Assembly (NCBI RefSeq): GCF_001870515.1
Contig: NZ_MDGT01000002.1
Coordinates: 310,066-374,065 of the forward strand
Source: Idiomarina sp. MD25a
Lineage (GTDB): Bacteria; Pseudomonadota; Gammaproteobacteria; Enterobacterales; Alteromonadaceae
Reading direction: 5' to 3'
Length of the DNA: 64,000 bases
Shown here one piece after another: positions 1 to 64,000 of this stretch (the stretch's first letter is position 1; each line of letters begins with the position of its first letter). The notes under the pieces are model-generated. The model saw only the letters and a program-made list of their open reading frames with translations. It did not search any database and had not been told where the DNA came from. Position numbers and translations under genes: made by a program.

Positions 1-1
1 A

Positions 2-169
2 GCGCTTGCTGAACGAAGTAAGTTGCAAGTGGATGCAAACGCAGAATGGGGCTCATACTACGCTCACCAACCGAGTGTGTTTGCAGGCTGGACTGATAGC
101 TACCCAGCGTCTGATGCGGAGCCAGCGTGCTTTCTAGAGCAACCATTTCAGGAGCGCGCTCATGCTTGA
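2..169 (+). CDS. C-terminal end of a thermostable-hemolysin-like protein (partial)
   Basis: An open frame enters from the left edge and stops at TGA 167-169, giving 55 residues. The tail contains WGSYYAHQPSVFAG, which resembles the C-terminal end of the thermostable hemolysin family (T_hemolysin, delta-VPH-like) as I remember it. In other marine gammaproteobacteria that family often sits directly upstream of an AMP-binding protein, a TenA/haem-oxygenase-like protein and an SDR, which is the order here. The stop overlaps the next start by 8 bases, so the genes are probably translationally coupled. The family call rests on a short tail plus context. Confidence 0.5.
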   Translation, partial: ALAERSKLQVDANAEWGSYYAHQPSVFAGWTDSYPASDAEPACFLEQPFQERAHA

Positions 170-1622
170 TCTAATGACTTTACTGCAGCGTCATGCATTG
201 AGCGACAGTGTGGCGTTACGTAGTGCAGAGCAAAAGTTAACTTACAGAGCGCTTTGGGCGCGCGTAGCGGATGCGGTTGCTTGGCTTAATTCTCGCTCGG
301 AAACTCGTATCGCAATGGCGTTAGACAACAGCTTTGACTGGGTTATTTGGGATCTTGCATGTTTACGGGCAGCTAAAATACTGATTCCTATTCCGCCATT
401 TTTTAGTGTCGAACAACAGCAAAATGTACTACACGATAGTGCAGCGCAACTACTTATCGGTATGCAGCTCGATACCGATCTACGTGAAGTCGTTACAATA
501 GAACGTATACCCGGTAAGACGGGCTTTCCCGCTATCTTTAAACTCTCATCGACTGAGCTGCAAGCACGTTTGCCTGATGGAACACAAAAAATCACCTACA
601 CCTCAGGTAGTACAGGGCAGCCGAAAGGTGTTTGTTTATCGGCAGATGGTATAGCCACAGTGGTAACGAGTCTGCTCGATAAGCTGCCCAGTCAGCTGCA
701 CTCTCGGCACTTGGTTGTCATGCCGCTGGCTGTGCTATTAGAAAATATCGCCGGTGTCTATGTGACGCTAGCGCTTGGTGCCGAAGTCGTTGTATTGCCG
801 AGCCCTTCATTAGGTCTCAAGGGGGCTAGTGACTTGGACGTTGAGCAGTTTATTAATTGTTTGAAGCATTACCAAATCTCTACCTTGGTCATCCCGCCAG
901 CTTTACTCGAGGTGATCTGTGCCGGTGTTGAGTACTTTGGGTTATCCGCGCAGCAGTTTGAGTTTATTGCTGTCGGAGGCGCTCGACTTGCCACAGCGCA
1001 AGAGCAAAGAGCGATGGACCTCGGGCTTCCTATCGTTGTCGGATATGGCCTTTCCGAATGCGCTTCTGTGGTTGCTTTAAATGATATCTCAAAGGCACGT
1101 CCCTTAGGTTCTGTTGGCACGTTGCTTCCACACGTGTCTGGGCAAATTCGAAGCGGTGAATTGTTTATCCGTTCTCCCCTAATGTTGGGTTACTTAGGAG
1201 ACGAGGCTTTGGCCGCTGAGTGGCTTGCCACAGGTGATCTCGCCCACTTTGACGAGTCTGGTCATTTATATATCGATGGTCGAAAGAAGAACATCATCGT
1301 GACGCCCTACGGCCGTAACGTCGATCCCGAGTGGCTCGAAACAGAACTGCTAACAAACTCGGTAATTAGCCAAGTGTGTGTCAGTGGCGATGAGTCGCAC
1401 CCACTGCGGGCTCTCATTGTTAGCTCGGCTGAACGTAATGAAATCGAGCGAGCAGTGCAGGGAGTGAATATGAAACTGCCGGACTATGCACAAATAAAGG
1501 ATATCGAATTTATCTCTACGCCATTTACTGTGGCGAACCAGCAACTCACGGGGACGGGGCGACTACGACGCCAAGCCATTTTAAGCCGTTATCCATTCAG
1601 TATGTCATCATTGGAGTACTAA
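162..1622 (+). CDS. AMP-binding acyl-CoA synthetase-like protein
   Basis: Member of the ANL (acyl-CoA synthetase, NRPS adenylation, luciferase) superfamily, 486 aa, expected to activate a carboxylic acid with ATP. The phosphate-binding A3 motif YTSGSTGQPKG lies at about residues 146-156, a GYGLSE-type A5 motif follows, and the hinge region reads DGRKKNIIVTPYGRNVDPEW, as in long-chain acyl-CoA ligases. The C-terminal A10 motif, where the family normally has the adenylation lysine, reads TGTGRLRRQ, so that lysine seems replaced by arginine near residue 467. The start overlaps the preceding gene by 8 bases and the next gene begins 2 bases downstream, so it belongs to an operon. The substrate is unknown; a fatty acid is the likeliest guess from the neighbours. 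Confidence 0.85.
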   Translation: MLDLMTLLQRHALSDSVALRSAEQKLTYRALWARVADAVAWLNSRSETRIAMALDNSFDWVIWDLACLRAAKILIPIPPFFSVEQQQNVLHDSAAQLLIGMQLDTDLREVVTIERIPGKTGFPAIFKLSSTELQARLPDGTQKITYTSGSTGQPKGVCLSADGIATVVTSLLDKLPSQLHSRHLVVMPLAVLLENIAGVYVTLALGAEVVVLPSPSLGLKGASDLDVEQFINCLKHYQISTLVIPPALLEVICAGVEYFGLSAQQFEFIAVGGARLATAQEQRAMDLGLPIVVGYGLSECASVVALNDISKARPLGSVGTLLPHVSGQIRSGELFIRSPLMLGYLGDEALAAEWLATGDLAHFDESGHLYIDGRKKNIIVTPYGRNVDPEWLETELLTNSVISQVCVSGDESHPLRALIVSSAERNEIERAVQGVNMKLPDYAQIKDIEFISTPFTVANQQLTGTGRLRRQAILSRYPFSMSSLEY

Positions 1623-1624
1623 CT

Positions 1625-2284
1625 ATGACATTTTTCAACGCATTATGTGACCAAACCAAGACTGAACAAGCCTTCTTGCTGAGTGCACCTGTTATCAAAG
1701 ATACCTTTGCGGGTGATATTACTCGAGCGCGCTACCAAGCCTTTTTGGGACAAGCCTATCATCATGTAAAACATACGGTACCACTATTGATGCGCGCCGG
1801 TAGTTTGTTGCCCGACTCGCTCGAGTGGTTACGCAAAGCGGTCGTCGAGTATATCGAAGAAGAGTACGGTCACGAGCGTTGGATTTTGAACGATTTGAAG
1901 GCAACCGGTGCGGATCCTGAACAGATTAAAAATGCGGAACCTCACTGGAGCACTGATGCGATGGTATCTGTGGTGTATGACCACATGCAGCGCTATCACC
2001 CCGCTGCTTTTTTCGGCATGGCACATGTGCTCGAAGGCACCAGTGTGCAGTTGGCAACACAAGCTGCACACAAGGTTCAGGCGCGCCTTGAGCTACCTAA
2101 CAGCGCATTTAGTTACTTATTGTCGCACGGCGATTTGGACCAGGACCACGTTAAATTTTTTGAAGATCTCATGAATCAATTAACCGATGTTGAGGCTCAG
2201 CAAGCGATTATTCGTACGGCCCGTAGTGTCTACCACCTCTACGGTGAGATGTTCCGCGCAATTCCTACTTTGGCTGGAGAGTAA
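1625..2284 (+). CDS. TenA/haem-oxygenase-like iron-containing redox enzyme family protein
   Basis: A 219-aa all-helical protein resembling the TenA / haem-oxygenase-like fold, annotated in many genomes as iron-containing redox enzyme family. Possible metal ligands are visible in the expected order: His47/His50, an ExxH motif at Glu80-His83 (EEYGHE), Glu137 (HVLEGTS), His168, and Asp171/Asp174-His175 (DLDQDH). This pattern fits haem-oxygenase-like diiron oxidases (UndA and BesC are characterised examples) better than classical thiaminase II, but the reaction cannot be assigned from sequence alone. It lies 2 bases after the acyl-CoA-synthetase-like gene and 2 bases before an SDR gene, which suggests that it acts on an acyl substrate with them. 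Confidence 0.75.
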   Translation: MTFFNALCDQTKTEQAFLLSAPVIKDTFAGDITRARYQAFLGQAYHHVKHTVPLLMRAGSLLPDSLEWLRKAVVEYIEEEYGHERWILNDLKATGADPEQIKNAEPHWSTDAMVSVVYDHMQRYHPAAFFGMAHVLEGTSVQLATQAAHKVQARLELPNSAFSYLLSHGDLDQDHVKFFEDLMNQLTDVEAQQAIIRTARSVYHLYGEMFRAIPTLAGE

Positions 2285-2286
2285 CT

Positions 2287-3075
2287 ATGCGTGTGGACTG
2301 GAACGCACAACACATCGTTCTAACCGGAGCGACCGGTGGGCTTGGTCGTGAGTTGGCAAGTCAACTGACTGAGTTGGGAGCACGTCTGACCTTAGTTGGG
2401 CGTAATGAAGCGGCGCTCACTCAATTAGCGAAATCGTTACAGCAGGACTACTGGGTTGCGGATATTACTCAGTCCAATGCTCGCAACCTGTTGGTGGAGC
2501 ACCTTCACTCGCAAAGTGACACGTTGCCGGTTACCGGACTTATCAATAATGCAGGCCTGGCCGCCGAGGGTGTGTTTGAACAGCAATATTCACAAGCTGA
2601 GGCGATGTTAACTATTAACTTGCTGGCGCCTATCTTGCTGACAGCTGAGCTGCTACCTGAGCTTAAGTTACGTCGTAGCTTTGTTCTAAATGTGGGGTCG
2701 GTGTTTGGCAGTATCGGGTTTCCAGGGCAAACGCTCTATTGTGCTACAAAGTTTGGACTCAAAGGCTTTACCGAATCATTAAGGCGAGAGTTATCAGATA
2801 CCTCTGTACACGTGATGTATACCGGACCTCGTGCCATAAAAACGGGGTTTAACGGACCGTTAATGCAAGCACTTAATGCGCGTACCAAGACGACCGAAGA
2901 TACGCCGGAGGTCGTGGCCCAGTGCATTATTAAGCAAATAGAAAAGGGTCAGATAGGCCGAATTATCGGCTTTCCCGAGAAGTTATTTGTGCTCTTAAAC
3001 AGTATTCGACCGCAGTGGTTGGATGGCGCCTTGTTTAAAGTTAACCGTACGCTTAAGTCACTAATTAAGGAGTGA
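2287..3075 (+). CDS. SDR family oxidoreductase
   Basis: Classical short-chain dehydrogenase/reductase, 262 aa. The Rossmann cofactor motif TGATGGLG is at residues 13-20, NNAG at 87-90, and the catalytic Ser138, Tyr151 and Lys155 (YCATK) are in place. An NAD(P)(H)-dependent keto/hydroxy conversion is expected. It is packed between the metal-protein gene and a TPR gene with no room for its own promoter, so it is probably co-transcribed. The substrate is unknown; a fatty-acid-derived intermediate is inferred from the operon. Confidence 0.85.
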   Translation: MRVDWNAQHIVLTGATGGLGRELASQLTELGARLTLVGRNEAALTQLAKSLQQDYWVADITQSNARNLLVEHLHSQSDTLPVTGLINNAGLAAEGVFEQQYSQAEAMLTINLLAPILLTAELLPELKLRRSFVLNVGSVFGSIGFPGQTLYCATKFGLKGFTESLRRELSDTSVHVMYTGPRAIKTGFNGPLMQALNARTKTTEDTPEVVAQCIIKQIEKGQIGRIIGFPEKLFVLLNSIRPQWLDGALFKVNRTLKSLIKE

Positions 3076-3080
3076 TTAAT

Positions 3081-3722
3081 ATGAAATCATTAATTTACGC
3101 AGCGATTACTAGTGCACTCTTATTGACCAGTCAAACGGTCACGGCACAGAGCAAACTGTTAGATATTCAACATCGTTGGGCTGAGGTTAACTATACGCTA
3201 ACTGATGATGCCCAAGAACAAGCATTTGAATCTTTAGCTAAGGAGACGCAAGCTTGGGTTGATGCGGAACCGAATAATGCAGAGGCGCATATTTGGCTCG
3301 GTATTATCAAAAGTACCGAAGCGGGCGCTGTCGGTGGCCTTGGGGCTCTGGGCCTCGCTAAAGAGGCGAAGGCGAGTTTGGAAAAGGCGCTTGTCATTGA
3401 TCCTAACGCGCTGTCTGGCTCTGCTTACGCGAGTTTAGGCACCTTATACTACAAGGTGCCAGGCTGGCCGTTCGGCTTCGGTGATGATGACGAAGCGGAG
3501 AAACTGCTTAAAAAAGCGCTGGAAATAAATCCCCAAGGGATTGATAGTAACTACTTCTACGCCGATTACTTATACGAACAGGGCAAATATAAGCAGGCAT
3601 TGGATTTTGCCAAACAAGCACTACTAGCCGAGGCGCGTCCTGAGCGTCCTTTGGCAGATGCGAAGCGCAGGGATGAAGTGCAAGCACTGATTAAAAAGGC
3701 GAATAGAAAGTTAAGCAAATGA
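3081..3722 (+). CDS. Exported TPR-repeat protein
   Basis: The start is set at ATG 3081, preceded by AGGAG at 3069-3073, rather than at an in-frame GTG nine bases earlier. The 213-aa product begins with a Sec signal peptide (basic MK, hydrophobic core, likely cut after TVTA-Q), so it should be periplasmic. The mature part has helix-turn-helix repeats typical of tetratricopeptide repeats, for example around NNAEAHIWLGI and a later EKLLKKALEINP repeat. TPR domains mediate protein-protein contacts; no enzymatic motif is visible. It closes the lipid-type operon and is followed after 12 bases by the response regulator gene. Confidence 0.75.
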   Translation: MKSLIYAAITSALLLTSQTVTAQSKLLDIQHRWAEVNYTLTDDAQEQAFESLAKETQAWVDAEPNNAEAHIWLGIIKSTEAGAVGGLGALGLAKEAKASLEKALVIDPNALSGSAYASLGTLYYKVPGWPFGFGDDDEAEKLLKKALEINPQGIDSNYFYADYLYEQGKYKQALDFAKQALLAEARPERPLADAKRRDEVQALIKKANRKLSK

Positions 3723-3734
3723 TAGGGATAAATC

Positions 3735-4400
3735 ATGCAGTTATTATTGGTTGAAGACAATCAAACATTGGGACAAGCCGTTGAGATAGGATTATCTCAA
3801 CGGCAGTTCACGGTAACTTGGGTGCGGACCGGCGCTGCCGCAATTTCCAACTTTAATCGTCAGGAGTATGATGTTGCCATTTTGGATTTAGGCCTGCCCG
3901 ATATTGACGGCGAACGTGTCCTGCAAAGTATACGTAAAAAGGGCGTTGATATTCCGATTTTGGTGCTGACCGCTCGTGACCAAACCAGTGATATCATCCA
4001 CTTGCTTGATGCGGGTGCTGACGATTTTATGACAAAGCCGTTCGATGTCAATGAGTTAGCGGCGCGTTTACGCGCGTTATTGCGCCGACGCAGTGGTTAT
4101 GCCTCAGCAACAATAGAGTGCGGGCCTATTGCCATCGATACATCGAGTCGAGAAGCCTTTGTTAATGGTCATGAAATAACATTATCTCGGAAAGAATACG
4201 AACTGCTGCAATTGTTTGTTATGCAGCCGATGAAGGTTCATCCACGAGATAAAATCGAAGCACTACTGAGTTCAGATACGCATGTAGTTGAAAGTAATGC
4301 CCTTGAAGTTCACGTGCATAATTTGCGCAAAAAGCTAGGGCAGCGTGAGCTTATCGAGACAATTAGGGGTGTTGGTTACCGATTACGATGCAAAAATTAA
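3735..4400 (+). CDS. OmpR-family response regulator (QseB/PmrA-like)
   Basis: DNA-binding response regulator of 221 aa. The receiver domain has the acidic pair Glu7/Asp8, phospho-acceptor Asp51 (ILDLGLPD), Thr79 and Lys101. The C-terminal half is a winged-helix OmpR/PhoB domain ending in the typical TIRGVGYRL strand-wing. The gene overlaps the downstream sensor kinase gene by 13 bases, as usual for QseBC/PmrAB-type pairs. Target genes are not evident; the adjacent lipid-type operon is the obvious candidate because only 12 bases separate it from that operon. Confidence 0.9.
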   Translation: MQLLLVEDNQTLGQAVEIGLSQRQFTVTWVRTGAAAISNFNRQEYDVAILDLGLPDIDGERVLQSIRKKGVDIPILVLTARDQTSDIIHLLDAGADDFMTKPFDVNELAARLRALLRRRSGYASATIECGPIAIDTSSREAFVNGHEITLSRKEYELLQLFVMQPMKVHPRDKIEALLSSDTHVVESNALEVHVHNLRKKLGQRELIETIRGVGYRLRCKN

Positions 4401-5752
4401 CCCAATTTTTTAGCAAGCTAAAATCAATTCGCCGCCGAATTTTGTTAACGGTCTCGGTGGTATATTTGTTTGGTAGCAGCGTGTCCGCGTTATGGATTTA
4501 TTTTGAGGTCAGCCACGAAGTTGATGAGTTATTTGATGCCGAGCTGATACAGCAAGCGCACACCATGAACGCGCTAATCAGTCAATTTGAGCTAGGTAAT
4601 ATTAGTCAGCAACTTGATGCGACTGAATCGAATGCTGTGCTGGTTTACCATACTCCTGAATGGCTACAGGACTACGAAAGAAAGCTCGCCATTCGCTTAG
4701 AGACGGTGAGCGGGGATGTCATATACGCGAGTCGTGATTGGCTTAATTCACAGAAAATTCAATACACTGATGGTATTTCGGAATTACAGCAAGGTGATTC
4801 GTATTGGTATGTGTTTGGAGCAACCAATCTAAAGAGCGGCTTGCGAATGCTCGTGCTGCAAGAAGATGACTTTCGTGCCGAGCTCCGCGGTGACCTAACC
4901 ATTGATACTTTAGTGCCTATTCTATTGATGTTACCGGTGATTATTTGGTTGGGGTGGTGGAGCGTTAACTTTAACTTTGCTAGCTTTCAACGACTCGCAA
5001 AAACGATACGCTCAAAACCGAGTGATAACTATGAGCAGCTAAGTGGCTTTGACGATACTGAGGAAGTGGCTGTCATTAGTCGGTCTTTAAATCATTATTT
5101 ATCACGTGTAGAGCAGTCTTTTGCTCGTGAAAAGCGGTTCTCCTCCGATGCTGCACATGAATTAAGAACGCCCGTTGCTAACCTTAAATTGCGGATTCAG
5201 AATTTAATTGACTCGTCGTCTAACGTGCAGAAACAAACCCTAGAGCCGTTGATGGCATCAGTCAATCAGCTGATTCGACTGATCGATAATTTATTACTGC
5301 TATCTCGAACCGAACGACAAATGAATTCAACGGTGCCATTAAAGCTTGCACGCCAAGTACGCGAGGTTGTTGCGTTGTGGTATGAAAAAGCCGAGCAAAA
5401 AGAGCAAACTTTTGAGCTTCGGTTAGACGATACCGCAACAGTGCATAGCGATCCGGATTTGTTACACATTTTACTATCAAACTTAGTCGATAATGCGATT
5501 AAATATGGTGCGTTAGGTAGCGTTATTACTATCGAACAGCGCAAGCAAGCGCTAGCTATTACTAACCAGGTAAGTGAGCAAACACAGTTCGATATCGCCC
5601 GAGTGAGTGAACGCTTTTACCGCGGTGGTCATTTAGATATTGACGGCACGGGACTGGGTCTATCGATTGTTGGTAATATTGCTGAACAGCTGGATATTCG
5701 CGTGCAGTTTAGTCGAGATGAGTCCGCCTTTATTTGTACACTTTCTTTTTAA
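4388..5752 (+). CDS. Two-component sensor histidine kinase (QseC/PmrB-like)
   Basis: Inner-membrane sensor kinase of 454 aa. TM1 spans about residues 19-39 and TM2 about 173-192, enclosing a periplasmic sensor domain of about 130 residues. The H-box FSSDAAHELRTPV carries the phospho-acceptor His257; the N-box SNLVDN is at 364-369 and the G-box DGTGLGLSI at about 419-427. No strong HAMP consensus is obvious between TM2 and the H-box. The start lies within the response regulator gene. The ligand is unknown. Confidence 0.9.
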   Translation: MQKLTQFFSKLKSIRRRILLTVSVVYLFGSSVSALWIYFEVSHEVDELFDAELIQQAHTMNALISQFELGNISQQLDATESNAVLVYHTPEWLQDYERKLAIRLETVSGDVIYASRDWLNSQKIQYTDGISELQQGDSYWYVFGATNLKSGLRMLVLQEDDFRAELRGDLTIDTLVPILLMLPVIIWLGWWSVNFNFASFQRLAKTIRSKPSDNYEQLSGFDDTEEVAVISRSLNHYLSRVEQSFAREKRFSSDAAHELRTPVANLKLRIQNLIDSSSNVQKQTLEPLMASVNQLIRLIDNLLLLSRTERQMNSTVPLKLARQVREVVALWYEKAEQKEQTFELRLDDTATVHSDPDLLHILLSNLVDNAIKYGALGSVITIEQRKQALAITNQVSEQTQFDIARVSERFYRGGHLDIDGTGLGLSIVGNIAEQLDIRVQFSRDESAFICTLSF

Positions 5753-5818
5753 ATATATTTGATAATGAATGAATATTAATTACTCTAAGTCTAACGATAA
5801 TAATAACAATGGTTAGCT

Positions 5819-7225
5819 ATGCATAGAGTAATGCGTTATCTCGGCTTGATAGTCGCTTGGTTGGCTTTATGGCGAGTCGCGGTAGTACTTGAGTTTGCAC
5901 CTCATGCAAGCATTTGGTTTCCCCCTGCGGGACTCTCTTTCGCTGCTATGCTTGTATTGGGATGGCGAGCAATCGTACCGATTGCGGTGGCGGGATTTGT
6001 AAGCACTGCGTGGATTGCTGAAATTTATAATGAGCCGTTATCTGTCTCGAGTTGGATGACCACCAGCCTGTTGTTTGTCTTAGCTCATACGGTGCCTTTA
6101 GGACTCGGCGCATATGCGGTAAAACGCGTTCACATGAGCAATGGTGTCAATGGCTTTGCGCGCACCGTATTGACATTTCTTTTGGTAGCAGCTTTAAGCA
6201 CCATGTTTACCTCACTGTTGGGGATAATGGCGATCTGGGAAGGTGGTTTGATGACTGGCGCGCAACGTTGGTTATCCTGGCTACCTTGGTGGATAGGCGA
6301 TATGGCCGGTGTGATTGTATTAGCCCCCGTTTTCATTGCTATTGTGTCGTGGCGCTATCCACACGTTCAAGAATACCTTGGCGAGCTTAGTTTTAGTTTG
6401 AGTTCAGTTAAATGGCGGGCCTTTGCTTCACGGCTGAGTTTAGTGATTGTTTTACTGTGTTTGTCACTATTTTTAGTGCATCACACACAGCGGTTTGAAG
6501 CTTCGTTTACCGTGTTTTTTATCATTCTGCCTTTTTTATGGATAGCGACAACCGCGAGTCCGCTGACAAGTGTATTTATCTTGGCGTTGTTTAGTGGTGT
6601 TATGGCGCTACTGGTGTCACAGTTACAACTCATTGATTTTGCCTTGGTCTATCAATTTGCGATGACGATAACTGCAGCCTGTGTTTGGTTTGCTATGACC
6701 ATACCTACGTTGATGGCGCACAACGCCGAGCTGACGGCTCGAGTCGCCCGTGACGGGCTAACCAAAGCGGCATCAAGGGGGCACTTTGTGCAGCGACTCG
6801 AATACAAGTTGCAGTCGAGCCAATCAAAGACACCGTGTTGCCTTATTATTTTCGACTTCGATTACTTCAAGCAAATTAATGATATGCATGGTCATATCGT
6901 GGGTGATCGGGTTTTGGTTAGTGTCACCAATTACGTTAATCAACAACTGCGAGAAAATGATATCATGGGGCGCTTCGGGGGTGACGAATTTATGATTATG
7001 CTGCCTGAGACTGAGTTTTCTGAAGCGCAGGCGGTCGCAGAGCGCCTCTGCTTGGGGATTAGTCAGTTACAAATCGACGGTCTCAATGATCGCGTCTCGT
7101 GCAGTTTTGGCGTGGTTTATTGTCAACCAAATGAACATGCAATGTCGGCGATTGATAGAGCCGATAGGGCGCTTTTGATGGCGAAAAAACAAGGTCGGCG
7201 GCAAGTTGTAGCGAGTGCTGCTTAA
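5819..7225 (+). CDS. MASE1-domain diguanylate cyclase
   Basis: A 468-aa membrane protein whose N-terminal 290 or so residues form multiple TM helices with the MASE1 signature (ASIWFPPAG near the N-terminus). The C-terminal GGDEF domain carries an intact active site GGDEF at residues 387-391 and an RxxD inhibitory site (REND, 378-381) five residues upstream. It should make cyclic di-GMP and be subject to product inhibition. No clear Shine-Dalgarno sequence precedes ATG 5819; ATG 5831 is an alternative start. It precedes another c-di-GMP gene on the same strand by about 110 bases. Confidence 0.9.
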   Translation: MHRVMRYLGLIVAWLALWRVAVVLEFAPHASIWFPPAGLSFAAMLVLGWRAIVPIAVAGFVSTAWIAEIYNEPLSVSSWMTTSLLFVLAHTVPLGLGAYAVKRVHMSNGVNGFARTVLTFLLVAALSTMFTSLLGIMAIWEGGLMTGAQRWLSWLPWWIGDMAGVIVLAPVFIAIVSWRYPHVQEYLGELSFSLSSVKWRAFASRLSLVIVLLCLSLFLVHHTQRFEASFTVFFIILPFLWIATTASPLTSVFILALFSGVMALLVSQLQLIDFALVYQFAMTITAACVWFAMTIPTLMAHNAELTARVARDGLTKAASRGHFVQRLEYKLQSSQSKTPCCLIIFDFDYFKQINDMHGHIVGDRVLVSVTNYVNQQLRENDIMGRFGGDEFMIMLPETEFSEAQAVAERLCLGISQLQIDGLNDRVSCSFGVVYCQPNEHAMSAIDRADRALLMAKKQGRRQVVASAA

Positions 7226-7234
7226 ACAAACCAC

Positions 7235-7255
7235 GATCAGTGATAACCCCTGATC
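7235..7255. other. Short inverted repeat between two c-di-GMP genes
   Basis: GATCAG at 7235-7240 is the inverse of CTGATC at 7250-7255, with a 9-base loop. There is no T-run, so it is at best a weak hairpin that could affect read-through from the cyclase gene into the EAL-protein gene. Confidence 0.25.
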
Positions 7256-7336
7256 ATTTGCAGATTAACAGCTAGCCTTAACAATGCTATGGTCATTAAA
7301 TAATAACTATAAAAAGTAGTGTGGAGAAACAACAAG

Positions 7337-8926
7337 GTGAGAGACTGTAAGATACTTGAACAATTGATGCTTGCTATGGAGAGTGCATCGTTGTGTGTTC
7401 GAGTAGACGCAAACGGGCATATCGTTTGGGTTAGCGAAACGCTCAAACAGCTTGATAGTCAGCAAGCTATCTCACCCGGGCTGCCGCTCAGTAAGTTGTT
7501 GCATGCCGATGTCCGTGGTCAATTGTTAGATCAGTTTGATTACAGTGTCACTCAACAAAGCCATTGGCAGGGTACCGTAAAACTCAATTTAGGGAATCGG
7601 CGCGCTGATTGGTTCAAGGCGATCTTTGTGCCCTTGTTCGACGATAGCCAAAACCTGCAAGAGCAAGTACTTATGCTGCAGGATATTTCCCGCGAAGTGT
7701 TCTTGGATGAGCTATTGAATGAAACGCGATTCGATCACACCACGGGATTACCCACCCGCGTTGACCTTATTGCTGACATCAAACGAGTTAATACGCAAAC
7801 CGTCGCGATCATCGATATTAGGAAGTTTCGCAGTTACGCAGATTTTTATGGCTTGGAGTTTGGCGACCGCCTGCTATTTAACTTCAGTGAGAGTTGTAAG
7901 TCTTTTTTCTATCCGCGTCATATTAATATATACCGGCTGTATGGTGACAAGTTTGCCTTACTACCATCGTTTAGAATGGTGCCTGCGTTGTTTGAACAGC
8001 AGTTGCAACGGTTTTATGCCCACATCATTGACCGACAAATTGAAGTTAACGGAGCCAATGTAGCGCTCGATATCGCTATCGGCATGGGCGTTGGCAAAAC
8101 TAAGTTATTACAATTAGCGGAAAGTGCGTTAGCAAGGGCGAAAACAGTATTCTCTGGACAGCGTATACATGTCGTTAATGAGCGTGAATTCTCTGCTAAA
8201 AATTCAATTAACTGGTTACCAAAAATACAGTCAGCGATAAAAAATAATCGCTTTATCAACTATTACCAACCGATTCGAAGCAGCAATGGGCAACGCCCAG
8301 ATTATTATGAAGCTTTAGTCCGTATGCGCGATGGTGAACAAGACATACCACCTGGATTTTTTCTCGACAAAGCCAAAACGACGCGCTATTACCCCGAAAT
8401 TACTCGTCGAGTGGTTGAGCAAGCGGTTGTTCATTCGGCACAACATAATGTCCAAATATCGGTCAATGTATCCATTGAGGACATCTTGAACGCCGAAACA
8501 GTTGCTTTTATTACGGACCAACTCGAAGCTTACCCGCAGTCTAAGTTAATTTTTGAAATCACTGAAACCGAGTCAACTGAGGATTTCTCCATGGTTGATG
8601 AGTTTACTCGCCGAGTGCGATCTCTAGGCGCAGAGATCGCGATTGACGACTTCGGTGTTGGTTACTCAAATTTTTCGCGCTTAATTCAACTAAGGCCCGA
8701 TTACCTGAAGATCGATGGCAGTATCATTAAGAATATTCTCGAGGATGCGAGTAGCGCGAGTATATTAAATGGCATGATTAGCATATGTCGTGAGCTGAAA
8801 ATACCGATGGTCGCTGAATTTGTTGAAACTGAGCAGGTCAATGGCTACTTGACTGAACAACAAATCGAGTTTTTACAAGGCTACTATATTGGCCGACCGT
8901 CGCCAGACATCATTAAGTTAAATTAA
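7337..8926 (+). CDS. PAS-GGDEF-EAL signalling protein, probable c-di-GMP phosphodiesterase
   Basis: Cytoplasmic c-di-GMP protein of about 529 aa. The longest frame starts at GTG 7319 without a ribosome site; GTG 7337, about 10 bases after GGAG, is preferred, and ATG 7367 is possible. It has an N-terminal PAS-like region, a degenerate GGDEF domain (YGDKF in place of GGDEF, so probably not a cyclase), and a full EAL domain. The EAL catalytic set looks complete: [36 protein letters not shown] and LQGYYIG. Phosphodiesterase activity is therefore predicted. The 3' end overlaps the convergent photolyase gene by 4 bases. Confidence 0.85.
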
Positions 8927-10374
8927 CGCGATACGACGTGTCGTTTTAAGATGCGCTGTGCTTCTTTTCTTCCCGCCATACTTTTTTTGATGCGATGTAA
9001 TGTATCGCGAGCAACCGGACGATAGTCATCTACATGGATTATGGGTTGTGGATAGTCGTCACCTAATTTAAACCCATACATTTGTGCTTCCATCGGCGTC
9101 ATACGATACGGCGCATGTTTGAGCTGAAGTGGAAGATCTGCGAGCTCCGGCACCCATTGGTCAATGTATTCACCTGTGGGGTCTTTCTCTATTGCTTGCT
9201 TTTCGGGATTGTACATTCGTATGGTGTTGGTACCAATAACACCCGCTTGCATCTGAATTTGTGGATAATGTATACCAGGCTCGAAATCCAGAAACAGCGT
9301 GGCGAGGTAAGTGGTTGCATGTTGCCAATGGATATGAAGGTAATGGCATAAAAAACTGACTAACAGTGCGCGCATGCGAAAATTAATATAGCCGGTTTTC
9401 ATCAGGCAACGCATTGCAGCATCGACCATGGGGTAACCTGTTTTTCCTTGTTGCCAAGCCTGAAGGTGCTGCTCGACTTGGGTATCCGAGCGGTAAGGAT
9501 AGTTTTCGTAAGCACGGTTAAGCGCTGCATGTTGCATCGCCGTCTCGGATTCGAATTTTTGAATGAAATGACAGTGCCAGTGTAGCCGCGATAGAAACGC
9601 ATTGAGTGGCCGTTGCCACCCTGTTTCACGGCGCTTATCGACAGTCGCTTGATAACATTCGCGTAAGCTGAGATTACCCCATGCTAAATAGGGTGATAAA
9701 CGGCTACAGTGGTGCTGTGCTCGCAGAGGTTGTGAAATACTGTAATGATATGCGTGTCCACGTTGCTCAAGAAAGCTCGTTAAAGTAGCGACCGCGGCTG
9801 TAGGACCACCATATTGAAATGACGAGTTTCGCTCAAACCATGTTTTAGGTAGTGTGCGATAGTCAACACTCACTGCTTTAACTGGCTGAATGCGCGCAAG
9901 GTCAGGTGTTGCCAGTGGCGCTTTCATGGTCTCATACCAATGTTTTTGCCATTGTTGGCGGTTATTAAGACCTCGCTGCACAGCCCCAGTAGGGGATTCG
10001 TACCAATTTACGTGGTGCTGGCGACACCAGCTGGCGACCTGTTTGTCGCGGTCGAATGTATTCAGTAGACCAACTTCCTGATGACTATAAAGGCTTTCGA
10101 TATAAAACTGTTGATGCCAAATCTGAAGTTGTTCAACCGTATCGCCATAGGTGACGTAAATTTGAGTATTGTATGCTTTTAGCTTGCGATTAATGTCACG
10201 AATTGATTCGACGATAAAGCGCCAATGGCGCTCATCGTAGTGCGGATCATTCACCAACCAAGGTTCAAAATTAAACCAGAGTAGTGTGGGGCGCCCGGTT
10301 GAAATAGCCGCTTTGAGCGGTTCATGATCGCTTAGCCTGAGGTCCCTTTTAAACCAAACAACGTTTATTGCCAT
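8923..10374 (-). CDS. Cryptochrome/photolyase family protein (deoxyribodipyrimidine photo-lyase)
   Basis: FAD-dependent photolyase/cryptochrome of 483 aa. The N-terminus [16 protein letters not shown] is the classic photolyase Rossmann start, and the C-terminal FAD domain contains [11 protein letters not shown] followed by [13 protein letters not shown], plus a [11 protein letters not shown] segment. Expected role: light-driven repair of UV pyrimidine dimers, or a related photoreceptor function; which photolyase subclass it belongs to is not settled by eye. It lies immediately downstream of a second photolyase-family gene, with the two genes sharing a single base, so both are probably on one transcript. 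Confidence 0.85.
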
Positions 10375-11699
10375 CAGCTTAAAGGCCAGTCCGCCGCATC
10401 GGTAAAGTCGATTTGTGAGACAGCTTGTTCGCCATGCCAGCGCTTAATAAACTCACCGTTTGGATCGTAGGTTTGCGTTTGCTTATCGAGGTTAAAGCGC
10501 CTTGAACCTCGAGGATCAGCACCTACGCCCGCTAGGTATTGCCAGTTGCCCCAGTTTGAAGCCACATCGTAATCGATTAGCTGTTGTTCAAAATAAGCCG
10601 CGCCGTAACGCCAATCTAGTTGTAGCTCATGAATAAGACAGCTTGCGACCAACTGGCGTCCTCGGTTCGACATGTAACCTGTTTGGTTAAGCTGGTGCAT
10701 GCAGGCATTTACGATAGGATAGGGGGTCTGACCCTTACACCAAGCCGCAAAACGCTGAGGATAAAAGCTTGTCGCAGGTTTTTTGTCTTGGATACCACTG
10801 AATTTAAACACTTTTTCTTGATAGCTTCTTAAGTACCAGTGAAAATACTCGCGCCACATTAGCTCGAAGGCAATCCAATACGTCGATTCATTGGCCCCTT
10901 GCGCTTGTTCATACTTTCGCAATGCATCAATGACTTGGCGTGGTGACAAGTTACCTAGAGCGAGTGCAGCAGAGAGTTTGGTTGAGTCAGCAAATTTATC
11001 AAGCGCATTGCGCGTCTCTTTATAGCTGCTAGGTGCATTCGAGTCGAAATAATCGGTTAAATGTTGGTGTGCGGCCAGCTCTCCGCCATTCAAGTATCCA
11101 CTTGGCTCAACAAAAGGAACGCTGTCCGATGGAACGGTGCGCTGAGGCATCGGCGGCAGTGCCGTTAATTGGTTTAGGGCACGTCCCGCGGGAAATGTTT
11201 CGGCGAGCGGCTCAAAGCACTTGCGAAACTGAGAGTACGTATTCGGTAAGTTTTGTAATGAAAACGGCAACGCTTCCTCGCTTAAAAGTGTGTGGTTGCT
11301 CACGCGCTCGAAGCTAATATATGGGAAGCGTCGGACGAGCGTATCCCAACGACGTCGTTCGTACACGCCTGCATCATCACTGCAGTAAACCGCGTCTATT
11401 GCTAGTGTGCTGATCAGTGTCGATATTTCGGTTGTCGGCTGGCCCTTACGAATAATTAGTTGTTGACCATACTGTTGTAGTGAGGCCGATAAGTCAGCGA
11501 TAGCCTGCTGCAAGTAACGCCAACGCGGCTGGCTGATGCCGTTGAGGCCATATCGGTTTCCTTTAAACCAGCTCTCATCAATTACGAAACAACATACCAA
11601 TTGTTGGCACTGTTTTGCGGCACGAATCAGCGTTAAGTTATCAATGAGTCGCAGATCGAGGTTAAACCAGATTAATCCTGTTTGATGTTTTGCTTCCAT
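10374..11699 (-). CDS. DASH-type cryptochrome/photolyase family protein
   Basis: The open frame extends to 11894, but the family N-terminus [15 protein letters not shown] follows the ATG at 11699, giving 441 aa; the extra upstream residues have no photolyase character and would run into the divergent gene. The FAD-domain segments [20 protein letters not shown] and [20 protein letters not shown] are characteristic of CRY-DASH proteins, which repair CPDs in single-stranded or loop DNA and may also sense light. It forms a pair with the downstream photolyase gene. The subfamily call is fairly secure from the C-terminal motif. Confidence 0.85.
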
Positions 11700-11767
11700 G
11701 AATTGAACTTTACATATGATATGACGTACTTTGGATATACGAAAAAAACAATAAATTGGACGTGACC

Positions 11768-12223
11768 ATGACATCAGTAAAAACAAAATGGATCTATTTA
11801 CTTGGCTTTGGCGGTTTGCTTCCGTTTCTTGGGTTATCACTATCAAGTTTAATGGCAATAGAATTGCCGTTAATTGGAAACCCTTTACCTGCACTGGTTT
11901 CTTATGGGGCGGTTATATTGAGTTTTTTAGCGGGTATATTATGGGGGCGGGCGCTTCACCGAGCGGACACTGAGTCGACCCAAGGTTTAATTATTACAAG
12001 CAACGTGTTTGCATTACTCGCTTGGCTAACCTTATTACTCAACACAATATTTTGGTCGCTGCTACTGCAAATCGTCGGCTTTGCTTTAGTACTATTTTTT
12101 GAGCGTAAACTTGCGCGTGGAACAACCATGACCAGTCAATCGCGCTATTACCCTATGCGTTTAATGCTCACGGTAGGGGTTATTGTTTGTCAGATTCTGG
12201 TGCTAGGGAATCATATTATTTAG
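11768..12223 (+). CDS. DUF3429 family membrane protein
   Basis: A small integral membrane protein of about 151 aa with four or five hydrophobic helices. The segment GFGGLLPFLGL and a later SYGAVILSFLAGILWG match the DUF3429 family as I recall it; no function is known. ATG 11768 (GGA seven bases upstream) is preferred over TTG 11756. It is divergent from the DASH photolyase gene with only about 68 bases between starts, so the two may share a regulatory region. Co-occurrence with photolyases hints at light or UV stress, but that is inference. Confidence 0.75.
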   Translation: MTSVKTKWIYLLGFGGLLPFLGLSLSSLMAIELPLIGNPLPALVSYGAVILSFLAGILWGRALHRADTESTQGLIITSNVFALLAWLTLLLNTIFWSLLLQIVGFALVLFFERKLARGTTMTSQSRYYPMRLMLTVGVIVCQILVLGNHII

Positions 12224-12232
12224 TACGGATAT

Positions 12233-12262
12233 AAAAAAGGGCTGCATTTGCAGCCCTTTTTA
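12233..12262. terminator. Bidirectional rho-independent terminator
   Basis: A stem AAAGGGCTGC / GCAGCCCTTT with a short loop, flanked by A-run on one side and T-run on the other. It lies between the convergent DUF3429 and M16 protease genes and can serve both. Confidence 0.85.
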
Positions 12263-12277
12263 ATGTTAACGCCGTCG

Positions 12278-15055
12278 TTATTTTGTTTCTTTCAAAATGG
12301 TGACTTCGCCTAGGTTCATTTCACGAACCTTATCTTCGATAACGTCGAGATCGCCTACGATAACCCATGTTAATGCGTCAGGGCGCAGTAAATCCTTCGC
12401 TTCGCTCTGAACTTGGTCAAGCGTGATGGCCGAAACTCGGCTCGGATAAGCTTCTAAGTACTCAATCGTCTTACCTTTGTTCAAGGTTTCGGTGAGCGCA
12501 CTCATTAACGCACTTTTTGTTTCATAGGCGCCAGGGAGCTTAGCTGTTTTATTAGCGATCACTTTCTTGAGCTCATCTTCAGTGGCTGGTTTATCACCTT
12601 CGTACTGATTGTATTCTTTGAGGATCTCTTCAATCGATTCGATTGTTTTATCGATTTGCACAGGTGCTAATGCGATTAACAAACCAGGGCCCTCAGAGTC
12701 TAACCAGATTGAACGAGCACCATAAGACCAACCTTTGTCTTCACGCAGGTTCATATTAAGACGGCTAGTGAATGAACCGCCTAAAATGGTATTGGTCACA
12801 TCAATTAAATCAGCTTTCGCAGTTGTGCCAGAAGGCGCTAACTGACCTGCAATAATCAACGACTGTGGTGTACCTGGCTGATCAATCAAGAATACACGCG
12901 ATTCTGAGCGAGGCGCTGGCGTATCAAGTTGCTTAGTCGGTACTGCGGTTGTCGGTGCTTGCCACTCGCTGAATGCCTTTTCAAGCATGGGCTTGATTTC
13001 AGCCTCGGTGGTATCACCGACGATGACCAATTTTGCATTATCTGGACGTAACCAGGTATTTACGTATGACACTAAATCTTCGCGCGTTAACGCTTTAATT
13101 GAGTCAATCGTGCCTGAGCCCGTTAGCGGCTGACTATATGCATGGTCTTCGTCGAACATTAAGCCTGGCAAAACGCGTAGCGCTTGCGATTGTGGACGCG
13201 CCTGTTCCTTGCGAATGTTTTCGATCCAGTTTGCGCGTTTACGCTCGATCTCATCCTCAGCAAAGGTCGGACGTTGTAACACCTCATCCATTAAGTTAAG
13301 ACTCTCGCCTAAATTAACGGTCAATGTATCTAACGAGATGGTCGAAGTGTCCAAGCCGGCTCGAGTCGACAACTGACTACCTAAGCTCTCTAAACGAGCT
13401 GCGAGCTCCATTGACGAGTAGTTTTCAGTACCTTCGTTAAGCATATCCATCGCAAAACTAGCGGTACCCGACTTTTTACCTGCATCAGCGGCATAACCTG
13501 CATCAAAGCTCAAAGAGAGCTCAACGGTTGGTGTGTCGTGGCGCTCAGCTAAGTAGACTTCAAGCCCATTCGATAATGTGAACTGTTGAAGCTCAGGCAG
13601 TTCAAGCTGCGGTAGGTCACCTACATCCGGTAACTGACTGCGATCACTCATGCTCTCGCCAGCAGTATAGTCAGGTTGTGGCTCCACAAATAGGGTAAAG
13701 TCACCGCGGCTTAACCACTCATTTGCCGTAGTTTGAAGATCCGCCGTTGAGGCGCTCTCGACCCAGTCCATTTCTTGGGCGTAAAAACCTGGATCGCCAT
13801 GATAGACTGCGCCTGACGCAAGAATGTCGGATTTACCACCGAAACCACCCACTTTCTCAGCTTGGCGAACGAAAGATGCCATGGTTGAAAAACGTGTACG
13901 ATTAAGTTCTTCTTGAGTCGGTCCATCGGCGAGTAGCTTGTTCAACTCTTCGTTAATGATGCTTTCGATGCGTTCAAGCTCAACACCTTGCTTGGCGTCT
14001 GCAATCACCATAAATTGGCCTGCAACGTCACGCGCATATTGGAAGCTAGATACACTGGTCGCGATCTGCTCATCATAAACGAGGCGTTGATACAAACGTG
14101 AGTTTTTACCGCCGGCAAGGATATCTGAAAGTAAGGATAGGTATTCAGAGTCTTCTGTTCCCATCGGTGGGGTGTTCCACACCTTGTAAATACGTGATGA
14201 CGGGACGTTATCCTCCATCACAGCGCGTTTGCTTTCATCACGTTTAGCTATCCATTGCTCCGTCTTCTTAATCGCTTTACCCGGTGCAATGTCACCAAAG
14301 TATTTTTGCATTTTTGCTTTAGCGGTTTCGACATCAATATCACCCGCTAATACTACAACCGCATTGGCTGCGCCGTAGTAATCTTTAAACCACTGATGAA
14401 CGTCATCTAAACTTGCCGCATTAAGATCTTCCATTGAGCCAATAACCGACCATGAATATGGATGGCCTTCAGGAAAGGTTTGTTCAGCTAAGTAGCCCCA
14501 AACTCGACCATAAGGTTGTGCTTCACCTTGGCGCTTTTCGTTTTGAACGACGCCGCGCTGCTCATCGAGCTTGTCTTGAGTAATCGCGCCGAGTAGGTGG
14601 CCCATACGATCGGACTCCATCCACAACGCCATATCCAGGGCGGGTGTCGGTACATTTTCGAAGTAATTGGTACGATCGTTGTTAGTTGTACCGTTCATTT
14701 CTGTCGCACCGGCACGTTCAAACGGACCGAAATACTCGTCATCGTAGTTTTCAGAACCGTTAAACATGAGGTGTTCAAACAAGTGGGCAAAGCCCGTCTT
14801 GCCTTCTTTTTCATCTTTAGAGCCGACCGAGTACCACACGTTGACGGCTACGATCGGTGCTTTGCGATCTTCGTGCACAACAACGGTCAAACCATTATCA
14901 AGGGTAAAAGTCTCGTAATTAATATCAACTTGAGGTAGGTTTTTTTGCTGTACAGCAACGGTTTGCGTGTTCTCACGTTCCGCAGAGGTGGCTTGGCAGC
15001 CGCCGAGCAGGACGGATGCAACAGCTACCGCCGTGAGTGTTTTTACCATTTTCAT
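12278..15055 (-). CDS. M16 family zinc metallopeptidase lipoprotein
   Basis: A 925-aa exported protease. The signal peptide ends in a lipobox LGGC with Cys20 as the lipidated residue, and Gln21 at position +2 favours the outer membrane. The N-terminal M16 domain has the inverted zinc motif HLFEH at residues 91-95, with Glu173 (QNEKR) as the likely third ligand. A second M16 domain from about residue 480 has no HxxEH and should be the structural half, as in two-domain pitrilysin/PqqL-type enzymes. It probably degrades peptides at the cell envelope. It is monocistronic and reads towards the shared terminator; about 190 bases separate it from the divergent udk gene. Confidence 0.9.
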   Translation of the reverse strand: MKMVKTLTAVAVASVLLGGCQATSAERENTQTVAVQQKNLPQVDINYETFTLDNGLTVVVHEDRKAPIVAVNVWYSVGSKDEKEGKTGFAHLFEHLMFNGSENYDDEYFGPFERAGATEMNGTTNNDRTNYFENVPTPALDMALWMESDRMGHLLGAITQDKLDEQRGVVQNEKRQGEAQPYGRVWGYLAEQTFPEGHPYSWSVIGSMEDLNAASLDDVHQWFKDYYGAANAVVVLAGDIDVETAKAKMQKYFGDIAPGKAIKKTEQWIAKRDESKRAVMEDNVPSSRIYKVWNTPPMGTEDSEYLSLLSDILAGGKNSRLYQRLVYDEQIATSVSSFQYARDVAGQFMVIADAKQGVELERIESIINEELNKLLADGPTQEELNRTRFSTMASFVRQAEKVGGFGGKSDILASGAVYHGDPGFYAQEMDWVESASTADLQTTANEWLSRGDFTLFVEPQPDYTAGESMSDRSQLPDVGDLPQLELPELQQFTLSNGLEVYLAERHDTPTVELSLSFDAGYAADAGKKSGTASFAMDMLNEGTENYSSMELAARLESLGSQLSTRAGLDTSTISLDTLTVNLGESLNLMDEVLQRPTFAEDEIERKRANWIENIRKEQARPQSQALRVLPGLMFDEDHAYSQPLTGSGTIDSIKALTREDLVSYVNTWLRPDNAKLVIVGDTTEAEIKPMLEKAFSEWQAPTTAVPTKQLDTPAPRSESRVFLIDQPGTPQSLIIAGQLAPSGTTAKADLIDVTNTILGGSFTSRLNMNLREDKGWSYGARSIWLDSEGPGLLIALAPVQIDKTIESIEEILKEYNQYEGDKPATEDELKKVIANKTAKLPGAYETKSALMSALTETLNKGKTIEYLEAYPSRVSAITLDQVQSEAKDLLRPDALTWVIVGDLDVIEDKVREMNLGEVTILKETK

Positions 15056-15244
15056 GTTGTGTAATCCTAATTGTTGTAATTAACGATGCTATATTAAACA
15101 GGGTCAGAGAAAGTATGTAGTCTTCGATGTTTAAAAATTGTAACTAAATTAGACAGAATCGATTTTCATGCAAGGGTTTTAATTAGCGGTGGAATCAAGG
15201 ATAATTGCGCGCGGTCAAAGAGGTTACAAGGAAATGACAGGGTT

Positions 15245-15877
15245 GTGAGTAAAACGACAGTTATTGCTATTGCGGGGGCATCGGCCTCGGGTAAGAGTCT
15301 TTTTGCATCGACAGTTTATCAGGAACTGGTTGCAGAGTTAGGTAGTGACGGCATTGCGATTTTAGCCGAGGATGCCTATTACAGAGACCAAAGCCACATG
15401 ACGATGGAGCAGCGCGTGTTGACGAACTATGATCAGCCGTCTGCATTTGAACATGACTTACTTAAGCAGCATATTCGCGATCTGCGTGATGGTATCGCCG
15501 TTGAAATGCCACAATATAGTCATACAACTCACACGCGACTGCCTGAGAGTATTCCTGTAGCCCCCGCGAAAGTCATTATGGTTGAGGGTATTTTACTGCT
15601 AACTGATCCTTCTTTACGAGAAGAGTTCGATATCTCGGTATTCATGGACACACCGCTTGATATTTGTTTGCTACGGCGTATTAAGCGCGATATCGAAGAG
15701 CGTGGTCGTAATTTGCAATCGGTCACAGAGCAGTATGAAAAATATGTTCGTCCAGCTTTCTTCGACCATATATTTCCTTCCAAGCAGTATGCTGATCTCG
15801 TAGTAACCCGAGGCGGGCGAAATGAAATTGCGATTGATATAATAAAAACAAAAATACGCCAGCTGCTGGCTGAATAA
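15245..15877 (+). CDS. udk: Uridine kinase
   Basis: Phosphorylates uridine and cytidine to UMP/CMP in pyrimidine salvage. The P-loop GASASGKS is at residues 11-18 and the 210-aa length matches bacterial Udk (about 213). The DAYYRDQ and [12 protein letters not shown] segments are typical of the nucleoside-binding region. Translation probably starts at GTG 15245, downstream of an AAGGA. The nucleoside transporter gene follows after 13 bases, so uptake and phosphorylation of nucleosides are likely made from one transcript. Confidence 0.92.
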
Positions 15878-15890
15878 CCTACGGTCCTTT

Positions 15891-17099
15891 ATGAATAGTT
15901 TACTTGGCATTGCCGTTATCTTTTTCGTTGCTTTCTTATTGTCTACTAATCGCAGAGCCATTCGCTGGCGCACGGTTATTGGCGCTTTTTCGATTCAACT
16001 TTTACTTGCTTGTTTTGTACTGTATGTACCAGTCGGACGAGAAATGTTATTTGGCTTTGCCCAAGGCGTTTCGACAGTCATCGGCTACACGAGCGCAGGT
16101 ATTAATTTCCTCTTTGGCTCGCTTGCCAGTGAAGACTTTGGGTTTGTATTTGCAATACAGGTTCTGAGCGTCATCGTTTTCTTCTCTTCACTTATCTCTG
16201 TGCTGTATTACCTAGGTATTATGAAGTGGATTATAAAAATTCTCGGGGGAGGTTTACAGCGAATGTTAAGAACTAGTCGCCCTGAATCCATGTCTGCTGC
16301 GGCAAATATTTTTGTTGGCCAGACTGAAGCGCCGATGATGGTGCGGCCATTTATCGGCACGATGACGCGTTCAGAATTATTCGCGGTAATGGTCGGCGGG
16401 ATGTCCTCAGTGTCGGGTTCCGTATTAGCGGGTTATGCCGGTGTGGGCGTAGAGCTGAAGTATTTGATTGCTGCGAGCTTTATGGCCGCTCCCGCAGGTT
16501 TTTTGATGGCCAAGATGATGATTCCGGAGACGGAAAAGCCACGCAATGACCTGACCGAAGTCGAAGTTGACGATCAGTCGGCTAACGTGATTGATGCTGC
16601 GGCAACAGGGGCTTCAAGCGGTCTACAGTTGGCGATGAATGTGGGTGCTATGTTGCTGGCGTTTGTGGCATTAATTGCACTGGTAAACGGCATCTTTGGC
16701 TGGGTCGGCGGTTGGTTTGGTTATCCCGAGCTGACTTTACAAGAGATATTTGGTTATGTATTCCAGCCAGTCGCCTATGTTTTGGGTGTGAGCTGGGATG
16801 AAGCACAGTTGGCCGGTAGTTTTATCGGACAAAAACTGGTGATCAATGAATTTGTTGCTTACCTTGATTTCGTCAATTACAAAGATCAGTTAAGTGAGCA
16901 CTCGCAAGTTATCATTACCTTTGTTCTGTGCGGTTTTGCAAACTTCTCATCGATTGCTATTTTGCTCGGTGGTCTCGGTGGTATGGCACCGAGTCGGCGT
17001 CACGATATTGCACGATTAGGTATGCGCGCTTTATTAGCGGCAACGCTCGCTAATATGATGAGTGCAGCCATTGCTGGCTTCTTTATTGGACTAAGTTAG
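15891..17099 (+). CDS. Concentrative nucleoside transporter (NupC/CNT family)
   Basis: Integral membrane nucleoside symporter, 402 aa with many hydrophobic helices. The family signatures are visible: [13 protein letters not shown] in the middle and the conserved EFVAY and [11 protein letters not shown] segments in the C-terminal half. It should import nucleosides with a cation gradient. It sits directly after udk, completing a salvage pair, and is followed by a strong terminator. Substrate range is not defined by sequence. Confidence 0.93.
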
Positions 17100-17118
17100 C
17101 ATGTGATTGATACGAATC

Positions 17119-17147
17119 AAAAAGCCGGCTGTTAAGCCGGCTTTTTT
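17119..17147 (+). terminator. Rho-independent terminator of udk-nupC
   Basis: Stem AAAGCCGGCT / AGCCGGCTTT with a short GTTA loop, followed by a T-run. It lies between convergent nucleoside-transporter and tesB genes and could act on both strands. Confidence 0.9.
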
Positions 17148-17167
17148 GTGTCTAAAGGTTAGCGTGG

Positions 17168-18028
17168 TTAGCTTCGGTCGCGGATCATGCCTTCTTGTAT
17201 TGTCGATGCAACTAAGGTGCCTTCACGGTTAAATAGTTGACCGCGAACTAAGCCGCGAGCACCACTCGCGGAAGGACTGTCAATCGCATACAGTAGCCAA
17301 TCATCCATGCGAAAATCACGATGAAACCACATCGCATGATCGATGGTCGCGACCTGCATCTTCGGCTGTGCGAAACTCTTACCGTGTGGCTGTAATGCGG
17401 TAGGCAAAAAGTTAAAGTCCGAAGCGTAAGCAAGTAAATATTTGTGCACACGTGGGTCATCAGGCATGGCGCCATTAGCACGTAGCCAAACGTAACGTTT
17501 CGGCTCGTCTTTTTCGGGTTTAAATGGGTTGTATGAGGTAACAAAGCGCATTTCGATGGGCTTTTCGCTAATGAATTTGTTACGCAGCGGTGCAGGGATG
17601 AGTTCTTCGTGTTCACGATAAATATCAATGTCCGAGACTAACCCTTCAGGACCGGGTACATCCGGCATCGCGTCTTGATGCTCAAAGCCCTCTTCGTGTT
17701 GCTGGAACGATGCTGTCATGTAGAAAATAGCTTTGCCGTGCTGAATCGCCTTAACTCGACGAGTCGAGACACTATTACCGTCTCGGATAACCTCGACATC
17801 ATAAACGATAGGTTTCTTTGCATCGCCCGGGCGTAAGAAGTAGCTATGAAAAGAATGACAAAGACGTTCAGGAGGTAAAGTTTCTTTGGCTGCTGATAAG
17901 GCTTGACCGATCACTTGACCACCAAATACCGCGCCAAAACCCAAGTCTTGACTGTTTCCACGGTATAAACCTTGTTCAATTGTTTCCAAGCGAAGTAAAT
18001 CAAGGAGGTTATCCAATACTTGGCTCAT
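17168..18028 (-). CDS. tesB: Acyl-CoA thioesterase II
   Basis: Hydrolyses acyl-CoA to free fatty acid and CoA. The product is 286 aa, the same length as E. coli TesB, with the double hot-dog layout. Recognisable family segments are [12 protein letters not shown], the central [12 protein letters not shown] with the catalytic Asp, DHAMWFHR, and the C-terminal [11 protein letters not shown] with the catalytic Gln. It is divergent from acnA, with 260 bases between their starts, and convergent with the nucleoside operon. Confidence 0.93.
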
Positions 18029-18174
18029 TGCCTATTTCCTTTGTTTATGATTAATATCAATGCAGTTAGTTTAACGAAATGATCTGATTTAGTCTTTAAT
18101 CACTACTTATATAGACACAATTATTCGTAAAAATAGATGGTTATGAGTGAAATTTGAGCGCTTGTTGGTAGCCC

Positions 18175-18202
18175 TTTACAGCGCAATATGTTTGCATAAA
18201 TT
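18175..18202 (+). promoter_or_regulatory. Candidate sigma-70 promoter of acnA
   Basis: TTTACA at 18175-18180 and TAAATT at 18197-18202 are separated by 16 bases. The -35 is a good match and the -10 a moderate one. The predicted start of transcription falls around 18209, inside the dyad at 18206-18226. Confidence 0.4.
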
Positions 18203-18205
18203 AAA

Positions 18206-18226
18206 AGGCTTGGTTGAACCTAGCCT
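18206..18226. promoter_or_regulatory. Operator-like 21-bp dyad over the acnA transcription start
   Basis: Arms AGGCT (18206-18210) and AGCCT (18222-18226) enclose a second inverted pair GGTT (18212-18215) and AACC (18217-18220) around a central G at 18216, with a single T/T mismatch on each side. The one-base centre excludes a normal RNA hairpin, so a protein-binding site is more likely. It starts four bases after the candidate -10 box, the position of a repressor site. The core TGGTTGAACC resembles the box at 61198-61214. Confidence 0.45.
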
Positions 18227-18288
18227 CATTGACTATATTAATAAAAACCTATCAGCTTAACTAACGCAAGAGCGAACGGGAGAGTACT

Positions 18289-20964
18289 ATGTCAGGCAAA
18301 GACAGTCTGAATACGTTAAGTACATTGGATGTTAATGGTAACTCGTACGAGTATTACAGTTTACCGAAAGCAGCCAAGGAGCTCGGCAATATCGATAAAT
18401 TGCCCGCTTCGATGAAAGTACTGTTAGAAAATCTACTTCGTAACGAAGATGGGGAAACCGTCACTCGTGAAGACCTTTCTGCAATGGCGGACTGGTTGAA
18501 AGAGCGCAAAATTGATCGCGAAATCCAATATCGTCCAGCACGTGTCCTGATGCAGGATTTTACAGGCGTGCCAGGCATTGTTGATTTGGCAGCGATGCGT
18601 GATGCGGTCAGCAACGCAGGGCAGAACCCAGAGCAAATCAATCCGCTCTCGCCTGTCGACTTAGTTATCGACCACTCAGTGATGGTTGACAAATATGCGT
18701 CTCCCGAGGCGTTCAAAGAAAACGTACGCATCGAGATGGAGCGTAATAAAGAGCGCTATGAGTTCCTACGTTGGGGTCAGAAAGCGTTTGAAAACTTCCG
18801 CGTTGTACCGCCGGGCACCGGCATTTGTCACCAAGTCAACCTTGAGTATCTTGGTAAGAGTGTTTGGACCAAAGAAGAAAATGGGAAAACCGTTGCGTAC
18901 CCAGATACGTTAGTGGGTACGGATTCTCACACCACCATGATTAACGCGCTTGGCGTATTAGGCTGGGGTGTTGGCGGTATCGAAGCCGAAGCCGCTATGC
19001 TCGGACAACCGGTGTCAATGTTGATTCCAGAAGTCGTCGGTTTCCGTATGACAGGCAAGCTGAACGAGGGCGTGACGGCAACTGACTTAGTGTTGACGGT
19101 AACGCAAATGCTACGCGAGAAAGGCGTAGTGGGTAAATTCGTTGAATTTTATGGTCCAGGTTTGGATAACTTGCCACTGGCGGACCGTGCAACCATTTCA
19201 AACATGTCGCCAGAATACGGTGCGACCTGTGGCTTTTTCCCAGTGGATGAAGAAACTATCAACTACATGCGTTTGTCAGGACGTGATGAAGAGACGCTGG
19301 CGCTGGTTGAGTCCTACTGTAAAGAGCAAGGCTTGTGGCGTAGCAATGACAACGAGCCAGAGTTTACTGATACGCTTGAGTTAGATCTGAGTGAAGTGCG
19401 CGCATCGCTTGCGGGACCTAAGCGTCCACAAGACCGTGTGAACATGGAGCAACTGGGTAGCAATTTTGATCTCATCTTAGAGACTAACGGCAAAGCCAAC
19501 GAAAAAGATAAGTCGGTTCCGGTTAAAGGCCAAGACTTTGAGCTTTCTCACGGCGATGTTGTGATAGCTGCAATTACGTCCTGTACCAATACATCAAACC
19601 CCAGTGTGTTGATGGCGGCAGGTTTGCTCGCTAAGAAAGCGGTTGAGAAAGGTCTTATTCGCCAGCCTTGGGTTAAGTCTTCATTTGCGCCAGGCTCTAA
19701 AGTGGTAACTGACTACTTGGCGAAAGCCGGTTTAACACCATACCTTGAAGAACTTGGTTTTCATCTAGTTGGCTACGGCTGTACTACATGTATCGGTAAC
19801 TCAGGTCCGTTAGATGACGAGATCAGTGATGCGATCAACGAGGGCGATTTGACGGTGTCCTCAGTGCTATCGGGTAACCGTAACTTTGAAGGTCGTGTTC
19901 ACCCGGATGTGAAAGCAAACTGGTTGGCTTCGCCACCGTTGGTTGTGGCTTATGCGTTATCAGGTACAACGCGTACCGATCTGAGCAAAGATCCGCTCGG
20001 TAAAGATAAAGACGGTAACGATGTGATGTTAAAAGACATCTGGCCAAGCAGTTCTGAAATTGCCGAAGCCGTTAAGACGGTTGATAACGAAATGTTCCGT
20101 AAGGAATATGGCGAAGTCTTTAAAGGCGATGAAGAGTGGCGTTCTATTAAAGTCGCGGAAGGTAAAACCTATGATTGGCAGGATGATTCAACCTATGTGA
20201 AGAATCCACCCTTCTTTGACGACATTAATGAGCCGTTGGCTGATCCAAGCGACATCGAAGATGCCAATGTACTTGCAGTGTTTGCTGACTCCATCACGAC
20301 TGACCATATTTCACCAGCCGGTTCGATTAAACCGGACTCGCCAGCAGGTCGTTACCTGCAAGAGAATGGTGTAGAAGTGAAAGACTTTAACTCGTATGGC
20401 TCTCGTCGCGGTAATCACGAGGTCATGATGCGCGGTACCTTTGGTAACATTCGCATTAAAAACCAAATGCTTGATGGCGTTGAAGGTGGTTTCACCAAGT
20501 ACATTCCGACTGGCGAAGAAATGTCGATTTACGATGCAGCAATGAAATACATCGAGAACGATACGCCGTTAGTTGTGCTCGCCGGTAAAGAGTACGGTAC
20601 TGGCTCAAGCCGAGATTGGGCTGCGAAAGGTACGCGGTTATTGGGTGTTAAAGCCGTGATTGCCGAAAGCTATGAGCGAATCCACCGCTCTAACCTGATT
20701 GGTATGGGTGTCTTACCGTTGCAGTTTGAAGACGGTCAAGGCGTTGAAGCGCATGGCTTGACAGGCGATGAAACCATCTCAATCAAAGGTTTAAGTAAAG
20801 ATCTTAAACCTGGGCAGATGCTCGATGTCGTTGCGAAAGGTAAAGATGGCAAGGAAGTGGAATTCCAAGCCAAATGCCGGATTGATACTTCAAATGAAAT
20901 GAAGTACTACAAAAACGGCGGTATCTTGCATTACGTACTGCGTCAGATGCTCGAAAAGAAATAA
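18289..20964 (+). CDS. acnA: Aconitate hydratase AcnA
   Basis: Interconverts citrate and isocitrate in the TCA cycle through a 4Fe-4S cluster. The 891-aa length equals the usual AcnA/IRP-type enzyme. Cluster ligands are Cys432 (TSCTNTS) and Cys498/Cys501 ([10 protein letters not shown]). The N-terminal [20 protein letters not shown] and the swivel-domain [15 protein letters not shown] motifs are intact. GGGAG lies about seven bases before ATG 18289. Codon use (many CGT, GGT) is that of a highly expressed gene. It stands alone, with its own promoter, a dyad and a strong terminator. Confidence 0.96.
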
Positions 20965-20981
20965 GCACTTGATAGCGATAA

Positions 20982-21020
20982 TAAAGCCGCCCGCATATTC
21001 TATGCGGGCGGCTTTTTTTT
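20982..21020 (+). terminator. Rho-independent terminator of acnA
   Basis: AAAGCCGCCCGCATA pairs with TATGCGGGCGGCTTT and is followed by a run of T. The A-run before the stem means that it may also terminate the convergent folM-like operon. Confidence 0.92.
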
Positions 21021-21034
21021 TGGAGGTGAGCAGG

Positions 21035-21742
21035 CTAAATATTGAGGGCTCGCCCGCCATCAACCTTAATTGATTCACCCGTAAGGAAAGGATTGTCGCG
21101 TAAAAACTTCACTGTCTCTATCATCGGCTGCAGACCACCTTCAACATTCAGTGGTGTTTCGGACATAACTTTCTGACGATGCGTGTCATCGTGGTCTGGT
21201 AAGAAGAGAATCGGACCCGGTTGGATGGCATTGACCCGAATTTTGGGCGCTAAAGTTTTAGCAAAACCCTGCGTCATATTCGCTAGCGCAGCTTTTGCGC
21301 CGCAGTAAGCAATATAGCTCGGTGAAGGGCTGTCAGTGTAGATATCAGTAATATTCACCACCAATGGGTTATCACTTTGCTCTAATAACGACTTAAGTCC
21401 AGTAATGAGTAAGTAAGGAGCTACCGCGTGAACATTATAAACGGCCGCTAATGCGTCGGTGCCGCTATCAACAGTCTCGTTATCAAAAAAGCACGATGCA
21501 TTGTTGACTAACATATCGAGCGTATCGGTCTTTTTTTTAATCTGCTCAATCAATGACTGTACCGCGCTAGGCTCGTTAAAATCGGCTTGTAAAGGAATCG
21601 CACCGCGCTGTTCGAGCGCCTCAACTCCGTTTTTAGAGCTGTTGTAATGGGCGAACACTTGATAGCCCTCGTCAATGAGGTGGTTGGCTAGCTCATAGCC
21701 AAAGCGTCGGCCCGCACCAGTAATCAGCACATTCTTTGCCAT
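21035..21742 (-). CDS. FolM-like pteridine reductase (dihydromonapterin reductase family SDR)
   Basis: SDR protein of 235 aa. The cofactor motif is TGAGRRFG, with the RR that marks the FolM/pteridine-reductase group; NNAS, the catalytic YCGAKAAL and NAIQPGPILFLPDHDD follow, and the last aligns well with NSIAPSLILFNEHDD of E. coli FolM as I remember it. Expected role: NADPH-dependent reduction of dihydromonapterin (or dihydrofolate) to the tetrahydro form. A short HPPK-like gene ends 2 bases upstream of its start, so two pterin-related genes form one operon. Confidence 0.8.
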   Translation of the reverse strand: MAKNVLITGAGRRFGYELANHLIDEGYQVFAHYNSSKNGVEALEQRGAIPLQADFNEPSAVQSLIEQIKKKTDTLDMLVNNASCFFDNETVDSGTDALAAVYNVHAVAPYLLITGLKSLLEQSDNPLVVNITDIYTDSPSPSYIAYCGAKAALANMTQGFAKTLAPKIRVNAIQPGPILFLPDHDDTHRQKVMSETPLNVEGGLQPMIETVKFLRDNPFLTGESIKVDGGRALNI

Positions 21743-21744
21743 GG

Positions 21745-22110
21745 TTATTCTTCCTTCAGTTCGTAAGCAATATCTTGTAAATAGGTGGGCACCTCGGGCT
21801 CTTCATCGACAGGACCGAGGATATCAATATCAATTGTACGATCTTTGATGCTGCGATTCGGATCGTCACGGTCCCGACCGAGTTGCTCTTCAATTTCGTT
21901 AAAGCGTTGCTTTAATTGCGTAGCTGTCAGCATTGTTTCGATAGTGAATAATGCATTCAGAAAGGGGTGTGGGGTATCGATATCAACGGGACGGGTAAGA
22001 ATGTCGCGTGTAAAAGCAAGTTCATCAGAAATTTGATAAAGATAGTGCTTAGCGCGAGAAAAGTGGAGTTCTGGTTCGATATTTGAGCCTAAACTACATA
22101 AATACTTCAT
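21745..22110 (-). CDS. Short HPPK (FolK)-like protein
   Basis: The 121-aa product aligns with 6-hydroxymethyl-dihydropterin pyrophosphokinase: SLGSN near the N-terminus, HPFLNALFTIET, and the metal-binding DRTIDIDIL (two Asp as in PRTLDLDIM of E. coli). It lacks about 35 C-terminal residues of the standard enzyme, and the catalytic VPHY...R segment reads VPTYLQDIA, so the His and Arg are missing. It is either a divergent pterin enzyme or a paralogue with a changed role. A perfect TATAAT for this strand lies at 22142-22147, upstream of the start, without a clear -35. Confidence 0.75.
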   Translation of the reverse strand: MKYLCSLGSNIEPELHFSRAKHYLYQISDELAFTRDILTRPVDIDTPHPFLNALFTIETMLTATQLKQRFNEIEEQLGRDRDDPNRSIKDRTIDIDILGPVDEEPEVPTYLQDIAYELKEE

Positions 22111-22312
22111 AGATTAACTTTGTGGTTGATTACATTGAAAGATTATACGCAATTCAAAACTAATTGGTTTGTATCAAGCTATCTGATTTTATTGAAATTG
22201 GCGAGTTGTTAAAAAATATGTATCAATTTGCCATACTCAGCCAGTTAAGTTGAAAAGCCCGAGAACCGCTGATAGGCTGAAATTTGTGTCAAAGATAATA
22301 AGAATTCATGAT

Positions 22313-22783
22313 ATGACAAGCTTTCAGGTGTGGCTGAAAAGCTATAACAAAGCGCTATTTGCGTTGTTATCTATATTAATATCTTGTTCGGCGATGGCGC
22401 AGAGCGAGGATACCGTCGTGCTCTCAGGGCCTACCGAAGAGGTCCGCGCGGGGTATTTCGTTGTCGAGCTACAGCAAGTCTCGCCAGCACTCCGGCCTTT
22501 GACGCTCCAAGTGAGTCATACCAAGTCCTTTTCGAGCGTATTGCAGACCGTGCCAGTCATGGGTGACTTCAACCAAGTGACCCTGACGGGGTTCGAATCG
22601 GGTCATTATTATATTCGCGCCGTGCATCAACAGCGCGTGGTCAGCCAAACGGCGATTGAGGTCACCGTTGAGCACTATCCGATTTGGCAGGCAGTGACAT
22701 TGTTCGCGTTGGGCGCACTGCTATTTTTGTTATTACTGCTGACATTAATCATGGGACATAAGAAGGCGGTGCGTCATGACTGA
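22313..22783 (+). CDS. Secreted, membrane-anchored protein of unknown function
   Basis: The longest frame begins at TTG 22250, but ATG 22313 is followed directly by a signal peptide (hydrophobic LFALLSILISCSAMA then Q), so the 156-aa form is preferred; no good ribosome site is visible. The mature part has beta-rich sequence of about 95 residues, a C-terminal TM helix (about VTLFALGALLFLLLLLTLI) and a short basic cytoplasmic tail, predicting a periplasmic domain anchored in the inner membrane. The 3' end overlaps the symporter gene by 8 bases, suggesting a subunit or partner of that transporter. I do not recognise the family. Confidence 0.7.
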   Translation: MTSFQVWLKSYNKALFALLSILISCSAMAQSEDTVVLSGPTEEVRAGYFVVELQQVSPALRPLTLQVSHTKSFSSVLQTVPVMGDFNQVTLTGFESGHYYIRAVHQQRVVSQTAIEVTVEHYPIWQAVTLFALGALLFLLLLLTLIMGHKKAVRHD

Positions 22784-24197
22784 GTTTGCGCTGGATACAC
22801 AGACTGCACTGTTTATTATCGTTGGCTTTGCCTTGGCATGGATTGCATTCGGTGTTTGGCTCGGGCGAAAAAACAAATCACATGAGGACTTCGCACTAGC
22901 GGGGCGGAATGTTGGCTTCGCGTTCGCAGCAGCTACCGCCATGGCGACATGGGTGACGAGTAATACAACCTTGGTGGCGCCTCAACTCACTTATCAGTTG
23001 GGTGTGTGGGGAATGGTCGGTTACTCGTTTGCCGCGCTGGGGTTATTGTTATTCGCGCCGATGGCCAAACGTATTAAACAATTGCTACCTCAAGGCTATA
23101 CGTCGGGCGATTTTATCCGGTTGCGCTATGGCCGTTTCGCTTGGGCGGTGTTTTTGGTTATTTCAGTCGTGTATGCGTTCGGCTGGCTGGTGAGCCTCGG
23201 TATGGCAGGTGGAATTCTGCTCGAAGCATTGAGTGGCTTAGATTACTACATAGGCATGACGATTATTTTAGCGATGTGTGTGGGCTACACGTTGTTTGGC
23301 GGCTTACGTGCAGTTATCGCTACCGACTTTATTCAAGCCTTAATTATTATCGTCGGTGTTGCTGTTGTAGCTTACTGGTTGATCGATAACGTGGGCTTAA
23401 CCAGTATACATACAGAGTTGAGTCAAGCGCACCCGCAGCTATTAGATCTGCTATTTCCCGCAGCCGTGATGTTTTTATTTAATAATATATTTTTCGGATT
23501 GGGTGAGATATTTCACTCAAACGTGTGGTGGTCGCGCGCCTTGTCCTTTCGTAAGGACGTTGCGTATAAAGCTTATTTAACCGGTGGTTTGTTGTGGTTA
23601 CCGATTCCAATTGTCACTGGATTTATCGCATTGGCTGCGCCTCAACTGGGTATATTTCCAGCATCGGCCGATATGATAGGTCCGGCGGTGGCTTCATCGG
23701 TGCTTGGCAAAACAGGTGCCATACTGGTGTTTATTGTGGTGTTCTCGGCGTTGGCATCTAGTCTTGACTCGTTACTGGCGGCCTCGTCTGACTTAGTCAC
23801 CCAGGATATCTATCATAAATTAATTAAGAAGACCGCATCTGATCAGCAACTGATGCGGTTTAATCGTTATTGCTTACTCGGCCTTGGCGTGATGACCTGG
23901 CTCTTGTGCTTACCGCGAATAGCGACCTTGGGCGCGCTATTAAACTTTGCGGGAGCTTTTGTGGCAAGCACCATTTGGCCCATTGTGATAGGACTTTACT
24001 GGCGACGCCTGCAAGGAACTTTCGCTGGAATAGCAATGGCGGCGGGTACGATAGTCGGGCTGGTCGCTTATTTTTGGATTGGATTTTACGTCGCAGCATT
24101 GGTTTCTTGTGCTGTATCAGGCCTGATTTGTGCAATCGGTATTGTATTCAACAAACGTCAGTTTTCGTGGCATGAATTGCAGGAGAATGGACAATGA
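22776..24197 (+). CDS. Sodium:solute symporter family transporter
   Basis: SSS-family protein of 473 aa with about 13 predicted TM helices. The N-terminal LAGRNVGFAFAAATAMATW and a later TSGDFIRLRYG are typical; the TLVAPQLTYQLGVWGMVGY segment is reminiscent of the urea/DUR3 branch, but the substrate cannot be fixed. Na+-coupled uptake is expected. It overlaps the gene before it by 8 bases and the 40-aa gene after it by 4 (ATGA), and two nitrogen-metabolism enzymes follow, so a nitrogenous substrate is a reasonable guess. Confidence 0.88.
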   Translation: MTEFALDTQTALFIIVGFALAWIAFGVWLGRKNKSHEDFALAGRNVGFAFAAATAMATWVTSNTTLVAPQLTYQLGVWGMVGYSFAALGLLLFAPMAKRIKQLLPQGYTSGDFIRLRYGRFAWAVFLVISVVYAFGWLVSLGMAGGILLEALSGLDYYIGMTIILAMCVGYTLFGGLRAVIATDFIQALIIIVGVAVVAYWLIDNVGLTSIHTELSQAHPQLLDLLFPAAVMFLFNNIFFGLGEIFHSNVWWSRALSFRKDVAYKAYLTGGLLWLPIPIVTGFIALAAPQLGIFPASADMIGPAVASSVLGKTGAILVFIVVFSALASSLDSLLAASSDLVTQDIYHKLIKKTASDQQLMRFNRYCLLGLGVMTWLLCLPRIATLGALLNFAGAFVASTIWPIVIGLYWRRLQGTFAGIAMAAGTIVGLVAYFWIGFYVAALVSCAVSGLICAIGIVFNKRQFSWHELQENGQ

Positions 24198-24316
24198 TTA
24201 TTTCAGAAACTGCATTTTATTTATTGGTCACGGGGGCGCTCATTCTCACAGTATTAGCGCCGGTTGTACTTACCGGTCTGTTTTTAAAAGATTATTTTTC
24301 TAAATCAATATGGTAA
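24194..24316 (+). CDS. 40-aa single-TM peptide coupled to the symporter
   Basis: A small open frame starting at the ATGA overlap with the symporter stop. The 40-residue product has one hydrophobic segment, about residues 7-30 (FYLLVTGALILTVLAPVVLT), and a short lysine-containing tail. Tight coupling upstream and the 4-base gap to the next gene argue that it is translated. Small TM peptides coded next to SSS transporters can be accessory subunits (YhdT with PanF is a comparable layout), but no homology was recognised here. It is below the usual size limit of gene finders. Confidence 0.7.
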   Translation: MIISETAFYLLVTGALILTVLAPVVLTGLFLKDYFSKSIW

Positions 24317-24320
24317 CTGT

Positions 24321-25388
24321 ATGAATATAAAGGATGTTTCCTTTGAGCGGGACAGACCTGACGTGTGCGGCGACGCACATCCCAAAGCATTGCTAAGAGC
24401 GATTCAAGAGGATGGTGATTACCTGTTGAAACTGGCTAATCAACACATTGTTTCGTCGGATCAGTTTACACAAAATGGTATGTTGCAGTTGTTTCGACTC
24501 GCAGCAAAGTACGAGGCCAATCCACGACGTTTTAGCACGTCGTTGCAGGGCAAAATCTTAATTTCTGCCTTTTATGAGCCGAGTACGCGCACGCGACTTT
24601 CATTTGAGAGTGCCTGGCACCGTTTAGGCGGCGATATCATGTCGATCACTGATCGCTCTACTACTGGGATTGCGAAAGGCGAATGCCTCGCCGATGTCGC
24701 TGAAATGTTTAATAACTACGGCGACTGTGTGGTGCTCCGAGATAACAACGAGTCCTCGTTAGAGGAAATGATCGATTCGTTGCGGATTCCGATCATTAAT
24801 GCGGGCAACGGGTGTGATGAGCATCCGACCCAGGCGTTAGCTGATCTATATGCCTTGTTTAAATGGAAGCCGGAACTCACCACGGCCGATGCTAAGGAGC
24901 ACGCAGTGAGTGTGGGCATTATTGGTGTTCCCAATAAAATGCGCACGGTGAGAAGTCTCATTAAAAGCTTGCTCAAATTTCCAGATGCGGTGAAAGAGTT
25001 AGTCATTATTCATGATGAATCGGTCACAGGGCAGTTGTTCGCCGAACAACAACGTGAGCAAATAGAACAAGCGGGCATTCGTGTGCGTACGTCTACGGAC
25101 CTTAACGCGACCTTACCGGATATCGATGTGGTCTACATTAATGCGATATCGTGGGAGGGTGAAACGTTTAACACTTATGGAAAATCATTCAGCCTTGATG
25201 CTCAGTCACCGCTTAAAAAAGATGCCATTATCTTGCACCCCCTGGCACGTGGACCTGAGCTAGCAACGGATCTCGATCATACGCCACATAACTGGTATTT
25301 CAGCCAAGCCCGGGGCGCGGTGTTTTTGAGGATGGCGTTACTCACGTGTATGGTTCAACGCGCCGAGCGCGTTATCGATGTCGTATAA
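24321..25388 (+). CDS. Aspartate carbamoyltransferase-like protein
   Basis: Aspartate/ornithine carbamoyltransferase family, 355 aa. The carbamoyl-phosphate motif STRTR is at residues 88-92 (FYEPSTRTRLSFE), the catalytic-loop Lys119 lies in KGECLAD, HPTQAL starts at 168, and the aspartate-type motif near 306 reads HPLAR instead of the usual HPLPR. It is about 45 residues longer than E. coli PyrB and no pyrI is nearby. It could be the house pyrB or a paralogue making a different carbamoyl product; its position 4 bases after the small membrane peptide and 17 before an asparagine-synthetase-like gene favours a dedicated role. Confidence 0.85.
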   Translation: MNIKDVSFERDRPDVCGDAHPKALLRAIQEDGDYLLKLANQHIVSSDQFTQNGMLQLFRLAAKYEANPRRFSTSLQGKILISAFYEPSTRTRLSFESAWHRLGGDIMSITDRSTTGIAKGECLADVAEMFNNYGDCVVLRDNNESSLEEMIDSLRIPIINAGNGCDEHPTQALADLYALFKWKPELTTADAKEHAVSVGIIGVPNKMRTVRSLIKSLLKFPDAVKELVIIHDESVTGQLFAEQQREQIEQAGIRVRTSTDLNATLPDIDVVYINAISWEGETFNTYGKSFSLDAQSPLKKDAIILHPLARGPELATDLDHTPHNWYFSQARGAVFLRMALLTCMVQRAERVIDVV

Positions 25389-25405
25389 CACAAGGAAAAA
25401 CGAAG

Positions 25406-27421
25406 ATGTGCGGAATTGCTGGAGTATTCAATCACCGCGTCAATGATTCTATCGACGCTCAGACCTTGGTCAATATGGCTGCGATAATGCATCATCGGGG
25501 GCCTGATGGATATGGCTATCACATACAGCCGGAGCAGGGGATTGGTTTCAGTCATGCTCGGTTATCAATTATTGACTTAAATGAAGAGCGTGCTAAGCAA
25601 CCTTTTTTGTCTGCTGATGAACGACTGATGCTAACTCACAACGGTGAGTTTTATGACTTTAAACGTATTCGAGCGGATTTGACGGCACGGGGTGCGCGCT
25701 TTCGTACCAAAAGTGACTCAGAAATCGTACTGCATCTATTTGAACGCTATGGCCTCGAAGCCACATTAAAGGAGCTACGCGGCGAGTTCGCATTTGGCTT
25801 GTATGATAAAGACGAAGATGCACTTTATTTAGTGCGCGACCGCTTCGGTATTAAACCGCTTTATTGGACCGAGACGGACGAAGGTGTCGTTTTTGGCTCG
25901 GAGTTAAAAGTCCTATTCGCTCATCCGCAAGTAAAGCGCGCGTTTTCAGCTGAGGGCTTATATCACCAACTGATTCAAGTGATGGTGCCCGGTTCAACGG
26001 CATTTGAGGGCGTACATCAAGTGCAGCCTGGGCAGGTGGTTAAAATTAGACGTGCTGATGGTAAGCTTAATATTGATACGTTGAAGTATTGGGACGTCAA
26101 TTTTCCTAACGAACACGACTATCCAGGTGACGAGGTCGATGAGACAGAATATGTCGAAGGCGTGCGTGAAAAGCTCTTAGAGGCGGTGCAACACCGAATG
26201 ACTGCTGACGTACCCGTAGGCTGTTATCTCTCCGGAGGCATCGATTCATGTTCGATTTTGGGCTTAGCATCGGCATCGACACAAACCTCAGTTAAAGCTT
26301 TTACTATTGGTTTTGACTCGGATGACTATGACGAGACACCGATTGCACGTGAAATGGCCGAGGCGACTGACGCTGATCATCATATTATGGCGCTTAAGGC
26401 GAACGATCTGTACGACCATTTTGTAAAAACGCTATGGCACACTGAACGGACTATCTACAACACGCTCGGTGTTGCCAAGTACCTGATGAGTCAGGAAGTG
26501 CATGAGGCGGGTTATAAAGTCGTTATGACGGGTGAGGGCTCGGATGAGCTATTTGCCGGTTATCCAGCATTTCGCAAGGATATGTTTTTGCATGGCCTCG
26601 ATCATCTACCCGAAATTGAGCGCCTCGAGTGGCAAAAGCTACTGGAGAAAAACAACCAGCTATTTAAGGGAGCCATGTTGGCGCGCGAGGAGTTTAGCAG
26701 CGACGCTTTGAATAAAAAAGTGGGCTTCACGCCGAGCTGTGTACAGCCTTGGCTCTCTTGCAGTAGCGTAGCTAAACCGCTTATTAACAGGGATTTACAG
26801 AAGCAATTAGAGGACTATGACCCGGGTCAGGCAATAGCGGATACGCTAGATGAAACTTATTTGGCCGGACGACACCCACTTGATCGCGCGCAGTACGTGT
26901 GGATTAAAACTATGTTGGAGGGTCAAATTCTGACTTGGGGCGGTGACCGCGTGGACATGGCGAATTCGATGGAAGCACGACCCGCGTTCCTTGATCACCA
27001 CTTGGCCGAATATGCGTTCACGGTACCGCCGCATTTACGTATTAAAGGCAATAAAGAGAAATACGTTTTGCGTGAAGCGATGAAAGGGCTGTTGCCCGAG
27101 ACGCTCTATAAACGCGAAAAATTTGCCTTTATGGCGCCGCCCGCGCATACCGATCCAGAAAAGTGGAAGGCAGTAGAGCGACTGGCGGAAGAATTTTTAA
27201 GTGAGCAAGCGGTAAAAGATGCAGGGCTGCTCGACTTTAACGAGGTCGAGGCAGTATTCGCGCGTCATAGTTCAAGTGATGTGACGCCGGAAGAGCAAGT
27301 ACAGCTCGATGCGGTGATCAACCACATGTTGGGCGTACAAGTGCTACACCACCACTTTGTCGCAACCGATGTTCCTGAGCAGGCAAAGCAACGCGCTCAA
27401 GAACTCGGCTGGACAGCCTAA
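25406..27421 (+). CDS. Asparagine synthetase (glutamine-hydrolysing)-like, long form
   Basis: Class II glutamine amidotransferase fused to an ATP-pyrophosphatase domain. The start is ATG 25406 with AAGGA upstream, which places the nucleophile Cys at position 2 (MCGIAG) after Met removal; the open frame extends further upstream without meaning. SHARLSIIDL and the synthetase P-loop SGGIDS (276-281) are intact. At 671 aa it is about 115 longer than E. coli AsnB, like the paralogues found in specialised pathways. It ends 4 bases from the convergent msrAB gene, and no terminator is obvious. Product: asparagine, or another amide made from an aspartate-like acceptor. Confidence 0.87.
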   Translation: MCGIAGVFNHRVNDSIDAQTLVNMAAIMHHRGPDGYGYHIQPEQGIGFSHARLSIIDLNEERAKQPFLSADERLMLTHNGEFYDFKRIRADLTARGARFRTKSDSEIVLHLFERYGLEATLKELRGEFAFGLYDKDEDALYLVRDRFGIKPLYWTETDEGVVFGSELKVLFAHPQVKRAFSAEGLYHQLIQVMVPGSTAFEGVHQVQPGQVVKIRRADGKLNIDTLKYWDVNFPNEHDYPGDEVDETEYVEGVREKLLEAVQHRMTADVPVGCYLSGGIDSCSILGLASASTQTSVKAFTIGFDSDDYDETPIAREMAEATDADHHIMALKANDLYDHFVKTLWHTERTIYNTLGVAKYLMSQEVHEAGYKVVMTGEGSDELFAGYPAFRKDMFLHGLDHLPEIERLEWQKLLEKNNQLFKGAMLAREEFSSDALNKKVGFTPSCVQPWLSCSSVAKPLINRDLQKQLEDYDPGQAIADTLDETYLAGRHPLDRAQYVWIKTMLEGQILTWGGDRVDMANSMEARPAFLDHHLAEYAFTVPPHLRIKGNKEKYVLREAMKGLLPETLYKREKFAFMAPPAHTDPEKWKAVERLAEEFLSEQAVKDAGLLDFNEVEAVFARHSSSDVTPEEQVQLDAVINHMLGVQVLHHHFVATDVPEQAKQRAQELGWTA

Positions 27422-27425
27422 GGGA

Positions 27426-28559
27426 CTATTGGTCGGCGGATACATAGTTAATGTATTCGCCGTAACCGCGCTCTTGCATCTCATCCAAAGGGATAAACTC
27501 TAGTGCAGCGGAGTTCATGCAGTAGCGTAAACCCGTTGGCTCGGGACCATCGCTGAATACGTGACCGATGTGGTTATTGCCATAGCGGCTGCGGATTTCT
27601 GTGCGCGTGTAAAACCAACTGTTATCCTCTTTTTCCACTACCGCATCGGATGTGATTGGTTGGGTAAAGCTGGGCCAACCAGTGCCTGATTTGTATTTAT
27701 CTGTAGATGAAAATAAGGGCTCACCACTAAGAATGTCAACGTAAATGCCGGGGCGCTTGTTATCCCAATAAGCGTTGTTGAATGGCTCCTCAGTACCATC
27801 CTCTTGTGTCACCTCATACTGAATGTCAGTTAACTTTTGCTGCAACACTTCATCACTCGGTTTGGTGTAACCTCTCCAGCGCGCTTGCGCTGCATCCGAT
27901 TGATTGACTCCATTGGGGTTTTGATTGGTGTACTGTTGATAATCAATACCTGAGGTGTCTCCCCAGTACTTCTCGATGAAATCATAGCGCCCGGAGTTAA
28001 ACGTATAGACTTTATAGCGGATAGGGTTTTTATCATAATAATTTTGATGATAGTCCTCAGCGGGATAGAAGGACTTGAACCGAGTTATCGGCACGACGAT
28101 CGGCTCTTTGAATGGACCTTTCTCGGCTAGGTACTGTTTCGTTTGCTGAGCAATTTGGCGTTGCTGCTCGGTGTGGTAAAAAATTTCTGGACGATATTGC
28201 TGACCTCGGTCAACAAATTGACCTTTGTTATCAGTCGGGTCAATGATACGCCAAAACTTCTGTGTCAGTGCGGCGTAGGAGACTATGTTCGGGTCGTAGT
28301 AAACTTGAACGCTCTCAGTGTGACCTGTTTGCCCGGCTGAAACCTGCTCGTAGCTGGGGTTAGCCTCGGATCCACCACTATAACCGGAGATCACCTCGCG
28401 AACACCGTTCATTTGTTCAAATGCTTCTTCAACACACCAAAAACACCCACCCGCAAAAGTTGCTATTTGCTCGTGAGATTGCTTTTCGTTGATTTGATTT
28501 TGTGCCATGCTCAAGTGAGTGAAAAATAAAGCGAGCATGGGAAAAATATATTTGGACAT
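27426..28559 (-). CDS. msrAB: Exported fused methionine sulfoxide reductase MsrA/MsrB
   Basis: The start is ATG 28559, preceded by a perfect AGGAGG; the open frame runs 11 codons further. A signal peptide (about 19 residues, cut near SMA-Q) precedes MsrA with GCFWC (nucleophile Cys39) and MsrB with the nucleophile Cys347 (RYCMN). It should repair both S- and R-methionine sulfoxide in the periplasm, like the PilB class. The MsrB part has GTGWPSF where many have GCGWPSF, so the usual resolving Cys is Thr293, and zinc cysteines are absent. It is divergent from the unknown 28608 gene, with 48 bases between starts. Confidence 0.92.
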
Positions 28560-28607
28560 AAAGCCTCCTGCATTTACCGCATCTAATAACAATATAGGTC
28601 AGTCGGG

Positions 28608-29600
28608 ATGAAAAAGATTTATGTGAATGGAATTTTTCTGCTCGTGTTATGGATAGTTGCTACGCCTATCCACGCGCAGACAACAACGGAAGATGCACAG
28701 CCACATGCTCAAGACGGTTCCTCAGACGGTTGGCTTGAGGGCTTTCGTAAAGGATTAGAGACGACCGTCGAATCGAGCGCTCGTTGGATAGATGGTTTTT
28801 TTGCTGACCGCGGAATGAGTAGCGATGAGCACGAAACTTATGGGCGTTTAACGGTAGCCCCTCAATGGTCGGGCTACCACAAATTTGAGGTCGATTCGCG
28901 GTTTCGAGCGCAATTCAAGCTTCCTCATGCCAAGAAAGATTTTTCTGCTTTTCTTGGTCAGGTCGATGAGGGCGAGTTTCTTGATCAACAAGATGTTGGT
29001 CGGCCCTCTGTTATTAATTCACCCACCACGGATGATGAGTGGCTTGTTGGTTTGGGGTTTAGCCGTCAAGTTAATGAAGCCCATCGATTAACCTACAGTA
29101 TTGGAATCCGCGGCGGTATTCGATTTGATACGTATGCCCGCGCACGTTACCGCGTTGATAGTATCCTTTCTGATGCAAGTTTAATGCGTTGGGAGTCATC
29201 GGTATTTTGGCGCGATAGCGATGGCTATGGCGTTGCGCAACGGGTCGATACGGAAACACAGTTAACCACAGACGTTGTTGCTAAGTGGTCTGCACTTGGA
29301 ACATTTGCACAAGAAACTCAGGGTGTACGTTGGAGCTCCTCAGCCATCGTTTACTTTTTGACAGATGTTGACCACGCATACGCTACCGAAATTTGGTCTG
29401 AAGGTGAAAATGAAGCGCCGGTTACGGTAACGGACTACGGTATCCGCGTACTTGATAGACGTAAGATTTATAAATCTTGGCTGTTAATGGAGACGTGGGT
29501 CGGTCACCATTGGCCTCGCGAAGAGCGCTTCGAAACGAGGCGAGGCCACTGGATGGTTGGTGTTGAATTTGAGCTCAGATTTGGTAATAAACGAGGCTAA
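28608..29600 (+). CDS. Exported protein of unknown function
   Basis: A 330-aa protein with a clear signal peptide (MKK, hydrophobic core, cut near IHA-Q). The mature N-terminus is acidic and polar; from about residue 80 the sequence alternates hydrophobic and polar residues with many aromatic positions and ends in a strand (GVEFELRFG), which would fit an outer-membrane beta-barrel or a periplasmic beta-protein. I do not recognise a family. The 3' end overlaps the convergent nuclease gene by 4 bases. Its start faces msrAB over 48 bases, so the two may respond to common envelope stress. Confidence 0.7.
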   Translation: MKKIYVNGIFLLVLWIVATPIHAQTTTEDAQPHAQDGSSDGWLEGFRKGLETTVESSARWIDGFFADRGMSSDEHETYGRLTVAPQWSGYHKFEVDSRFRAQFKLPHAKKDFSAFLGQVDEGEFLDQQDVGRPSVINSPTTDDEWLVGLGFSRQVNEAHRLTYSIGIRGGIRFDTYARARYRVDSILSDASLMRWESSVFWRDSDGYGVAQRVDTETQLTTDVVAKWSALGTFAQETQGVRWSSSAIVYFLTDVDHAYATEIWSEGENEAPVTVTDYGIRVLDRRKIYKSWLLMETWVGHHWPREERFETRRGHWMVGVEFELRFGNKRG

Positions 29601-31330
29601 AATTCAACATCGATGATGACAGGATCGTGATCCGATGAGCGATAGGGACCCGGCTCAAAGTATTCGGTGTCCTCATAACTGAACACTGTGGGCTCATCAC
29701 TGTTGTAGTGAATATGCTGAACATTTGTTATCGATTCAGCAAGCGTTTTATCAACAAATACGTGGTCGAGAGCGCCCGCCTGGCTATCGAAGACATAAGA
29801 GTAGTCTTCAGCCTCCGATACATTAGTAAAGCCCTGCGACTCGATATAACGTATTGGGTCCTCTTTAAAGTAGGCGTTAAAATCGCCAAGCAATACCGGC
29901 GCTGGAAAATCATTTTGTGCAATCCATTCAGTAAGCGCTTTAGCAGAGTCTACCCGCTGTTGATTCCAACAGTACTGCCCATCACGTTGATTGGCATTGG
30001 CGCCTTGCTCTGGACAGCCACCTTTAGATTTAAAGTGATTGACCACTACAGTGAATTGTTTGCTTGTTTGTTTATCTTCGAATACTTGGGCGAGAGGAGG
30101 GCGGCTACCAGAACGGAATGGCCCTTCTGTTAACGTGTGCGCGTGCCCTAAGGGCTTCACTCTGTTTCGATTATAAATTAATCCAACGGCTATTTGGTCA
30201 TCACCGAGACGTTGGGCTCGAGGCTCAGCGATTACATAGTGACTGCTTTGCTCGCTATTGAGCTCGTTGACTAACTGAACAATCGCACTGTCAGGGCCGT
30301 AGCCGTCGTTTTCAACTTCCATTAAACCAAATACGTCAGCGTCAATTTCGACCAGTGCCGATAAGATTTTAGTTTGCTGGCGCTGGTAGGCGTCGAAGCT
30401 TTGAGCCCCGCGTTCGGTTGGGAAGCCGTTCTGTTCGCCATTGCCATTGAAGAGGTTAAGCACATTAAAACTGGAAATGCGTAAGTGGTCACCTTTTTCG
30501 TTAGGTGACTCGGGTTCATCAATGTGTTTAGCTACAATAGCCTCAGTAGGTTGGATACGCGCTCTGCCGCGAAACTCCGTTAGTATACCGACGATAGGTT
30601 CCAGTGTCGTGCCACTGCGTACGGAGTTTTGTGCCTTGCTGGTTAATGCACTGAACGGTAGAGTCGACGGCTCAATGTCACTGTTATCATCGACTTGCAC
30701 TCGGTTTAACTGGTTACGTTGCATTTGTTCACGCGCCGATTTACCAGGCTCAACAATTTGGGAGGGGGTAAATAGGCGGCCACTGGAAACGTCAAAATAT
30801 CCATGTCGTGGCAGTTGATAATGACCGGAAATCGTTAAGTCATGACCATCAGATGCTACTAAAGTGACCCGCATATTTTCATACTGTTCGCGCTGCTCAT
30901 TGCTTTTGAAAGGCAGTCGAACAGTGACGGGCGCGGGCATAGGACGCGCTTGCGGACATGATTGCATAGCACTGACGTCAACTAAACGAGTCTGTTCGTT
31001 GACTTCAGCAACACGCCCTGTAACAACCACAAGGTCACCTTCCGTAAATGTTTGTTCATTTGCGACACTCACGAAGATACCTTCGGAACTGAGGGGATCA
31101 TCATCGGGTTCATTGCTTTGTAGGAAAAAACCAGCCAGTTCATTGTCGGCTGTCCAGTTTGCCGTCACCGTTCCTGCGGTGGTCACCTCCTGATCAAGCA
31201 AAGGAGATTGCCAAGCGTGGCCTTGAATCACTGAAATCGGTGTAATACTCGCTTGCTCTTCACCGCATTGTTGTGCGAAAGCGGTTCCTGTACTAAGCAA
31301 CAGTGCGGTAGCAATTAAGAGTTTCTTCAT
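29597..31330 (-). CDS. ExeM/NucH-like extracellular endonuclease
   Basis: Secreted DNase-like protein of 577 aa. A signal peptide (MKKLLIATALLLSTGTAFA) is followed by an OB-fold-like region (about residues 40-120), and the C-terminal half is an endonuclease/exonuclease/phosphatase domain: SFNVLNLFNG, LMEVENDGYG, NHFKSKGG, LLGDFNAY and SSDHDPVI, including the catalytic His/Asp/Asn residues. Characterised relatives degrade extracellular DNA for biofilm control or phosphate gain. Its start codon overlaps the stop of the upstream MarR gene by 4 bases. There is no C-terminal sorting signal that I can recognise. Confidence 0.88.
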   Translation of the reverse strand: MKKLLIATALLLSTGTAFAQQCGEEQASITPISVIQGHAWQSPLLDQEVTTAGTVTANWTADNELAGFFLQSNEPDDDPLSSEGIFVSVANEQTFTEGDLVVVTGRVAEVNEQTRLVDVSAMQSCPQARPMPAPVTVRLPFKSNEQREQYENMRVTLVASDGHDLTISGHYQLPRHGYFDVSSGRLFTPSQIVEPGKSAREQMQRNQLNRVQVDDNSDIEPSTLPFSALTSKAQNSVRSGTTLEPIVGILTEFRGRARIQPTEAIVAKHIDEPESPNEKGDHLRISSFNVLNLFNGNGEQNGFPTERGAQSFDAYQRQQTKILSALVEIDADVFGLMEVENDGYGPDSAIVQLVNELNSEQSSHYVIAEPRAQRLGDDQIAVGLIYNRNRVKPLGHAHTLTEGPFRSGSRPPLAQVFEDKQTSKQFTVVVNHFKSKGGCPEQGANANQRDGQYCWNQQRVDSAKALTEWIAQNDFPAPVLLGDFNAYFKEDPIRYIESQGFTNVSEAEDYSYVFDSQAGALDHVFVDKTLAESITNVQHIHYNSDEPTVFSYEDTEYFEPGPYRSSDHDPVIIDVEF

Positions 31331-31812
31331 GAGTGCTTGTCCATTTTATGATAACTTCCTACCTCTAAGACTGGAGCTGCATCGAGCCGCTCGGCATCCA
31401 TCATCGTGGCAATGCGTTGCATAGATGACAGCAGTAGCGATTGCTCCCATTCATCAAGACCTTGAAATTTTTCGATAAAGTCTTCTTGTAGAGGCTGAGG
31501 CGCTTGGGCCAGTAAAGACTGGCCTTGTTCGGTGATGTACATCAGAACACGCCGTTTATCGGTGTTACTACGTCTACGATAGATTAAACCACGGTGTTCC
31601 ATGCGTTCGATGACATTTGACACGGTGGCTGGGCTTAAAGTGATGTTTTGAGCAACTTCACTGGCGGTAATGCCATCACGAGCCACAATCTCTCGAAGTA
31701 TCAGGAGTTGTGGAGCTGTTAATCCAGAGTATTTATTAAGTTGTTTGGAGTGAAGATCAATGGCGCGAATGACTTTACGTAACGCAAGTAAAAGTTCTTC
31801 ATACTTTTCCAT
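31327..31812 (-). CDS. MarR family transcriptional regulator
   Basis: Winged-helix regulator of 161 aa. The helix-turn-helix lies around GITASEVAQNITLSPATVSNVIERME and the wing at YRRRSNTDKRRVLMYIT, typical of MarR. It overlaps the nuclease gene by 4 bases (translational coupling), so the regulator and the nuclease are likely one unit and the regulator may control that unit. The ligand is unknown. Confidence 0.9.
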   Translation of the reverse strand: MEKYEELLLALRKVIRAIDLHSKQLNKYSGLTAPQLLILREIVARDGITASEVAQNITLSPATVSNVIERMEHRGLIYRRRSNTDKRRVLMYITEQGQSLLAQAPQPLQEDFIEKFQGLDEWEQSLLLSSMQRIATMMDAERLDAAPVLEVGSYHKMDKHS

Positions 31813-31840
31813 TGTCGCTCCTGCCTGTTAATTCGATGCT

Positions 31841-32947
31841 TTAGTAACGTCGCGCGGATAAATCTGTGCGACGAATTTGCACAATCATACCTAATTTTGG
31901 ATGATCAAAGTAGTGTGTTTCATGACTGATTACTCGACGTAACTGGTCAAATCGATAGCTACGTAAAAATCGCTCGCCATCGACTTGAGCCTGCTTGGAT
32001 GTGAGCATTTCTGAGGCTTGATCAGTCAAACTTCCACTAGGTGGAGCGACAAGCGCTTCTTCACGCAGATTGAAGTCACCTTTGATATGTAAATAATTGC
32101 CAACTAAGAATACATGCAAGGTGCCATCAAGTTCCCAGACGGGCGTGTCGGTGGTTTCTGGCTGCAGTGGGGCTAGAGATTGTCCGCCTTTGTTTACACC
32201 GAATCGATGGTCCCCTTGATTTAATATAGTGAAAAGCTCATCAATATTTTGCATACGGCGCGCGAGCGGATCGTTGTCGACACCTGGGTCGCTAGGCGCG
32301 TACTTTACTCCATCGTCAGGCTTCATGAATCCATTGAATTGATAACGCTCGGCAAAGTTCTTCCCGCCATAGAGACGAAATTTGTAGTTGTCGTCCCGTC
32401 CAAACACAGGTTGCTGCCAAGCTAAGTGTAGGAGTGGCTCAGCAAGTCCTCGCTGCTCTAAGGTTTGTTCCGTCTCATTAAGTACCCAGTGATCTTTAGC
32501 CACTAAGAAGGGGTTGCGAGCAGTATTGAGATCTTTGGTTTTACCGGCAAAGTGTACAGGTAAGCGATCAAGCTGAGATAGCTTACTCGGCCGATTAAAT
32601 GGGCTTCCGTTGATTTTTATCGAAAGGCTTTCGTCGTTATAACGACAGGGCAACTCACGCCACTGCCAGTCATTTTCAGGTAATTCACATAGTGCCAGAT
32701 TAGCACGCAAGTTGTGATAATCCCGATTGACTACCGTGGCGATAAGGTCGGTGGCAGACCCCGTTTTTATGGGTTCTACCTTAAGTGGAAAGCGCTCGCT
32801 TATATCTTGGTCGACTGTATGCTTAAACAATAAAACTTCAACTTCAAACCAACGCCAATATTCGGGATCCTGTTTCGCTTGTGCCTTGGGCAACCCCAAT
32901 AAGCTACAGGTTGTCAGCAAACCAACAACTAACCCCTTAAACTTCAT
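31841..32947 (-). CDS. csiV: CsiV family peptidoglycan-binding protein
   Basis: The start is ATG 32947 with GGGGA upstream; a longer frame would run back into mfd. The 368-aa product has a signal peptide (FKGLVVGLLTTCSLL, cut near AQA-K) and begins its mature part with YWRWFEVEVLLFKH, the hallmark of the CsiV family. In Vibrio cholerae CsiV is a periplasmic peptidoglycan-binding protein needed for LpoA-dependent activation of PBP1a. A LRRVISHETHYFDHPKLG segment closes the domain. The gene follows mfd after 16 bases and ends shortly before the MarR gene. Confidence 0.85.
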   Translation of the reverse strand: MKFKGLVVGLLTTCSLLGLPKAQAKQDPEYWRWFEVEVLLFKHTVDQDISERFPLKVEPIKTGSATDLIATVVNRDYHNLRANLALCELPENDWQWRELPCRYNDESLSIKINGSPFNRPSKLSQLDRLPVHFAGKTKDLNTARNPFLVAKDHWVLNETEQTLEQRGLAEPLLHLAWQQPVFGRDDNYKFRLYGGKNFAERYQFNGFMKPDDGVKYAPSDPGVDNDPLARRMQNIDELFTILNQGDHRFGVNKGGQSLAPLQPETTDTPVWELDGTLHVFLVGNYLHIKGDFNLREEALVAPPSGSLTDQASEMLTSKQAQVDGERFLRSYRFDQLRRVISHETHYFDHPKLGMIVQIRRTDLSARRY

Positions 32948-32963
32948 GTTGTTTTCCCCAAAT

Positions 32964-35900
32964 TTATGTATCACTGGCGAGCTCTTCTAAAAGTGACTGT
33001 ATCAGTTTTAAGCGACTTTGAGTATCCTCAATCGATTGAGTGACTTTGAGTTTCGTCGGCCCCTCTAAGCGGTAATTTTGAGGACATTTTTGAATAAGAC
33101 CAATAATCGTTTCAGGCTTGACCTTGGGTGTTTCATTAAACTCTATCGTACCGCCTTGATTGCCCATATCGATTTTACGTATTCCTAACGCTTCGGCGTG
33201 ATTGCGAATACGTGTTTGAGCCACCAGATTTTTACTGGCATCCGGTAACAGACCAAACCGATCAATTAACTCGACCTGAATATCTTCAAGTTGTTCGTCA
33301 TTGTTGCAGCTTGCGATGCGCTTATAAATGTTTAAGCGCGTATTGACGTCAGCTATATAGTCGTCTGGTAGTAGTGCGGGTATACGCAAGTCAATTTCTG
33401 CACGACTGCGTGTGAGGCCTTCGAGTGTCGGCTCTTTGCCATCTTTGAGCGACTCAACCGCTTGCTCGAGCATATCGGTATATAGGGTGAAACCAATGCT
33501 TTCAATTTGACCACTTTGATCGTCGCCAAGCAGCTCTCCTGCACCGCGAATTTCAAGATCATGGGTCGCCAACATAAAGCCAGCGCCTAAATCCTCTAGC
33601 TGTGAAATCGCTTCTAAGCGTTTTAGCGCATCTTTGGTCATCCGCTTTGGATGTGGCGTGAGAAGATAAGCGTAGGCTTGGTGATGAGATCGTCCAACGC
33701 GTCCTCGCAACTGATGTAACTGAGCCAGGCCAAGATGGTCAGCGCGATCAATGATAATCGTATTGGCGCTAGGTACATCAATACCCGTTTCGATAATTGT
33801 AGTACAAACCAAGACATTAAAGCGTTGGTGATAGAAGTCACTCATAATACGTTCAAGGTCACGCTCGCGCATCTGGCCATGTGCGACGGTCACACTTGCT
33901 TCTGGCACCAGCGTTTCGATGTCGCGGGCTGTTTTCTCAATGGTGTCGACATTGTTGTGCAGGAAGTAAACCTGTCCACCGCGTAAGGTTTCTCGTAAGA
34001 TGGCCTCTCGAATGGTGGCATTGTCATGTTCACGCACAAAGGTCTTAACAGCGAGGCGTCGAGCCGGTGGTGTTGCGATAATCGACAAATCACGGATATT
34101 GTTCATTGCCATGTTCAGTGTACGCGGAATCGGAGTGGCCGTGAGCGTTAAGATGTCCACATTGGCACGCAGGCGTTTGATTGCCTCTTTTTGCCTTACG
34201 CCGAAGCGGTGTTCTTCATCTACAATTAATAAGCCTAAGGCTTTAGGTTTAATATCACCTTGTAACAGTTTGTGGGTACCGATGAGTATATCAACCTTGC
34301 CTTCTTCGGTGTCCGCAAGAATTTGTTTCGACTGTTTTGCAGTTTTGAAGCGCGATAGTACCTCAATGCGCACTGGCCAGTCGGCAAAGCGATCTTTAAA
34401 GTTCTCGTAATGTTGCTGCGCTAACAACGTTGTAGGCACTAATACCATGACCTGACGGTTGTCGTTGACGGCAATAAACGCGGCGCGCATCGCAACTTCT
34501 GTTTTACCAAATCCGACGTCGCCGCAAACTAAGCGATCCATAGGTTGAGCTGCTGCCATATCCTGTACGACGGCATTAATAGCATTGAGCTGGTCAGTAG
34601 TTTCTTCAAATGGAAACCCTTCAGCAAAGCGATGATAATCATCTTGGTCTATTGTAAACCCATAACCTTCGTTAGAAGCGCGTTTGGCGTAAACATCCAA
34701 TAATTCAGCAGCAACGTCCCGTATTTTTTCCGCCGCCCGTTTTTTAGCCTTCTCCCAGCTATCATTGCCGAGTTTATGTAACGGGGCATGATTTTCTTCG
34801 CCGCCACTGTAACGACTCAGCACGTCTAAACTTGCCACCGGCACATAGAGCTTTGATTGCTGAGCATACTCGATAGTAACAAATTCAGTGGTAACGTTGC
34901 CCGCGTCAAGTGTCGTGAGCCCTTGATAGCGTCCCACACCGTGATCGATGTGAACAACAGGTTGTCCTGTCTTTAACTCGGCTAGGTTTCGAATGAGTGC
35001 ATCGGAGCTTTGCGTTGGTTTTTGTTCACGGCGACGACGTTGCGAGACGCGGTTGCCCATTAACTCCGTTTCAGTAATCAGGTAAATGTCTTCTGAGCCC
35101 AAAAACACCGAGTTAATGATGGGTCCGACTGTAATTGCTAGAGGCTCGTCTGATTGCTCAAAATCACTGAAGTGCATGACGCTTGGGGCAGGGTAGCCAA
35201 TGCGGCCGAGGATATCGTGCAGTGCTTCTTTTCGACCAGCAGACTCGGTCATAAATAATAGACGTTGCTGGCGGTTGATAGCATCCTCAATGAGTTGCTT
35301 AAGCTTGGCAAAAGGTTGTTTATTTTGATGCTCTGCGGCGATATCAGTCACTGCGTTAGTATCAAAAGTGACTGCGCCGGGGGTCGGTTTACCAGCCGGG
35401 ACGGCCGCACGTATGCGCCGCATATGTTTGAAACGGCTGTGAACTTGCTCCGCCAACATAAACACTTCGTTTGGATGCAACAACGGCTTTTGTTGATCGT
35501 ATCGGCGCTGCTCGTAGCGGTGACTAATATCAGTCCAGAGCTTTTCAAGCGTCCCCTGAATGTCGCCAAAGGTAACCAATAGCGCGTCATCAGGTAGGTA
35601 ATCAAATAGCGTTGCCGTCTGTTCGAAGAACAATGGTAAGTAGTACTCAATCCCGCCAGGCGCCTGTCCTTTGCTAACTTGTTGATACAGGGATTCGCGT
35701 TCATTGCTTATCTCGAAACGCTCGCGGAAAGCGGCGCGAAAGTGTTCGATACCCGCCTTAGTTAGAGGAAACTCGTGCGCAGGTAGTAACTTGACCGAAT
35801 CGACGGGCTCTAGTGAACGCTGTGTCTCAGGGTCGAATGGACGAATACTGTCGATCTCGTTATCAAAGAAATCGACTCGAAATGGTGACTCACTTCCCAT

Positions 35901-36443
35901 CGGGAATAGATCTAATATCGAACCGCGACTACTAAACTCGCCATGTTCCATGACCTGTTCAACCGCACGATAGCCGTTACGTTCGAGCTGCTCACGTAGA
36001 GCTAAGGCATCGAGCTGCTGACCAATACTGAGATCGAGAGATTGGCTTTGCACAAATTCAACAGGGGCGATACGTTGCAACAAGGTATTTAAGCTAACAA
36101 TCAAGGCGCCTCGTCGTGCTTGCGGGAGGCGTGCTAGAACACTGAGACGCTCAGAGATAATATCTTGATGGGGCGAGAATGTGTCATAAGGCAGTGTTTC
36201 CCAATCCGGAAAGACCGTTATATCGTCATGATATTCGGTGTTCTCACCCGCGAAATAGCGTACTTCTTGCTCTAGACGATGCGCTTGGTTGGCATCTGCT
36301 GTGACGACCAGCACGCGTCCTGGCGTACGATCGATAACTTTCGCAAGCGCAAGAGCGGGTGAGCTTCCATTTAACTCAGTCCAAGTAATGTCTTTTTGGG
36401 CTGAGTCTGCAAAAGGTGGATTGAAAACCGAAACTTTAGTCAT
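32964..36443 (-). CDS. mfd: Transcription-repair coupling factor
   Basis: Mfd removes RNA polymerase stalled at DNA lesions and recruits UvrA. The 1159-aa length is normal (E. coli 1148). The UvrB-like N-terminal homology module, an RNAP-interacting region with VVHIDHGVGRYQG, and the RecG-like motor follow in order: Walker A GDVGFGKTE (about 636-644), DEEHRFG, TATPIPRTLNMAM and QLRGRVGRS. The C-terminal TRCF autoinhibitory domain is present. The adjacent csiV lies downstream. It joins two photolyase genes in this window as DNA-repair functions. Confidence 0.96.
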   Translation of the reverse strand: MTKVSVFNPPFADSAQKDITWTELNGSSPALALAKVIDRTPGRVLVVTADANQAHRLEQEVRYFAGENTEYHDDITVFPDWETLPYDTFSPHQDIISERLSVLARLPQARRGALIVSLNTLLQRIAPVEFVQSQSLDLSIGQQLDALALREQLERNGYRAVEQVMEHGEFSSRGSILDLFPMGSESPFRVDFFDNEIDSIRPFDPETQRSLEPVDSVKLLPAHEFPLTKAGIEHFRAAFRERFEISNERESLYQQVSKGQAPGGIEYYLPLFFEQTATLFDYLPDDALLVTFGDIQGTLEKLWTDISHRYEQRRYDQQKPLLHPNEVFMLAEQVHSRFKHMRRIRAAVPAGKPTPGAVTFDTNAVTDIAAEHQNKQPFAKLKQLIEDAINRQQRLLFMTESAGRKEALHDILGRIGYPAPSVMHFSDFEQSDEPLAITVGPIINSVFLGSEDIYLITETELMGNRVSQRRRREQKPTQSSDALIRNLAELKTGQPVVHIDHGVGRYQGLTTLDAGNVTTEFVTIEYAQQSKLYVPVASLDVLSRYSGGEENHAPLHKLGNDSWEKAKKRAAEKIRDVAAELLDVYAKRASNEGYGFTIDQDDYHRFAEGFPFEETTDQLNAINAVVQDMAAAQPMDRLVCGDVGFGKTEVAMRAAFIAVNDNRQVMVLVPTTLLAQQHYENFKDRFADWPVRIEVLSRFKTAKQSKQILADTEEGKVDILIGTHKLLQGDIKPKALGLLIVDEEHRFGVRQKEAIKRLRANVDILTLTATPIPRTLNMAMNNIRDLSIIATPPARRLAVKTFVREHDNATIREAILRETLRGGQVYFLHNNVDTIEKTARDIETLVPEASVTVAHGQMRERDLERIMSDFYHQRFNVLVCTTIIETGIDVPSANTIIIDRADHLGLAQLHQLRGRVGRSHHQAYAYLLTPHPKRMTKDALKRLEAISQLEDLGAGFMLATHDLEIRGAGELLGDDQSGQIESIGFTLYTDMLEQAVESLKDGKEPTLEGLTRSRAEIDLRIPALLPDDYIADVNTRLNIYKRIASCNNDEQLEDIQVELIDRFGLLPDASKNLVAQTRIRNHAEALGIRKIDMGNQGGTIEFNETPKVKPETIIGLIQKCPQNYRLEGPTKLKVTQSIEDTQSRLKLIQSLLEELASDT

Positions 36444-36476
36444 GACTACCTAACGTTAACTGCAATTCTGTGCTGC

Positions 36477-36482
36477 ATTATA
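36477..36482 (-). promoter_or_regulatory. Candidate -10 element of mfd
   Basis: On the minus strand this reads TATAAT, a perfect -10, 34 bases before the mfd start. No convincing -35 lies 16-18 bases upstream, so the call is weak. Confidence 0.3.
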
Positions 36483-36512
36483 CTCAAAATAGACGTGATT
36501 TGGATGTTATCA

Positions 36513-37124
36513 CTATGAGTTTTCTGGCTTATCTGCTTGCTTCCTCTGTTCCGCTCGTGCTTTAAGGTGACGGGTTTGGCTATGCAAACTATGACGTATC
36601 ACATGCTCATGATCTTGCTCGCGGATTTGCAAAAACGAGAATGTAGCTTCGCGCGTATTCTCAGTCTGTGTCTCGCACTCGACGCATTCGACATAACAGT
36701 AAACCGCCAACGACTCTTCGCGAAAAATTAAGTTAGCTTGAAACTTATCTCCCACAGTAAAGGGTTCTGTTACCTTCACGCGAAAGCCTCCGCCACCGAA
36801 CTCATGCGCTGTAAGTGAGTAATCGTCGTTATGAGTATGACTCAGAACGTAGCCCAACATCATCCCCATACGCTGATTAATCAGTGCGAGCGCGTCAATC
36901 AATGCAGGTGAGTTAGGATTTTCTGAGCGAACACGCTGTAACGCAGATTGATCGCTGCCAGCGAGCTCTGAACAGAGCTTAAAGAGTTCTGGAATTTCAG
37001 CCTGTAACGCTTCGTCAGAGGGTATACGTTCTGCTGCAACCGGATTGAGCTGCACAGGTAAGCTATCAGCTACGGTGAAATACTCACCAATAGGACGCAA
37101 ATTAATGGACTGATTCGGCTGCAT
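36513..37124 (-). CDS. PilZ-like domain protein
   Basis: A 203-aa soluble protein. The C-terminal half has a PilZ-like beta pattern (GGGGFRVKVTEPFTVGDKF then LAVYCYVECVE), but the c-di-GMP-binding residues are poor: the (D/N)xSxxG motif reads HEFGGGG and no clean RxxxR precedes it. It may have lost ligand binding and act as a protein adapter. The helical N-terminal half (IPELFKLCSELAGSDQSAL onward) is not recognised. The family call is moderate and partly from context. Confidence 0.5.
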   Translation of the reverse strand: MQPNQSINLRPIGEYFTVADSLPVQLNPVAAERIPSDEALQAEIPELFKLCSELAGSDQSALQRVRSENPNSPALIDALALINQRMGMMLGYVLSHTHNDDYSLTAHEFGGGGFRVKVTEPFTVGDKFQANLIFREESLAVYCYVECVECETQTENTREATFSFLQIREQDHEHVIRHSLHSQTRHLKARAEQRKQADKPENS

Positions 37125-37209
37125 TTTTGTCTCGCAAAGTTGTCAGGCTGCTAACAACTCATTATCCTTGAGCTTTTCTAATAAGCAACCATCATTTCAA
37201 GGGCATCGT

Positions 37210-38433
37210 TTGCGGTCAATTACATTCTCTATCGCGTTGAGGTATAGCCGAACAAAAGCATACTCTGCGTTTACTCGGTTTATTCAACGGTTTGCATTAG
37301 GCGGAATCGCTGTAGGCGTAATGGCGCTCATTGTGGTGATGTCAGTCATGAACGGTTTTGAAGGTGAGCTTAAGCAACGCATTCTCGGCGGGGTACCGCA
37401 CATCCAAGTACAGGGTGACCAGGTACAAAGTGAATTAGCTACGGTCTTGGATTTGCGCTCAGCCGGAGAGATACAGTCGATATCCCCCTATGTTTCTACT
37501 GAGGCATTGATACAGGTGCCGGGTAACCTTGCGGTCGTAACGTTGCAGGGCTTCGATATTGCCAGAGCAAAATCGCAGTCAATCCCACCGGCTTTGCAAA
37601 GCGCGTTGATTGCCGGACAGTGGTCGTCCTTGGCAGCAGGCGATTACAACATTATTTTGGGTCAAACGTTGGCGAATCAGTTGAAGCTCGCTATCGGCGA
37701 CAGGGTGCGTATTGTCTCTTCGAAAGGGGCTGTATACAGCCCATTGGGTATGCTTCCTTCGCAACGCACGTTTCGTTTGGTGGGTGTATTTGCGATGCAG
37801 TCAGACTTGGATAAACACTTGGCTGTTGCAAATATTGATGATGTGGCGCGACTCATTCGCGATCCTAATGCGTCAAAGACACATGTTCAGGTGCAATTGC
37901 AAGACGCATTCAACGCACCGAAAATCGCGTCATTCATTCGATCGAATAGTACCTTGACCGTTACTGATTGGCGGCAGCGTTATGGTCAGTTATTTGATGC
38001 CGTAGGCATGGAAAAGCGTATGATGTGGCTGATGCTGGCGCTGATTATAGCGGTTGCAGCCTTCAATACATTGTCCGCGCTGGCTATGGTGATCGATGAT
38101 AAACGGCATGATATTGCAATTTTACAAACTATCGGCCTGACACAAGCGCAGGTGCGGCGAGTTTTTCTGATTCAAGGTTGTTACATAGGTATCGTGGGTA
38201 CCCTATTAGGCACCCTGTTAGGGGTGTTGATAGCGACCTTTATCAATCCGATTTTACAGGCTCTTGGGAGTCATTTTGTGGCTGGGTTGGGGCAACAACT
38301 GCCTGTGCAGTTTGAATGGCAGCAAGTGCTATTCATTGCCGCTACAGCACTTATACTTACTCTCGTCGCGGCGTTTTATCCCGCAGCCAAAGCCGCCCAA
38401 ACTGAACCTTCTGAGGCGTTACGATATGACTAA
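37210..38433 (+). CDS. lolC: Lipoprotein-releasing ABC transporter permease LolC
   Basis: Inner-membrane subunit of the LolCDE complex that extracts outer-membrane lipoproteins and hands them to LolA. The first TM segment LGGIAVGVMALIVVMSVMNG and the C-terminal three-TM FtsX-like block ending in PSEALRYD are typical. No ATG is available: TTG 37210, preceded by AGGG, gives a 407-aa protein with the usual short N-terminus before SIALRYSR; TTG 37168 would add 14 residues without a ribosome site. The stop overlaps lolD by 8 bases. Confidence 0.9.
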   Translation: MRSITFSIALRYSRTKAYSAFTRFIQRFALGGIAVGVMALIVVMSVMNGFEGELKQRILGGVPHIQVQGDQVQSELATVLDLRSAGEIQSISPYVSTEALIQVPGNLAVVTLQGFDIARAKSQSIPPALQSALIAGQWSSLAAGDYNIILGQTLANQLKLAIGDRVRIVSSKGAVYSPLGMLPSQRTFRLVGVFAMQSDLDKHLAVANIDDVARLIRDPNASKTHVQVQLQDAFNAPKIASFIRSNSTLTVTDWRQRYGQLFDAVGMEKRMMWLMLALIIAVAAFNTLSALAMVIDDKRHDIAILQTIGLTQAQVRRVFLIQGCYIGIVGTLLGTLLGVLIATFINPILQALGSHFVAGLGQQLPVQFEWQQVLFIAATALILTLVAAFYPAAKAAQTEPSEALRYD

Positions 38434-39127
38434 CGATTTAATTCAAGCGCACAACGTGAGTAAAACCTTCCGCGATGGCGATAATCAAGTGACGGTATTG
38501 AAAAATGTGAGCTTAACAGTCGCCCAAGGCCAGCTGATGGCAATTGTCGGTAGTTCGGGCTCGGGTAAAAGCACGTTACTTCACATTTTAGCTGGGTTGG
38601 ACACACCGTCTGAAGGGCATGTGTTATTTGAGAACGTGGCTTTGACAGAACTTAATGGTTCGCAAAAAGCGCAATTAAGAAACCGAAATATTGGTTTTGT
38701 TTATCAGTTTCATCATTTGTTGCCCGAATTTGATGCGCTAGAAAATGTTGCGATGCCGTTACGCATTGCGGGTGAGTCAGAGCACCAAGCAACCGAACAA
38801 GCGCGTGCGTTGTTAGCACGTGTCGGGTTAACCGAACGTATGCACCATCGACCCGCTCAGCTATCCGGCGGTGAACGGCAAAGAGTTGCCATTGCGCGGG
38901 CCTTTGCGAATAAGCCTAAATTGGTTGTGGCGGATGAGCCCACCGGTAACTTAGATGGACAGACAGCGGAATCGGTATTCGAGCTAATTTTGGAAATGAA
39001 TAAAGAATTTGGCACAGCATTTATTATCGTGACACACGATATGGAGTTAGCAGAGCGAATTGGCTCTATTTATCGTCTGCACAATGGCACATTGTCAGCC
39101 GTGGGTGAAGCGCATGCTTACACTTAA
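38426..39127 (+). CDS. lolD: Lipoprotein-releasing ABC transporter ATP-binding subunit LolD
   Basis: ATPase of the LolCDE extractor. ATG 38426 gives 233 aa, the same as E. coli LolD; the open frame upstream is shadow of lolC. Walker A GSSGSGKST, signature LSGGERQRVAIARA and Walker B LVVADEPTGNLDG are all intact, and YQFHHLLPEF at the Q-loop is the LolD-typical sequence. It overlaps lolC by 8 and lolE by 14 bases. Confidence 0.95.
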   Translation: MTNDLIQAHNVSKTFRDGDNQVTVLKNVSLTVAQGQLMAIVGSSGSGKSTLLHILAGLDTPSEGHVLFENVALTELNGSQKAQLRNRNIGFVYQFHHLLPEFDALENVAMPLRIAGESEHQATEQARALLARVGLTERMHHRPAQLSGGERQRVAIARAFANKPKLVVADEPTGNLDGQTAESVFELILEMNKEFGTAFIIVTHDMELAERIGSIYRLHNGTLSAVGEAHAYT

Positions 39128-40340
39128 GCTAGCTAGACGTTTCTCCGAGCGGCGCAGCCGTTCAGGCTTGTTTGCATTTATTGCGTCGTCATCTACGGTC
39201 GGCATCGTGCTGGGTTGCGCAGTATTAATTGCTAGCCTTTCTATGATGAACGGATTTCAAAATGTGTTGGAGCAAAAGCTGCTTAGAGCGGTTCCCCATG
39301 TCTCGTTTACTAAAGTGGAGGGCACTTTTAGTAGCTGGCAGAATATTGTCGAAATCGCTAAGCAAGATAGTCGTGTTGTTGAAGCATACCCCGTTATCAA
39401 GCAAACAGCCATGTTGCGCTCAGGCGATCAGTTTAAGGGTATTGTTTTGGAGGGTATTGCTGTCGGCGGGCCGCATCCGAGTGCGACCGAATTTTTTAGC
39501 GATAACAGCTTGGCGCGTCTTGGTGGTCCGAACACCATTGTTTTAGGTCAGGGGATTGCTAAAAGCTACGGGGTCGAGGTGGGTGACACATTAGAGTTGT
39601 TAGTAGCCGATCAAAGTAGCCAACAGTTTCGTTCTCCCCAACGTCATGCTCTTAAGGTAGTGGGTCTATTTGAGTTTGGAGGCGAGCTCGACCATCAAAT
39701 GGGATATGTCAGTCTCGCCACCGCACGCACGATAGGTGAGATCGAGCGAGGTGTTTCTACCGTCGAGTTAAAAGTAGATGATGTATTTCAGGCACCACGA
39801 ATTGCCAATGAGGTCGGTAATCGATTACCAGAACTGGTCTATGTTGATAACTGGATGCGAACGCAGGGTCATTTGTATCGCGATATTGAGTTAGTTCGTA
39901 CGGTGATTTACTTGGTTCTCGTACTGGTGATGGCGGTGGCTTGTTTTAATATAGTCTCAACATTAGTGATGACAGTAACTAAAAAACGTCCGCAAATTGC
40001 GATGTTAAAAACTATGGGTTTAGATAATCGCCGAATTGTCGCGACCTTTTTCTGGCAGGGCACACTTAGCGGCCTAAAAGGAGCTGTATGGGGAAGCCTT
40101 CTGGGGATTCTACTAGCCTCGGCGTTGCCCGATATTATTTTATTGATGGAGCAACTACTGCATTTTCAGGTGCTGTCGGACGACGTTTATTTTGTCAGTG
40201 AGGTGCCTTCACAGTGGCGTTGGTTCGATGTCGCCTTAGTCTCATGTGTGGCAGTGATTATGAGCGCCGTCGCTACGCTTTATCCCGCATGGCGAGCCAC
40301 TCAAATTGAGCCCGCTCAAGCGCTACACGAACATCATTAA
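39114..40340 (+). CDS. lolE: Lipoprotein-releasing ABC transporter permease LolE
   Basis: Second permease of LolCDE. The start ATG 39114 lies inside lolD and gives 408 aa beginning MLTLKLARRFSERRSRSG, close to the usual LolE length. TM1 (GIVLGCAVLIASLSMMNGF), a large periplasmic domain and the FtsX-like C-terminal block (ending in ATQIEPAQALHEHH) are visible. The 3' end overlaps the convergent DUF2062 gene by 4 bases. Confidence 0.92.
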   Translation: MLTLKLARRFSERRSRSGLFAFIASSSTVGIVLGCAVLIASLSMMNGFQNVLEQKLLRAVPHVSFTKVEGTFSSWQNIVEIAKQDSRVVEAYPVIKQTAMLRSGDQFKGIVLEGIAVGGPHPSATEFFSDNSLARLGGPNTIVLGQGIAKSYGVEVGDTLELLVADQSSQQFRSPQRHALKVVGLFEFGGELDHQMGYVSLATARTIGEIERGVSTVELKVDDVFQAPRIANEVGNRLPELVYVDNWMRTQGHLYRDIELVRTVIYLVLVLVMAVACFNIVSTLVMTVTKKRPQIAMLKTMGLDNRRIVATFFWQGTLSGLKGAVWGSLLGILLASALPDIILLMEQLLHFQVLSDDVYFVSEVPSQWRWFDVALVSCVAVIMSAVATLYPAWRATQIEPAQALHEHH

Positions 40341-40861
40341 TCGCGCTTTTGGTTTCTGTGTTGGCGCGCTTCCCAAGCGCGCACAACTGATACGCGCCAC
40401 ATCACTCGAATCGCAATATAGCTGACTAAGCTTGAGAGCGTACCCATGATAAAGCAGCCTAATAAAAATGCGGGGCCAATGGTTTCGATACTGTAAATCA
40501 GCCAGTCCCAACTTAGCTCGAAGTTAAATGGATGCGCGGGTGCGGAAAGCACCGCTCGACCGACTTCGTAGCAGAAGTAAAACAGTGGCGGCATGGTGAT
40601 AGGGTTGGATATCCAAACTAAGCCTACTGAAAGGGGGAGGTTAACCCTAAATAGAATAGCCCCCGCGGCTGCAAGCAACATTTGAAATGGAACGGGGATA
40701 AACGCGCAAAACAGACCTACTGCAAAGGCGCCTGAGGCAGAACGACGGTTTAAATGCCACAAATTGGCATCATGTAGCAACGAGCCGAATACTTTAAGTG
40801 CGCGTGTCTGGCGAATTTTCTCATGATTCGGCATCCATTTTTTGATCATGCGTCTTGCCAT
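40337..40861 (-). CDS. DUF2062 domain-containing membrane protein
   Basis: A 174-aa protein with three or four hydrophobic segments. The central CAFIPVPFQMLLAAAGA and NLPLSVGLVWISNPITMPPLFYF are characteristic of DUF2062, a family of unknown function frequently found beside comEC and lolCDE in gammaproteobacteria. GGGA precedes ATG 40861 by a suitable distance. It is divergent from comEC, with 48 bases between starts. Confidence 0.88.
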   Translation of the reverse strand: MARRMIKKWMPNHEKIRQTRALKVFGSLLHDANLWHLNRRSASGAFAVGLFCAFIPVPFQMLLAAAGAILFRVNLPLSVGLVWISNPITMPPLFYFCYEVGRAVLSAPAHPFNFELSWDWLIYSIETIGPAFLLGCFIMGTLSSLVSYIAIRVMWRVSVVRAWEARQHRNQKRD

Positions 40862-40909
40862 TGCAATTCCCGTTTACATCTAATTGTGCGACTGAACTGG
40901 AAACACCGA

Positions 40910-43222
40910 ATGGGATACAGCTCGTTTACTTTGCTCGCCGGAACAGTTATGGCGCTGTATTCTACTCACTTAATCGAAAAGTGGCTAGTCGCTTTAGTGA
41001 TTGTTGTAGCGATTTGTGCTGTACCGTTTTGCCGCCACACCCGAAAATTTCTCAACCAATTTATTATGCTTTGTATAGGGATACTGATTGGAACTCATTT
41101 TGTATCAAACCTCGCTCAACAACACACTCAGTTGCCAGAAAGGCAGTGGCTTTCAGTCTATCTAACTATCGAAAATATTGATTATCACAGTGATGAACGT
41201 AGTCGCTTTGTTGCTACCTTATCTCGAGTCCATCGGGGTAATGAAGTAATAACTGAGTATTGCCAATGTCGGGTGCAACTCTATTGGTACGGCGACCTAC
41301 CGCGAAAGACACTGAGTCCGGGGCAACAGTATCGCGCGCAAATTAAGCTTAAAATGCCGACCACATACTGGAATCAAGGCTCGGCAAGACCTGCTCGTTA
41401 CTTGTGGGCAAAGCAATTAGTCAAACAAGGTTACGTGCGACAGATGCAGCTTACACAGGTTGAAGCGTCGGTGCGATGGCGTGTTTATCGGGCTTTTGAG
41501 GCGGCTGAACTCGAATTTGCTGGAATGTTACAGGCTCTAGCTATCGGTTACCGCGGCAGTATCCCATTTGAACAACGTGATGTATGGCAGCGCAATGGAC
41601 TGCAACACTTGATGGCCATTTCTGGGTTACATATCAGTTTAGTAGCGGGACTCATTTTTTTAATGCTCCAACGCGGTATTGCAAGCCTGCCGCATAAGGG
41701 CAAGTTTTTACTTAATCGTGAGCGTTTGTTATTAAACCCCGTTGCCGCTGTTGTTGCCTTGGTTGTTGCACTGCTTTATACCAGTTTAGCGGGCTATGCA
41801 ATTTCAGCTCAACGCGCTTGGCTCATGTTGCTGTTATTTTGGGGGCAGCGTTGGCTTGGCTTAACGACGCGTGACTGGAAAAGGCTTTGGCATGCCGCTG
41901 TGATTCTTATCGTGATCGATCCTGGCAGTTGGCACGATATCGGCTTTTGGTTTTCGGTACTGGCTGTTGCGGTGATTTTATTATGCCAATGGGGATGGCG
42001 AGTAAACTCGTCCGTTGGTTGGGCAATAAGGTTGCTTCAAACGGTCTATTTACAGCTGCTATTTTTAGCGTTGATGGGACCGCTATCATTGACGATATTT
42101 GGCGGAGTCTCTTTGGTTGCGCCACTCAGTAACTTGCTAGTAGTGCCGGTTTTTGCTTTTTGGGTACTGCCATTAACCTTGATGGGGGCCATTGCTGCTA
42201 TTACTTGGGCAGACACGTTTGCCGCAAACTTATGGTGGTTAGCCGAACAGCCGTTGATCGTGCTACAGCCCCTATTGGAATGGCTCGCAAAGACACCTAT
42301 CGGATGGTTGGATGGAAGTTCCGTTACAACCGAAAATGTTTTGCTTTGGTTGCTTGGGTTGGTACTCCTATTGCCGTTGTGGTTCATGCGTTATTACTGG
42401 TGGATGAGTGGCGCCTTGGGGGGACTTTTCGCTGGTTTCGTGCTTTGGGGGCGTTGGCATCAATCAGACGTGAGCTTTCATGTTTTAGACGTAGGCCAAG
42501 CCCAGGCGCTAGTGATTGAGCGTGATAACGCGGCTTGGCTAATCGATTTAGGGCGCCGATTTTACATGGGGCGGAGTCATTTTGAATCGGTTATTGACCC
42601 CTTTATCAAACAGCGTGGGTTACGTATCGAGCGCGTCTCGCTAACACATCAAGATGCCGATCACAGTGGCGACTGGCGTACGGCACAAGCGCGTCTGTCA
42701 GATGTGGACTGGTCGGGCGCATTAACGCAGAAACCTTGTCAGGCGGGACAAAACGGTGTCTGGCGTGATATTCAATGGCAAGTAGTATGGCCTAAACAGG
42801 CACGCGCTGCAGCGAGTAACTCGAGTTCCTGTGTATATTGGTTTACCTACGGTGCGATTGACTGGCTTGTCACCGGTGACATTGGGTTCGGCGAAGAGCG
42901 CACATTGGTGGAAGAAAAGCGTGTCAGTGACGTCGAAATATTGGTTGCTCCGCATCATGGTAGCGCTTTTTCGCTAGGCTCCCTGATGCTGAAAGCGACT
43001 CAGCCGCAACTGACCGTGGTGAGTGTTGGCGGTGCAAATAATTATGGAATGCCAGACAAGTATACCCACCAGCGCGTACTTGAATCTGGTAGTGAGTGGG
43101 CCACTACAGCGGACTATGGGCAGCTATCGATTGAGATAGATGCCCAGTCATGGACACTCAAAACACCCATGTTATTCGATAAAACGAATGCAAAGTCCTA
43201 CAGTTCGACTAGCCAACAGTGA
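40910..43222 (+). CDS. comEC: ComEC/Rec2-type DNA internalisation channel
   Basis: Inner-membrane channel for transformation DNA. ATG 40910 (GGA 8 bases upstream) is chosen; the open frame begins at 40823 but would cross into the divergent DUF2062 gene. The 770-aa protein has an N-terminal OB-like soluble domain, the competence TM domain (NGLQHLMAISGLHISLVAGL) and a C-terminal metallo-beta-lactamase-like domain (FHVLDVGQAQALVIE, SLTHQDADHSGDW, LVAPHHGSAFS). Natural competence is possible, but no other competence genes are in the window. It precedes msbA by 48 bases. Confidence 0.9.
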   Translation: MGYSSFTLLAGTVMALYSTHLIEKWLVALVIVVAICAVPFCRHTRKFLNQFIMLCIGILIGTHFVSNLAQQHTQLPERQWLSVYLTIENIDYHSDERSRFVATLSRVHRGNEVITEYCQCRVQLYWYGDLPRKTLSPGQQYRAQIKLKMPTTYWNQGSARPARYLWAKQLVKQGYVRQMQLTQVEASVRWRVYRAFEAAELEFAGMLQALAIGYRGSIPFEQRDVWQRNGLQHLMAISGLHISLVAGLIFLMLQRGIASLPHKGKFLLNRERLLLNPVAAVVALVVALLYTSLAGYAISAQRAWLMLLLFWGQRWLGLTTRDWKRLWHAAVILIVIDPGSWHDIGFWFSVLAVAVILLCQWGWRVNSSVGWAIRLLQTVYLQLLFLALMGPLSLTIFGGVSLVAPLSNLLVVPVFAFWVLPLTLMGAIAAITWADTFAANLWWLAEQPLIVLQPLLEWLAKTPIGWLDGSSVTTENVLLWLLGLVLLLPLWFMRYYWWMSGALGGLFAGFVLWGRWHQSDVSFHVLDVGQAQALVIERDNAAWLIDLGRRFYMGRSHFESVIDPFIKQRGLRIERVSLTHQDADHSGDWRTAQARLSDVDWSGALTQKPCQAGQNGVWRDIQWQVVWPKQARAAASNSSSCVYWFTYGAIDWLVTGDIGFGEERTLVEEKRVSDVEILVAPHHGSAFSLGSLMLKATQPQLTVVSVGGANNYGMPDKYTHQRVLESGSEWATTADYGQLSIEIDAQSWTLKTPMLFDKTNAKSYSSTSQQ

Positions 43223-43270
43223 TATAAAGCAGATAAAATAGCGGGGATTTTCAGAAACTAATGGCATTGC

Positions 43271-45019
43271 ATGGATTCTAAAAAGGAACAACCGAGTACG
43301 CTGAAGCGGCTCGCATCATATATAAAGCCTTACAGATCTGCTTTTATCGTCGCTATTATTGGTATGTTGGGCTACGCCGGCGTCGATACTCTATTTTTCT
43401 CGCAAATTGAGACCCTAATTGATGAAGGGTTAACCCAACAAGACTCGAGTGTTTTGCTTTGGGGGGCTGTATTCGTGCCGGTATTTTTTATTGTGCGCGG
43501 ATTATTTAACTTTATTTCGACTTACTTCTTGAGCTGGGTCGGCTTTAAAGTAGTGACACGGATGCGTCAGCAACTGTTTGAACACCTCATGAAGCTACCT
43601 GTTTCGTTTCACGATAACCATTCGACGGGCGACTTAATTTCCAAAATCACATATGACACTCAGCAAGTTGCCGAAGCGTCGAGCCGAGCTCTACTGGTGC
43701 TTATTCGTGACGGTGGTTTCGTGGTGGGCTTGTTGTGTCTGATGTTTTATCAGAGCTGGCAGTTGAGTTTGGTGTTTTTAGTGATTGGTCCTGTAATCGC
43801 CAAGTTTGTCGCGGTTGTCTCAAAGCGGTTTCGTCTAGTAAGTGGCCGTATTCAAACCGCGATGGGTAACGTTACAACGACGGCCGAACAGATGATTAAT
43901 GGTCACAAAGTCGTCGTGATGCACGAAGGCCAAAAATTAGAATCTAAGCGCTTTGGTGAAATCAATAACATCACCCGCAACCAAAATATGAAGTTAGTGA
44001 GTACGCGTGCGATTAGTACTTCGGTGATTCAGTTTATTGCTTCACTGAGTCTAGCCATGGTGCTGGTAATAGCCAGCTTTCCCGAAATGTTGCAAAACCT
44101 TTCGGCGGGTGCATTCACGACGTTGCTGACATCGATGATTATGCTGCTGCGACCATTGAAGCAGTTGAGTAATGTGAACAGTGACTTTCAACGCGGTTTA
44201 GCCGCAGCAACGAGTGTTTTTGGTATTCTCGACCAACCGGTTGAAGTGGATAAAGGCACCCACATGGTGGATCGAGTGAAAGGGGATATTAAATTTAACC
44301 ATGTTACGTTCCGCTACAATGAACATGATGATCCGGCTTTAGAAAACATTAGTTTTGCGGTTGATGAAGGCAAAACACTGGCATTGGTTGGGCGTTCAGG
44401 AAGTGGTAAGTCGACTATTTCGAACTTATTGACGCGCTTTTACGATGTTAGTGAAGGTGAGGTCACCATTGATGGGCGAAACATACAAGACTACCGTCTT
44501 AAATGTTTGCGCCGCCAAATTGCTTTGGTATCACAACATGTCACCTTATTTAATGACACGATTGCCAATAATATTGCTTATGGCACATCTAAAAATGTAT
44601 CTCGGGAAGATATCATCAAAGCCGCTGAACAAGCTTACGTGACTGAATTTACCGATAATATGAGCCATGGCTTAGATACCATGGTCGGTGAAAACGGTGT
44701 GATGCTATCGGGGGGGCAGCGACAGCGTATCGCTATCGCTCGAGCACTTCTGCAAGACGCTCCTATACTGATTCTCGATGAGGCAACGTCAGCGCTGGAC
44801 ACCGAGTCTGAGCGGCATATTCAAAAAGCACTGGGTGTTTTACGTACCAATCGGACTTCAATTGTCATTGCACACCGATTATCCACGATTGAGAATGCCG
44901 ATGAGATTCTAGTGATGGACAATGGACACATTGTCGAACGCGGAAACCATCAGTCGCTGCTTGACAATGAGGGTCCGTATTATCAGTTACATAACTTGCA
45001 ATTTAGTGGGGTGAATTAA
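43271..45019 (+). CDS. msbA: Lipid A ABC exporter MsbA
   Basis: Flips core-lipid A across the inner membrane. The 582 aa equal the length of E. coli MsbA. Six TM helices are followed by the ATPase domain with GRSGSGKST, LSGGQRQRIAIARALL and ILILDEATSALD. lpxK begins 1 base after its stop, the conserved msbA-lpxK pair. Confidence 0.95.
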   Translation: MDSKKEQPSTLKRLASYIKPYRSAFIVAIIGMLGYAGVDTLFFSQIETLIDEGLTQQDSSVLLWGAVFVPVFFIVRGLFNFISTYFLSWVGFKVVTRMRQQLFEHLMKLPVSFHDNHSTGDLISKITYDTQQVAEASSRALLVLIRDGGFVVGLLCLMFYQSWQLSLVFLVIGPVIAKFVAVVSKRFRLVSGRIQTAMGNVTTTAEQMINGHKVVVMHEGQKLESKRFGEINNITRNQNMKLVSTRAISTSVIQFIASLSLAMVLVIASFPEMLQNLSAGAFTTLLTSMIMLLRPLKQLSNVNSDFQRGLAAATSVFGILDQPVEVDKGTHMVDRVKGDIKFNHVTFRYNEHDDPALENISFAVDEGKTLALVGRSGSGKSTISNLLTRFYDVSEGEVTIDGRNIQDYRLKCLRRQIALVSQHVTLFNDTIANNIAYGTSKNVSREDIIKAAEQAYVTEFTDNMSHGLDTMVGENGVMLSGGQRQRIAIARALLQDAPILILDEATSALDTESERHIQKALGVLRTNRTSIVIAHRLSTIENADEILVMDNGHIVERGNHQSLLDNEGPYYQLHNLQFSGVN

Positions 45020-45020
45020 A

Positions 45021-46001
45021 ATGTGGCTGGAGAGGCAGTGGTATCGTAAGCGTTTGCATCCACTGCTGTACCTGCTGACCCCCTTATCACTCCTATTTTG
45101 GTTATTGACTAATCTGCGACGGTCGTTGTACCGCTTTGGTATTTTAAAAATATATCAAGCACCTGTACCTGTACTTGTAGTTGGCAATATCAGTGTGGGT
45201 GGCACGGGTAAAACGCCTACGGTTATTGCTTTAGTTGAGTTGCTTAAGTCAGAGGGTTACACGCCTGGTATTGTGAGTCGTGGCTACGGTGCTAACGCGC
45301 AATACCCGCACGTAGTGACCACGGATGACAGCCCAGAGCTCGCTGGCGATGAACCACTCATGATTCGACAGATAGCCGACGTCCCTGTGGTGATTAGTCC
45401 CAAACGTGCTGATGCGGTTAGGCAGTTAGTTGCCGAGCATCCGGATGTTGATTTCGTGATAAGTGACGATGGTATGCAGCACTACGCGCTGGGTAGAGAT
45501 TTGGAATTAATTTTAGTCGATGCTGAGCGTGGCTTGGGTAACGGTTGGCTATTACCTGCTGGTCCCCTGCGAGAAGGGCCTTGGCGGTTGCGCGGTGCGC
45601 GTTGGGTCATTTCACTTTATGCGCAACATCCATTTGCACATTATGTCGGCGAGGTTAAAGCACAGCCGTGGCGCCGCGTAATCGATGATGAAGAAGTTGA
45701 GCTACCCGAACGCACGGCCTTTCATGCGGTTGCTGGAATTGGTAACCCGGAGCGCTTTTTTACCAGTCTTCAGCATCAGCATATCAAGCTTGAGAGTACT
45801 CAAGCGTTTCCCGATCATTATCGATTTACTGCCGATGACTTACGACAGTACCAAAATAAAACATTGCTGATGACACAAAAAGATGCGGCGAAGTGTCGTG
45901 GCATAGCCGCCGATAATTGGTACTATCAACCGATATCTGCACACTTTCCTGAGAAATTTAATGCTGACTTGCTCGAGGCGATTCGGCATATCCATAAATG
46001 A
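45021..46001 (+). CDS. lpxK: Tetraacyldisaccharide 4'-kinase
   Basis: Phosphorylates the 4' position of the lipid A disaccharide precursor. The 326-aa protein has an N-terminal membrane-interacting helix, the P-loop SVGGTGKTP (about residues 57-65), YGANAQYP, DDGMQHYALGRD and LPAGPLREG, all hallmarks of LpxK. It continues the msbA operon and is followed by the Trm112/YcaR and kdsB genes, the standard order. Confidence 0.95.
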   Translation: MWLERQWYRKRLHPLLYLLTPLSLLFWLLTNLRRSLYRFGILKIYQAPVPVLVVGNISVGGTGKTPTVIALVELLKSEGYTPGIVSRGYGANAQYPHVVTTDDSPELAGDEPLMIRQIADVPVVISPKRADAVRQLVAEHPDVDFVISDDGMQHYALGRDLELILVDAERGLGNGWLLPAGPLREGPWRLRGARWVISLYAQHPFAHYVGEVKAQPWRRVIDDEEVELPERTAFHAVAGIGNPERFFTSLQHQHIKLESTQAFPDHYRFTADDLRQYQNKTLLMTQKDAAKCRGIAADNWYYQPISAHFPEKFNADLLEAIRHIHK

Positions 46002-46010
46002 GGTTTAACT

Positions 46011-46208
46011 GTGAGTTTTGATACAGGTTTACTGAATATAATAGCTTGTCCGAGTTGTAAAGGGCGATTAGTTTGGCATGAAGCTAAGCAGTGGCTGGTT
46101 TGCCGCGGCGAGCAATTAGCGTTTGAACTCGAAGAGGGAATTCCCGTATTAATGAGTGAAAAGGCCAAGTCATTAAATTCAGAAGAAATGGAACAGGTAC
46201 CTTTATGA
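46011..46208 (+). CDS. Trm112/YcaR family protein
   Basis: A 65-aa protein starting at GTG 46011. It has the Trm112p-type zinc-finger-like start [12 protein letters not shown], though the second cysteine pair seen in some members is reduced to Cys at LVCRGE. E. coli YcaR occupies the same place between lpxK and kdsB. The function is not established in bacteria. Its stop overlaps the kdsB start (ATGA). Confidence 0.85.
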
Positions 46209-46963
46209 GTTTTACCGTCATTATTCCAGCACGCTACCCGTCAAGCCGCTTGCCAGGCAAACCGTTAGCGGATATCGGCGGCAAGCCGATGATCCAACAC
46301 GTATACGAACGTGCGTTACAAAGCGGTGCTGCGGAAGTGATTATTGCAACAGATGACCAGCGAATCGCTGACGTGGTTGAGCGTTTTGGTGGACGCAGTA
46401 TGCTCACTGCCAGTGATCACCAATCGGGTACTGAACGTCTTGCCGAAGTTGTCGAACAACTAGCGCTTTCAGAAGATCAAGTCGTGGTTAACGTACAAGG
46501 TGATGAGCCTTTTATTCCGCCTGAAATTATCCGGCAGGTGGCTGATAACTTGGCGAATCAACGTGTTGCACCGATGGCGACATTAGCGGTGCCGATGGCG
46601 ACCACCGATGAAGTGTTCAACCCGAATGCAGTAAAAGTGGTGTGTGACTCGGCAGGGTACGCGCTTTATTTCAGTCGAGCGCCTATTCCGTATAACCGTG
46701 ACCAATTTAAGTCATTGAACGACCAGCAGCCTGAACAGGTCGATGGTTACATGCGACATATCGGCATTTATGCCTATCGTGCGGACTTTATTAAACGCTA
46801 TGTGGCTTGGAATGAGAGCCCGCTTGAGCGTATAGAGTCATTGGAGCAGTTGCGCGTGCTATGGCATGGCGAGAAAATTCACGTCGCTGAGGCAATTATG
46901 CCACCCGCCGCTGGAATTGATACGCCAGAGGACTTAGAGCAAGCCCGCCAGCGTATAAAATAA
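46205..46963 (+). CDS. kdsB: 3-deoxy-manno-octulosonate cytidylyltransferase
   Basis: Activates KDO as CMP-KDO for lipopolysaccharide inner core. The 252-aa protein begins with the nucleotide-binding [19 protein letters not shown] and contains [12 protein letters not shown] and [12 protein letters not shown], the KdsB signatures. It overlaps ycaR by 4 bases and ends the envelope operon. A perfect hairpin follows at 46972-46996. Confidence 0.95.
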
Positions 46964-46971
46964 AGCGCGTA

Positions 46972-46996
46972 GCAGCGATGGTTAGTCCATCGCTGC
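46972..46996. terminator. Perfect hairpin at the kdsB/kamA convergent junction
   Basis: GCAGCGATGG pairs with CCATCGCTGC around a 5-base loop, a perfect 10-bp stem. It starts 8 bases after the kdsB stop and overlaps the last codons and stop of the convergent kamA gene. There is no T-run, so intrinsic termination is uncertain; it may end or protect both 3' ends. Confidence 0.45.
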
Positions 46997-48328
46997 CATT
47001 TGTGCATACTCATCTTCGAAAAAGAACTTGTCCTCACCAAAGGCCGGTTTCAATTGATGTAACCAAGTTGCGTCTGGGTCATATTTTGCAAAGAATGGAC
47101 GTTGTACCCAGTCCGGATTACGGCCTTGAATGAAGCGCAACGCGAACACTTTCTCGCCCGCCACCTCAGTGACACCTTGTACCTCAACTTTACCAGGACC
47201 TGCACTCATCGACGGACCTCGAACCGTGCGCGCAATACCCGATACTTGTTGATAAGCTTGTTGGAATACTTCCCATGTACGCTCAAGTGGCACTTCAAAG
47301 TAACGTTTAGCCCCCGTGTCACGCTCGACAAACATGTAGTAGGGGATCATACCGAGCTGCACTTCGCGCTCCCACATATCCGCCCATACTATAGGGTCGT
47401 CATTAATGTGGCGTAATAAAGGCGCCTGACAGCGGATCTGTGCGCCTGTGGCGCGTAAACGACGAATTGCTTCTTCGCAGACTTCGGTGCGTAATTCGTT
47501 GTGATGGTTCAAATGCGCCATGATGGAGACGTGTTTACCGCCACGTACAAGCCTTTCAAGCAAACGCATTAATTCGTCTGCATCAGGGTCAGTAATAAAG
47601 CGATAAGGCCAAAATGTTAGCGCTTTGGTGCCAATACGGATCGTTTTAATATGGTCGAATTCAGGCTGCAGTAGCCCCTCTAAATAATGCTTCAACTTAC
47701 GTGTACGCATGACCATTGGGTCACCGCCTGTAACGAGTAAGTCAGTCACTTCTTTATGCTGTGCCAGATAGCGATGTAGTTGATCGGCATCATTGGAGTT
47801 GAAGCGCGTCGCTTTACCGACAAACTGAGCCCAGCGGAAACAAAAGGTGCAATAGCTATGGCAGTACTGACCTTGAGCAGGGAAAAATAAAACCGTTTCG
47901 CGATACTTGTGCTGCATGCCTGGCAGTGGTTCGCCATCAACATGAGGTACGTTCATCTGCATTTGTCCGGCTGGATGCGGATTCATCTCTTGGCGCAACT
48001 GAGTAGCGAGGTCAAAGACTTCATTGGTCGTATGCTTGCCTGACATCAAATCAGCCATACGTTGGAATGCACTAGGATCGAGCATATCCTTTTGTGGAAA
48101 GGTGAGCTGAAACAGCGGATCGTTAGGTACGTTTTCCCAGTCGATGAGCTCATTAAAAACATACTCGTTGACTCGGAACGGCAATACGTTCGCGACCACT
48201 TTCATTTCGAATCGAATATCATCGGGTACGCGTTTAAGTGCTTCAATCTTATCCAACTGACGATGTTGGTAAACTTTGAAGCGACGCGGAGTAATTACGG
48301 GTTGCTGTACGTTAACTACTTGCTGCAT
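46982..48328 (-). CDS. KamA family radical SAM protein (lysine 2,3-aminomutase-like)
   Basis: Radical SAM enzyme of 448 aa. The 4Fe-4S motif is CHSYCTFC (CxxxCxxC) followed by VTGGDPMVM. The GPSMSAGPGKVEVQG segment near the C-terminus may hold a PLP-binding lysine as in lysine 2,3-aminomutases. It is about 100 residues longer than EpmB and close in size to true KamA enzymes; beta-lysine is a known compatible-solute precursor, but the substrate is not proven here. No acetyltransferase neighbour is visible. Start ATG 48328 follows GAGAGG. Confidence 0.85.
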   Translation of the reverse strand: MQQVVNVQQPVITPRRFKVYQHRQLDKIEALKRVPDDIRFEMKVVANVLPFRVNEYVFNELIDWENVPNDPLFQLTFPQKDMLDPSAFQRMADLMSGKHTTNEVFDLATQLRQEMNPHPAGQMQMNVPHVDGEPLPGMQHKYRETVLFFPAQGQYCHSYCTFCFRWAQFVGKATRFNSNDADQLHRYLAQHKEVTDLLVTGGDPMVMRTRKLKHYLEGLLQPEFDHIKTIRIGTKALTFWPYRFITDPDADELMRLLERLVRGGKHVSIMAHLNHHNELRTEVCEEAIRRLRATGAQIRCQAPLLRHINDDPIVWADMWEREVQLGMIPYYMFVERDTGAKRYFEVPLERTWEVFQQAYQQVSGIARTVRGPSMSAGPGKVEVQGVTEVAGEKVFALRFIQGRNPDWVQRPFFAKYDPDATWLHQLKPAFGEDKFFFEDEYAQMAAMD

Positions 48329-48361
48329 AAGCCTCTCTATATGTTGTAAATGCCATTAGCG

Positions 48362-48382
48362 GCGCAATAGACAAAATTGCGC
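48362..48382. promoter_or_regulatory. Perfect inverted repeat upstream of kamA
   Basis: GCGCAAT (48362-48368) and ATTGCGC (48376-48382) flank a 7-base spacer. It lies between a candidate kamA -10 (TATAAT on the minus strand, 48386-48391) and the kamA start, so it may be an operator or a 5' UTR hairpin. Confidence 0.4.
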
Positions 48383-48522
48383 TGTATTATAATGAAATTA
48401 CTGGTGTCTTGCACGTAAACCGCGGGATTTAATCGTATGTACTCTTAATAATATCGATTGAGGCAATCGCTTATTTGGATGTTGTGATGGGGTAGAGAGT
48501 TATTGTTACCCTTAACTCGAGC

Positions 48523-48551
48523 CAAAAAAAAGCGCCCCGAGGGGCGCTTTG
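48523..48551 (-). terminator. Rho-independent terminator of gltA
   Basis: On the minus strand, AAAGCGCCCC and GGGGCGCTTT form a strong stem followed by a run of T. It lies 25 bases after the gltA stop codon. Confidence 0.9.
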
Positions 48552-48575
48552 TTTGCATATCCACTACATCACAGC

Positions 48576-49856
48576 TTACTTCTTGATAGGTTTGAAGTCG
48601 CGTTGTGTGTGACCAGTGTATAGTTGGCGAGGACGGCCGATTTTTTGGCTCTCTTCGCTCATCATCTCGTGCCAGTGTGATACCCAACCTACCGTACGTG
48701 ATAGTGCAAAGATTACGGTAAACATGTTGGTTGGAATACCAATCGCTTTGAGTACGATGCCCGAGTAGAAATCGACGTTCGGGAACAACTTCTTCTCTAC
48801 AAAGTAGTCGTCTTCAAGCGCGATGCGCTCAAGTTCCATCGCAACATCCAACAGTGGATCGTCACGTTTCAATTCTTTCAGTACTTCGTGACATGACTCG
48901 CGCATGACCGTTGCACGTGGGTCCATGTTCTTATAAACACGGTGACCAAAGCCCATAAGACGGAACGGGTCGTTCTTGTCTTTTGCTTTTTCAATGTATT
49001 TAGGAATGTTTTCTACTGAACCAATTTCAGCCAACATACGCAAACACGCTTCGTTCGCGCCACCGTGTGCAGGACCCCATAGCGATGCAACACCTGACGC
49101 GATACATGCGTATGGGTTAGCACCTGAAGAGCCCGCTAAACGAACAGTCGACGTTGAAGCGTTTTGTTCGTGGTCGGCGTGAAGGATAAAGATACGGTCC
49201 ATTGCTTTTGCAACAGCAGGACTGATTTCATAATCCTCTGCAGGTACAGAAAACATCATGTTCAGGAAGTTTTCGGCATAGCCTAAGTCGTTGCGTGGGT
49301 AAACGAACGGTTGACCAATGCTGAACTTATATGCCATCGCTGCGATTGTTGGGATCTTCGCGATCAAGCGGTAGGCGCTACGCAAGCGCTGATCCGCGTC
49401 ATGAATGTCCAAATCATCATGGTAGAACGAAGACAATGCGCCTGTCACCGCGCACAACATTGCCATTGGATGCGCGTCGCGACGGAAGCCATTAAAGAAA
49501 TTATGCAAGCCCTGGTGCACCATCGTATGTTTTGTGATGGTCTTACGGAAATCTTGGTATTGCTTTTCGTCAGGCGCTTCGCCATGAAGCAACATGTAGC
49601 AGACTTCTAGATAATCCGCTTGTGTGGCGAGATCGCCAATCGGGTATCCGCGGTGCAATAAGACACCGTTTTCACCGTCAATATACGTGATTTTAGACTC
49701 ACATGAGCCGGTCGCTAAAAATCCTGGGTCAAAGGTGAAATATCCGTGTTTGCCTAAGCTGCGAACGTCAACGACATCCTTACCAGCTGAAGGGGATAAA
49801 ACGGGTAACTCAATTGACTGTCCATCGATCTGTAAAGTGGCTTTACGATCAGCCAT
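48576..49856 (-). CDS. gltA: Citrate synthase
   Basis: Type II (NADH-sensitive class by length) citrate synthase, 426 aa, condensing acetyl-CoA with oxaloacetate. ATG 49856 is preceded by AGGAG; the frame extends 6 codons further. Catalytic regions [19 protein letters not shown] and [14 protein letters not shown] with the active-site histidines are intact, as is [16 protein letters not shown] near the N-terminus. It is divergent from sdhC over a 315-base regulatory region, the same layout as in E. coli. Confidence 0.96.
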
Positions 49857-49896
49857 AAGGACTTCTCCTTGCATCTACTTTTTAAAAAGTGCGCTA

Positions 49897-49926
49897 ATTT
49901 AACTCGAAATGCGTGCCAAATGTCAA
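49897..49926 (-). promoter_or_regulatory. Candidate sigma-70 promoter of gltA
   Basis: On the minus strand, TTGACA (49926-49921) is a perfect -35 and TTAAAT (49902-49897) is a fair -10 with an 18-base spacer. Transcription would start about 30 bases before the gltA start codon. Confidence 0.45.
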
Positions 49927-50060
49927 TTTTTGTAAAGGACTTGGCTACGACTACCCGATCATTATACGTGCATAAAGTGAATACAGGATTACATTTTTAT
50001 GCGAGATACAACTTTAGTCTTAATCCAAATTCTTTCGATGTCCGTTATAGGCATTGGACA

Positions 50061-50089
50061 TTGTAATTCAATGCTATGGTCGATATACT
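50061..50089 (+). promoter_or_regulatory. Candidate sigma-70 promoter of sdhCDAB
   Basis: TTGTAA (50061-50066) and TATACT (50084-50089) are separated by 17 bases. Transcription would start near 50096, leaving a 5' leader of about 75 bases before sdhC. Confidence 0.4.
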
Positions 50090-50171
50090 CACATACGTCG
50101 AGGTGGCATTAATTAACAGTGCTCCGGGCATTCTTTACATTTCTTGGTGCTTTATTGAAAGGCAATCTATC

Positions 50172-50546
50172 GTGAAAAAAGAAAGACCTGTAAACTTAGA
50201 CTTATCTACCATTCAGTTTCCTGCCGCTGCCAAAGCATCTATCCTGCATCGGGTTTCCGGTGTCGTTATGCTTGTGTCACTGGCCTTCTTGATTTGGGCG
50301 TTCGCAACGTCTCTCAGTGGTCCTGAGGGGTTTGCTCAAGTAGAAAGCATAATGACTAGCTTTATCGCGAAGTTCATTGGCTGGGGTATTTTGACAGCGT
50401 TAGGATTCCACTTAATCATTGGTATTCGTCACTTGATCATGGATATGGGCTTCTGGGAAGAGCTTGATTCAGGCCGCGCCAGTGCCACTGCATCCATCGT
50501 GATTTCGATTATCGTGTCAGTTTTAGTAGGGGTGTGGTTATGGTAA
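50172..50546 (+). CDS. sdhC: Succinate dehydrogenase cytochrome b556 subunit
   Basis: Membrane anchor and haem/quinone subunit of complex II. GTG 50172 begins VKKERPVNLDLSTIQFP, which aligns with E. coli SdhC (KKQRPVNLDLQTIRFP) and follows AAGG; the longer frame from 50076 is rejected. The 124-aa protein has three TM helices, SILHRVSG and HLIIGIRHLIMD with the haem-ligand region. It overlaps sdhD by 7 bases. Confidence 0.94.
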   Translation: MKKERPVNLDLSTIQFPAAAKASILHRVSGVVMLVSLAFLIWAFATSLSGPEGFAQVESIMTSFIAKFIGWGILTALGFHLIIGIRHLIMDMGFWEELDSGRASATASIVISIIVSVLVGVWLW

Positions 50547-50887
50547 GAGAAGCTGGAACCTTTGGACGTAGCGGCCCGCATGACTTCATTTTGTTGCGTG
50601 CTTCAGCAGTCGTTATGTTGCTATATGTCTTGTTCATGGTGGGCTTCTTTGCGTCAACAGCGGACGTAACCTACGCCAACTGGACGGGCTTATTTTCGAA
50701 TTTGTGGATGAAAGTGTTCACGTTGTTAGCGCTTACCGGCGTGTTAGTACACGGCTGGATTGGTATCTGGCAAGTACTTACGGACTATGTTAAAGCCTCG
50801 GGTGTACGCGCTTTTATTCAGTTCGTATTCAGCGTTGGGCTCATCATCGTTTGGCTCACTGGCTTGTTTGTACTGTGGGGTGTTTAA
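50540..50887 (+). CDS. sdhD: Succinate dehydrogenase hydrophobic membrane anchor subunit
   Basis: Second membrane subunit of complex II, 115 aa like E. coli. ATG 50540 (not GTG 50534) gives MVREAGTFGRSGPHDFILLRA, family-typical. Three TM helices are visible, with VHGWIGIWQVLTDYVK near the haem and quinone site. The stop is directly followed by the sdhA start. Confidence 0.94.
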   Translation: MVREAGTFGRSGPHDFILLRASAVVMLLYVLFMVGFFASTADVTYANWTGLFSNLWMKVFTLLALTGVLVHGWIGIWQVLTDYVKASGVRAFIQFVFSVGLIIVWLTGLFVLWGV

Positions 50888-52654
50888 GTGAACGTAAAAA
50901 CTTTAGAATTTGATGCCGTTGTAATCGGCGCGGGCGGCGCAGGCATGCGTGCTGCGTTGCAAATTTCCCAAGAAGGTATGAGCTGTGCGTTGATGTCCAA
51001 AGTGTTTCCAACGCGTTCTCACACTGTTTCTGCGCAGGGTGGTATCACCGTTGCGCTGGGTAACGCCCACGAAGACGATTGGCAATGGCATATGTTTGAT
51101 ACCGTCAAAGGGTCAGACTATATCGGCGACCAAGACGCAATTGAGTACATGTGTAAGAGCGGTCCAGAAGCGATCTTAGAGCTCGAAAACATGGGCTTGC
51201 CATTCTCTCGTTTTGAAAATGGTAAAGTGTATCAGCGTCCTTTCGGTGGCCAATCAAAAGAATTTGGCGGCGAGCAAGCGGCGCGCACAGCGGCTGCTGC
51301 TGACCGCACAGGTCACGCTTTGCTACATTTACTGTACCAGCAAAACGTGAAAAACAAGACTACGGTATTCTCTGAGTGGTATGCACTCGACATCGTTAAA
51401 AACCAAGACGGCGCTGTGTGCGGTGTCACGACGATGAATATTGAGACCGGCGAAGTCTACTATGTGAAAGCTAAAGCGGTCGTATTGGCGACCGGTGGTG
51501 CAGGGCGTATTTATGCCTCTACGACCAACGCGCACATTAACACGGGCGATGGCGTAGGTATGGCATTGCGTGCCGGTGTACCTGTACAAGATATGGAAAT
51601 GTGGCAGTTCCACCCAACCGGTATCGCAGGTGCAGGTTGCTTGGTAACCGAGGGTTGCCGTGGTGAAGGTGGTTACTTGCTTAACAAAGATGGCGAGCGC
51701 TTCATGGAACGCTATGCGCCAAACGCAAAAGATTTGGCATCACGTGACGTCGTTGCACGTTCAATGATGACCGAGATTCGCGAAGGTCGTGGTTGCGATG
51801 GCCCTTGGGGCACGCACTTGAAATTGAAGCTCGATCACTTGGGTAAAGAGACGCTTGAAAGCCGTCTACCGGGTGTATGCGACTTATCACGCACGTTTGC
51901 TCATGTCGATCCGGTTAAAGAACCGATTCCGGTCATCCCAACCTGTCACTATATGATGGGTGGTATTCCAACAGACGTGAACGGTCAAGTATTGGACATC
52001 GATAGCGATGGTCAATCAAAACCAGTACAAGGTCTGTTTGCTTGTGGTGAGATCGCCTGTGTATCGGTACACGGTGCAAACCGCTTAGGTGGTAACTCAT
52101 TACTTGACTTGGTCGTATTCGGCCGTGCGACAGGTATGCACTTAGGTGAACACTTGGCTGCGAATGCTGAAGCACGCGAAGCGTCAAAAGACGATGTTGA
52201 TGCAGCGCTAAGCCGCTTTAACCGTTGGGAAAATACCCAGAAAGGTGAAGATCCTGCGCAGATTAAGAAAGACTTGCAGCAATGCATGCAGATGAACTTC
52301 TCGGTATTCCGTGAAGGCGATGCGATGGCTGATGGTCTTAAAGAGCTGGCAGAAATCCGTGAGCGTCTGAAAAATGCACGTTTGGATGACACATCGAAAG
52401 AGTTCAACACGCAGCGTGTTGAGTGCTTGGAGCTCGATAACTTGATGGAAACAGCTTATTCTACTGCTGTGGCGGCCAACTTCCGTACGGAAAGCCGTGG
52501 TGCGCACAGTCGTGCTGACTATCCTGACCGTGATGATGATAACTGGTTAGTACACAGTGTGTACCGTCCAGAAGACGAGCAGATGGTTAAGCGTGAAGTG
52601 AATATGGCACCTAAGCTACGTGAAGCTTTCCCTCCGAAAGCACGTACTTATTAA
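50888..52654 (+). CDS. sdhA: Succinate dehydrogenase flavoprotein subunit
   Basis: Catalytic flavoprotein that oxidises succinate to fumarate. The 588 aa match E. coli SdhA. The FAD Rossmann motif [11 protein letters not shown] is at about residues 14-24, covalent-FAD His45 lies in [11 protein letters not shown], and the active-site [11 protein letters not shown] and [12 protein letters not shown] motifs are intact. It starts at GTG 50888, directly after the sdhD stop. Strong codon bias marks high expression. Confidence 0.97.
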
Positions 52655-52669
52655 TAAGGGGTTAAAACG

Positions 52670-53383
52670 ATGAAAACAGTTAATATTTCGATTTATCGTT
52701 ACAACCCGGATGTTGATGACGCACCTTACATGAAAGACTATTCTCTTGAAATTGAAGAGAATCAGGATTTGATGGTGCTGGATCTTTTGATTAAATTGAA
52801 AGAAAAAGATCCGTCGTTAGCGTTCCGGCGCTCATGTCGTGAGGGCGTGTGTGGCTCTGACGGTTTAAACATGAACGGTAAAAATGGTTTGGCCTGTATC
52901 ACGCCAATGTCATCTTTGAAAGGTGGCAAGATCGTGATTCGTCCGTTACCTGGCTTACCGGTCATCCGTGACTTGATTGTAGATATGAGTCAGTTCTACA
53001 AACAGTACGAGAAAATTAAGCCGTACCTTATCAATGATGAGAAAACGCCACCGGCGCGTGAACGTCTGCAATCGCCAGAAGAGCGTGCGAAGTTAGACGG
53101 CTTATACGAGTGCATTCTCTGTGCTTGTTGCTCAACTTCGTGCCCATCATTCTGGTGGAACCCAGATAAGTTTATCGGTCCTGCCGGTTTGTTGCATGCA
53201 TACCGTTTCTTGATCGATAGTCGTGACACGGCGACTGAACAACGTCTTGATGATCTTGACGATGCCTTCAGTGTGTTCCGTTGCCACGGCATCATGAACT
53301 GTGTGAATGTTTGTCCTAAAGGGTTGAACCCAACTAAGGCAATCGGTCACATTAAATCGATGTTGCTGAGCCGTGCAGTTTAA
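52670..53383 (+). CDS. sdhB: Succinate dehydrogenase iron-sulfur subunit
   Basis: Electron-transfer subunit of complex II, 237 aa. The 2Fe-2S ligands are Cys56, Cys61, Asp64 and Cys76 (SCREGVCGSDG...LAC); CILCACCSTSCP and CHGIMNCVNVCPKG supply the 4Fe-4S and 3Fe-4S clusters. A ribosome site AAGGGG lies upstream of ATG 52670. It ends 108 bases before sucA. Confidence 0.96.
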   Translation: MKTVNISIYRYNPDVDDAPYMKDYSLEIEENQDLMVLDLLIKLKEKDPSLAFRRSCREGVCGSDGLNMNGKNGLACITPMSSLKGGKIVIRPLPGLPVIRDLIVDMSQFYKQYEKIKPYLINDEKTPPARERLQSPEERAKLDGLYECILCACCSTSCPSFWWNPDKFIGPAGLLHAYRFLIDSRDTATEQRLDDLDDAFSVFRCHGIMNCVNVCPKGLNPTKAIGHIKSMLLSRAV

Positions 53384-53414
53384 TTGCAGCGCCTTAGCAA
53401 GAAATCGTTATAAT
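53384..53414 (+). promoter_or_regulatory. Possible sucA promoter (perfect TATAAT)
   Basis: TATAAT at 53409-53414 is a perfect -10; the best -35 is a weak TTGCAG at 53384-53389 with a 19-base spacer. Transcripts would start just before the hairpin at 53427-53450. Confidence 0.35.
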
Positions 53415-53426
53415 TGATGCTGAAGA

Positions 53427-53457
53427 TGGCCATCCGGCTCACGGATGGCTATTTCTT
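53427..53457 (+). terminator. Hairpin between sdhB and sucA (possible attenuator)
   Basis: GGCCATCCG pairs with CGGATGGC(T) around a short loop, followed by a T-rich ATTTCTTAT. It could partly terminate sdh transcripts, or form the 5' end of a sucA transcript from the TATAAT just upstream. Confidence 0.5.
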
Positions 53458-53491
53458 ATAGTTTGAACAAATTGAGTGTGAAGGATACGCA

Positions 53492-56296
53492 ATGCAAGAG
53501 GGTGTAATGCGTGAATGGCTAGAATCATCGCATCTAGCCGGAGGCAATATCGCTTATATCGAACAAATGTTCGAAGCTTACCTCGATGATCCTACTGCAG
53601 TGAGTGATGAGTGGCGAAATATGTTCGACTCATTGCCAACCAATGACCATGCAGTAGATGCTAAATTAAGTGACGTACGGGAACAGTTTCGTACGCTTGC
53701 GAAGAATAAACTCAAGCAAGCTGGCGGTCAGTCGTCAGTAGCGGATCAGAAACAAGTACGCGTTTTACAGCTCATTAATGCATACCGTTTTCGTGGTCAT
53801 CAACACGCTAACCTCGATCCTCTTGGCTTGTGGAAACAAGAAGAGGTACCCGACCTTTCACTTGCTTTTCATGATTTAACTAAAGACGATTTGGACCGTG
53901 AGTTCAACGTTGGTTCGCTAGCCGTTGGCAGCGAAACGATGAAACTCAAGGATATTCACAAAGCGTTAGAAGATATTTATTGTGGCCCGATTGGTGCAGA
54001 ATATATGCACATCGTGTCGACAGAGGAAAAACGTTGGATTCAGCAGCGCTTAGAAGGTGTTCGCGGTAAGCCAAGCTTTGATAAAGAGCAGCAGACCGGC
54101 ATCTTACGTGAACTGACTGCTGCCGACGGTTTAGAAAAATACCTAGGCTCTAAGTTTCCAGGGGCTAAGCGTTTCTCACTCGAAGGTGGCGATAGCTTAG
54201 TTCCACTATTGAAGTCATTGATTCGTCGCTCAGGCGAGCAGGGCACGCAAGAAGTCGTTATTGGCATGGCCCACCGAGGTCGTCTAAACGTGTTAGTCAA
54301 TGTACTCGGTAAAAAGCCACAAGATTTATTTGATGAGTTTGCCGGCAAACATGCGGCAAACAAAGGTTCAGGTGACGTTAAATACCACATGGGCTTCTCG
54401 TCAGATTTTGCAACGCCCGGCGGCGATGTTCATTTGGCGCTAGCCTTTAACCCATCACACTTAGAAATCGTTAATCCAGTGGTTATGGGCTCGGTGCGCG
54501 CGCGCATGGATCGTCTACAAGATCCTAAAGGCGATAAAGTATTGCCGATAACCATTCATGGGGATGCGGCAATCGCTGGTCAAGGTATCGTACAAGAGAC
54601 ATTTAACATGTCTAAAACGCGTGCTTATCAGGTAGGCGGCTCGGTACGTGTCGTGGTGAATAACCAAGTTGGCTTTACCACATCTAAGCAAGAAGACGCG
54701 CGTTCAACTCAGTACTGTACTGATATTGCGAAGATGGTTCAGGCACCGATTTTCCATGTTAATGCTGATGACCCTGAAGCTGTGGTCTTTGTAACGCAAT
54801 TGGCATTGGATTTCCGCAATACCTTTAAACGTGACGTTGTAATTGATTTGGTATGTTACCGCCGCCACGGTCACAACGAAGCAGACGAGCCAAGTGCTAC
54901 ACAGCCACTGATGTATGCGAAAGTGAAAAAGCACCCAGTGCCGCGTGAAATCTACGCAGAGCGTTTGTCAAAGGCTAACGTGGTTAGTGAAGACGACGCT
55001 AAACAATGGGTACAAGACTACCGTGATGCCTTAGATAAGGGTGAGGTCGTCGTCGAAGAACACCGTCCGATGCGTAAGCATTCGGTCGATTGGAGCCCGT
55101 ACGTGGGCAACGATTGGGACGTCGACTATGACTATAAAGTGTCAAAATCGACGCTTGCGACATTGGGTGAGAAGATTGCTCAGTATCCAGAAGAACATAA
55201 GCTGAACTCTCGCGTTGCTAAGGTCTATCAAGAACGCATGAAAATGGCTAAAGGCGATAAGCCGATGGACTGGGGTTTTGCAGAAACCTTAGCTTATGCC
55301 ACCTTGTTGGATAAAGGTATCCATATCCGTTTGACCGGTCAGGACTCGGGTCGTGGTACGTTCTTCCATCGTCATGCCGTGTTGCACAACCAAAAAGATG
55401 CATCGACTTACATGCCATTGAATCACATTAAAGATGATCAAGGTGTGGTAGAGATCTACGATTCGGTCTTATCGGAAGCGGCGGTAGTTGCGTTCGAATA
55501 TGGTTATGCGACCGCTGAGCCCAAGTCATTGGTCATGTGGGAAGCTCAATTTGGTGACTTTGCCAACGGTGCTCAAGTCGTGGTTGACCAGTTCTTAAGC
55601 TCCGGTGAGCAGAAGTGGGGCCGTTTATGTGGTTTGACTTTGTTGCTGCCGCACGGCTACGAAGGACAAGGTCCAGAACACTCTTCTGCACGCCTTGAAC
55701 GTTTCTTGCAGCTATCAGCTGATCATAACTGGTCAGTTTGTGTGCCTACGACACCTGCGCAAGTGTTCCATATGATTCGTCGTCAGCAATTGCGTCCGGT
55801 GCGCCGTCCGCTTGTGGTGATGACACCTAAATCGTTATTACGTCACCCATTAGCTATCTCTGAAATGAGTGACTTAGAGAATACTGGCTTCCAAAATGCC
55901 ATCGCTGAAATTGATGACTTGGATCCGAAAAAAGTAAAACGCGTGGTCTTGTGTTCAGGTAAAGTTTACTATGATCTGTTACAAGAACGCCGTAAACGCG
56001 AACAAGATGATGTGGCTATTATCCGTATCGAACAGCTTTATCCGTTCCCTGCGGAAGAAGTCGCAGAGATTATGAAAGATTATCAGCACGTCAAAGATTT
56101 TGTTTGGTGTCAGGAAGAGCCCCAGAACCAAGGTGCTTGGTACAGTAGCCAACATAACTTCTGGGCGGCTATTCCATCAGGTGCTCAATTAACCTATCGA
56201 GGCAGAGCCGCATCAGCTGCTCCGGCAGTCGGTTATTTATCTGAGCACAATAAACAGCAACAAAAACTCGTTGACGAAGCGCTAACCATTAAATAG
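53492..56296 (+). CDS. sucA: 2-oxoglutarate dehydrogenase E1 component
   Basis: Thiamine-diphosphate-dependent E1 that decarboxylates 2-oxoglutarate. The 934 aa match E. coli SucA (933). The N-terminus MREWLESSHLAGGNIAYIEQ aligns with E. coli; GMAHRGRLNVLVNVLGK, the ThDP-binding GDAAIAGQGIVQET and RRHGHNEADEPS are intact. ATG 53492 is preferred, with GAAGGA upstream. It forms the complex with SucB immediately downstream (13 bases). Confidence 0.97.
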   Translation: MQEGVMREWLESSHLAGGNIAYIEQMFEAYLDDPTAVSDEWRNMFDSLPTNDHAVDAKLSDVREQFRTLAKNKLKQAGGQSSVADQKQVRVLQLINAYRFRGHQHANLDPLGLWKQEEVPDLSLAFHDLTKDDLDREFNVGSLAVGSETMKLKDIHKALEDIYCGPIGAEYMHIVSTEEKRWIQQRLEGVRGKPSFDKEQQTGILRELTAADGLEKYLGSKFPGAKRFSLEGGDSLVPLLKSLIRRSGEQGTQEVVIGMAHRGRLNVLVNVLGKKPQDLFDEFAGKHAANKGSGDVKYHMGFSSDFATPGGDVHLALAFNPSHLEIVNPVVMGSVRARMDRLQDPKGDKVLPITIHGDAAIAGQGIVQETFNMSKTRAYQVGGSVRVVVNNQVGFTTSKQEDARSTQYCTDIAKMVQAPIFHVNADDPEAVVFVTQLALDFRNTFKRDVVIDLVCYRRHGHNEADEPSATQPLMYAKVKKHPVPREIYAERLSKANVVSEDDAKQWVQDYRDALDKGEVVVEEHRPMRKHSVDWSPYVGNDWDVDYDYKVSKSTLATLGEKIAQYPEEHKLNSRVAKVYQERMKMAKGDKPMDWGFAETLAYATLLDKGIHIRLTGQDSGRGTFFHRHAVLHNQKDASTYMPLNHIKDDQGVVEIYDSVLSEAAVVAFEYGYATAEPKSLVMWEAQFGDFANGAQVVVDQFLSSGEQKWGRLCGLTLLLPHGYEGQGPEHSSARLERFLQLSADHNWSVCVPTTPAQVFHMIRRQQLRPVRRPLVVMTPKSLLRHPLAISEMSDLENTGFQNAIAEIDDLDPKKVKRVVLCSGKVYYDLLQERRKREQDDVAIIRIEQLYPFPAEEVAEIMKDYQHVKDFVWCQEEPQNQGAWYSSQHNFWAAIPSGAQLTYRGRAASAAPAVGYLSEHNKQQQKLVDEALTIK

Positions 56297-56309
56297 GTGA
56301 AGATGAACC

Positions 56310-57863
56310 ATGGCGATTGATATTAAAGTTCCTCAATTACCCGAATCTGTTGCCGATGCCACCATCGCAACTTGGCACGTAAAACCAGGTGACAAAGTGT
56401 CGCGTGACCAGAATCTGGTTGACATCGAAACCGATAAGGTAGTGCTCGAAGTTGTCGCTGAAGCCGATGGCGTCATTGGCGAAATCATTGCTGACGAAGG
56501 CACCACGGTGACTGCTGAAGAAGTGATTGGCAAAATCGAAGAAGGCGCGGGTGACGACAGCAACGACGAGAGCGATAGCAAAGATTCGGCTAAAGAAGAT
56601 AAGAATGAAGAAAGTTCGTCAAAAGACGACAATGCTTCTGAAAAATCAGGCTCGGGCGAAAAAATTGAAGTCAAAGTACCGCAGTTACCTGAATCTGTCT
56701 CTGATGCAACCATTGCAACTTGGCATGTGAAAGCAGGCGACGCTGTTAAGCGCGACCAAAACCTTGTCGATATTGAAACTGACAAAGTGGTTCTTGAAGT
56801 TGTCGCGCCAGCAGATGGTGTCTTAGCTGAAATCACGCAAGACGAAGGCGCCACTGTGGGTGCTGATGATGTGATTGGCACGGTTGAAGCGGGCGCTGCT
56901 GCATCAGGCTCTGCTGATAAATCCTCAGCGAAGTCTGAAGACACTTCAACGGAGCAGAAAGATGAAGGCGACAGCGAAGTTGCGGGCCCAGCCGTACGTC
57001 GTTTGTTAGGCGAGCACGGCTTGAAACCGAGTGACGTAAAAGGCACCGGTAAAGGTGGTCGTGTGACCAAAGAAGATGTTGAGAAACACGTTAAAGGTCA
57101 GCAGTCTAAGTCAAGCTCTAGCAGCAACCAGAGTGCGTCTCAGCAGCCGCAAGCGGCGGGTGACCGTGACCAAAAACGTGTGCCGATGACGCGTTTGCGT
57201 AAACGTATCGCGGAGCGTTTATTACAAGCTAAGAACGATACGGCAATGTTGACGACGTTTAACGAAATCAACATGAAGCCGATTATGGACCTTCGTAAGA
57301 AGTACAAAGATGTGTTTGAAGAAACACACGGTACACGCTTAGGTTTCATGGGCTTTTACGTTAAAGCGGTCACAGAAGCATTAAAACGCTTCCCTGATGT
57401 CAACGCATCGATTGACGGTGATGATATCGTTTATCACAACTTCTTCGATGTAAGCATCGCGGTTTCAACACCACGTGGGTTGGTAACGCCTGTGTTACGT
57501 GATACCGACAAAATGTCTATCGCAGACATGGAAAACGGTATTCGTGATTTGGCTATCAAAGGACGTGATGGAAAACTCACATTGGAAGAAATGCAGGGCG
57601 GAAACTTCACGATCACCAATGGTGGTGTGTTTGGTTCACTGCTTTCAACTCCTATTTTGAACCCACCACAAAGCGCGATTTTGGGTATGCACAAAATCCA
57701 AGAACGCCCCATGGTGGTGGATGGTAAAATTGAGATATTGCCAATGATGTATTTGGCACTGTCTTATGACCACCGTATTATCGACGGCAAACAATCGGTT
57801 GGCTTCTTAGTCACGGTTAAAGAGCTGTTGGAAGATCCTCAACGTCTTATCCTGGATATCTAA
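56310..57863 (+). CDS. sucB: 2-oxoglutarate dehydrogenase E2 with two lipoyl domains
   Basis: Dihydrolipoamide succinyltransferase, 517 aa against about 405 in E. coli. The extra length is a second lipoyl domain: [11 protein letters not shown] occurs twice, with lipoyl Lys43 and Lys159. The two domains (about 1-80 and 118-195) are joined by a 40-residue acidic Ser/Asp/Lys linker. The E1/E3-binding domain is at about 223-262 ([20 protein letters not shown]) and the catalytic domain ends with SYDHRIIDG (His488, Asp492). A hairpin lies after its stop, then sucC. Confidence 0.95.
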
Positions 57864-57877
57864 AGACGCTGAGCACT

Positions 57878-57916
57878 CAGCCGTAAGTTGGATTCCAGCT
57901 TACGGCTGTTATTTTT
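57878..57916 (+). terminator. Terminator-like hairpin between sucB and sucC
   Basis: CAGCCGTAAG and CTTACGGCTG form a perfect 10-bp stem around an 11-base loop, followed by TTATTTTTG. A second GCGCCG/CGGCGC inverted pair lies just downstream. It would allow sucAB and sucCD to be expressed unequally. Confidence 0.6.
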
Positions 57917-58001
57917 GCGCCGTACGCGTTAGAATTCGGCGCGGTATTCGGGTAGGCAGCATTTCGCTGCTTTTGTTGTTTCAACGAATCGGAAGAGCAT
58001 C

Positions 58002-59168
58002 ATGAATTTGCATGAGTATCAGGGTAAGCAACTCTTTAAAGAGTTTGGTTTGCCAGTATCTGAAGGTTTTGCGTGCGATACTGCTGATGAAGCAGTTGAA
58101 GCGGCAAAACGTATTGGTGGAGACACTTGGGTTGTTAAATGTCAGGTTCACGCTGGCGGCCGCGGTAAAGCGGGCGGTGTGAAGTTGGTAAAAAGCACTG
58201 ACGAAGTTCGCGCTTTTGCTGAGCAGTGGTTAGGTAAAAACTTAGTAACTTTCCAAACCGACGAAAATGGTCAGCCGGTTGCTAAGATTTTAGTTGAAAG
58301 CTGCACTGACATTGCAGACGAGCTTTACCTAGGTGCAGTTGTAGACCGTGGTTCACGTAAAATCGTGTTCATGGCATCAACTGAAGGCGGCGTTGAAATC
58401 GAGAAAGTCGCTGAAGAAACACCAGAGAAAATCTTGAAAGTTGAAATCGATCCGACCGTAGGCGCACAGCCTTTCCAAGGTCGTGAATTAGGTTTCAAAT
58501 TGGGCCTTTCTGCAGATCAGGTGAAGCAGTTCACCAAAATCTTCTTAGGCTTAGCGAAAATGTTCGAGCAATACGACTTGGCATTGCTTGAAATTAACCC
58601 GCTCGTTATCACTGACGAAGGCAACTTGCACTGCCTAGACGCTAAAGTAGGCATCGATAGCAACGCATTGTACCGTCAGCCAAAAATCCGCGAAATGCAC
58701 GATCCGTCACAAGACGACGCGCGTGAAGCAGAAGCGGCTAAGTGGGAACTCAACTACGTTGCACTCGACGGCAACATCGGTTGTATGGTTAACGGCGCTG
58801 GTTTGGCGATGGGTACGATGGACATCGTTAAGTTAAGCGGTGGCGAACCTGCAAACTTCCTTGACGTTGGTGGCGGTGCAACTAAAGAACGCGTTTCTGA
58901 AGCATTCAAAATCATCTTGTCTGACAGCTCTGTGAAAGCCGTACTGGTTAACATCTTTGGTGGTATCGTCCGTTGTGACATGATCGCTGAAGGTATCATC
59001 GGTGCCGTCGAAGAAGTGGGCGTTAAAGTACCGGTTGTTGTTCGCCTTGAAGGTAACAATGCTGAACTAGGTACGCAGAAATTGAATGAAAGTGGCCTAA
59101 ACATTATCGCAGCAGAAAGCCTTTCTGACGCTGCTGATAAAGTGGTTGCTGCGGCAGGAGGTCAATAA
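58002..59168 (+). CDS. sucC: Succinyl-CoA synthetase subunit beta
   Basis: ADP-forming succinyl-CoA synthetase beta subunit, 388 aa as in E. coli. [22 protein letters not shown] is the family start, followed by [16 protein letters not shown], and the C-terminal [17 protein letters not shown] phosphate-binding segment. GGAAGAG lies upstream of ATG 58002. Its stop overlaps the sucD start by one base. Confidence 0.97.
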
Positions 59169-60040
59169 TGAGCGTTTTGATCGATAAAAACACCAAAGTT
59201 ATCTGCCAGGGTTTCACTGGTGGTCAAGGTACGTTCCACTCTGAGCAAGCAATTGCGTATGGTACGCAAATGGTTGGCGGTGTAACACCGGGTAAAGGTG
59301 GCCAAGAGCATTTAGGTCTACCTGTCTTCAACACTGTTAAAGAAGCGGTGGAAGCGACTGGCGCAACAGCATCAGTTATCTACGTACCGGCACCTTTCTG
59401 TAAGGATTCAATCATCGAAGCTGCAGATGCGGGTATCGAACTGATTGTTTGTATTACTGAAGGTATCCCAACATTGGACATGTTGTACGTTAAGGAATAC
59501 TTGACGCACAAAGGTGTTCGTATGATTGGTCCAAACTGCCCAGGCGTTATCACTCCTGATGAATGTAAGATCGGTATCATGCCAGGTCACATTCACAAGA
59601 AAGGTAAAGTCGGCATCGTTTCGCGTTCTGGTACATTGACTTATGAAGCCGTTAAGCAGACTACTGACGAAGGTTTCGGTCAGTCTACTTGTGTTGGTAT
59701 CGGTGGTGACCCGATCCCAGGCTCTAACTTCATCGACATCTTAGAGTTGTTCGAGAAGGATCCAGAGACCGAAGCTATTGTCATGATCGGTGAAATCGGT
59801 GGTACTGCAGAAGAAGAAGCTGCAGAATACATCAAAAACCACGTGACCAAACCTGTTGTTTCTTACATTGCAGGTGTCACTGCGCCTCCAGGTAAGCGTA
59901 TGGGTCACGCCGGCGCGATCATCGCAGGCGGTAAAGGTACAGCAGACGAGAAATTTGCTGCACTTGAAGCAGCTGGCGTTAAGACTGTACGTAGCTTGGC
60001 TGATATCGGCAAAGCAGTACGTGAGAAAACAGGTTGGTAA
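59168..60040 (+). CDS. sucD: Succinyl-CoA synthetase subunit alpha
   Basis: Alpha subunit of succinyl-CoA synthetase, 290 aa. [18 protein letters not shown] is the CoA-binding start; the phosphohistidine is in the [18 protein letters not shown] segment near residue 247. It is translationally coupled to sucC (TAATG) and is followed by a strong terminator. Confidence 0.97.
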
Positions 60041-60058
60041 TCAACGTTGTTTAAGCTC

Positions 60059-60090
60059 ATAAAAAACCCGGCCTTGCGCCGGGTTTTTTG
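60059..60090 (+). terminator. Rho-independent terminator of sucCD
   Basis: AAAAAACCCGGC and GCCGGGTTTTTT form a GC-rich stem with a TTGC loop, flanked by A and T runs; it can also serve the convergent hydrolase gene. Confidence 0.92.
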
Positions 60091-60094
60091 TATC

Positions 60095-60124
60095 TTACGT
60101 TTAACGTAATGTGTTTAACGTAAT
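60095..60124. repeat. 15-bp palindrome and 12-bp direct repeat at the hydrolase 3' end
   Basis: TTACGTTTAACGTAA (60095-60109) is a perfect palindrome with a single central base. GTTTAACGTAAT occurs at 60099-60110 and again at 60113-60124; the second copy includes the stop codon region of the hydrolase gene. This looks like a small tandem duplication; no function is assigned. Confidence 0.5.
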
Positions 60125-61125
60125 TTTCCCTCTTCAAACATCACAAGCCATTCAGATAGCTGTTTATCGATCTTGTTGTCGTACACCATCATCGCGATAT
60201 GTGGGCGCTCGGGTAGGGTGATGACTTTAACGTTTGAGTTGTCATCAAACGAGGTAAAGGTTTCCTTTTTACTCAGTTTATCAAGCTCACCAACAAAAAT
60301 GAGTGATGGTGGCCAGTTAGCTTGTTGTAACTGATTAGCCAAAATACGTGCAGTATTGGCCTTCTCGACATTCGCTCCGACCGAAGCGGCAGCGCGTTCA
60401 ATACCTGCGGTAATATAATCATCGCCAATAAATTGGGTTAGCCAAGGCGAACTGCGTTTTGTTTCGATAAGCGCAGCTTCGGTAAAGTTATTCATCGGGG
60501 CGATGCCGATGAAACCATCGATCTTGCCATGCTTCGCGATATATTGTGCAGCTACGCTTGCACCATAGGATTTTCCGTACAGCAACAGCGGCAAGTCTGA
60601 GTTGTCACGGATCAAAGTGACTAATTGATGCAAACGTTCAACATCCGCCGGACCAAAACTCATCGGCTTATCGCGTGCACGCCCATGACCATTCAGGTCG
60701 AACAGCAACACGTCGTACCCTTGCGCCCGGAGTGCTCGACTATCAATATAAAGTGAACGGCTATCGGTGCTGTAGCTGTGTAGCATAATGACCTGACCGC
60801 GCGGCTCACTTTGTTTTGAAAGTTTACGAGCGTGGCTGTCGTCATAGTGATATTGGGTTGTCGTAGTGGTGCCTGTTTTGCTGTTTGTCAGCGCCACAGT
60901 AAAGGTGCTTTCAAACGCGTTTTCTTGTTGAGCAAATCCAGCGGCGGAGCCATAAAAGTAATCGAGGTTACCGATCTTACGGGACTGCAGACTAAAGATT
61001 TCTTGAGCTGCTTGTTCATCGGTAAAGTTTAGATTCATCCCATGGGGGTGGGCTACTTGGTCAGCAACGAGGGCTGTACAGCCTGATAAGTGCAAAAGTA
61101 GGAAGGCGGATATTATTAAGCGCAT
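60115..61125 (-). CDS. Alpha/beta hydrolase lipoprotein
   Basis: An exported hydrolase of 336 aa. The signal peptide ends in LSGC with lipidated Cys16, followed by Thr, consistent with outer-membrane sorting. The alpha/beta-hydrolase nucleophile elbow reads LLLYGKSYGASVA (GxSxG), the oxyanion region MLHSYST lies before it, and FVGELDKL and RPHIAM supply candidate acid and histidine residues near the C-terminus. The substrate is unknown; serine esterase/lipase-like chemistry is expected. Confidence 0.82.
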   Translation of the reverse strand: MRLIISAFLLLHLSGCTALVADQVAHPHGMNLNFTDEQAAQEIFSLQSRKIGNLDYFYGSAAGFAQQENAFESTFTVALTNSKTGTTTTTQYHYDDSHARKLSKQSEPRGQVIMLHSYSTDSRSLYIDSRALRAQGYDVLLFDLNGHGRARDKPMSFGPADVERLHQLVTLIRDNSDLPLLLYGKSYGASVAAQYIAKHGKIDGFIGIAPMNNFTEAALIETKRSSPWLTQFIGDDYITAGIERAAASVGANVEKANTARILANQLQQANWPPSLIFVGELDKLSKKETFTSFDDNSNVKVITLPERPHIAMMVYDNKIDKQLSEWLVMFEEGKLR

Positions 61126-61197
61126 AAGTAAATTTTTATATTTTGTAGTTGACCGTAATAGAAATTTGACTCTAGTGCAAGCGGAGTAATCGACTTA

Positions 61198-61214
61198 AAC
61201 TGGTTGTACCAGAA
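61198..61214. promoter_or_regulatory. FadR-like operator upstream of acyl-CoA dehydrogenase
   Basis: CTGGT and ACCAG flank TGT in a 13-bp palindrome (61200-61212) with AA on both sides. It resembles the E. coli fadBA operator core CTGGTnnnACCAG as I remember it. It overlaps the -35 of the candidate promoter at 61204-61233, where a repressor would block RNA polymerase. The regulator gene is not in this window. Confidence 0.5.
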
Positions 61215-61233
61215 AATCATTCATGCCTACAAT
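61204..61233 (+). promoter_or_regulatory. Candidate promoter of the acyl-CoA dehydrogenase operon
   Basis: TTGTAC (61204-61209) and TACAAT (61228-61233) are separated by 18 bases. The -10 is a good match, the -35 weak. It sits about 30 bases before the start codon, and the FadR-like box covers its -35. Confidence 0.4.
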
Positions 61234-61264
61234 GTGGTTATTGGGTATTTAAAGGAAACGTAGA

Positions 61265-62503
61265 ATGGACTTTTCACTTTCAGATAAAAGTCGTGATTAT
61301 TTGTCACGTGTACAAGAATTTATCGAACAGCATATCGTCCCTTATGAGTCTGACTACCGTAAAGAAAACCAACGTCTTAATGCCGGCCCTCACTGGCGTG
61401 AATGGCAGGTGCCACCGCATGTAGCTGAATTAAAAGCAATGGCTAAAAAAGCGGGCTTGTGGAATTTATTTTTGCCCGACGCTGAGCTTGGGCGGGGGCT
61501 AACAACACTCGAGTACGCGCCTATTGCCGAGTGTATGGGACACAGCTTATTGGCACCGGAAATCTTTAATTGTAATGCACCTGATACCGGCAATATGGAG
61601 GTGTTGTACCACTTTGGCAGTGCCTCGCAAAAGACGCAATGGCTTGAACCTCTCCTGGCAGGGGATATTCGGTCGGTGTTTTGTATGACGGAGCCTGATG
61701 TGGCGTCATCTGATGCAACCAACATGCAAACCACGATTACCGCTGACGGCGATGAGTGGGTGATAAACGGACGTAAATGGTGGAGCACCGGGCTCGGGCA
61801 TCCCGACGCTCAATTTGCCATCGTAATGGGTTTGACGGACGCGGATGCTGATAAGCACAGCCGTCACTCGATGGTGGTTGTGCCTTTAAATACACCCGGC
61901 GTATATATTGAGCGCATGCTCCCTGCGCTAGGCGAATACGATGCGCCTTATGGTCATGGCGAAGTGGTATTTGATGATGTGCGCGTACCTAAGGACCATA
62001 TCATCGTAGGACCGGGTGCAGGTTTTAAAATAGCGCAAGGGCGTTTAGGTCCAGGCCGTATTCATCATTGCATGCGCGCCATCGGTGCCGCCGAGCGCAC
62101 ACTCGATATGTTTATCGAGCGTGGCACATCGCGTATTGCGTTTGGGCAACCTTTGTTAAAGTTGGGTGGCAATACAGAACGTCTCGCAGATTTACGGGTT
62201 GCCATTGATCAAGCGCGTTTACTCACCCTTCATGCAGCATGGCAAATTGATAAGATGGGTGCAATGAAGGCGATTAAAGCGATTTCGTCAATTAAATTGG
62301 TCGCGCCGCAAGTACTGCAACGTGTGGTGGATGAAACCATGCAGCTGTATGGTGGCGCCGCGATGTGTCATGATACGCCTTTACCCGGTTTATTAGCGGT
62401 CGCTAAATCATTGCGTATTGCCGACGGCCCTGACGCAGTGCATCGTGCAACCATTGCTAAAACTGAAGTAAGAGCATGGCAGGAGCGAATGAATGAGCGT
62501 TGA
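61265..62503 (+). CDS. Acyl-CoA dehydrogenase family protein (ACAD11-like)
   Basis: FAD-dependent dehydrogenase of 412 aa, first step of beta-oxidation or a related acyl-CoA oxidation. FCMTEPDVASSDATNMQT and GRKWWSTGLGHP are typical flavin-binding segments; the C-terminal MQLYGGAAMCHD is the usual YGG motif. Position and the next gene (an APH-like kinase) match the bacterial counterpart of ACAD10/11, where a kinase and dehydrogenase handle 4-hydroxyacyl-CoA; this is an inference from pairing. AAAGGA lies upstream of ATG 61265, and the stop overlaps the kinase gene by 11 bases. Confidence 0.9.
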   Translation: MDFSLSDKSRDYLSRVQEFIEQHIVPYESDYRKENQRLNAGPHWREWQVPPHVAELKAMAKKAGLWNLFLPDAELGRGLTTLEYAPIAECMGHSLLAPEIFNCNAPDTGNMEVLYHFGSASQKTQWLEPLLAGDIRSVFCMTEPDVASSDATNMQTTITADGDEWVINGRKWWSTGLGHPDAQFAIVMGLTDADADKHSRHSMVVVPLNTPGVYIERMLPALGEYDAPYGHGEVVFDDVRVPKDHIIVGPGAGFKIAQGRLGPGRIHHCMRAIGAAERTLDMFIERGTSRIAFGQPLLKLGGNTERLADLRVAIDQARLLTLHAAWQIDKMGAMKAIKAISSIKLVAPQVLQRVVDETMQLYGGAAMCHDTPLPGLLAVAKSLRIADGPDAVHRATIAKTEVRAWQERMNER

Positions 62504-63575
62504 TGCAAATAGCGTACTTGACCAGTCTTCTCCCGTTAGAACGGAAGAGTCATTACCGATTGAGTCACTTGATGCGTGGCTAAAAGCCGAACTACCTGAG
62601 GTGGTCAGTGAGTCTTCGGGCGATTTAGCCATTACTCAGTATACCGGTGGGGCATCAAATTGGACTTATCGACTCGACTACCGAGATATTACTCTTGTTT
62701 TGCGGCGCCCACCCGATGGTACTAAGGCGAAATCTGCCCACGACATGGGACGTGAATATCGATTCCAAAAGGCGCTCAAGCCTCATTTTCCAGAGGTGCC
62801 GGAGGTGCTTGCACACTGCAAGGATGAGTCGGTTATCGGTGCTGAATTTTATGTGATGCGTCATGTTGAGGGAATTATTCCGCGTCGTCACTTTCCTCGC
62901 CAACTGGAATTAAGTGAACCACAAGCGCGGCAACTCTGTTTAAACGCGATTGACCGCCTTGTCGCGTTACATAACGTGGATATCAATGAATCGGGCTTAA
63001 AACGGTTAGCAAAGGGTAAGGGCTATACCCAGCGCCAAGTAGAAGGGTGGTGCAATCGATTCGAACGGGCGAAAACATGGAATGTATTTGGCGCTAAAGG
63101 CATCATGCGCTGGATTCGAGAAAACCAACCAAACGAAGAGACCATTTGTATGACGCACAATGATTTTCGTTTGGATAACTTAGTATTGGATGCCGATGAC
63201 CCGACTCACATCATTGGTATCCTTGATTGGGAGCTCGCGACACTCGGTAACCCGCTGATGGACTTGGGTAATGCGTTGGCCTACTGGATTCAGTCCGACG
63301 ACGATAAAATAGCCCGAGCGACGAAGCGTCAGCCGAGTGATTACCCAGGCATGTTAAATCGAGCAGAAATCATCGCCTATTATTGCCAGCAGACGGGCGT
63401 AGCGGTGGCTGACTTTAAGTTCTATGAGGTGTTTGGTTTATTCCGTCTCGCCGTAATTGCACAGCAGATTTATTATCGTTACCACCATAAGCAGACGAAT
63501 AATCCAGCGTTTAAAAACTTCTGGTTTTTGGTCAACTACTTGTTATGGCGTTGCCGTCGCAAAATAAAACAATAA
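62493..63575 (+). CDS. APH-like phosphotransferase (ACAD10/11 kinase-type)
   Basis: Aminoglycoside-phosphotransferase-fold protein of 360 aa. The nucleotide-binding TYRLDYRDITLVLRRPP, the catalytic HNDFRLDNLVLD and the metal-binding ILDWELATLGNPLMDLG are intact. In bacteria this subgroup occurs with acyl-CoA dehydrogenases, and the fused mammalian ACAD11 phosphorylates 4-hydroxyacyl-CoA; antibiotic resistance is not suggested. It overlaps the dehydrogenase gene and is followed by an SDR gene after 13 bases. Confidence 0.87.
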   Translation: MSVDANSVLDQSSPVRTEESLPIESLDAWLKAELPEVVSESSGDLAITQYTGGASNWTYRLDYRDITLVLRRPPDGTKAKSAHDMGREYRFQKALKPHFPEVPEVLAHCKDESVIGAEFYVMRHVEGIIPRRHFPRQLELSEPQARQLCLNAIDRLVALHNVDINESGLKRLAKGKGYTQRQVEGWCNRFERAKTWNVFGAKGIMRWIRENQPNEETICMTHNDFRLDNLVLDADDPTHIIGILDWELATLGNPLMDLGNALAYWIQSDDDKIARATKRQPSDYPGMLNRAEIIAYYCQQTGVAVADFKFYEVFGLFRLAVIAQQIYYRYHHKQTNNPAFKNFWFLVNYLLWRCRRKIKQ

Positions 63576-63588
63576 ATGGACGTGTACT

Positions 63589-64000
63589 ATGCAAGAACAG
63601 CAAACCGTATTAATTACTGGCGCGAGCTCGGGGCTCGGCGAGGGTATGGCGAAAGAGTTCGCCAGCAAGGGATACCACTTGTGCCTGTGTGCTCGGCGTA
63701 TTGAGCGTTTAGAAGCGTTAAAAAGTGACATCGAGCAAGCTTACCCAAAGGCTAACGTATACATTGCAGCGCTTGATGTTAACCAACACAACGATGTATT
63801 TGACGTGTTTGAGCGTTTTAAATCAGAAGCAGGCTCGATTGATAAAATCGTTGTTAATGCAGGGATGGGCAAAGGTGCTTCGTTAGGCACGGGTTACTTT
63901 GCTGCTAATCGAGCCACGGCTGAAACGAACTTCGTTGCAGCGTTGGCGCAATGCGAGGCGGCTATGGGTATTTTCAGAGCACAAGAACGAGGTCATTTGA
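63589..64000 (+). CDS. SDR family oxidoreductase (partial, cut by window end)
   Basis: ATG 63589 begins an open frame of 137 codons that runs off the right edge without a stop. The N-terminus TVLITGASSGLGEGMAKEF has the SDR cofactor motif TGASSGLG, and VVNAGMGKG corresponds to NNAG. It follows the APH-like kinase gene at 13 bases and probably belongs to the same fatty-acid operon. The catalytic Tyr/Lys lies beyond the window. Confidence 0.88.
   Translation, partial: MQEQQTVLITGASSGLGEGMAKEFASKGYHLCLCARRIERLEALKSDIEQAYPKANVYIAALDVNQHNDVFDVFERFKSEAGSIDKIVVNAGMGKGASLGTGYFAANRATAETNFVAALAQCEAAMGIFRAQERGHL

Follow-up and report, generated by a model that had tools for sequence, protein, structure and literature searches.

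Candidate genes for synthesis and uptake of the osmolyte CGA in a five-gene run of Idiomarina

Five adjacent genes of Idiomarina sp. MD25a probably make and take up CGA (carbamoylated, amidated glutamine), a salt-protecting osmolyte. We assign this reading a probability of about 0.72, based on the linkage and co-occurrence of the genes, the families to which they belong, the residues lost from the enzymes, and the presence of the enzyme pair in genomes inferred to be Ectothiorhodospira. The genes lie in a 64 kb stretch of DNA that was analyzed as a whole and is called the window here. CGA was reportedly isolated in 1991. Excerpts of two reports describe it as an osmolyte of the purple bacterium E. 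marismortui (PMC1224877; PMC3857566); in the excerpted text of the second, it is reported from that organism only, as a minor solute that was not seen by Raman (PMC3857566). Genes for CGA biosynthesis were not named in the literature searched.

Organization and linkage of the gene run

All five genes are on the + strand. They encode an exported membrane-anchored protein (22313..22783, 156 aa), a DUR3-like symporter of the SSS family (22776..24197, 473 aa), a single-pass membrane peptide (24194..24316, 40 aa), an ATCase-like carbamoyltransferase (24321..25388, 355 aa), and an AsnB-like glutamine-dependent amidotransferase (25406..27421, 671 aa). The ORF coordinates agree with the overlaps of 8 and 4 bases and the gaps of 4 and 17 bases given in a preliminary description of this DNA. 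A putative operon promoter, TTGAAA-17-TAGGCT (22250..22278, + strand), has a pattern that is conserved upstream of related loci. The form TTG(A/C)AA-17-TAG(C/G)CT is found in 27/27 upstream regions (the window and 26 of the 33 loci L007-L039), always with a spacer of 17, and a stricter form occurs only once in the window. The putative promoter is missing from the output of a sigma-70 consensus scan, and counts in the promoter/terminator scan are near the shuffled mean.

The symporter, carbamoyltransferase, and AsnB-like genes are clustered in 80/80 fetched loci (the best 80 of 183 confirmed stretches), which come from alpha-, beta-, and gammaproteobacteria and Cyanobium. This linkage rules out chance clustering and bears out the earlier proposal of a coupled transport and enzyme system. 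Within 369 gammaproteobacterial genomes, the carbamoyltransferase and AsnB-like families are confined to an identical set of 23. Full-length or near-full-length AsnB-like members of this set score 1030-1301 bits, three others being split or partial, and the best score outside it is 538 bits. The carbamoyltransferase is present in 19/19 genomes of the window's own genus, and the Pseudidiomarina terrestris locus (L023) has all five genes. No plasmid match to the carbamoyltransferase was found at E <= 1e-60. One AsnB-like gene (L220), inspected by eye, has neighbors that do not include a carbamoyltransferase.

The distribution of the genes also bears on a catabolic or nitrogen-storage role, in which an imported ureido compound would be broken down by the carbamoyltransferase running in reverse, yielding carbamoyl phosphate and ATP; the role of the AsnB-like enzyme would then be unrelated. 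Carbamoyltransferases with this fold that work in catabolism are known, and the cluster holds hydrolases able to degrade a carbamoyl amino acid. However, all 23 carrier genomes encode the ATP-using amidotransferase, which fits synthesis, and at 17/115 loci the symporter module is missing and the enzyme pair stays. We consider this very unlikely as the main function, although nitrogen storage, part of the earlier guess, may be a side role.

Active-site residues of the two enzymes

The carbamoyltransferase matches PF02729 (135.8 bits) and PF00185 (44.4 bits), and falls below the cut-offs of both PyrB equivalog models (NF002032, 194.7 vs 263; TIGR00670, 194.2 vs 236.95). It is 32% identical to the genome's own PyrB, and identity among members of its family is 56-99%. 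The carbamoyl-phosphate site (S52-T-R-T55, K84, R105, H134, and Q137) is present in 115/115 aligned rows, which places the family in the transcarbamylase superfamily; R167 is retained in the same 115/115. Position 80, Ser in the reference numbering, is Gly in all rows, and the genome's own PyrB likewise has no Ser there. R229 and Q231 of E. coli ATCase, which we take to hold the aspartate side chain, are replaced in 115/115 rows (by A/S/T and A/S/T/V, respectively), and both are kept in the genome's own PyrB. P268 (PyrB numbering) is also replaced in 115/115 rows, and the HPLAR motif pointed out previously lies at residues 306-310. In place of the specificity loop, N274 and W278 are invariant in 116/116 rows, and this invariance favors a single substrate for the whole family. 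The alignments thus point to a distinct family, predicted to be a glutamine N-carbamoyltransferase, whose acceptor amino acid is suggested by the known compound CGA rather than by the active site.

The AsnB-like protein matches PF00733 (306.5 bits), has a glutamine amidotransferase domain, and passes the cut-off of the asparagine synthase model TIGR01536 (459.5 vs 267.1). Its glutaminase and PP-loop residues (C1, R49, N74, G75, E76, D98, and SGG.DS) are kept in 111/111 rows. Arg324 of E. coli AsnB (Cys1 numbering), presumably the Arg that binds aspartate, is Gly or Ala in 111/111 rows, and the AsnB-like sequences form one clade apart from E. coli AsnB with a support of 99/99. An Asp and an Arg of the aspartate site of asparagine synthetase are named in the excerpted text of PMC8554201. 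Judged from its sequence, the enzyme is predicted to convert the alpha-carboxyl of N-carbamoylglutamine to an amide.

Neither enzyme is the housekeeping copy, as had been suspected: separate pyrB and argF genes, as well as an AsnA-type asparagine synthetase, are encoded elsewhere in the genome. The presence of AsnA means that asparagine can be made without the AsnB-like enzyme. The expected second pyrB was therefore present, whereas no second asnB was found in the genome, which has the AsnA-type enzyme instead. The genome gives three matches to PF00733, two of them weak (23.7 and 21.7 bits); by eye, these two resemble MnmA and QueC. GatB was not found in the genome.

These results bear directly on the preliminary description, which had taken aspartate as the substrate and proposed an aspartate-modifying system, making carbamoylaspartate and asparagine, coupled to uptake. 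The top database names of the two enzymes, ATCase and asparagine synthase, and the TIGR01536 score agree with that proposal. However, the side-chain-binding residues are gone from all rows of both enzymes, both general ATCase equivalog scores are too low, and PyrB and AsnA are available from elsewhere in the genome. Because both enzymes lack the aspartate side-chain residues and AsnA is present, aspartate chemistry is unsupported, and we regard this system as highly improbable. The accompanying guess of a carbamoyl or amide compound appears to be right, with CGA as the product that we infer.

Transport, recycling, and regulation

The symporter matches PF00474 (107.9 bits), and its best solved relatives are the DUR3 urea symporters (9.5e-36); the control, E. 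coli PutP, gave no DUR3 match at E <= 0.001. It is predicted to take up or recapture a ureido (carbamoyl) solute. The 156-aa and 40-aa proteins match no Pfam or NCBIfam family above cut-off. An AlphaFold2 model of the 156-aa protein (pLDDT 82.9) has an N-terminal helix, an FN3-like beta sandwich, and a C-terminal transmembrane helix, and the top Foldseek matches to the model are FN3-type domains (E 3.5e-4). Its gene occurs in 96/98 loci with the SSS gene and in 0/17 without it; the corresponding numbers for the 40-aa peptide, from a profile search, are 96/98 and 1/17, and both genes are present in 94/98 symporter-bearing loci. This pattern supports the suggestion that the first and third genes belong with the transporter, the 156-aa protein being a probable accessory subunit and the 40-aa peptide a probable small subunit.

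Outside Idiomarinaceae, 72/80 loci carry a gene of the hydantoinase/carbamoylase type (N-carbamoyl-amino-acid-hydrolase type), in four arrangements. This count comes from a six-frame profile search; a greedy ORF caller gave 54/115 loci because longer false ORFs masked the gene in GC-rich loci. The hydrolase is missing from 35/35 Idiomarinaceae loci, a count that refers to the loci only. Three of the 72 hydrolases were scanned and passed TIGR01879 (348-367 vs 204). Their best NCBIfam match is a subfamily named allantoate amidohydrolase, and the second-best, below its cut-off, is N-carbamyl-L-glutamate amidohydrolase (ErtE). In some other lineages, a cysteine amidohydrolase is found within the cluster.

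A MarR-type gene, probably of the CosR/EctR kind (31327..31812, - strand), lies 3.9 kb downstream of the operon and, by its sequence, is a candidate regulator of it. The protein scores 240.9 bits against a profile of the MarR genes at other loci. It shares 50% identity with a MarR of Vibrio nigripulchritudo whose gene neighbors ectABC and proVWX, and 42% with a Leisingera MarR adjoining ectABC-ask. MarR genes occur at 34/115 loci, with the CosR/EctR type at 14 loci and in the window; those beside Ectothiorhodospiraceae clusters are divergent (25-32% identity to the Vibrio protein).

The flanking genes argue against the enzyme pair building part of a larger product, for instance a secreted metabolite, a peptide with a capped end, or an altered residue of the cell wall. 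Excerpts of PMC8554201 indicate that peptidoglycan can be amidated by AsnB-like enzymes that carry such changes. Peptides can be substrates of such enzymes as well. However, the genes that recur in the flanks of the examined loci (ORFs of at least 70 aa, out to ~6 kb) do not include peptide synthetases, ligases, or exporters; the families that do recur are importer, hydrolase, and salt-type regulator, making a larger product extremely unlikely.

The producer genus, the proposed pathway, and known systems

Contig 2 of genome G382 matches a plasmid of Thioalkalivibrio sp. K90mix along 20 kb at 100% identity, which puts K90mix in the family of G322. A genus of this family (g110) has reaction-centre genes in 10/10 genomes, and from these two observations we infer that it is Ectothiorhodospira. 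The carbamoyltransferase and AsnB-like genes are side by side in 10/10 of its genomes, and the symporter module is absent. Three of the ten (G322, G371, and G373) lack betA, an absence given in excerpts of PMC7824335 as a trait of E. mobilis and E. marismortui (and E. magna). The enzyme pair is present in 38/38 near-complete genomes of the K90mix-containing family. Given the single known CGA producer, either many producers have gone unnoticed or some of these organisms make a different product.

The latter case raises the same two-step chemistry acting on another amino acid (e.g., glutamate, asparagine, or alanine), which would give an osmolyte other than CGA. The residue changes say only that R229 and Q231 no longer hold the side chain, and the family's taxa are far wider than the sole known producer. 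This alternative is nonetheless unlikely, although it deserves some weight: among known compounds with this composition, CGA is the closest one from a carrier genus, the invariant N274 and W278 point to one substrate, and the ErtE model ranks second for the cluster hydrolase.

In the CGA pathway that we propose, the ATCase-like enzyme would transfer the carbamoyl group of carbamoyl phosphate to the alpha-amino group of glutamine. It would still hold the phosphate and the alpha-carboxylate of the amino acid, having lost the residues for the aspartate side-chain carboxylate. In the next reaction, the AsnB-like enzyme would use ATP to activate the alpha-carboxyl and would transfer to it ammonia taken from another glutamine, the resulting solute being uncharged. 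CGA that has leaked out or is present outside would be recovered by the DUR3-like Na+ symporter together with the FN3-like protein and the 40-aa peptide. When salt falls, the N-carbamoyl-amino-acid hydrolase in most other lineages, and the cysteine amidohydrolase in some, may recycle the solute. Salt control by the CosR/EctR-type MarR protein is plausible.

We lean toward a broader picture, in which CGA is widely used as a compatible solute by marine and haloalkaliphilic bacteria belonging to two phyla. Glutamine N-carbamoyltransferase, a new enzyme, would make it together with an alpha-amidating AsnB relative; a three-part DUR3-like symporter for ureido solutes would retrieve it, dedicated hydrolases would recycle it, and the system would have spread horizontally, e.g., into Nitrosomonas halophila. 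According to excerpts of one survey, the Pseudidiomarina terrestris genome was found to lack genes for ectoine or betaine synthesis, and its osmoadaptation strategy could not be deduced (PMC10893183). CGA synthesis, if correctly assigned, would explain the salt survival of Idiomarinaceae that, in that survey's excerpts, have no known osmolyte pathways. It would also supply candidate genes for the biosynthesis of CGA, and the pathway is directly testable with two genes. Many "aspartate carbamoyltransferase" and "asparagine synthase" annotations in marine bacteria are probably misnamed.

The predicted product is the CGA of E. marismortui, and the inferred genus has both genes throughout; there, however, the compound is known and the genes are unnamed in the literature found. 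The carbamoyltransferase shares with PyrB its fold, carbamoyl-phosphate site, and R167, and differs in R229, Q231, and P268, in overall identity, and in scoring below the equivalog cut-offs. Like E. coli AsnB, the amidotransferase has an N-terminal glutaminase with Cys1, a PP-loop, and a GEGSDE motif, but it lacks Arg324, is ~115 residues longer, and belongs to a separate clade. The symporter is of the SSS family, as is DUR3, but has 473 aa, compared with chains of 673-773 aa or longer entries among the matches listed, and it is encoded between the FN3-like anchored protein and the 40-aa peptide. The pathway for N-acetylglutaminylglutamine amide (NAGGN) was rejected as an identity for the run because the AsnB-like protein scores 312.3 bits against a TIGR03104 cut-off of 570.1 and none of the five genes encodes an acetyltransferase. 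The asnO-ngg cluster of Pseudomonas includes a MarR regulator and a hydrolase, according to excerpts of PMC8070244. In both systems, an AsnB-like enzyme would amidate the alpha-carboxyl of a glutamine-derived osmolyte and a partner enzyme would cap the amino end; here, however, the cap would be a carbamoyl group added by the ATCase-like enzyme rather than the product of an acetyltransferase/dipeptide synthase.

Layout and spread of the operon

The cluster at 22313-27421 forms a module of its own for synthesis and uptake. We put at roughly 0.87 the probability that its product is an amino-acid osmolyte bearing carbamoyl and amide groups. That product is probably CGA, a glutamine with a carbamoyl cap and an extra amide, described as an osmolyte of Ectothiorhodospira marismortui in an excerpt of PMC1224877. 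The first of the five plus-strand genes codes for an exported, membrane-anchored protein of no known family (the anchor, 22313-22783). Next come an SSS symporter, a membrane peptide of 40 aa (24194-24316), a carbamoyltransferase resembling ATCase, and an AsnB-like amidotransferase of 671 aa. The window belongs to a 2.68 Mb assembly. The overlaps of 8 and 4 bases and gaps of 4 and 17 bases reported in the preliminary description were all borne out. A promoter-like pair, TTG(A/C)AA and TAG(C/G)CT with the spacer fixed at 17 bases, lies at 22250-22278 and recurs in 27/27 Idiomarinaceae upstream regions (the window and 26 of loci L007-L039). Its unusual -10 box departs from TATAAT, reading TAGGCT in the window and TAGCCT in most relatives; the site is absent from the output of a consensus promoter scanner. 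The osmotically controlled proU promoter has a GC-rich -10, and the likeness of the operon promoter to it is only a hint. Two minus-strand genes after the operon, named by eye from sequence, encode a secreted MsrA-MsrB-like fusion protein (27426-28592) and a large secreted nuclease-like protein (29597-31330).

A single scan of genome contigs confirmed 183 relatives, and the best 80 were kept. The run, whose conservation the preliminary description had left to be compared, is retained in them: symporter, carbamoyltransferase, and AsnB-like genes occur together in 80/80 loci. These best 80 include Idiomarina, Pseudidiomarina, Aliidiomarina, Kangiella, Alteromonas, Pseudoalteromonas, Bowmanella, Pleionea, Kordiimonas, Nitrosomonas halophila, and two Cyanobium, organisms that we take to be mostly marine or saline. 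The window carbamoyltransferase is 99% identical to its Idiomarina fontislapidosi counterpart and is present in 19/19 genomes of the genus. In a spread sample of 369 gammaproteobacterial genomes that includes the window's own, 23 carry it, and the same 23 hold the strong members of the operon-AsnB profile (1030-1301 bits; next best genome, 538 bits), with split or partial AsnB genes in three (G033, G241, and G337). Neither enzyme gene occurs without the other in any of the 369, a count to which a formal probability would be meaningless because the genomes are related. The operon AsnB members form one clade of 20 rows (support 99/99), set against eight other rows, some with long branches. Within the clade, AsnB of the ammonia oxidizer Nitrosomonas halophila branches with Alteromonas (100/100), which points to horizontal transfer and suggests that this halophile acquired the operon from a marine gammaproteobacterium. 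The Cyanobium loci (L084 and L085) place the operon in a second phylum; their symporter is only 46% identical, and the 40-aa peptide was not found. In one genome (G376, locus L166), the carbamoyltransferase lies in two frames, as a pseudogene or sequencing error.

Substrate residues of the two enzymes

The preliminary description proposed aspartate chemistry for both enzymes, and the residues do not support it. Relative to E. coli MG1655 PyrB, the carbamoyltransferase retains S52-T55, K84, R105, H134, Q137, and R167 in 115/115 rows (the window and 114 loci, the frameshifted G376 gene excluded). In the same 115 rows, R229 is replaced by A/S/T, Q231 by A/S/T/V, and P268 by A. R229 and Q231, which we take to bind the aspartate side chain in E. 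coli ATCase, are retained in the genome's own PyrB. Asn274 and Trp278, invariant in 116/116 rows, occupy the place of the lost residues. By comparison with MG1655 AsnB, the AsnB-like enzyme has intact glutaminase residues and an intact PP-loop; Arg324, presumably the aspartate-binding Arg of an argument made for Listeria AsnB, is Gly or Ala in 111/111 rows. That argument, in the available part of PMC8554201, takes the absence of the Asp and Arg that bind aspartate as evidence of a non-aspartate substrate.

A housekeeping role for the pair in pyrimidine or asparagine synthesis is rejected in view of pyrB, argF, and asnA. The separate pyrB that the preliminary description had proposed to look for is present elsewhere in the genome, as is argF. 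Its standard asnB did not materialize, the other two PF00733 matches being weak and, by eye, MnmA- and QueC-like. With asnA present and a search of the genome for GatB negative, the supply of pyrimidines and asparagine does not depend on either operon enzyme.

Transport genes and neighbors

The first and third genes go with the transporter, in keeping with the preliminary description's view of them as its subunits: anchor and peptide are both present in 94/98 symporter-bearing loci, the exceptions being the two Cyanobium loci (no peptide) and two short contigs (no anchor). In the 17 loci without a symporter, the anchor is found in 0/17 and a peptide-like match in 1/17. The structural model of the anchor shows an FN3-like sandwich and, at the end of the chain, a membrane helix. 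The best solved relatives of the symporter are DUR3 urea symporters (9.5e-36); a control search with E. coli PutP returned no DUR3 among 16 matches. Because CGA has a ureido group, a DUR3-like carrier fits, and the symporter may carry it.

Neighboring genes, sought by six-frame profile search over 115 loci (the 80 best relatives and 35 further), also favor CGA as the product. An M20 hydrolase of the hydantoinase/carbamoylase type occurs in 72/115 loci, comprising 72/80 outside Idiomarinaceae (four of the other eight being short contigs) and 0/35 within. Its position varies, upstream or downstream and on one strand or the other (37, 21, 11, and 3 loci in the four arrangements), so its link to the operon has outlived rearrangement. 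Three of the 72 were scanned; they pass TIGR01879 and the PRK09290.1-5 subfamily, named allantoate amidohydrolase, with N-carbamyl-L-glutamate amidohydrolase ErtE as second-best model (351-385 bits, below the 520 cut-off). For the one copy compared with solved structures, the top match is an N-carbamoyl-L-amino acid hydrolase (9.4e-77). Another neighbor, an isochorismatase-type cysteine amidohydrolase, occurs in 36/115 loci; it comes nearest to biuret and ureidoacrylate amidohydrolase models, both far below cut-off.

MarR genes accompany 34/115 loci and the window (31327-31812). In 14 loci and the window, the protein is 40-54% identical to a MarR of Vibrio nigripulchritudo whose gene neighbors ectABC and proVWX; the other twenty (Ectothiorhodospiraceae and others) reach only 25-32%. 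The window MarR is also 42% identical to a Leisingera MarR divergent from ectABC-ask. According to an excerpt of PMC7876524, the MarR proteins CosR and EctR1 act as repressors of ectoine genes when salinity is low. Since 3.9 kb and other genes separate the window MarR from the operon, a regulatory role here is a guess.

Ectothiorhodospira and the predicted product

Genus g110 is probably Ectothiorhodospira, judged from its genomes. G106 and G322 have genes for a photosynthetic reaction centre as well as the carbamoyltransferase, and g110 is phototrophic in 10/10 genomes. The family is fixed by another of its members, G382, in which the first 20 kb of contig 2 are 100% identical to the Thioalkalivibrio sp. 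K90mix plasmid. betA is missing from G322, G371, and G373, with a sub-threshold piece only in G106, and present in the other six; its loss is given in part of PMC7824335 as a trait of E. mobilis and E. marismortui and, accompanied by further losses, of E. magna. Across the family, the carbamoyltransferase occurs in 41/47 genomes and AsnB in 42/47, each in 38/38 near-complete genomes; those lacking either are all <81% complete. The two genes adjoin in 10/10 g110 genomes, in the order hydrolase, cysteine amidohydrolase, carbamoyltransferase, AsnB (10/10 loci), with a MarR gene upstream in nine. The symporter, anchor, and peptide are missing from these loci, so the transport module is not needed for synthesis. 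In another phototrophic genus (G412, locus L177), carbamoyltransferase and AsnB lie apart on one contig, with a peptide-like match upstream and no symporter.

What weighs most against widespread use of CGA is that, in the available text of PMC3857566, CGA is a solute found in a single organism, minor there and not seen in Raman spectra. The openly licensed CGA literature searched, as far as its excerpts extend, names no biosynthesis genes. Pseudidiomarina terrestris, described in part of PMC10893183 as having no ectoine or betaine synthesis genes and no deducible osmoadaptation strategy, carries all five operon genes (L023). The nearest known logic is that of the NAGGN (N-acetylglutaminylglutamine amide) pathway, in which, as an excerpt of PMC8070244 has it, the osmolyte is a capped dipeptide whose terminal glutamine is amidated by AsnO; this logic, together with CGA itself, is why the pair was looked for in Ectothiorhodospira.
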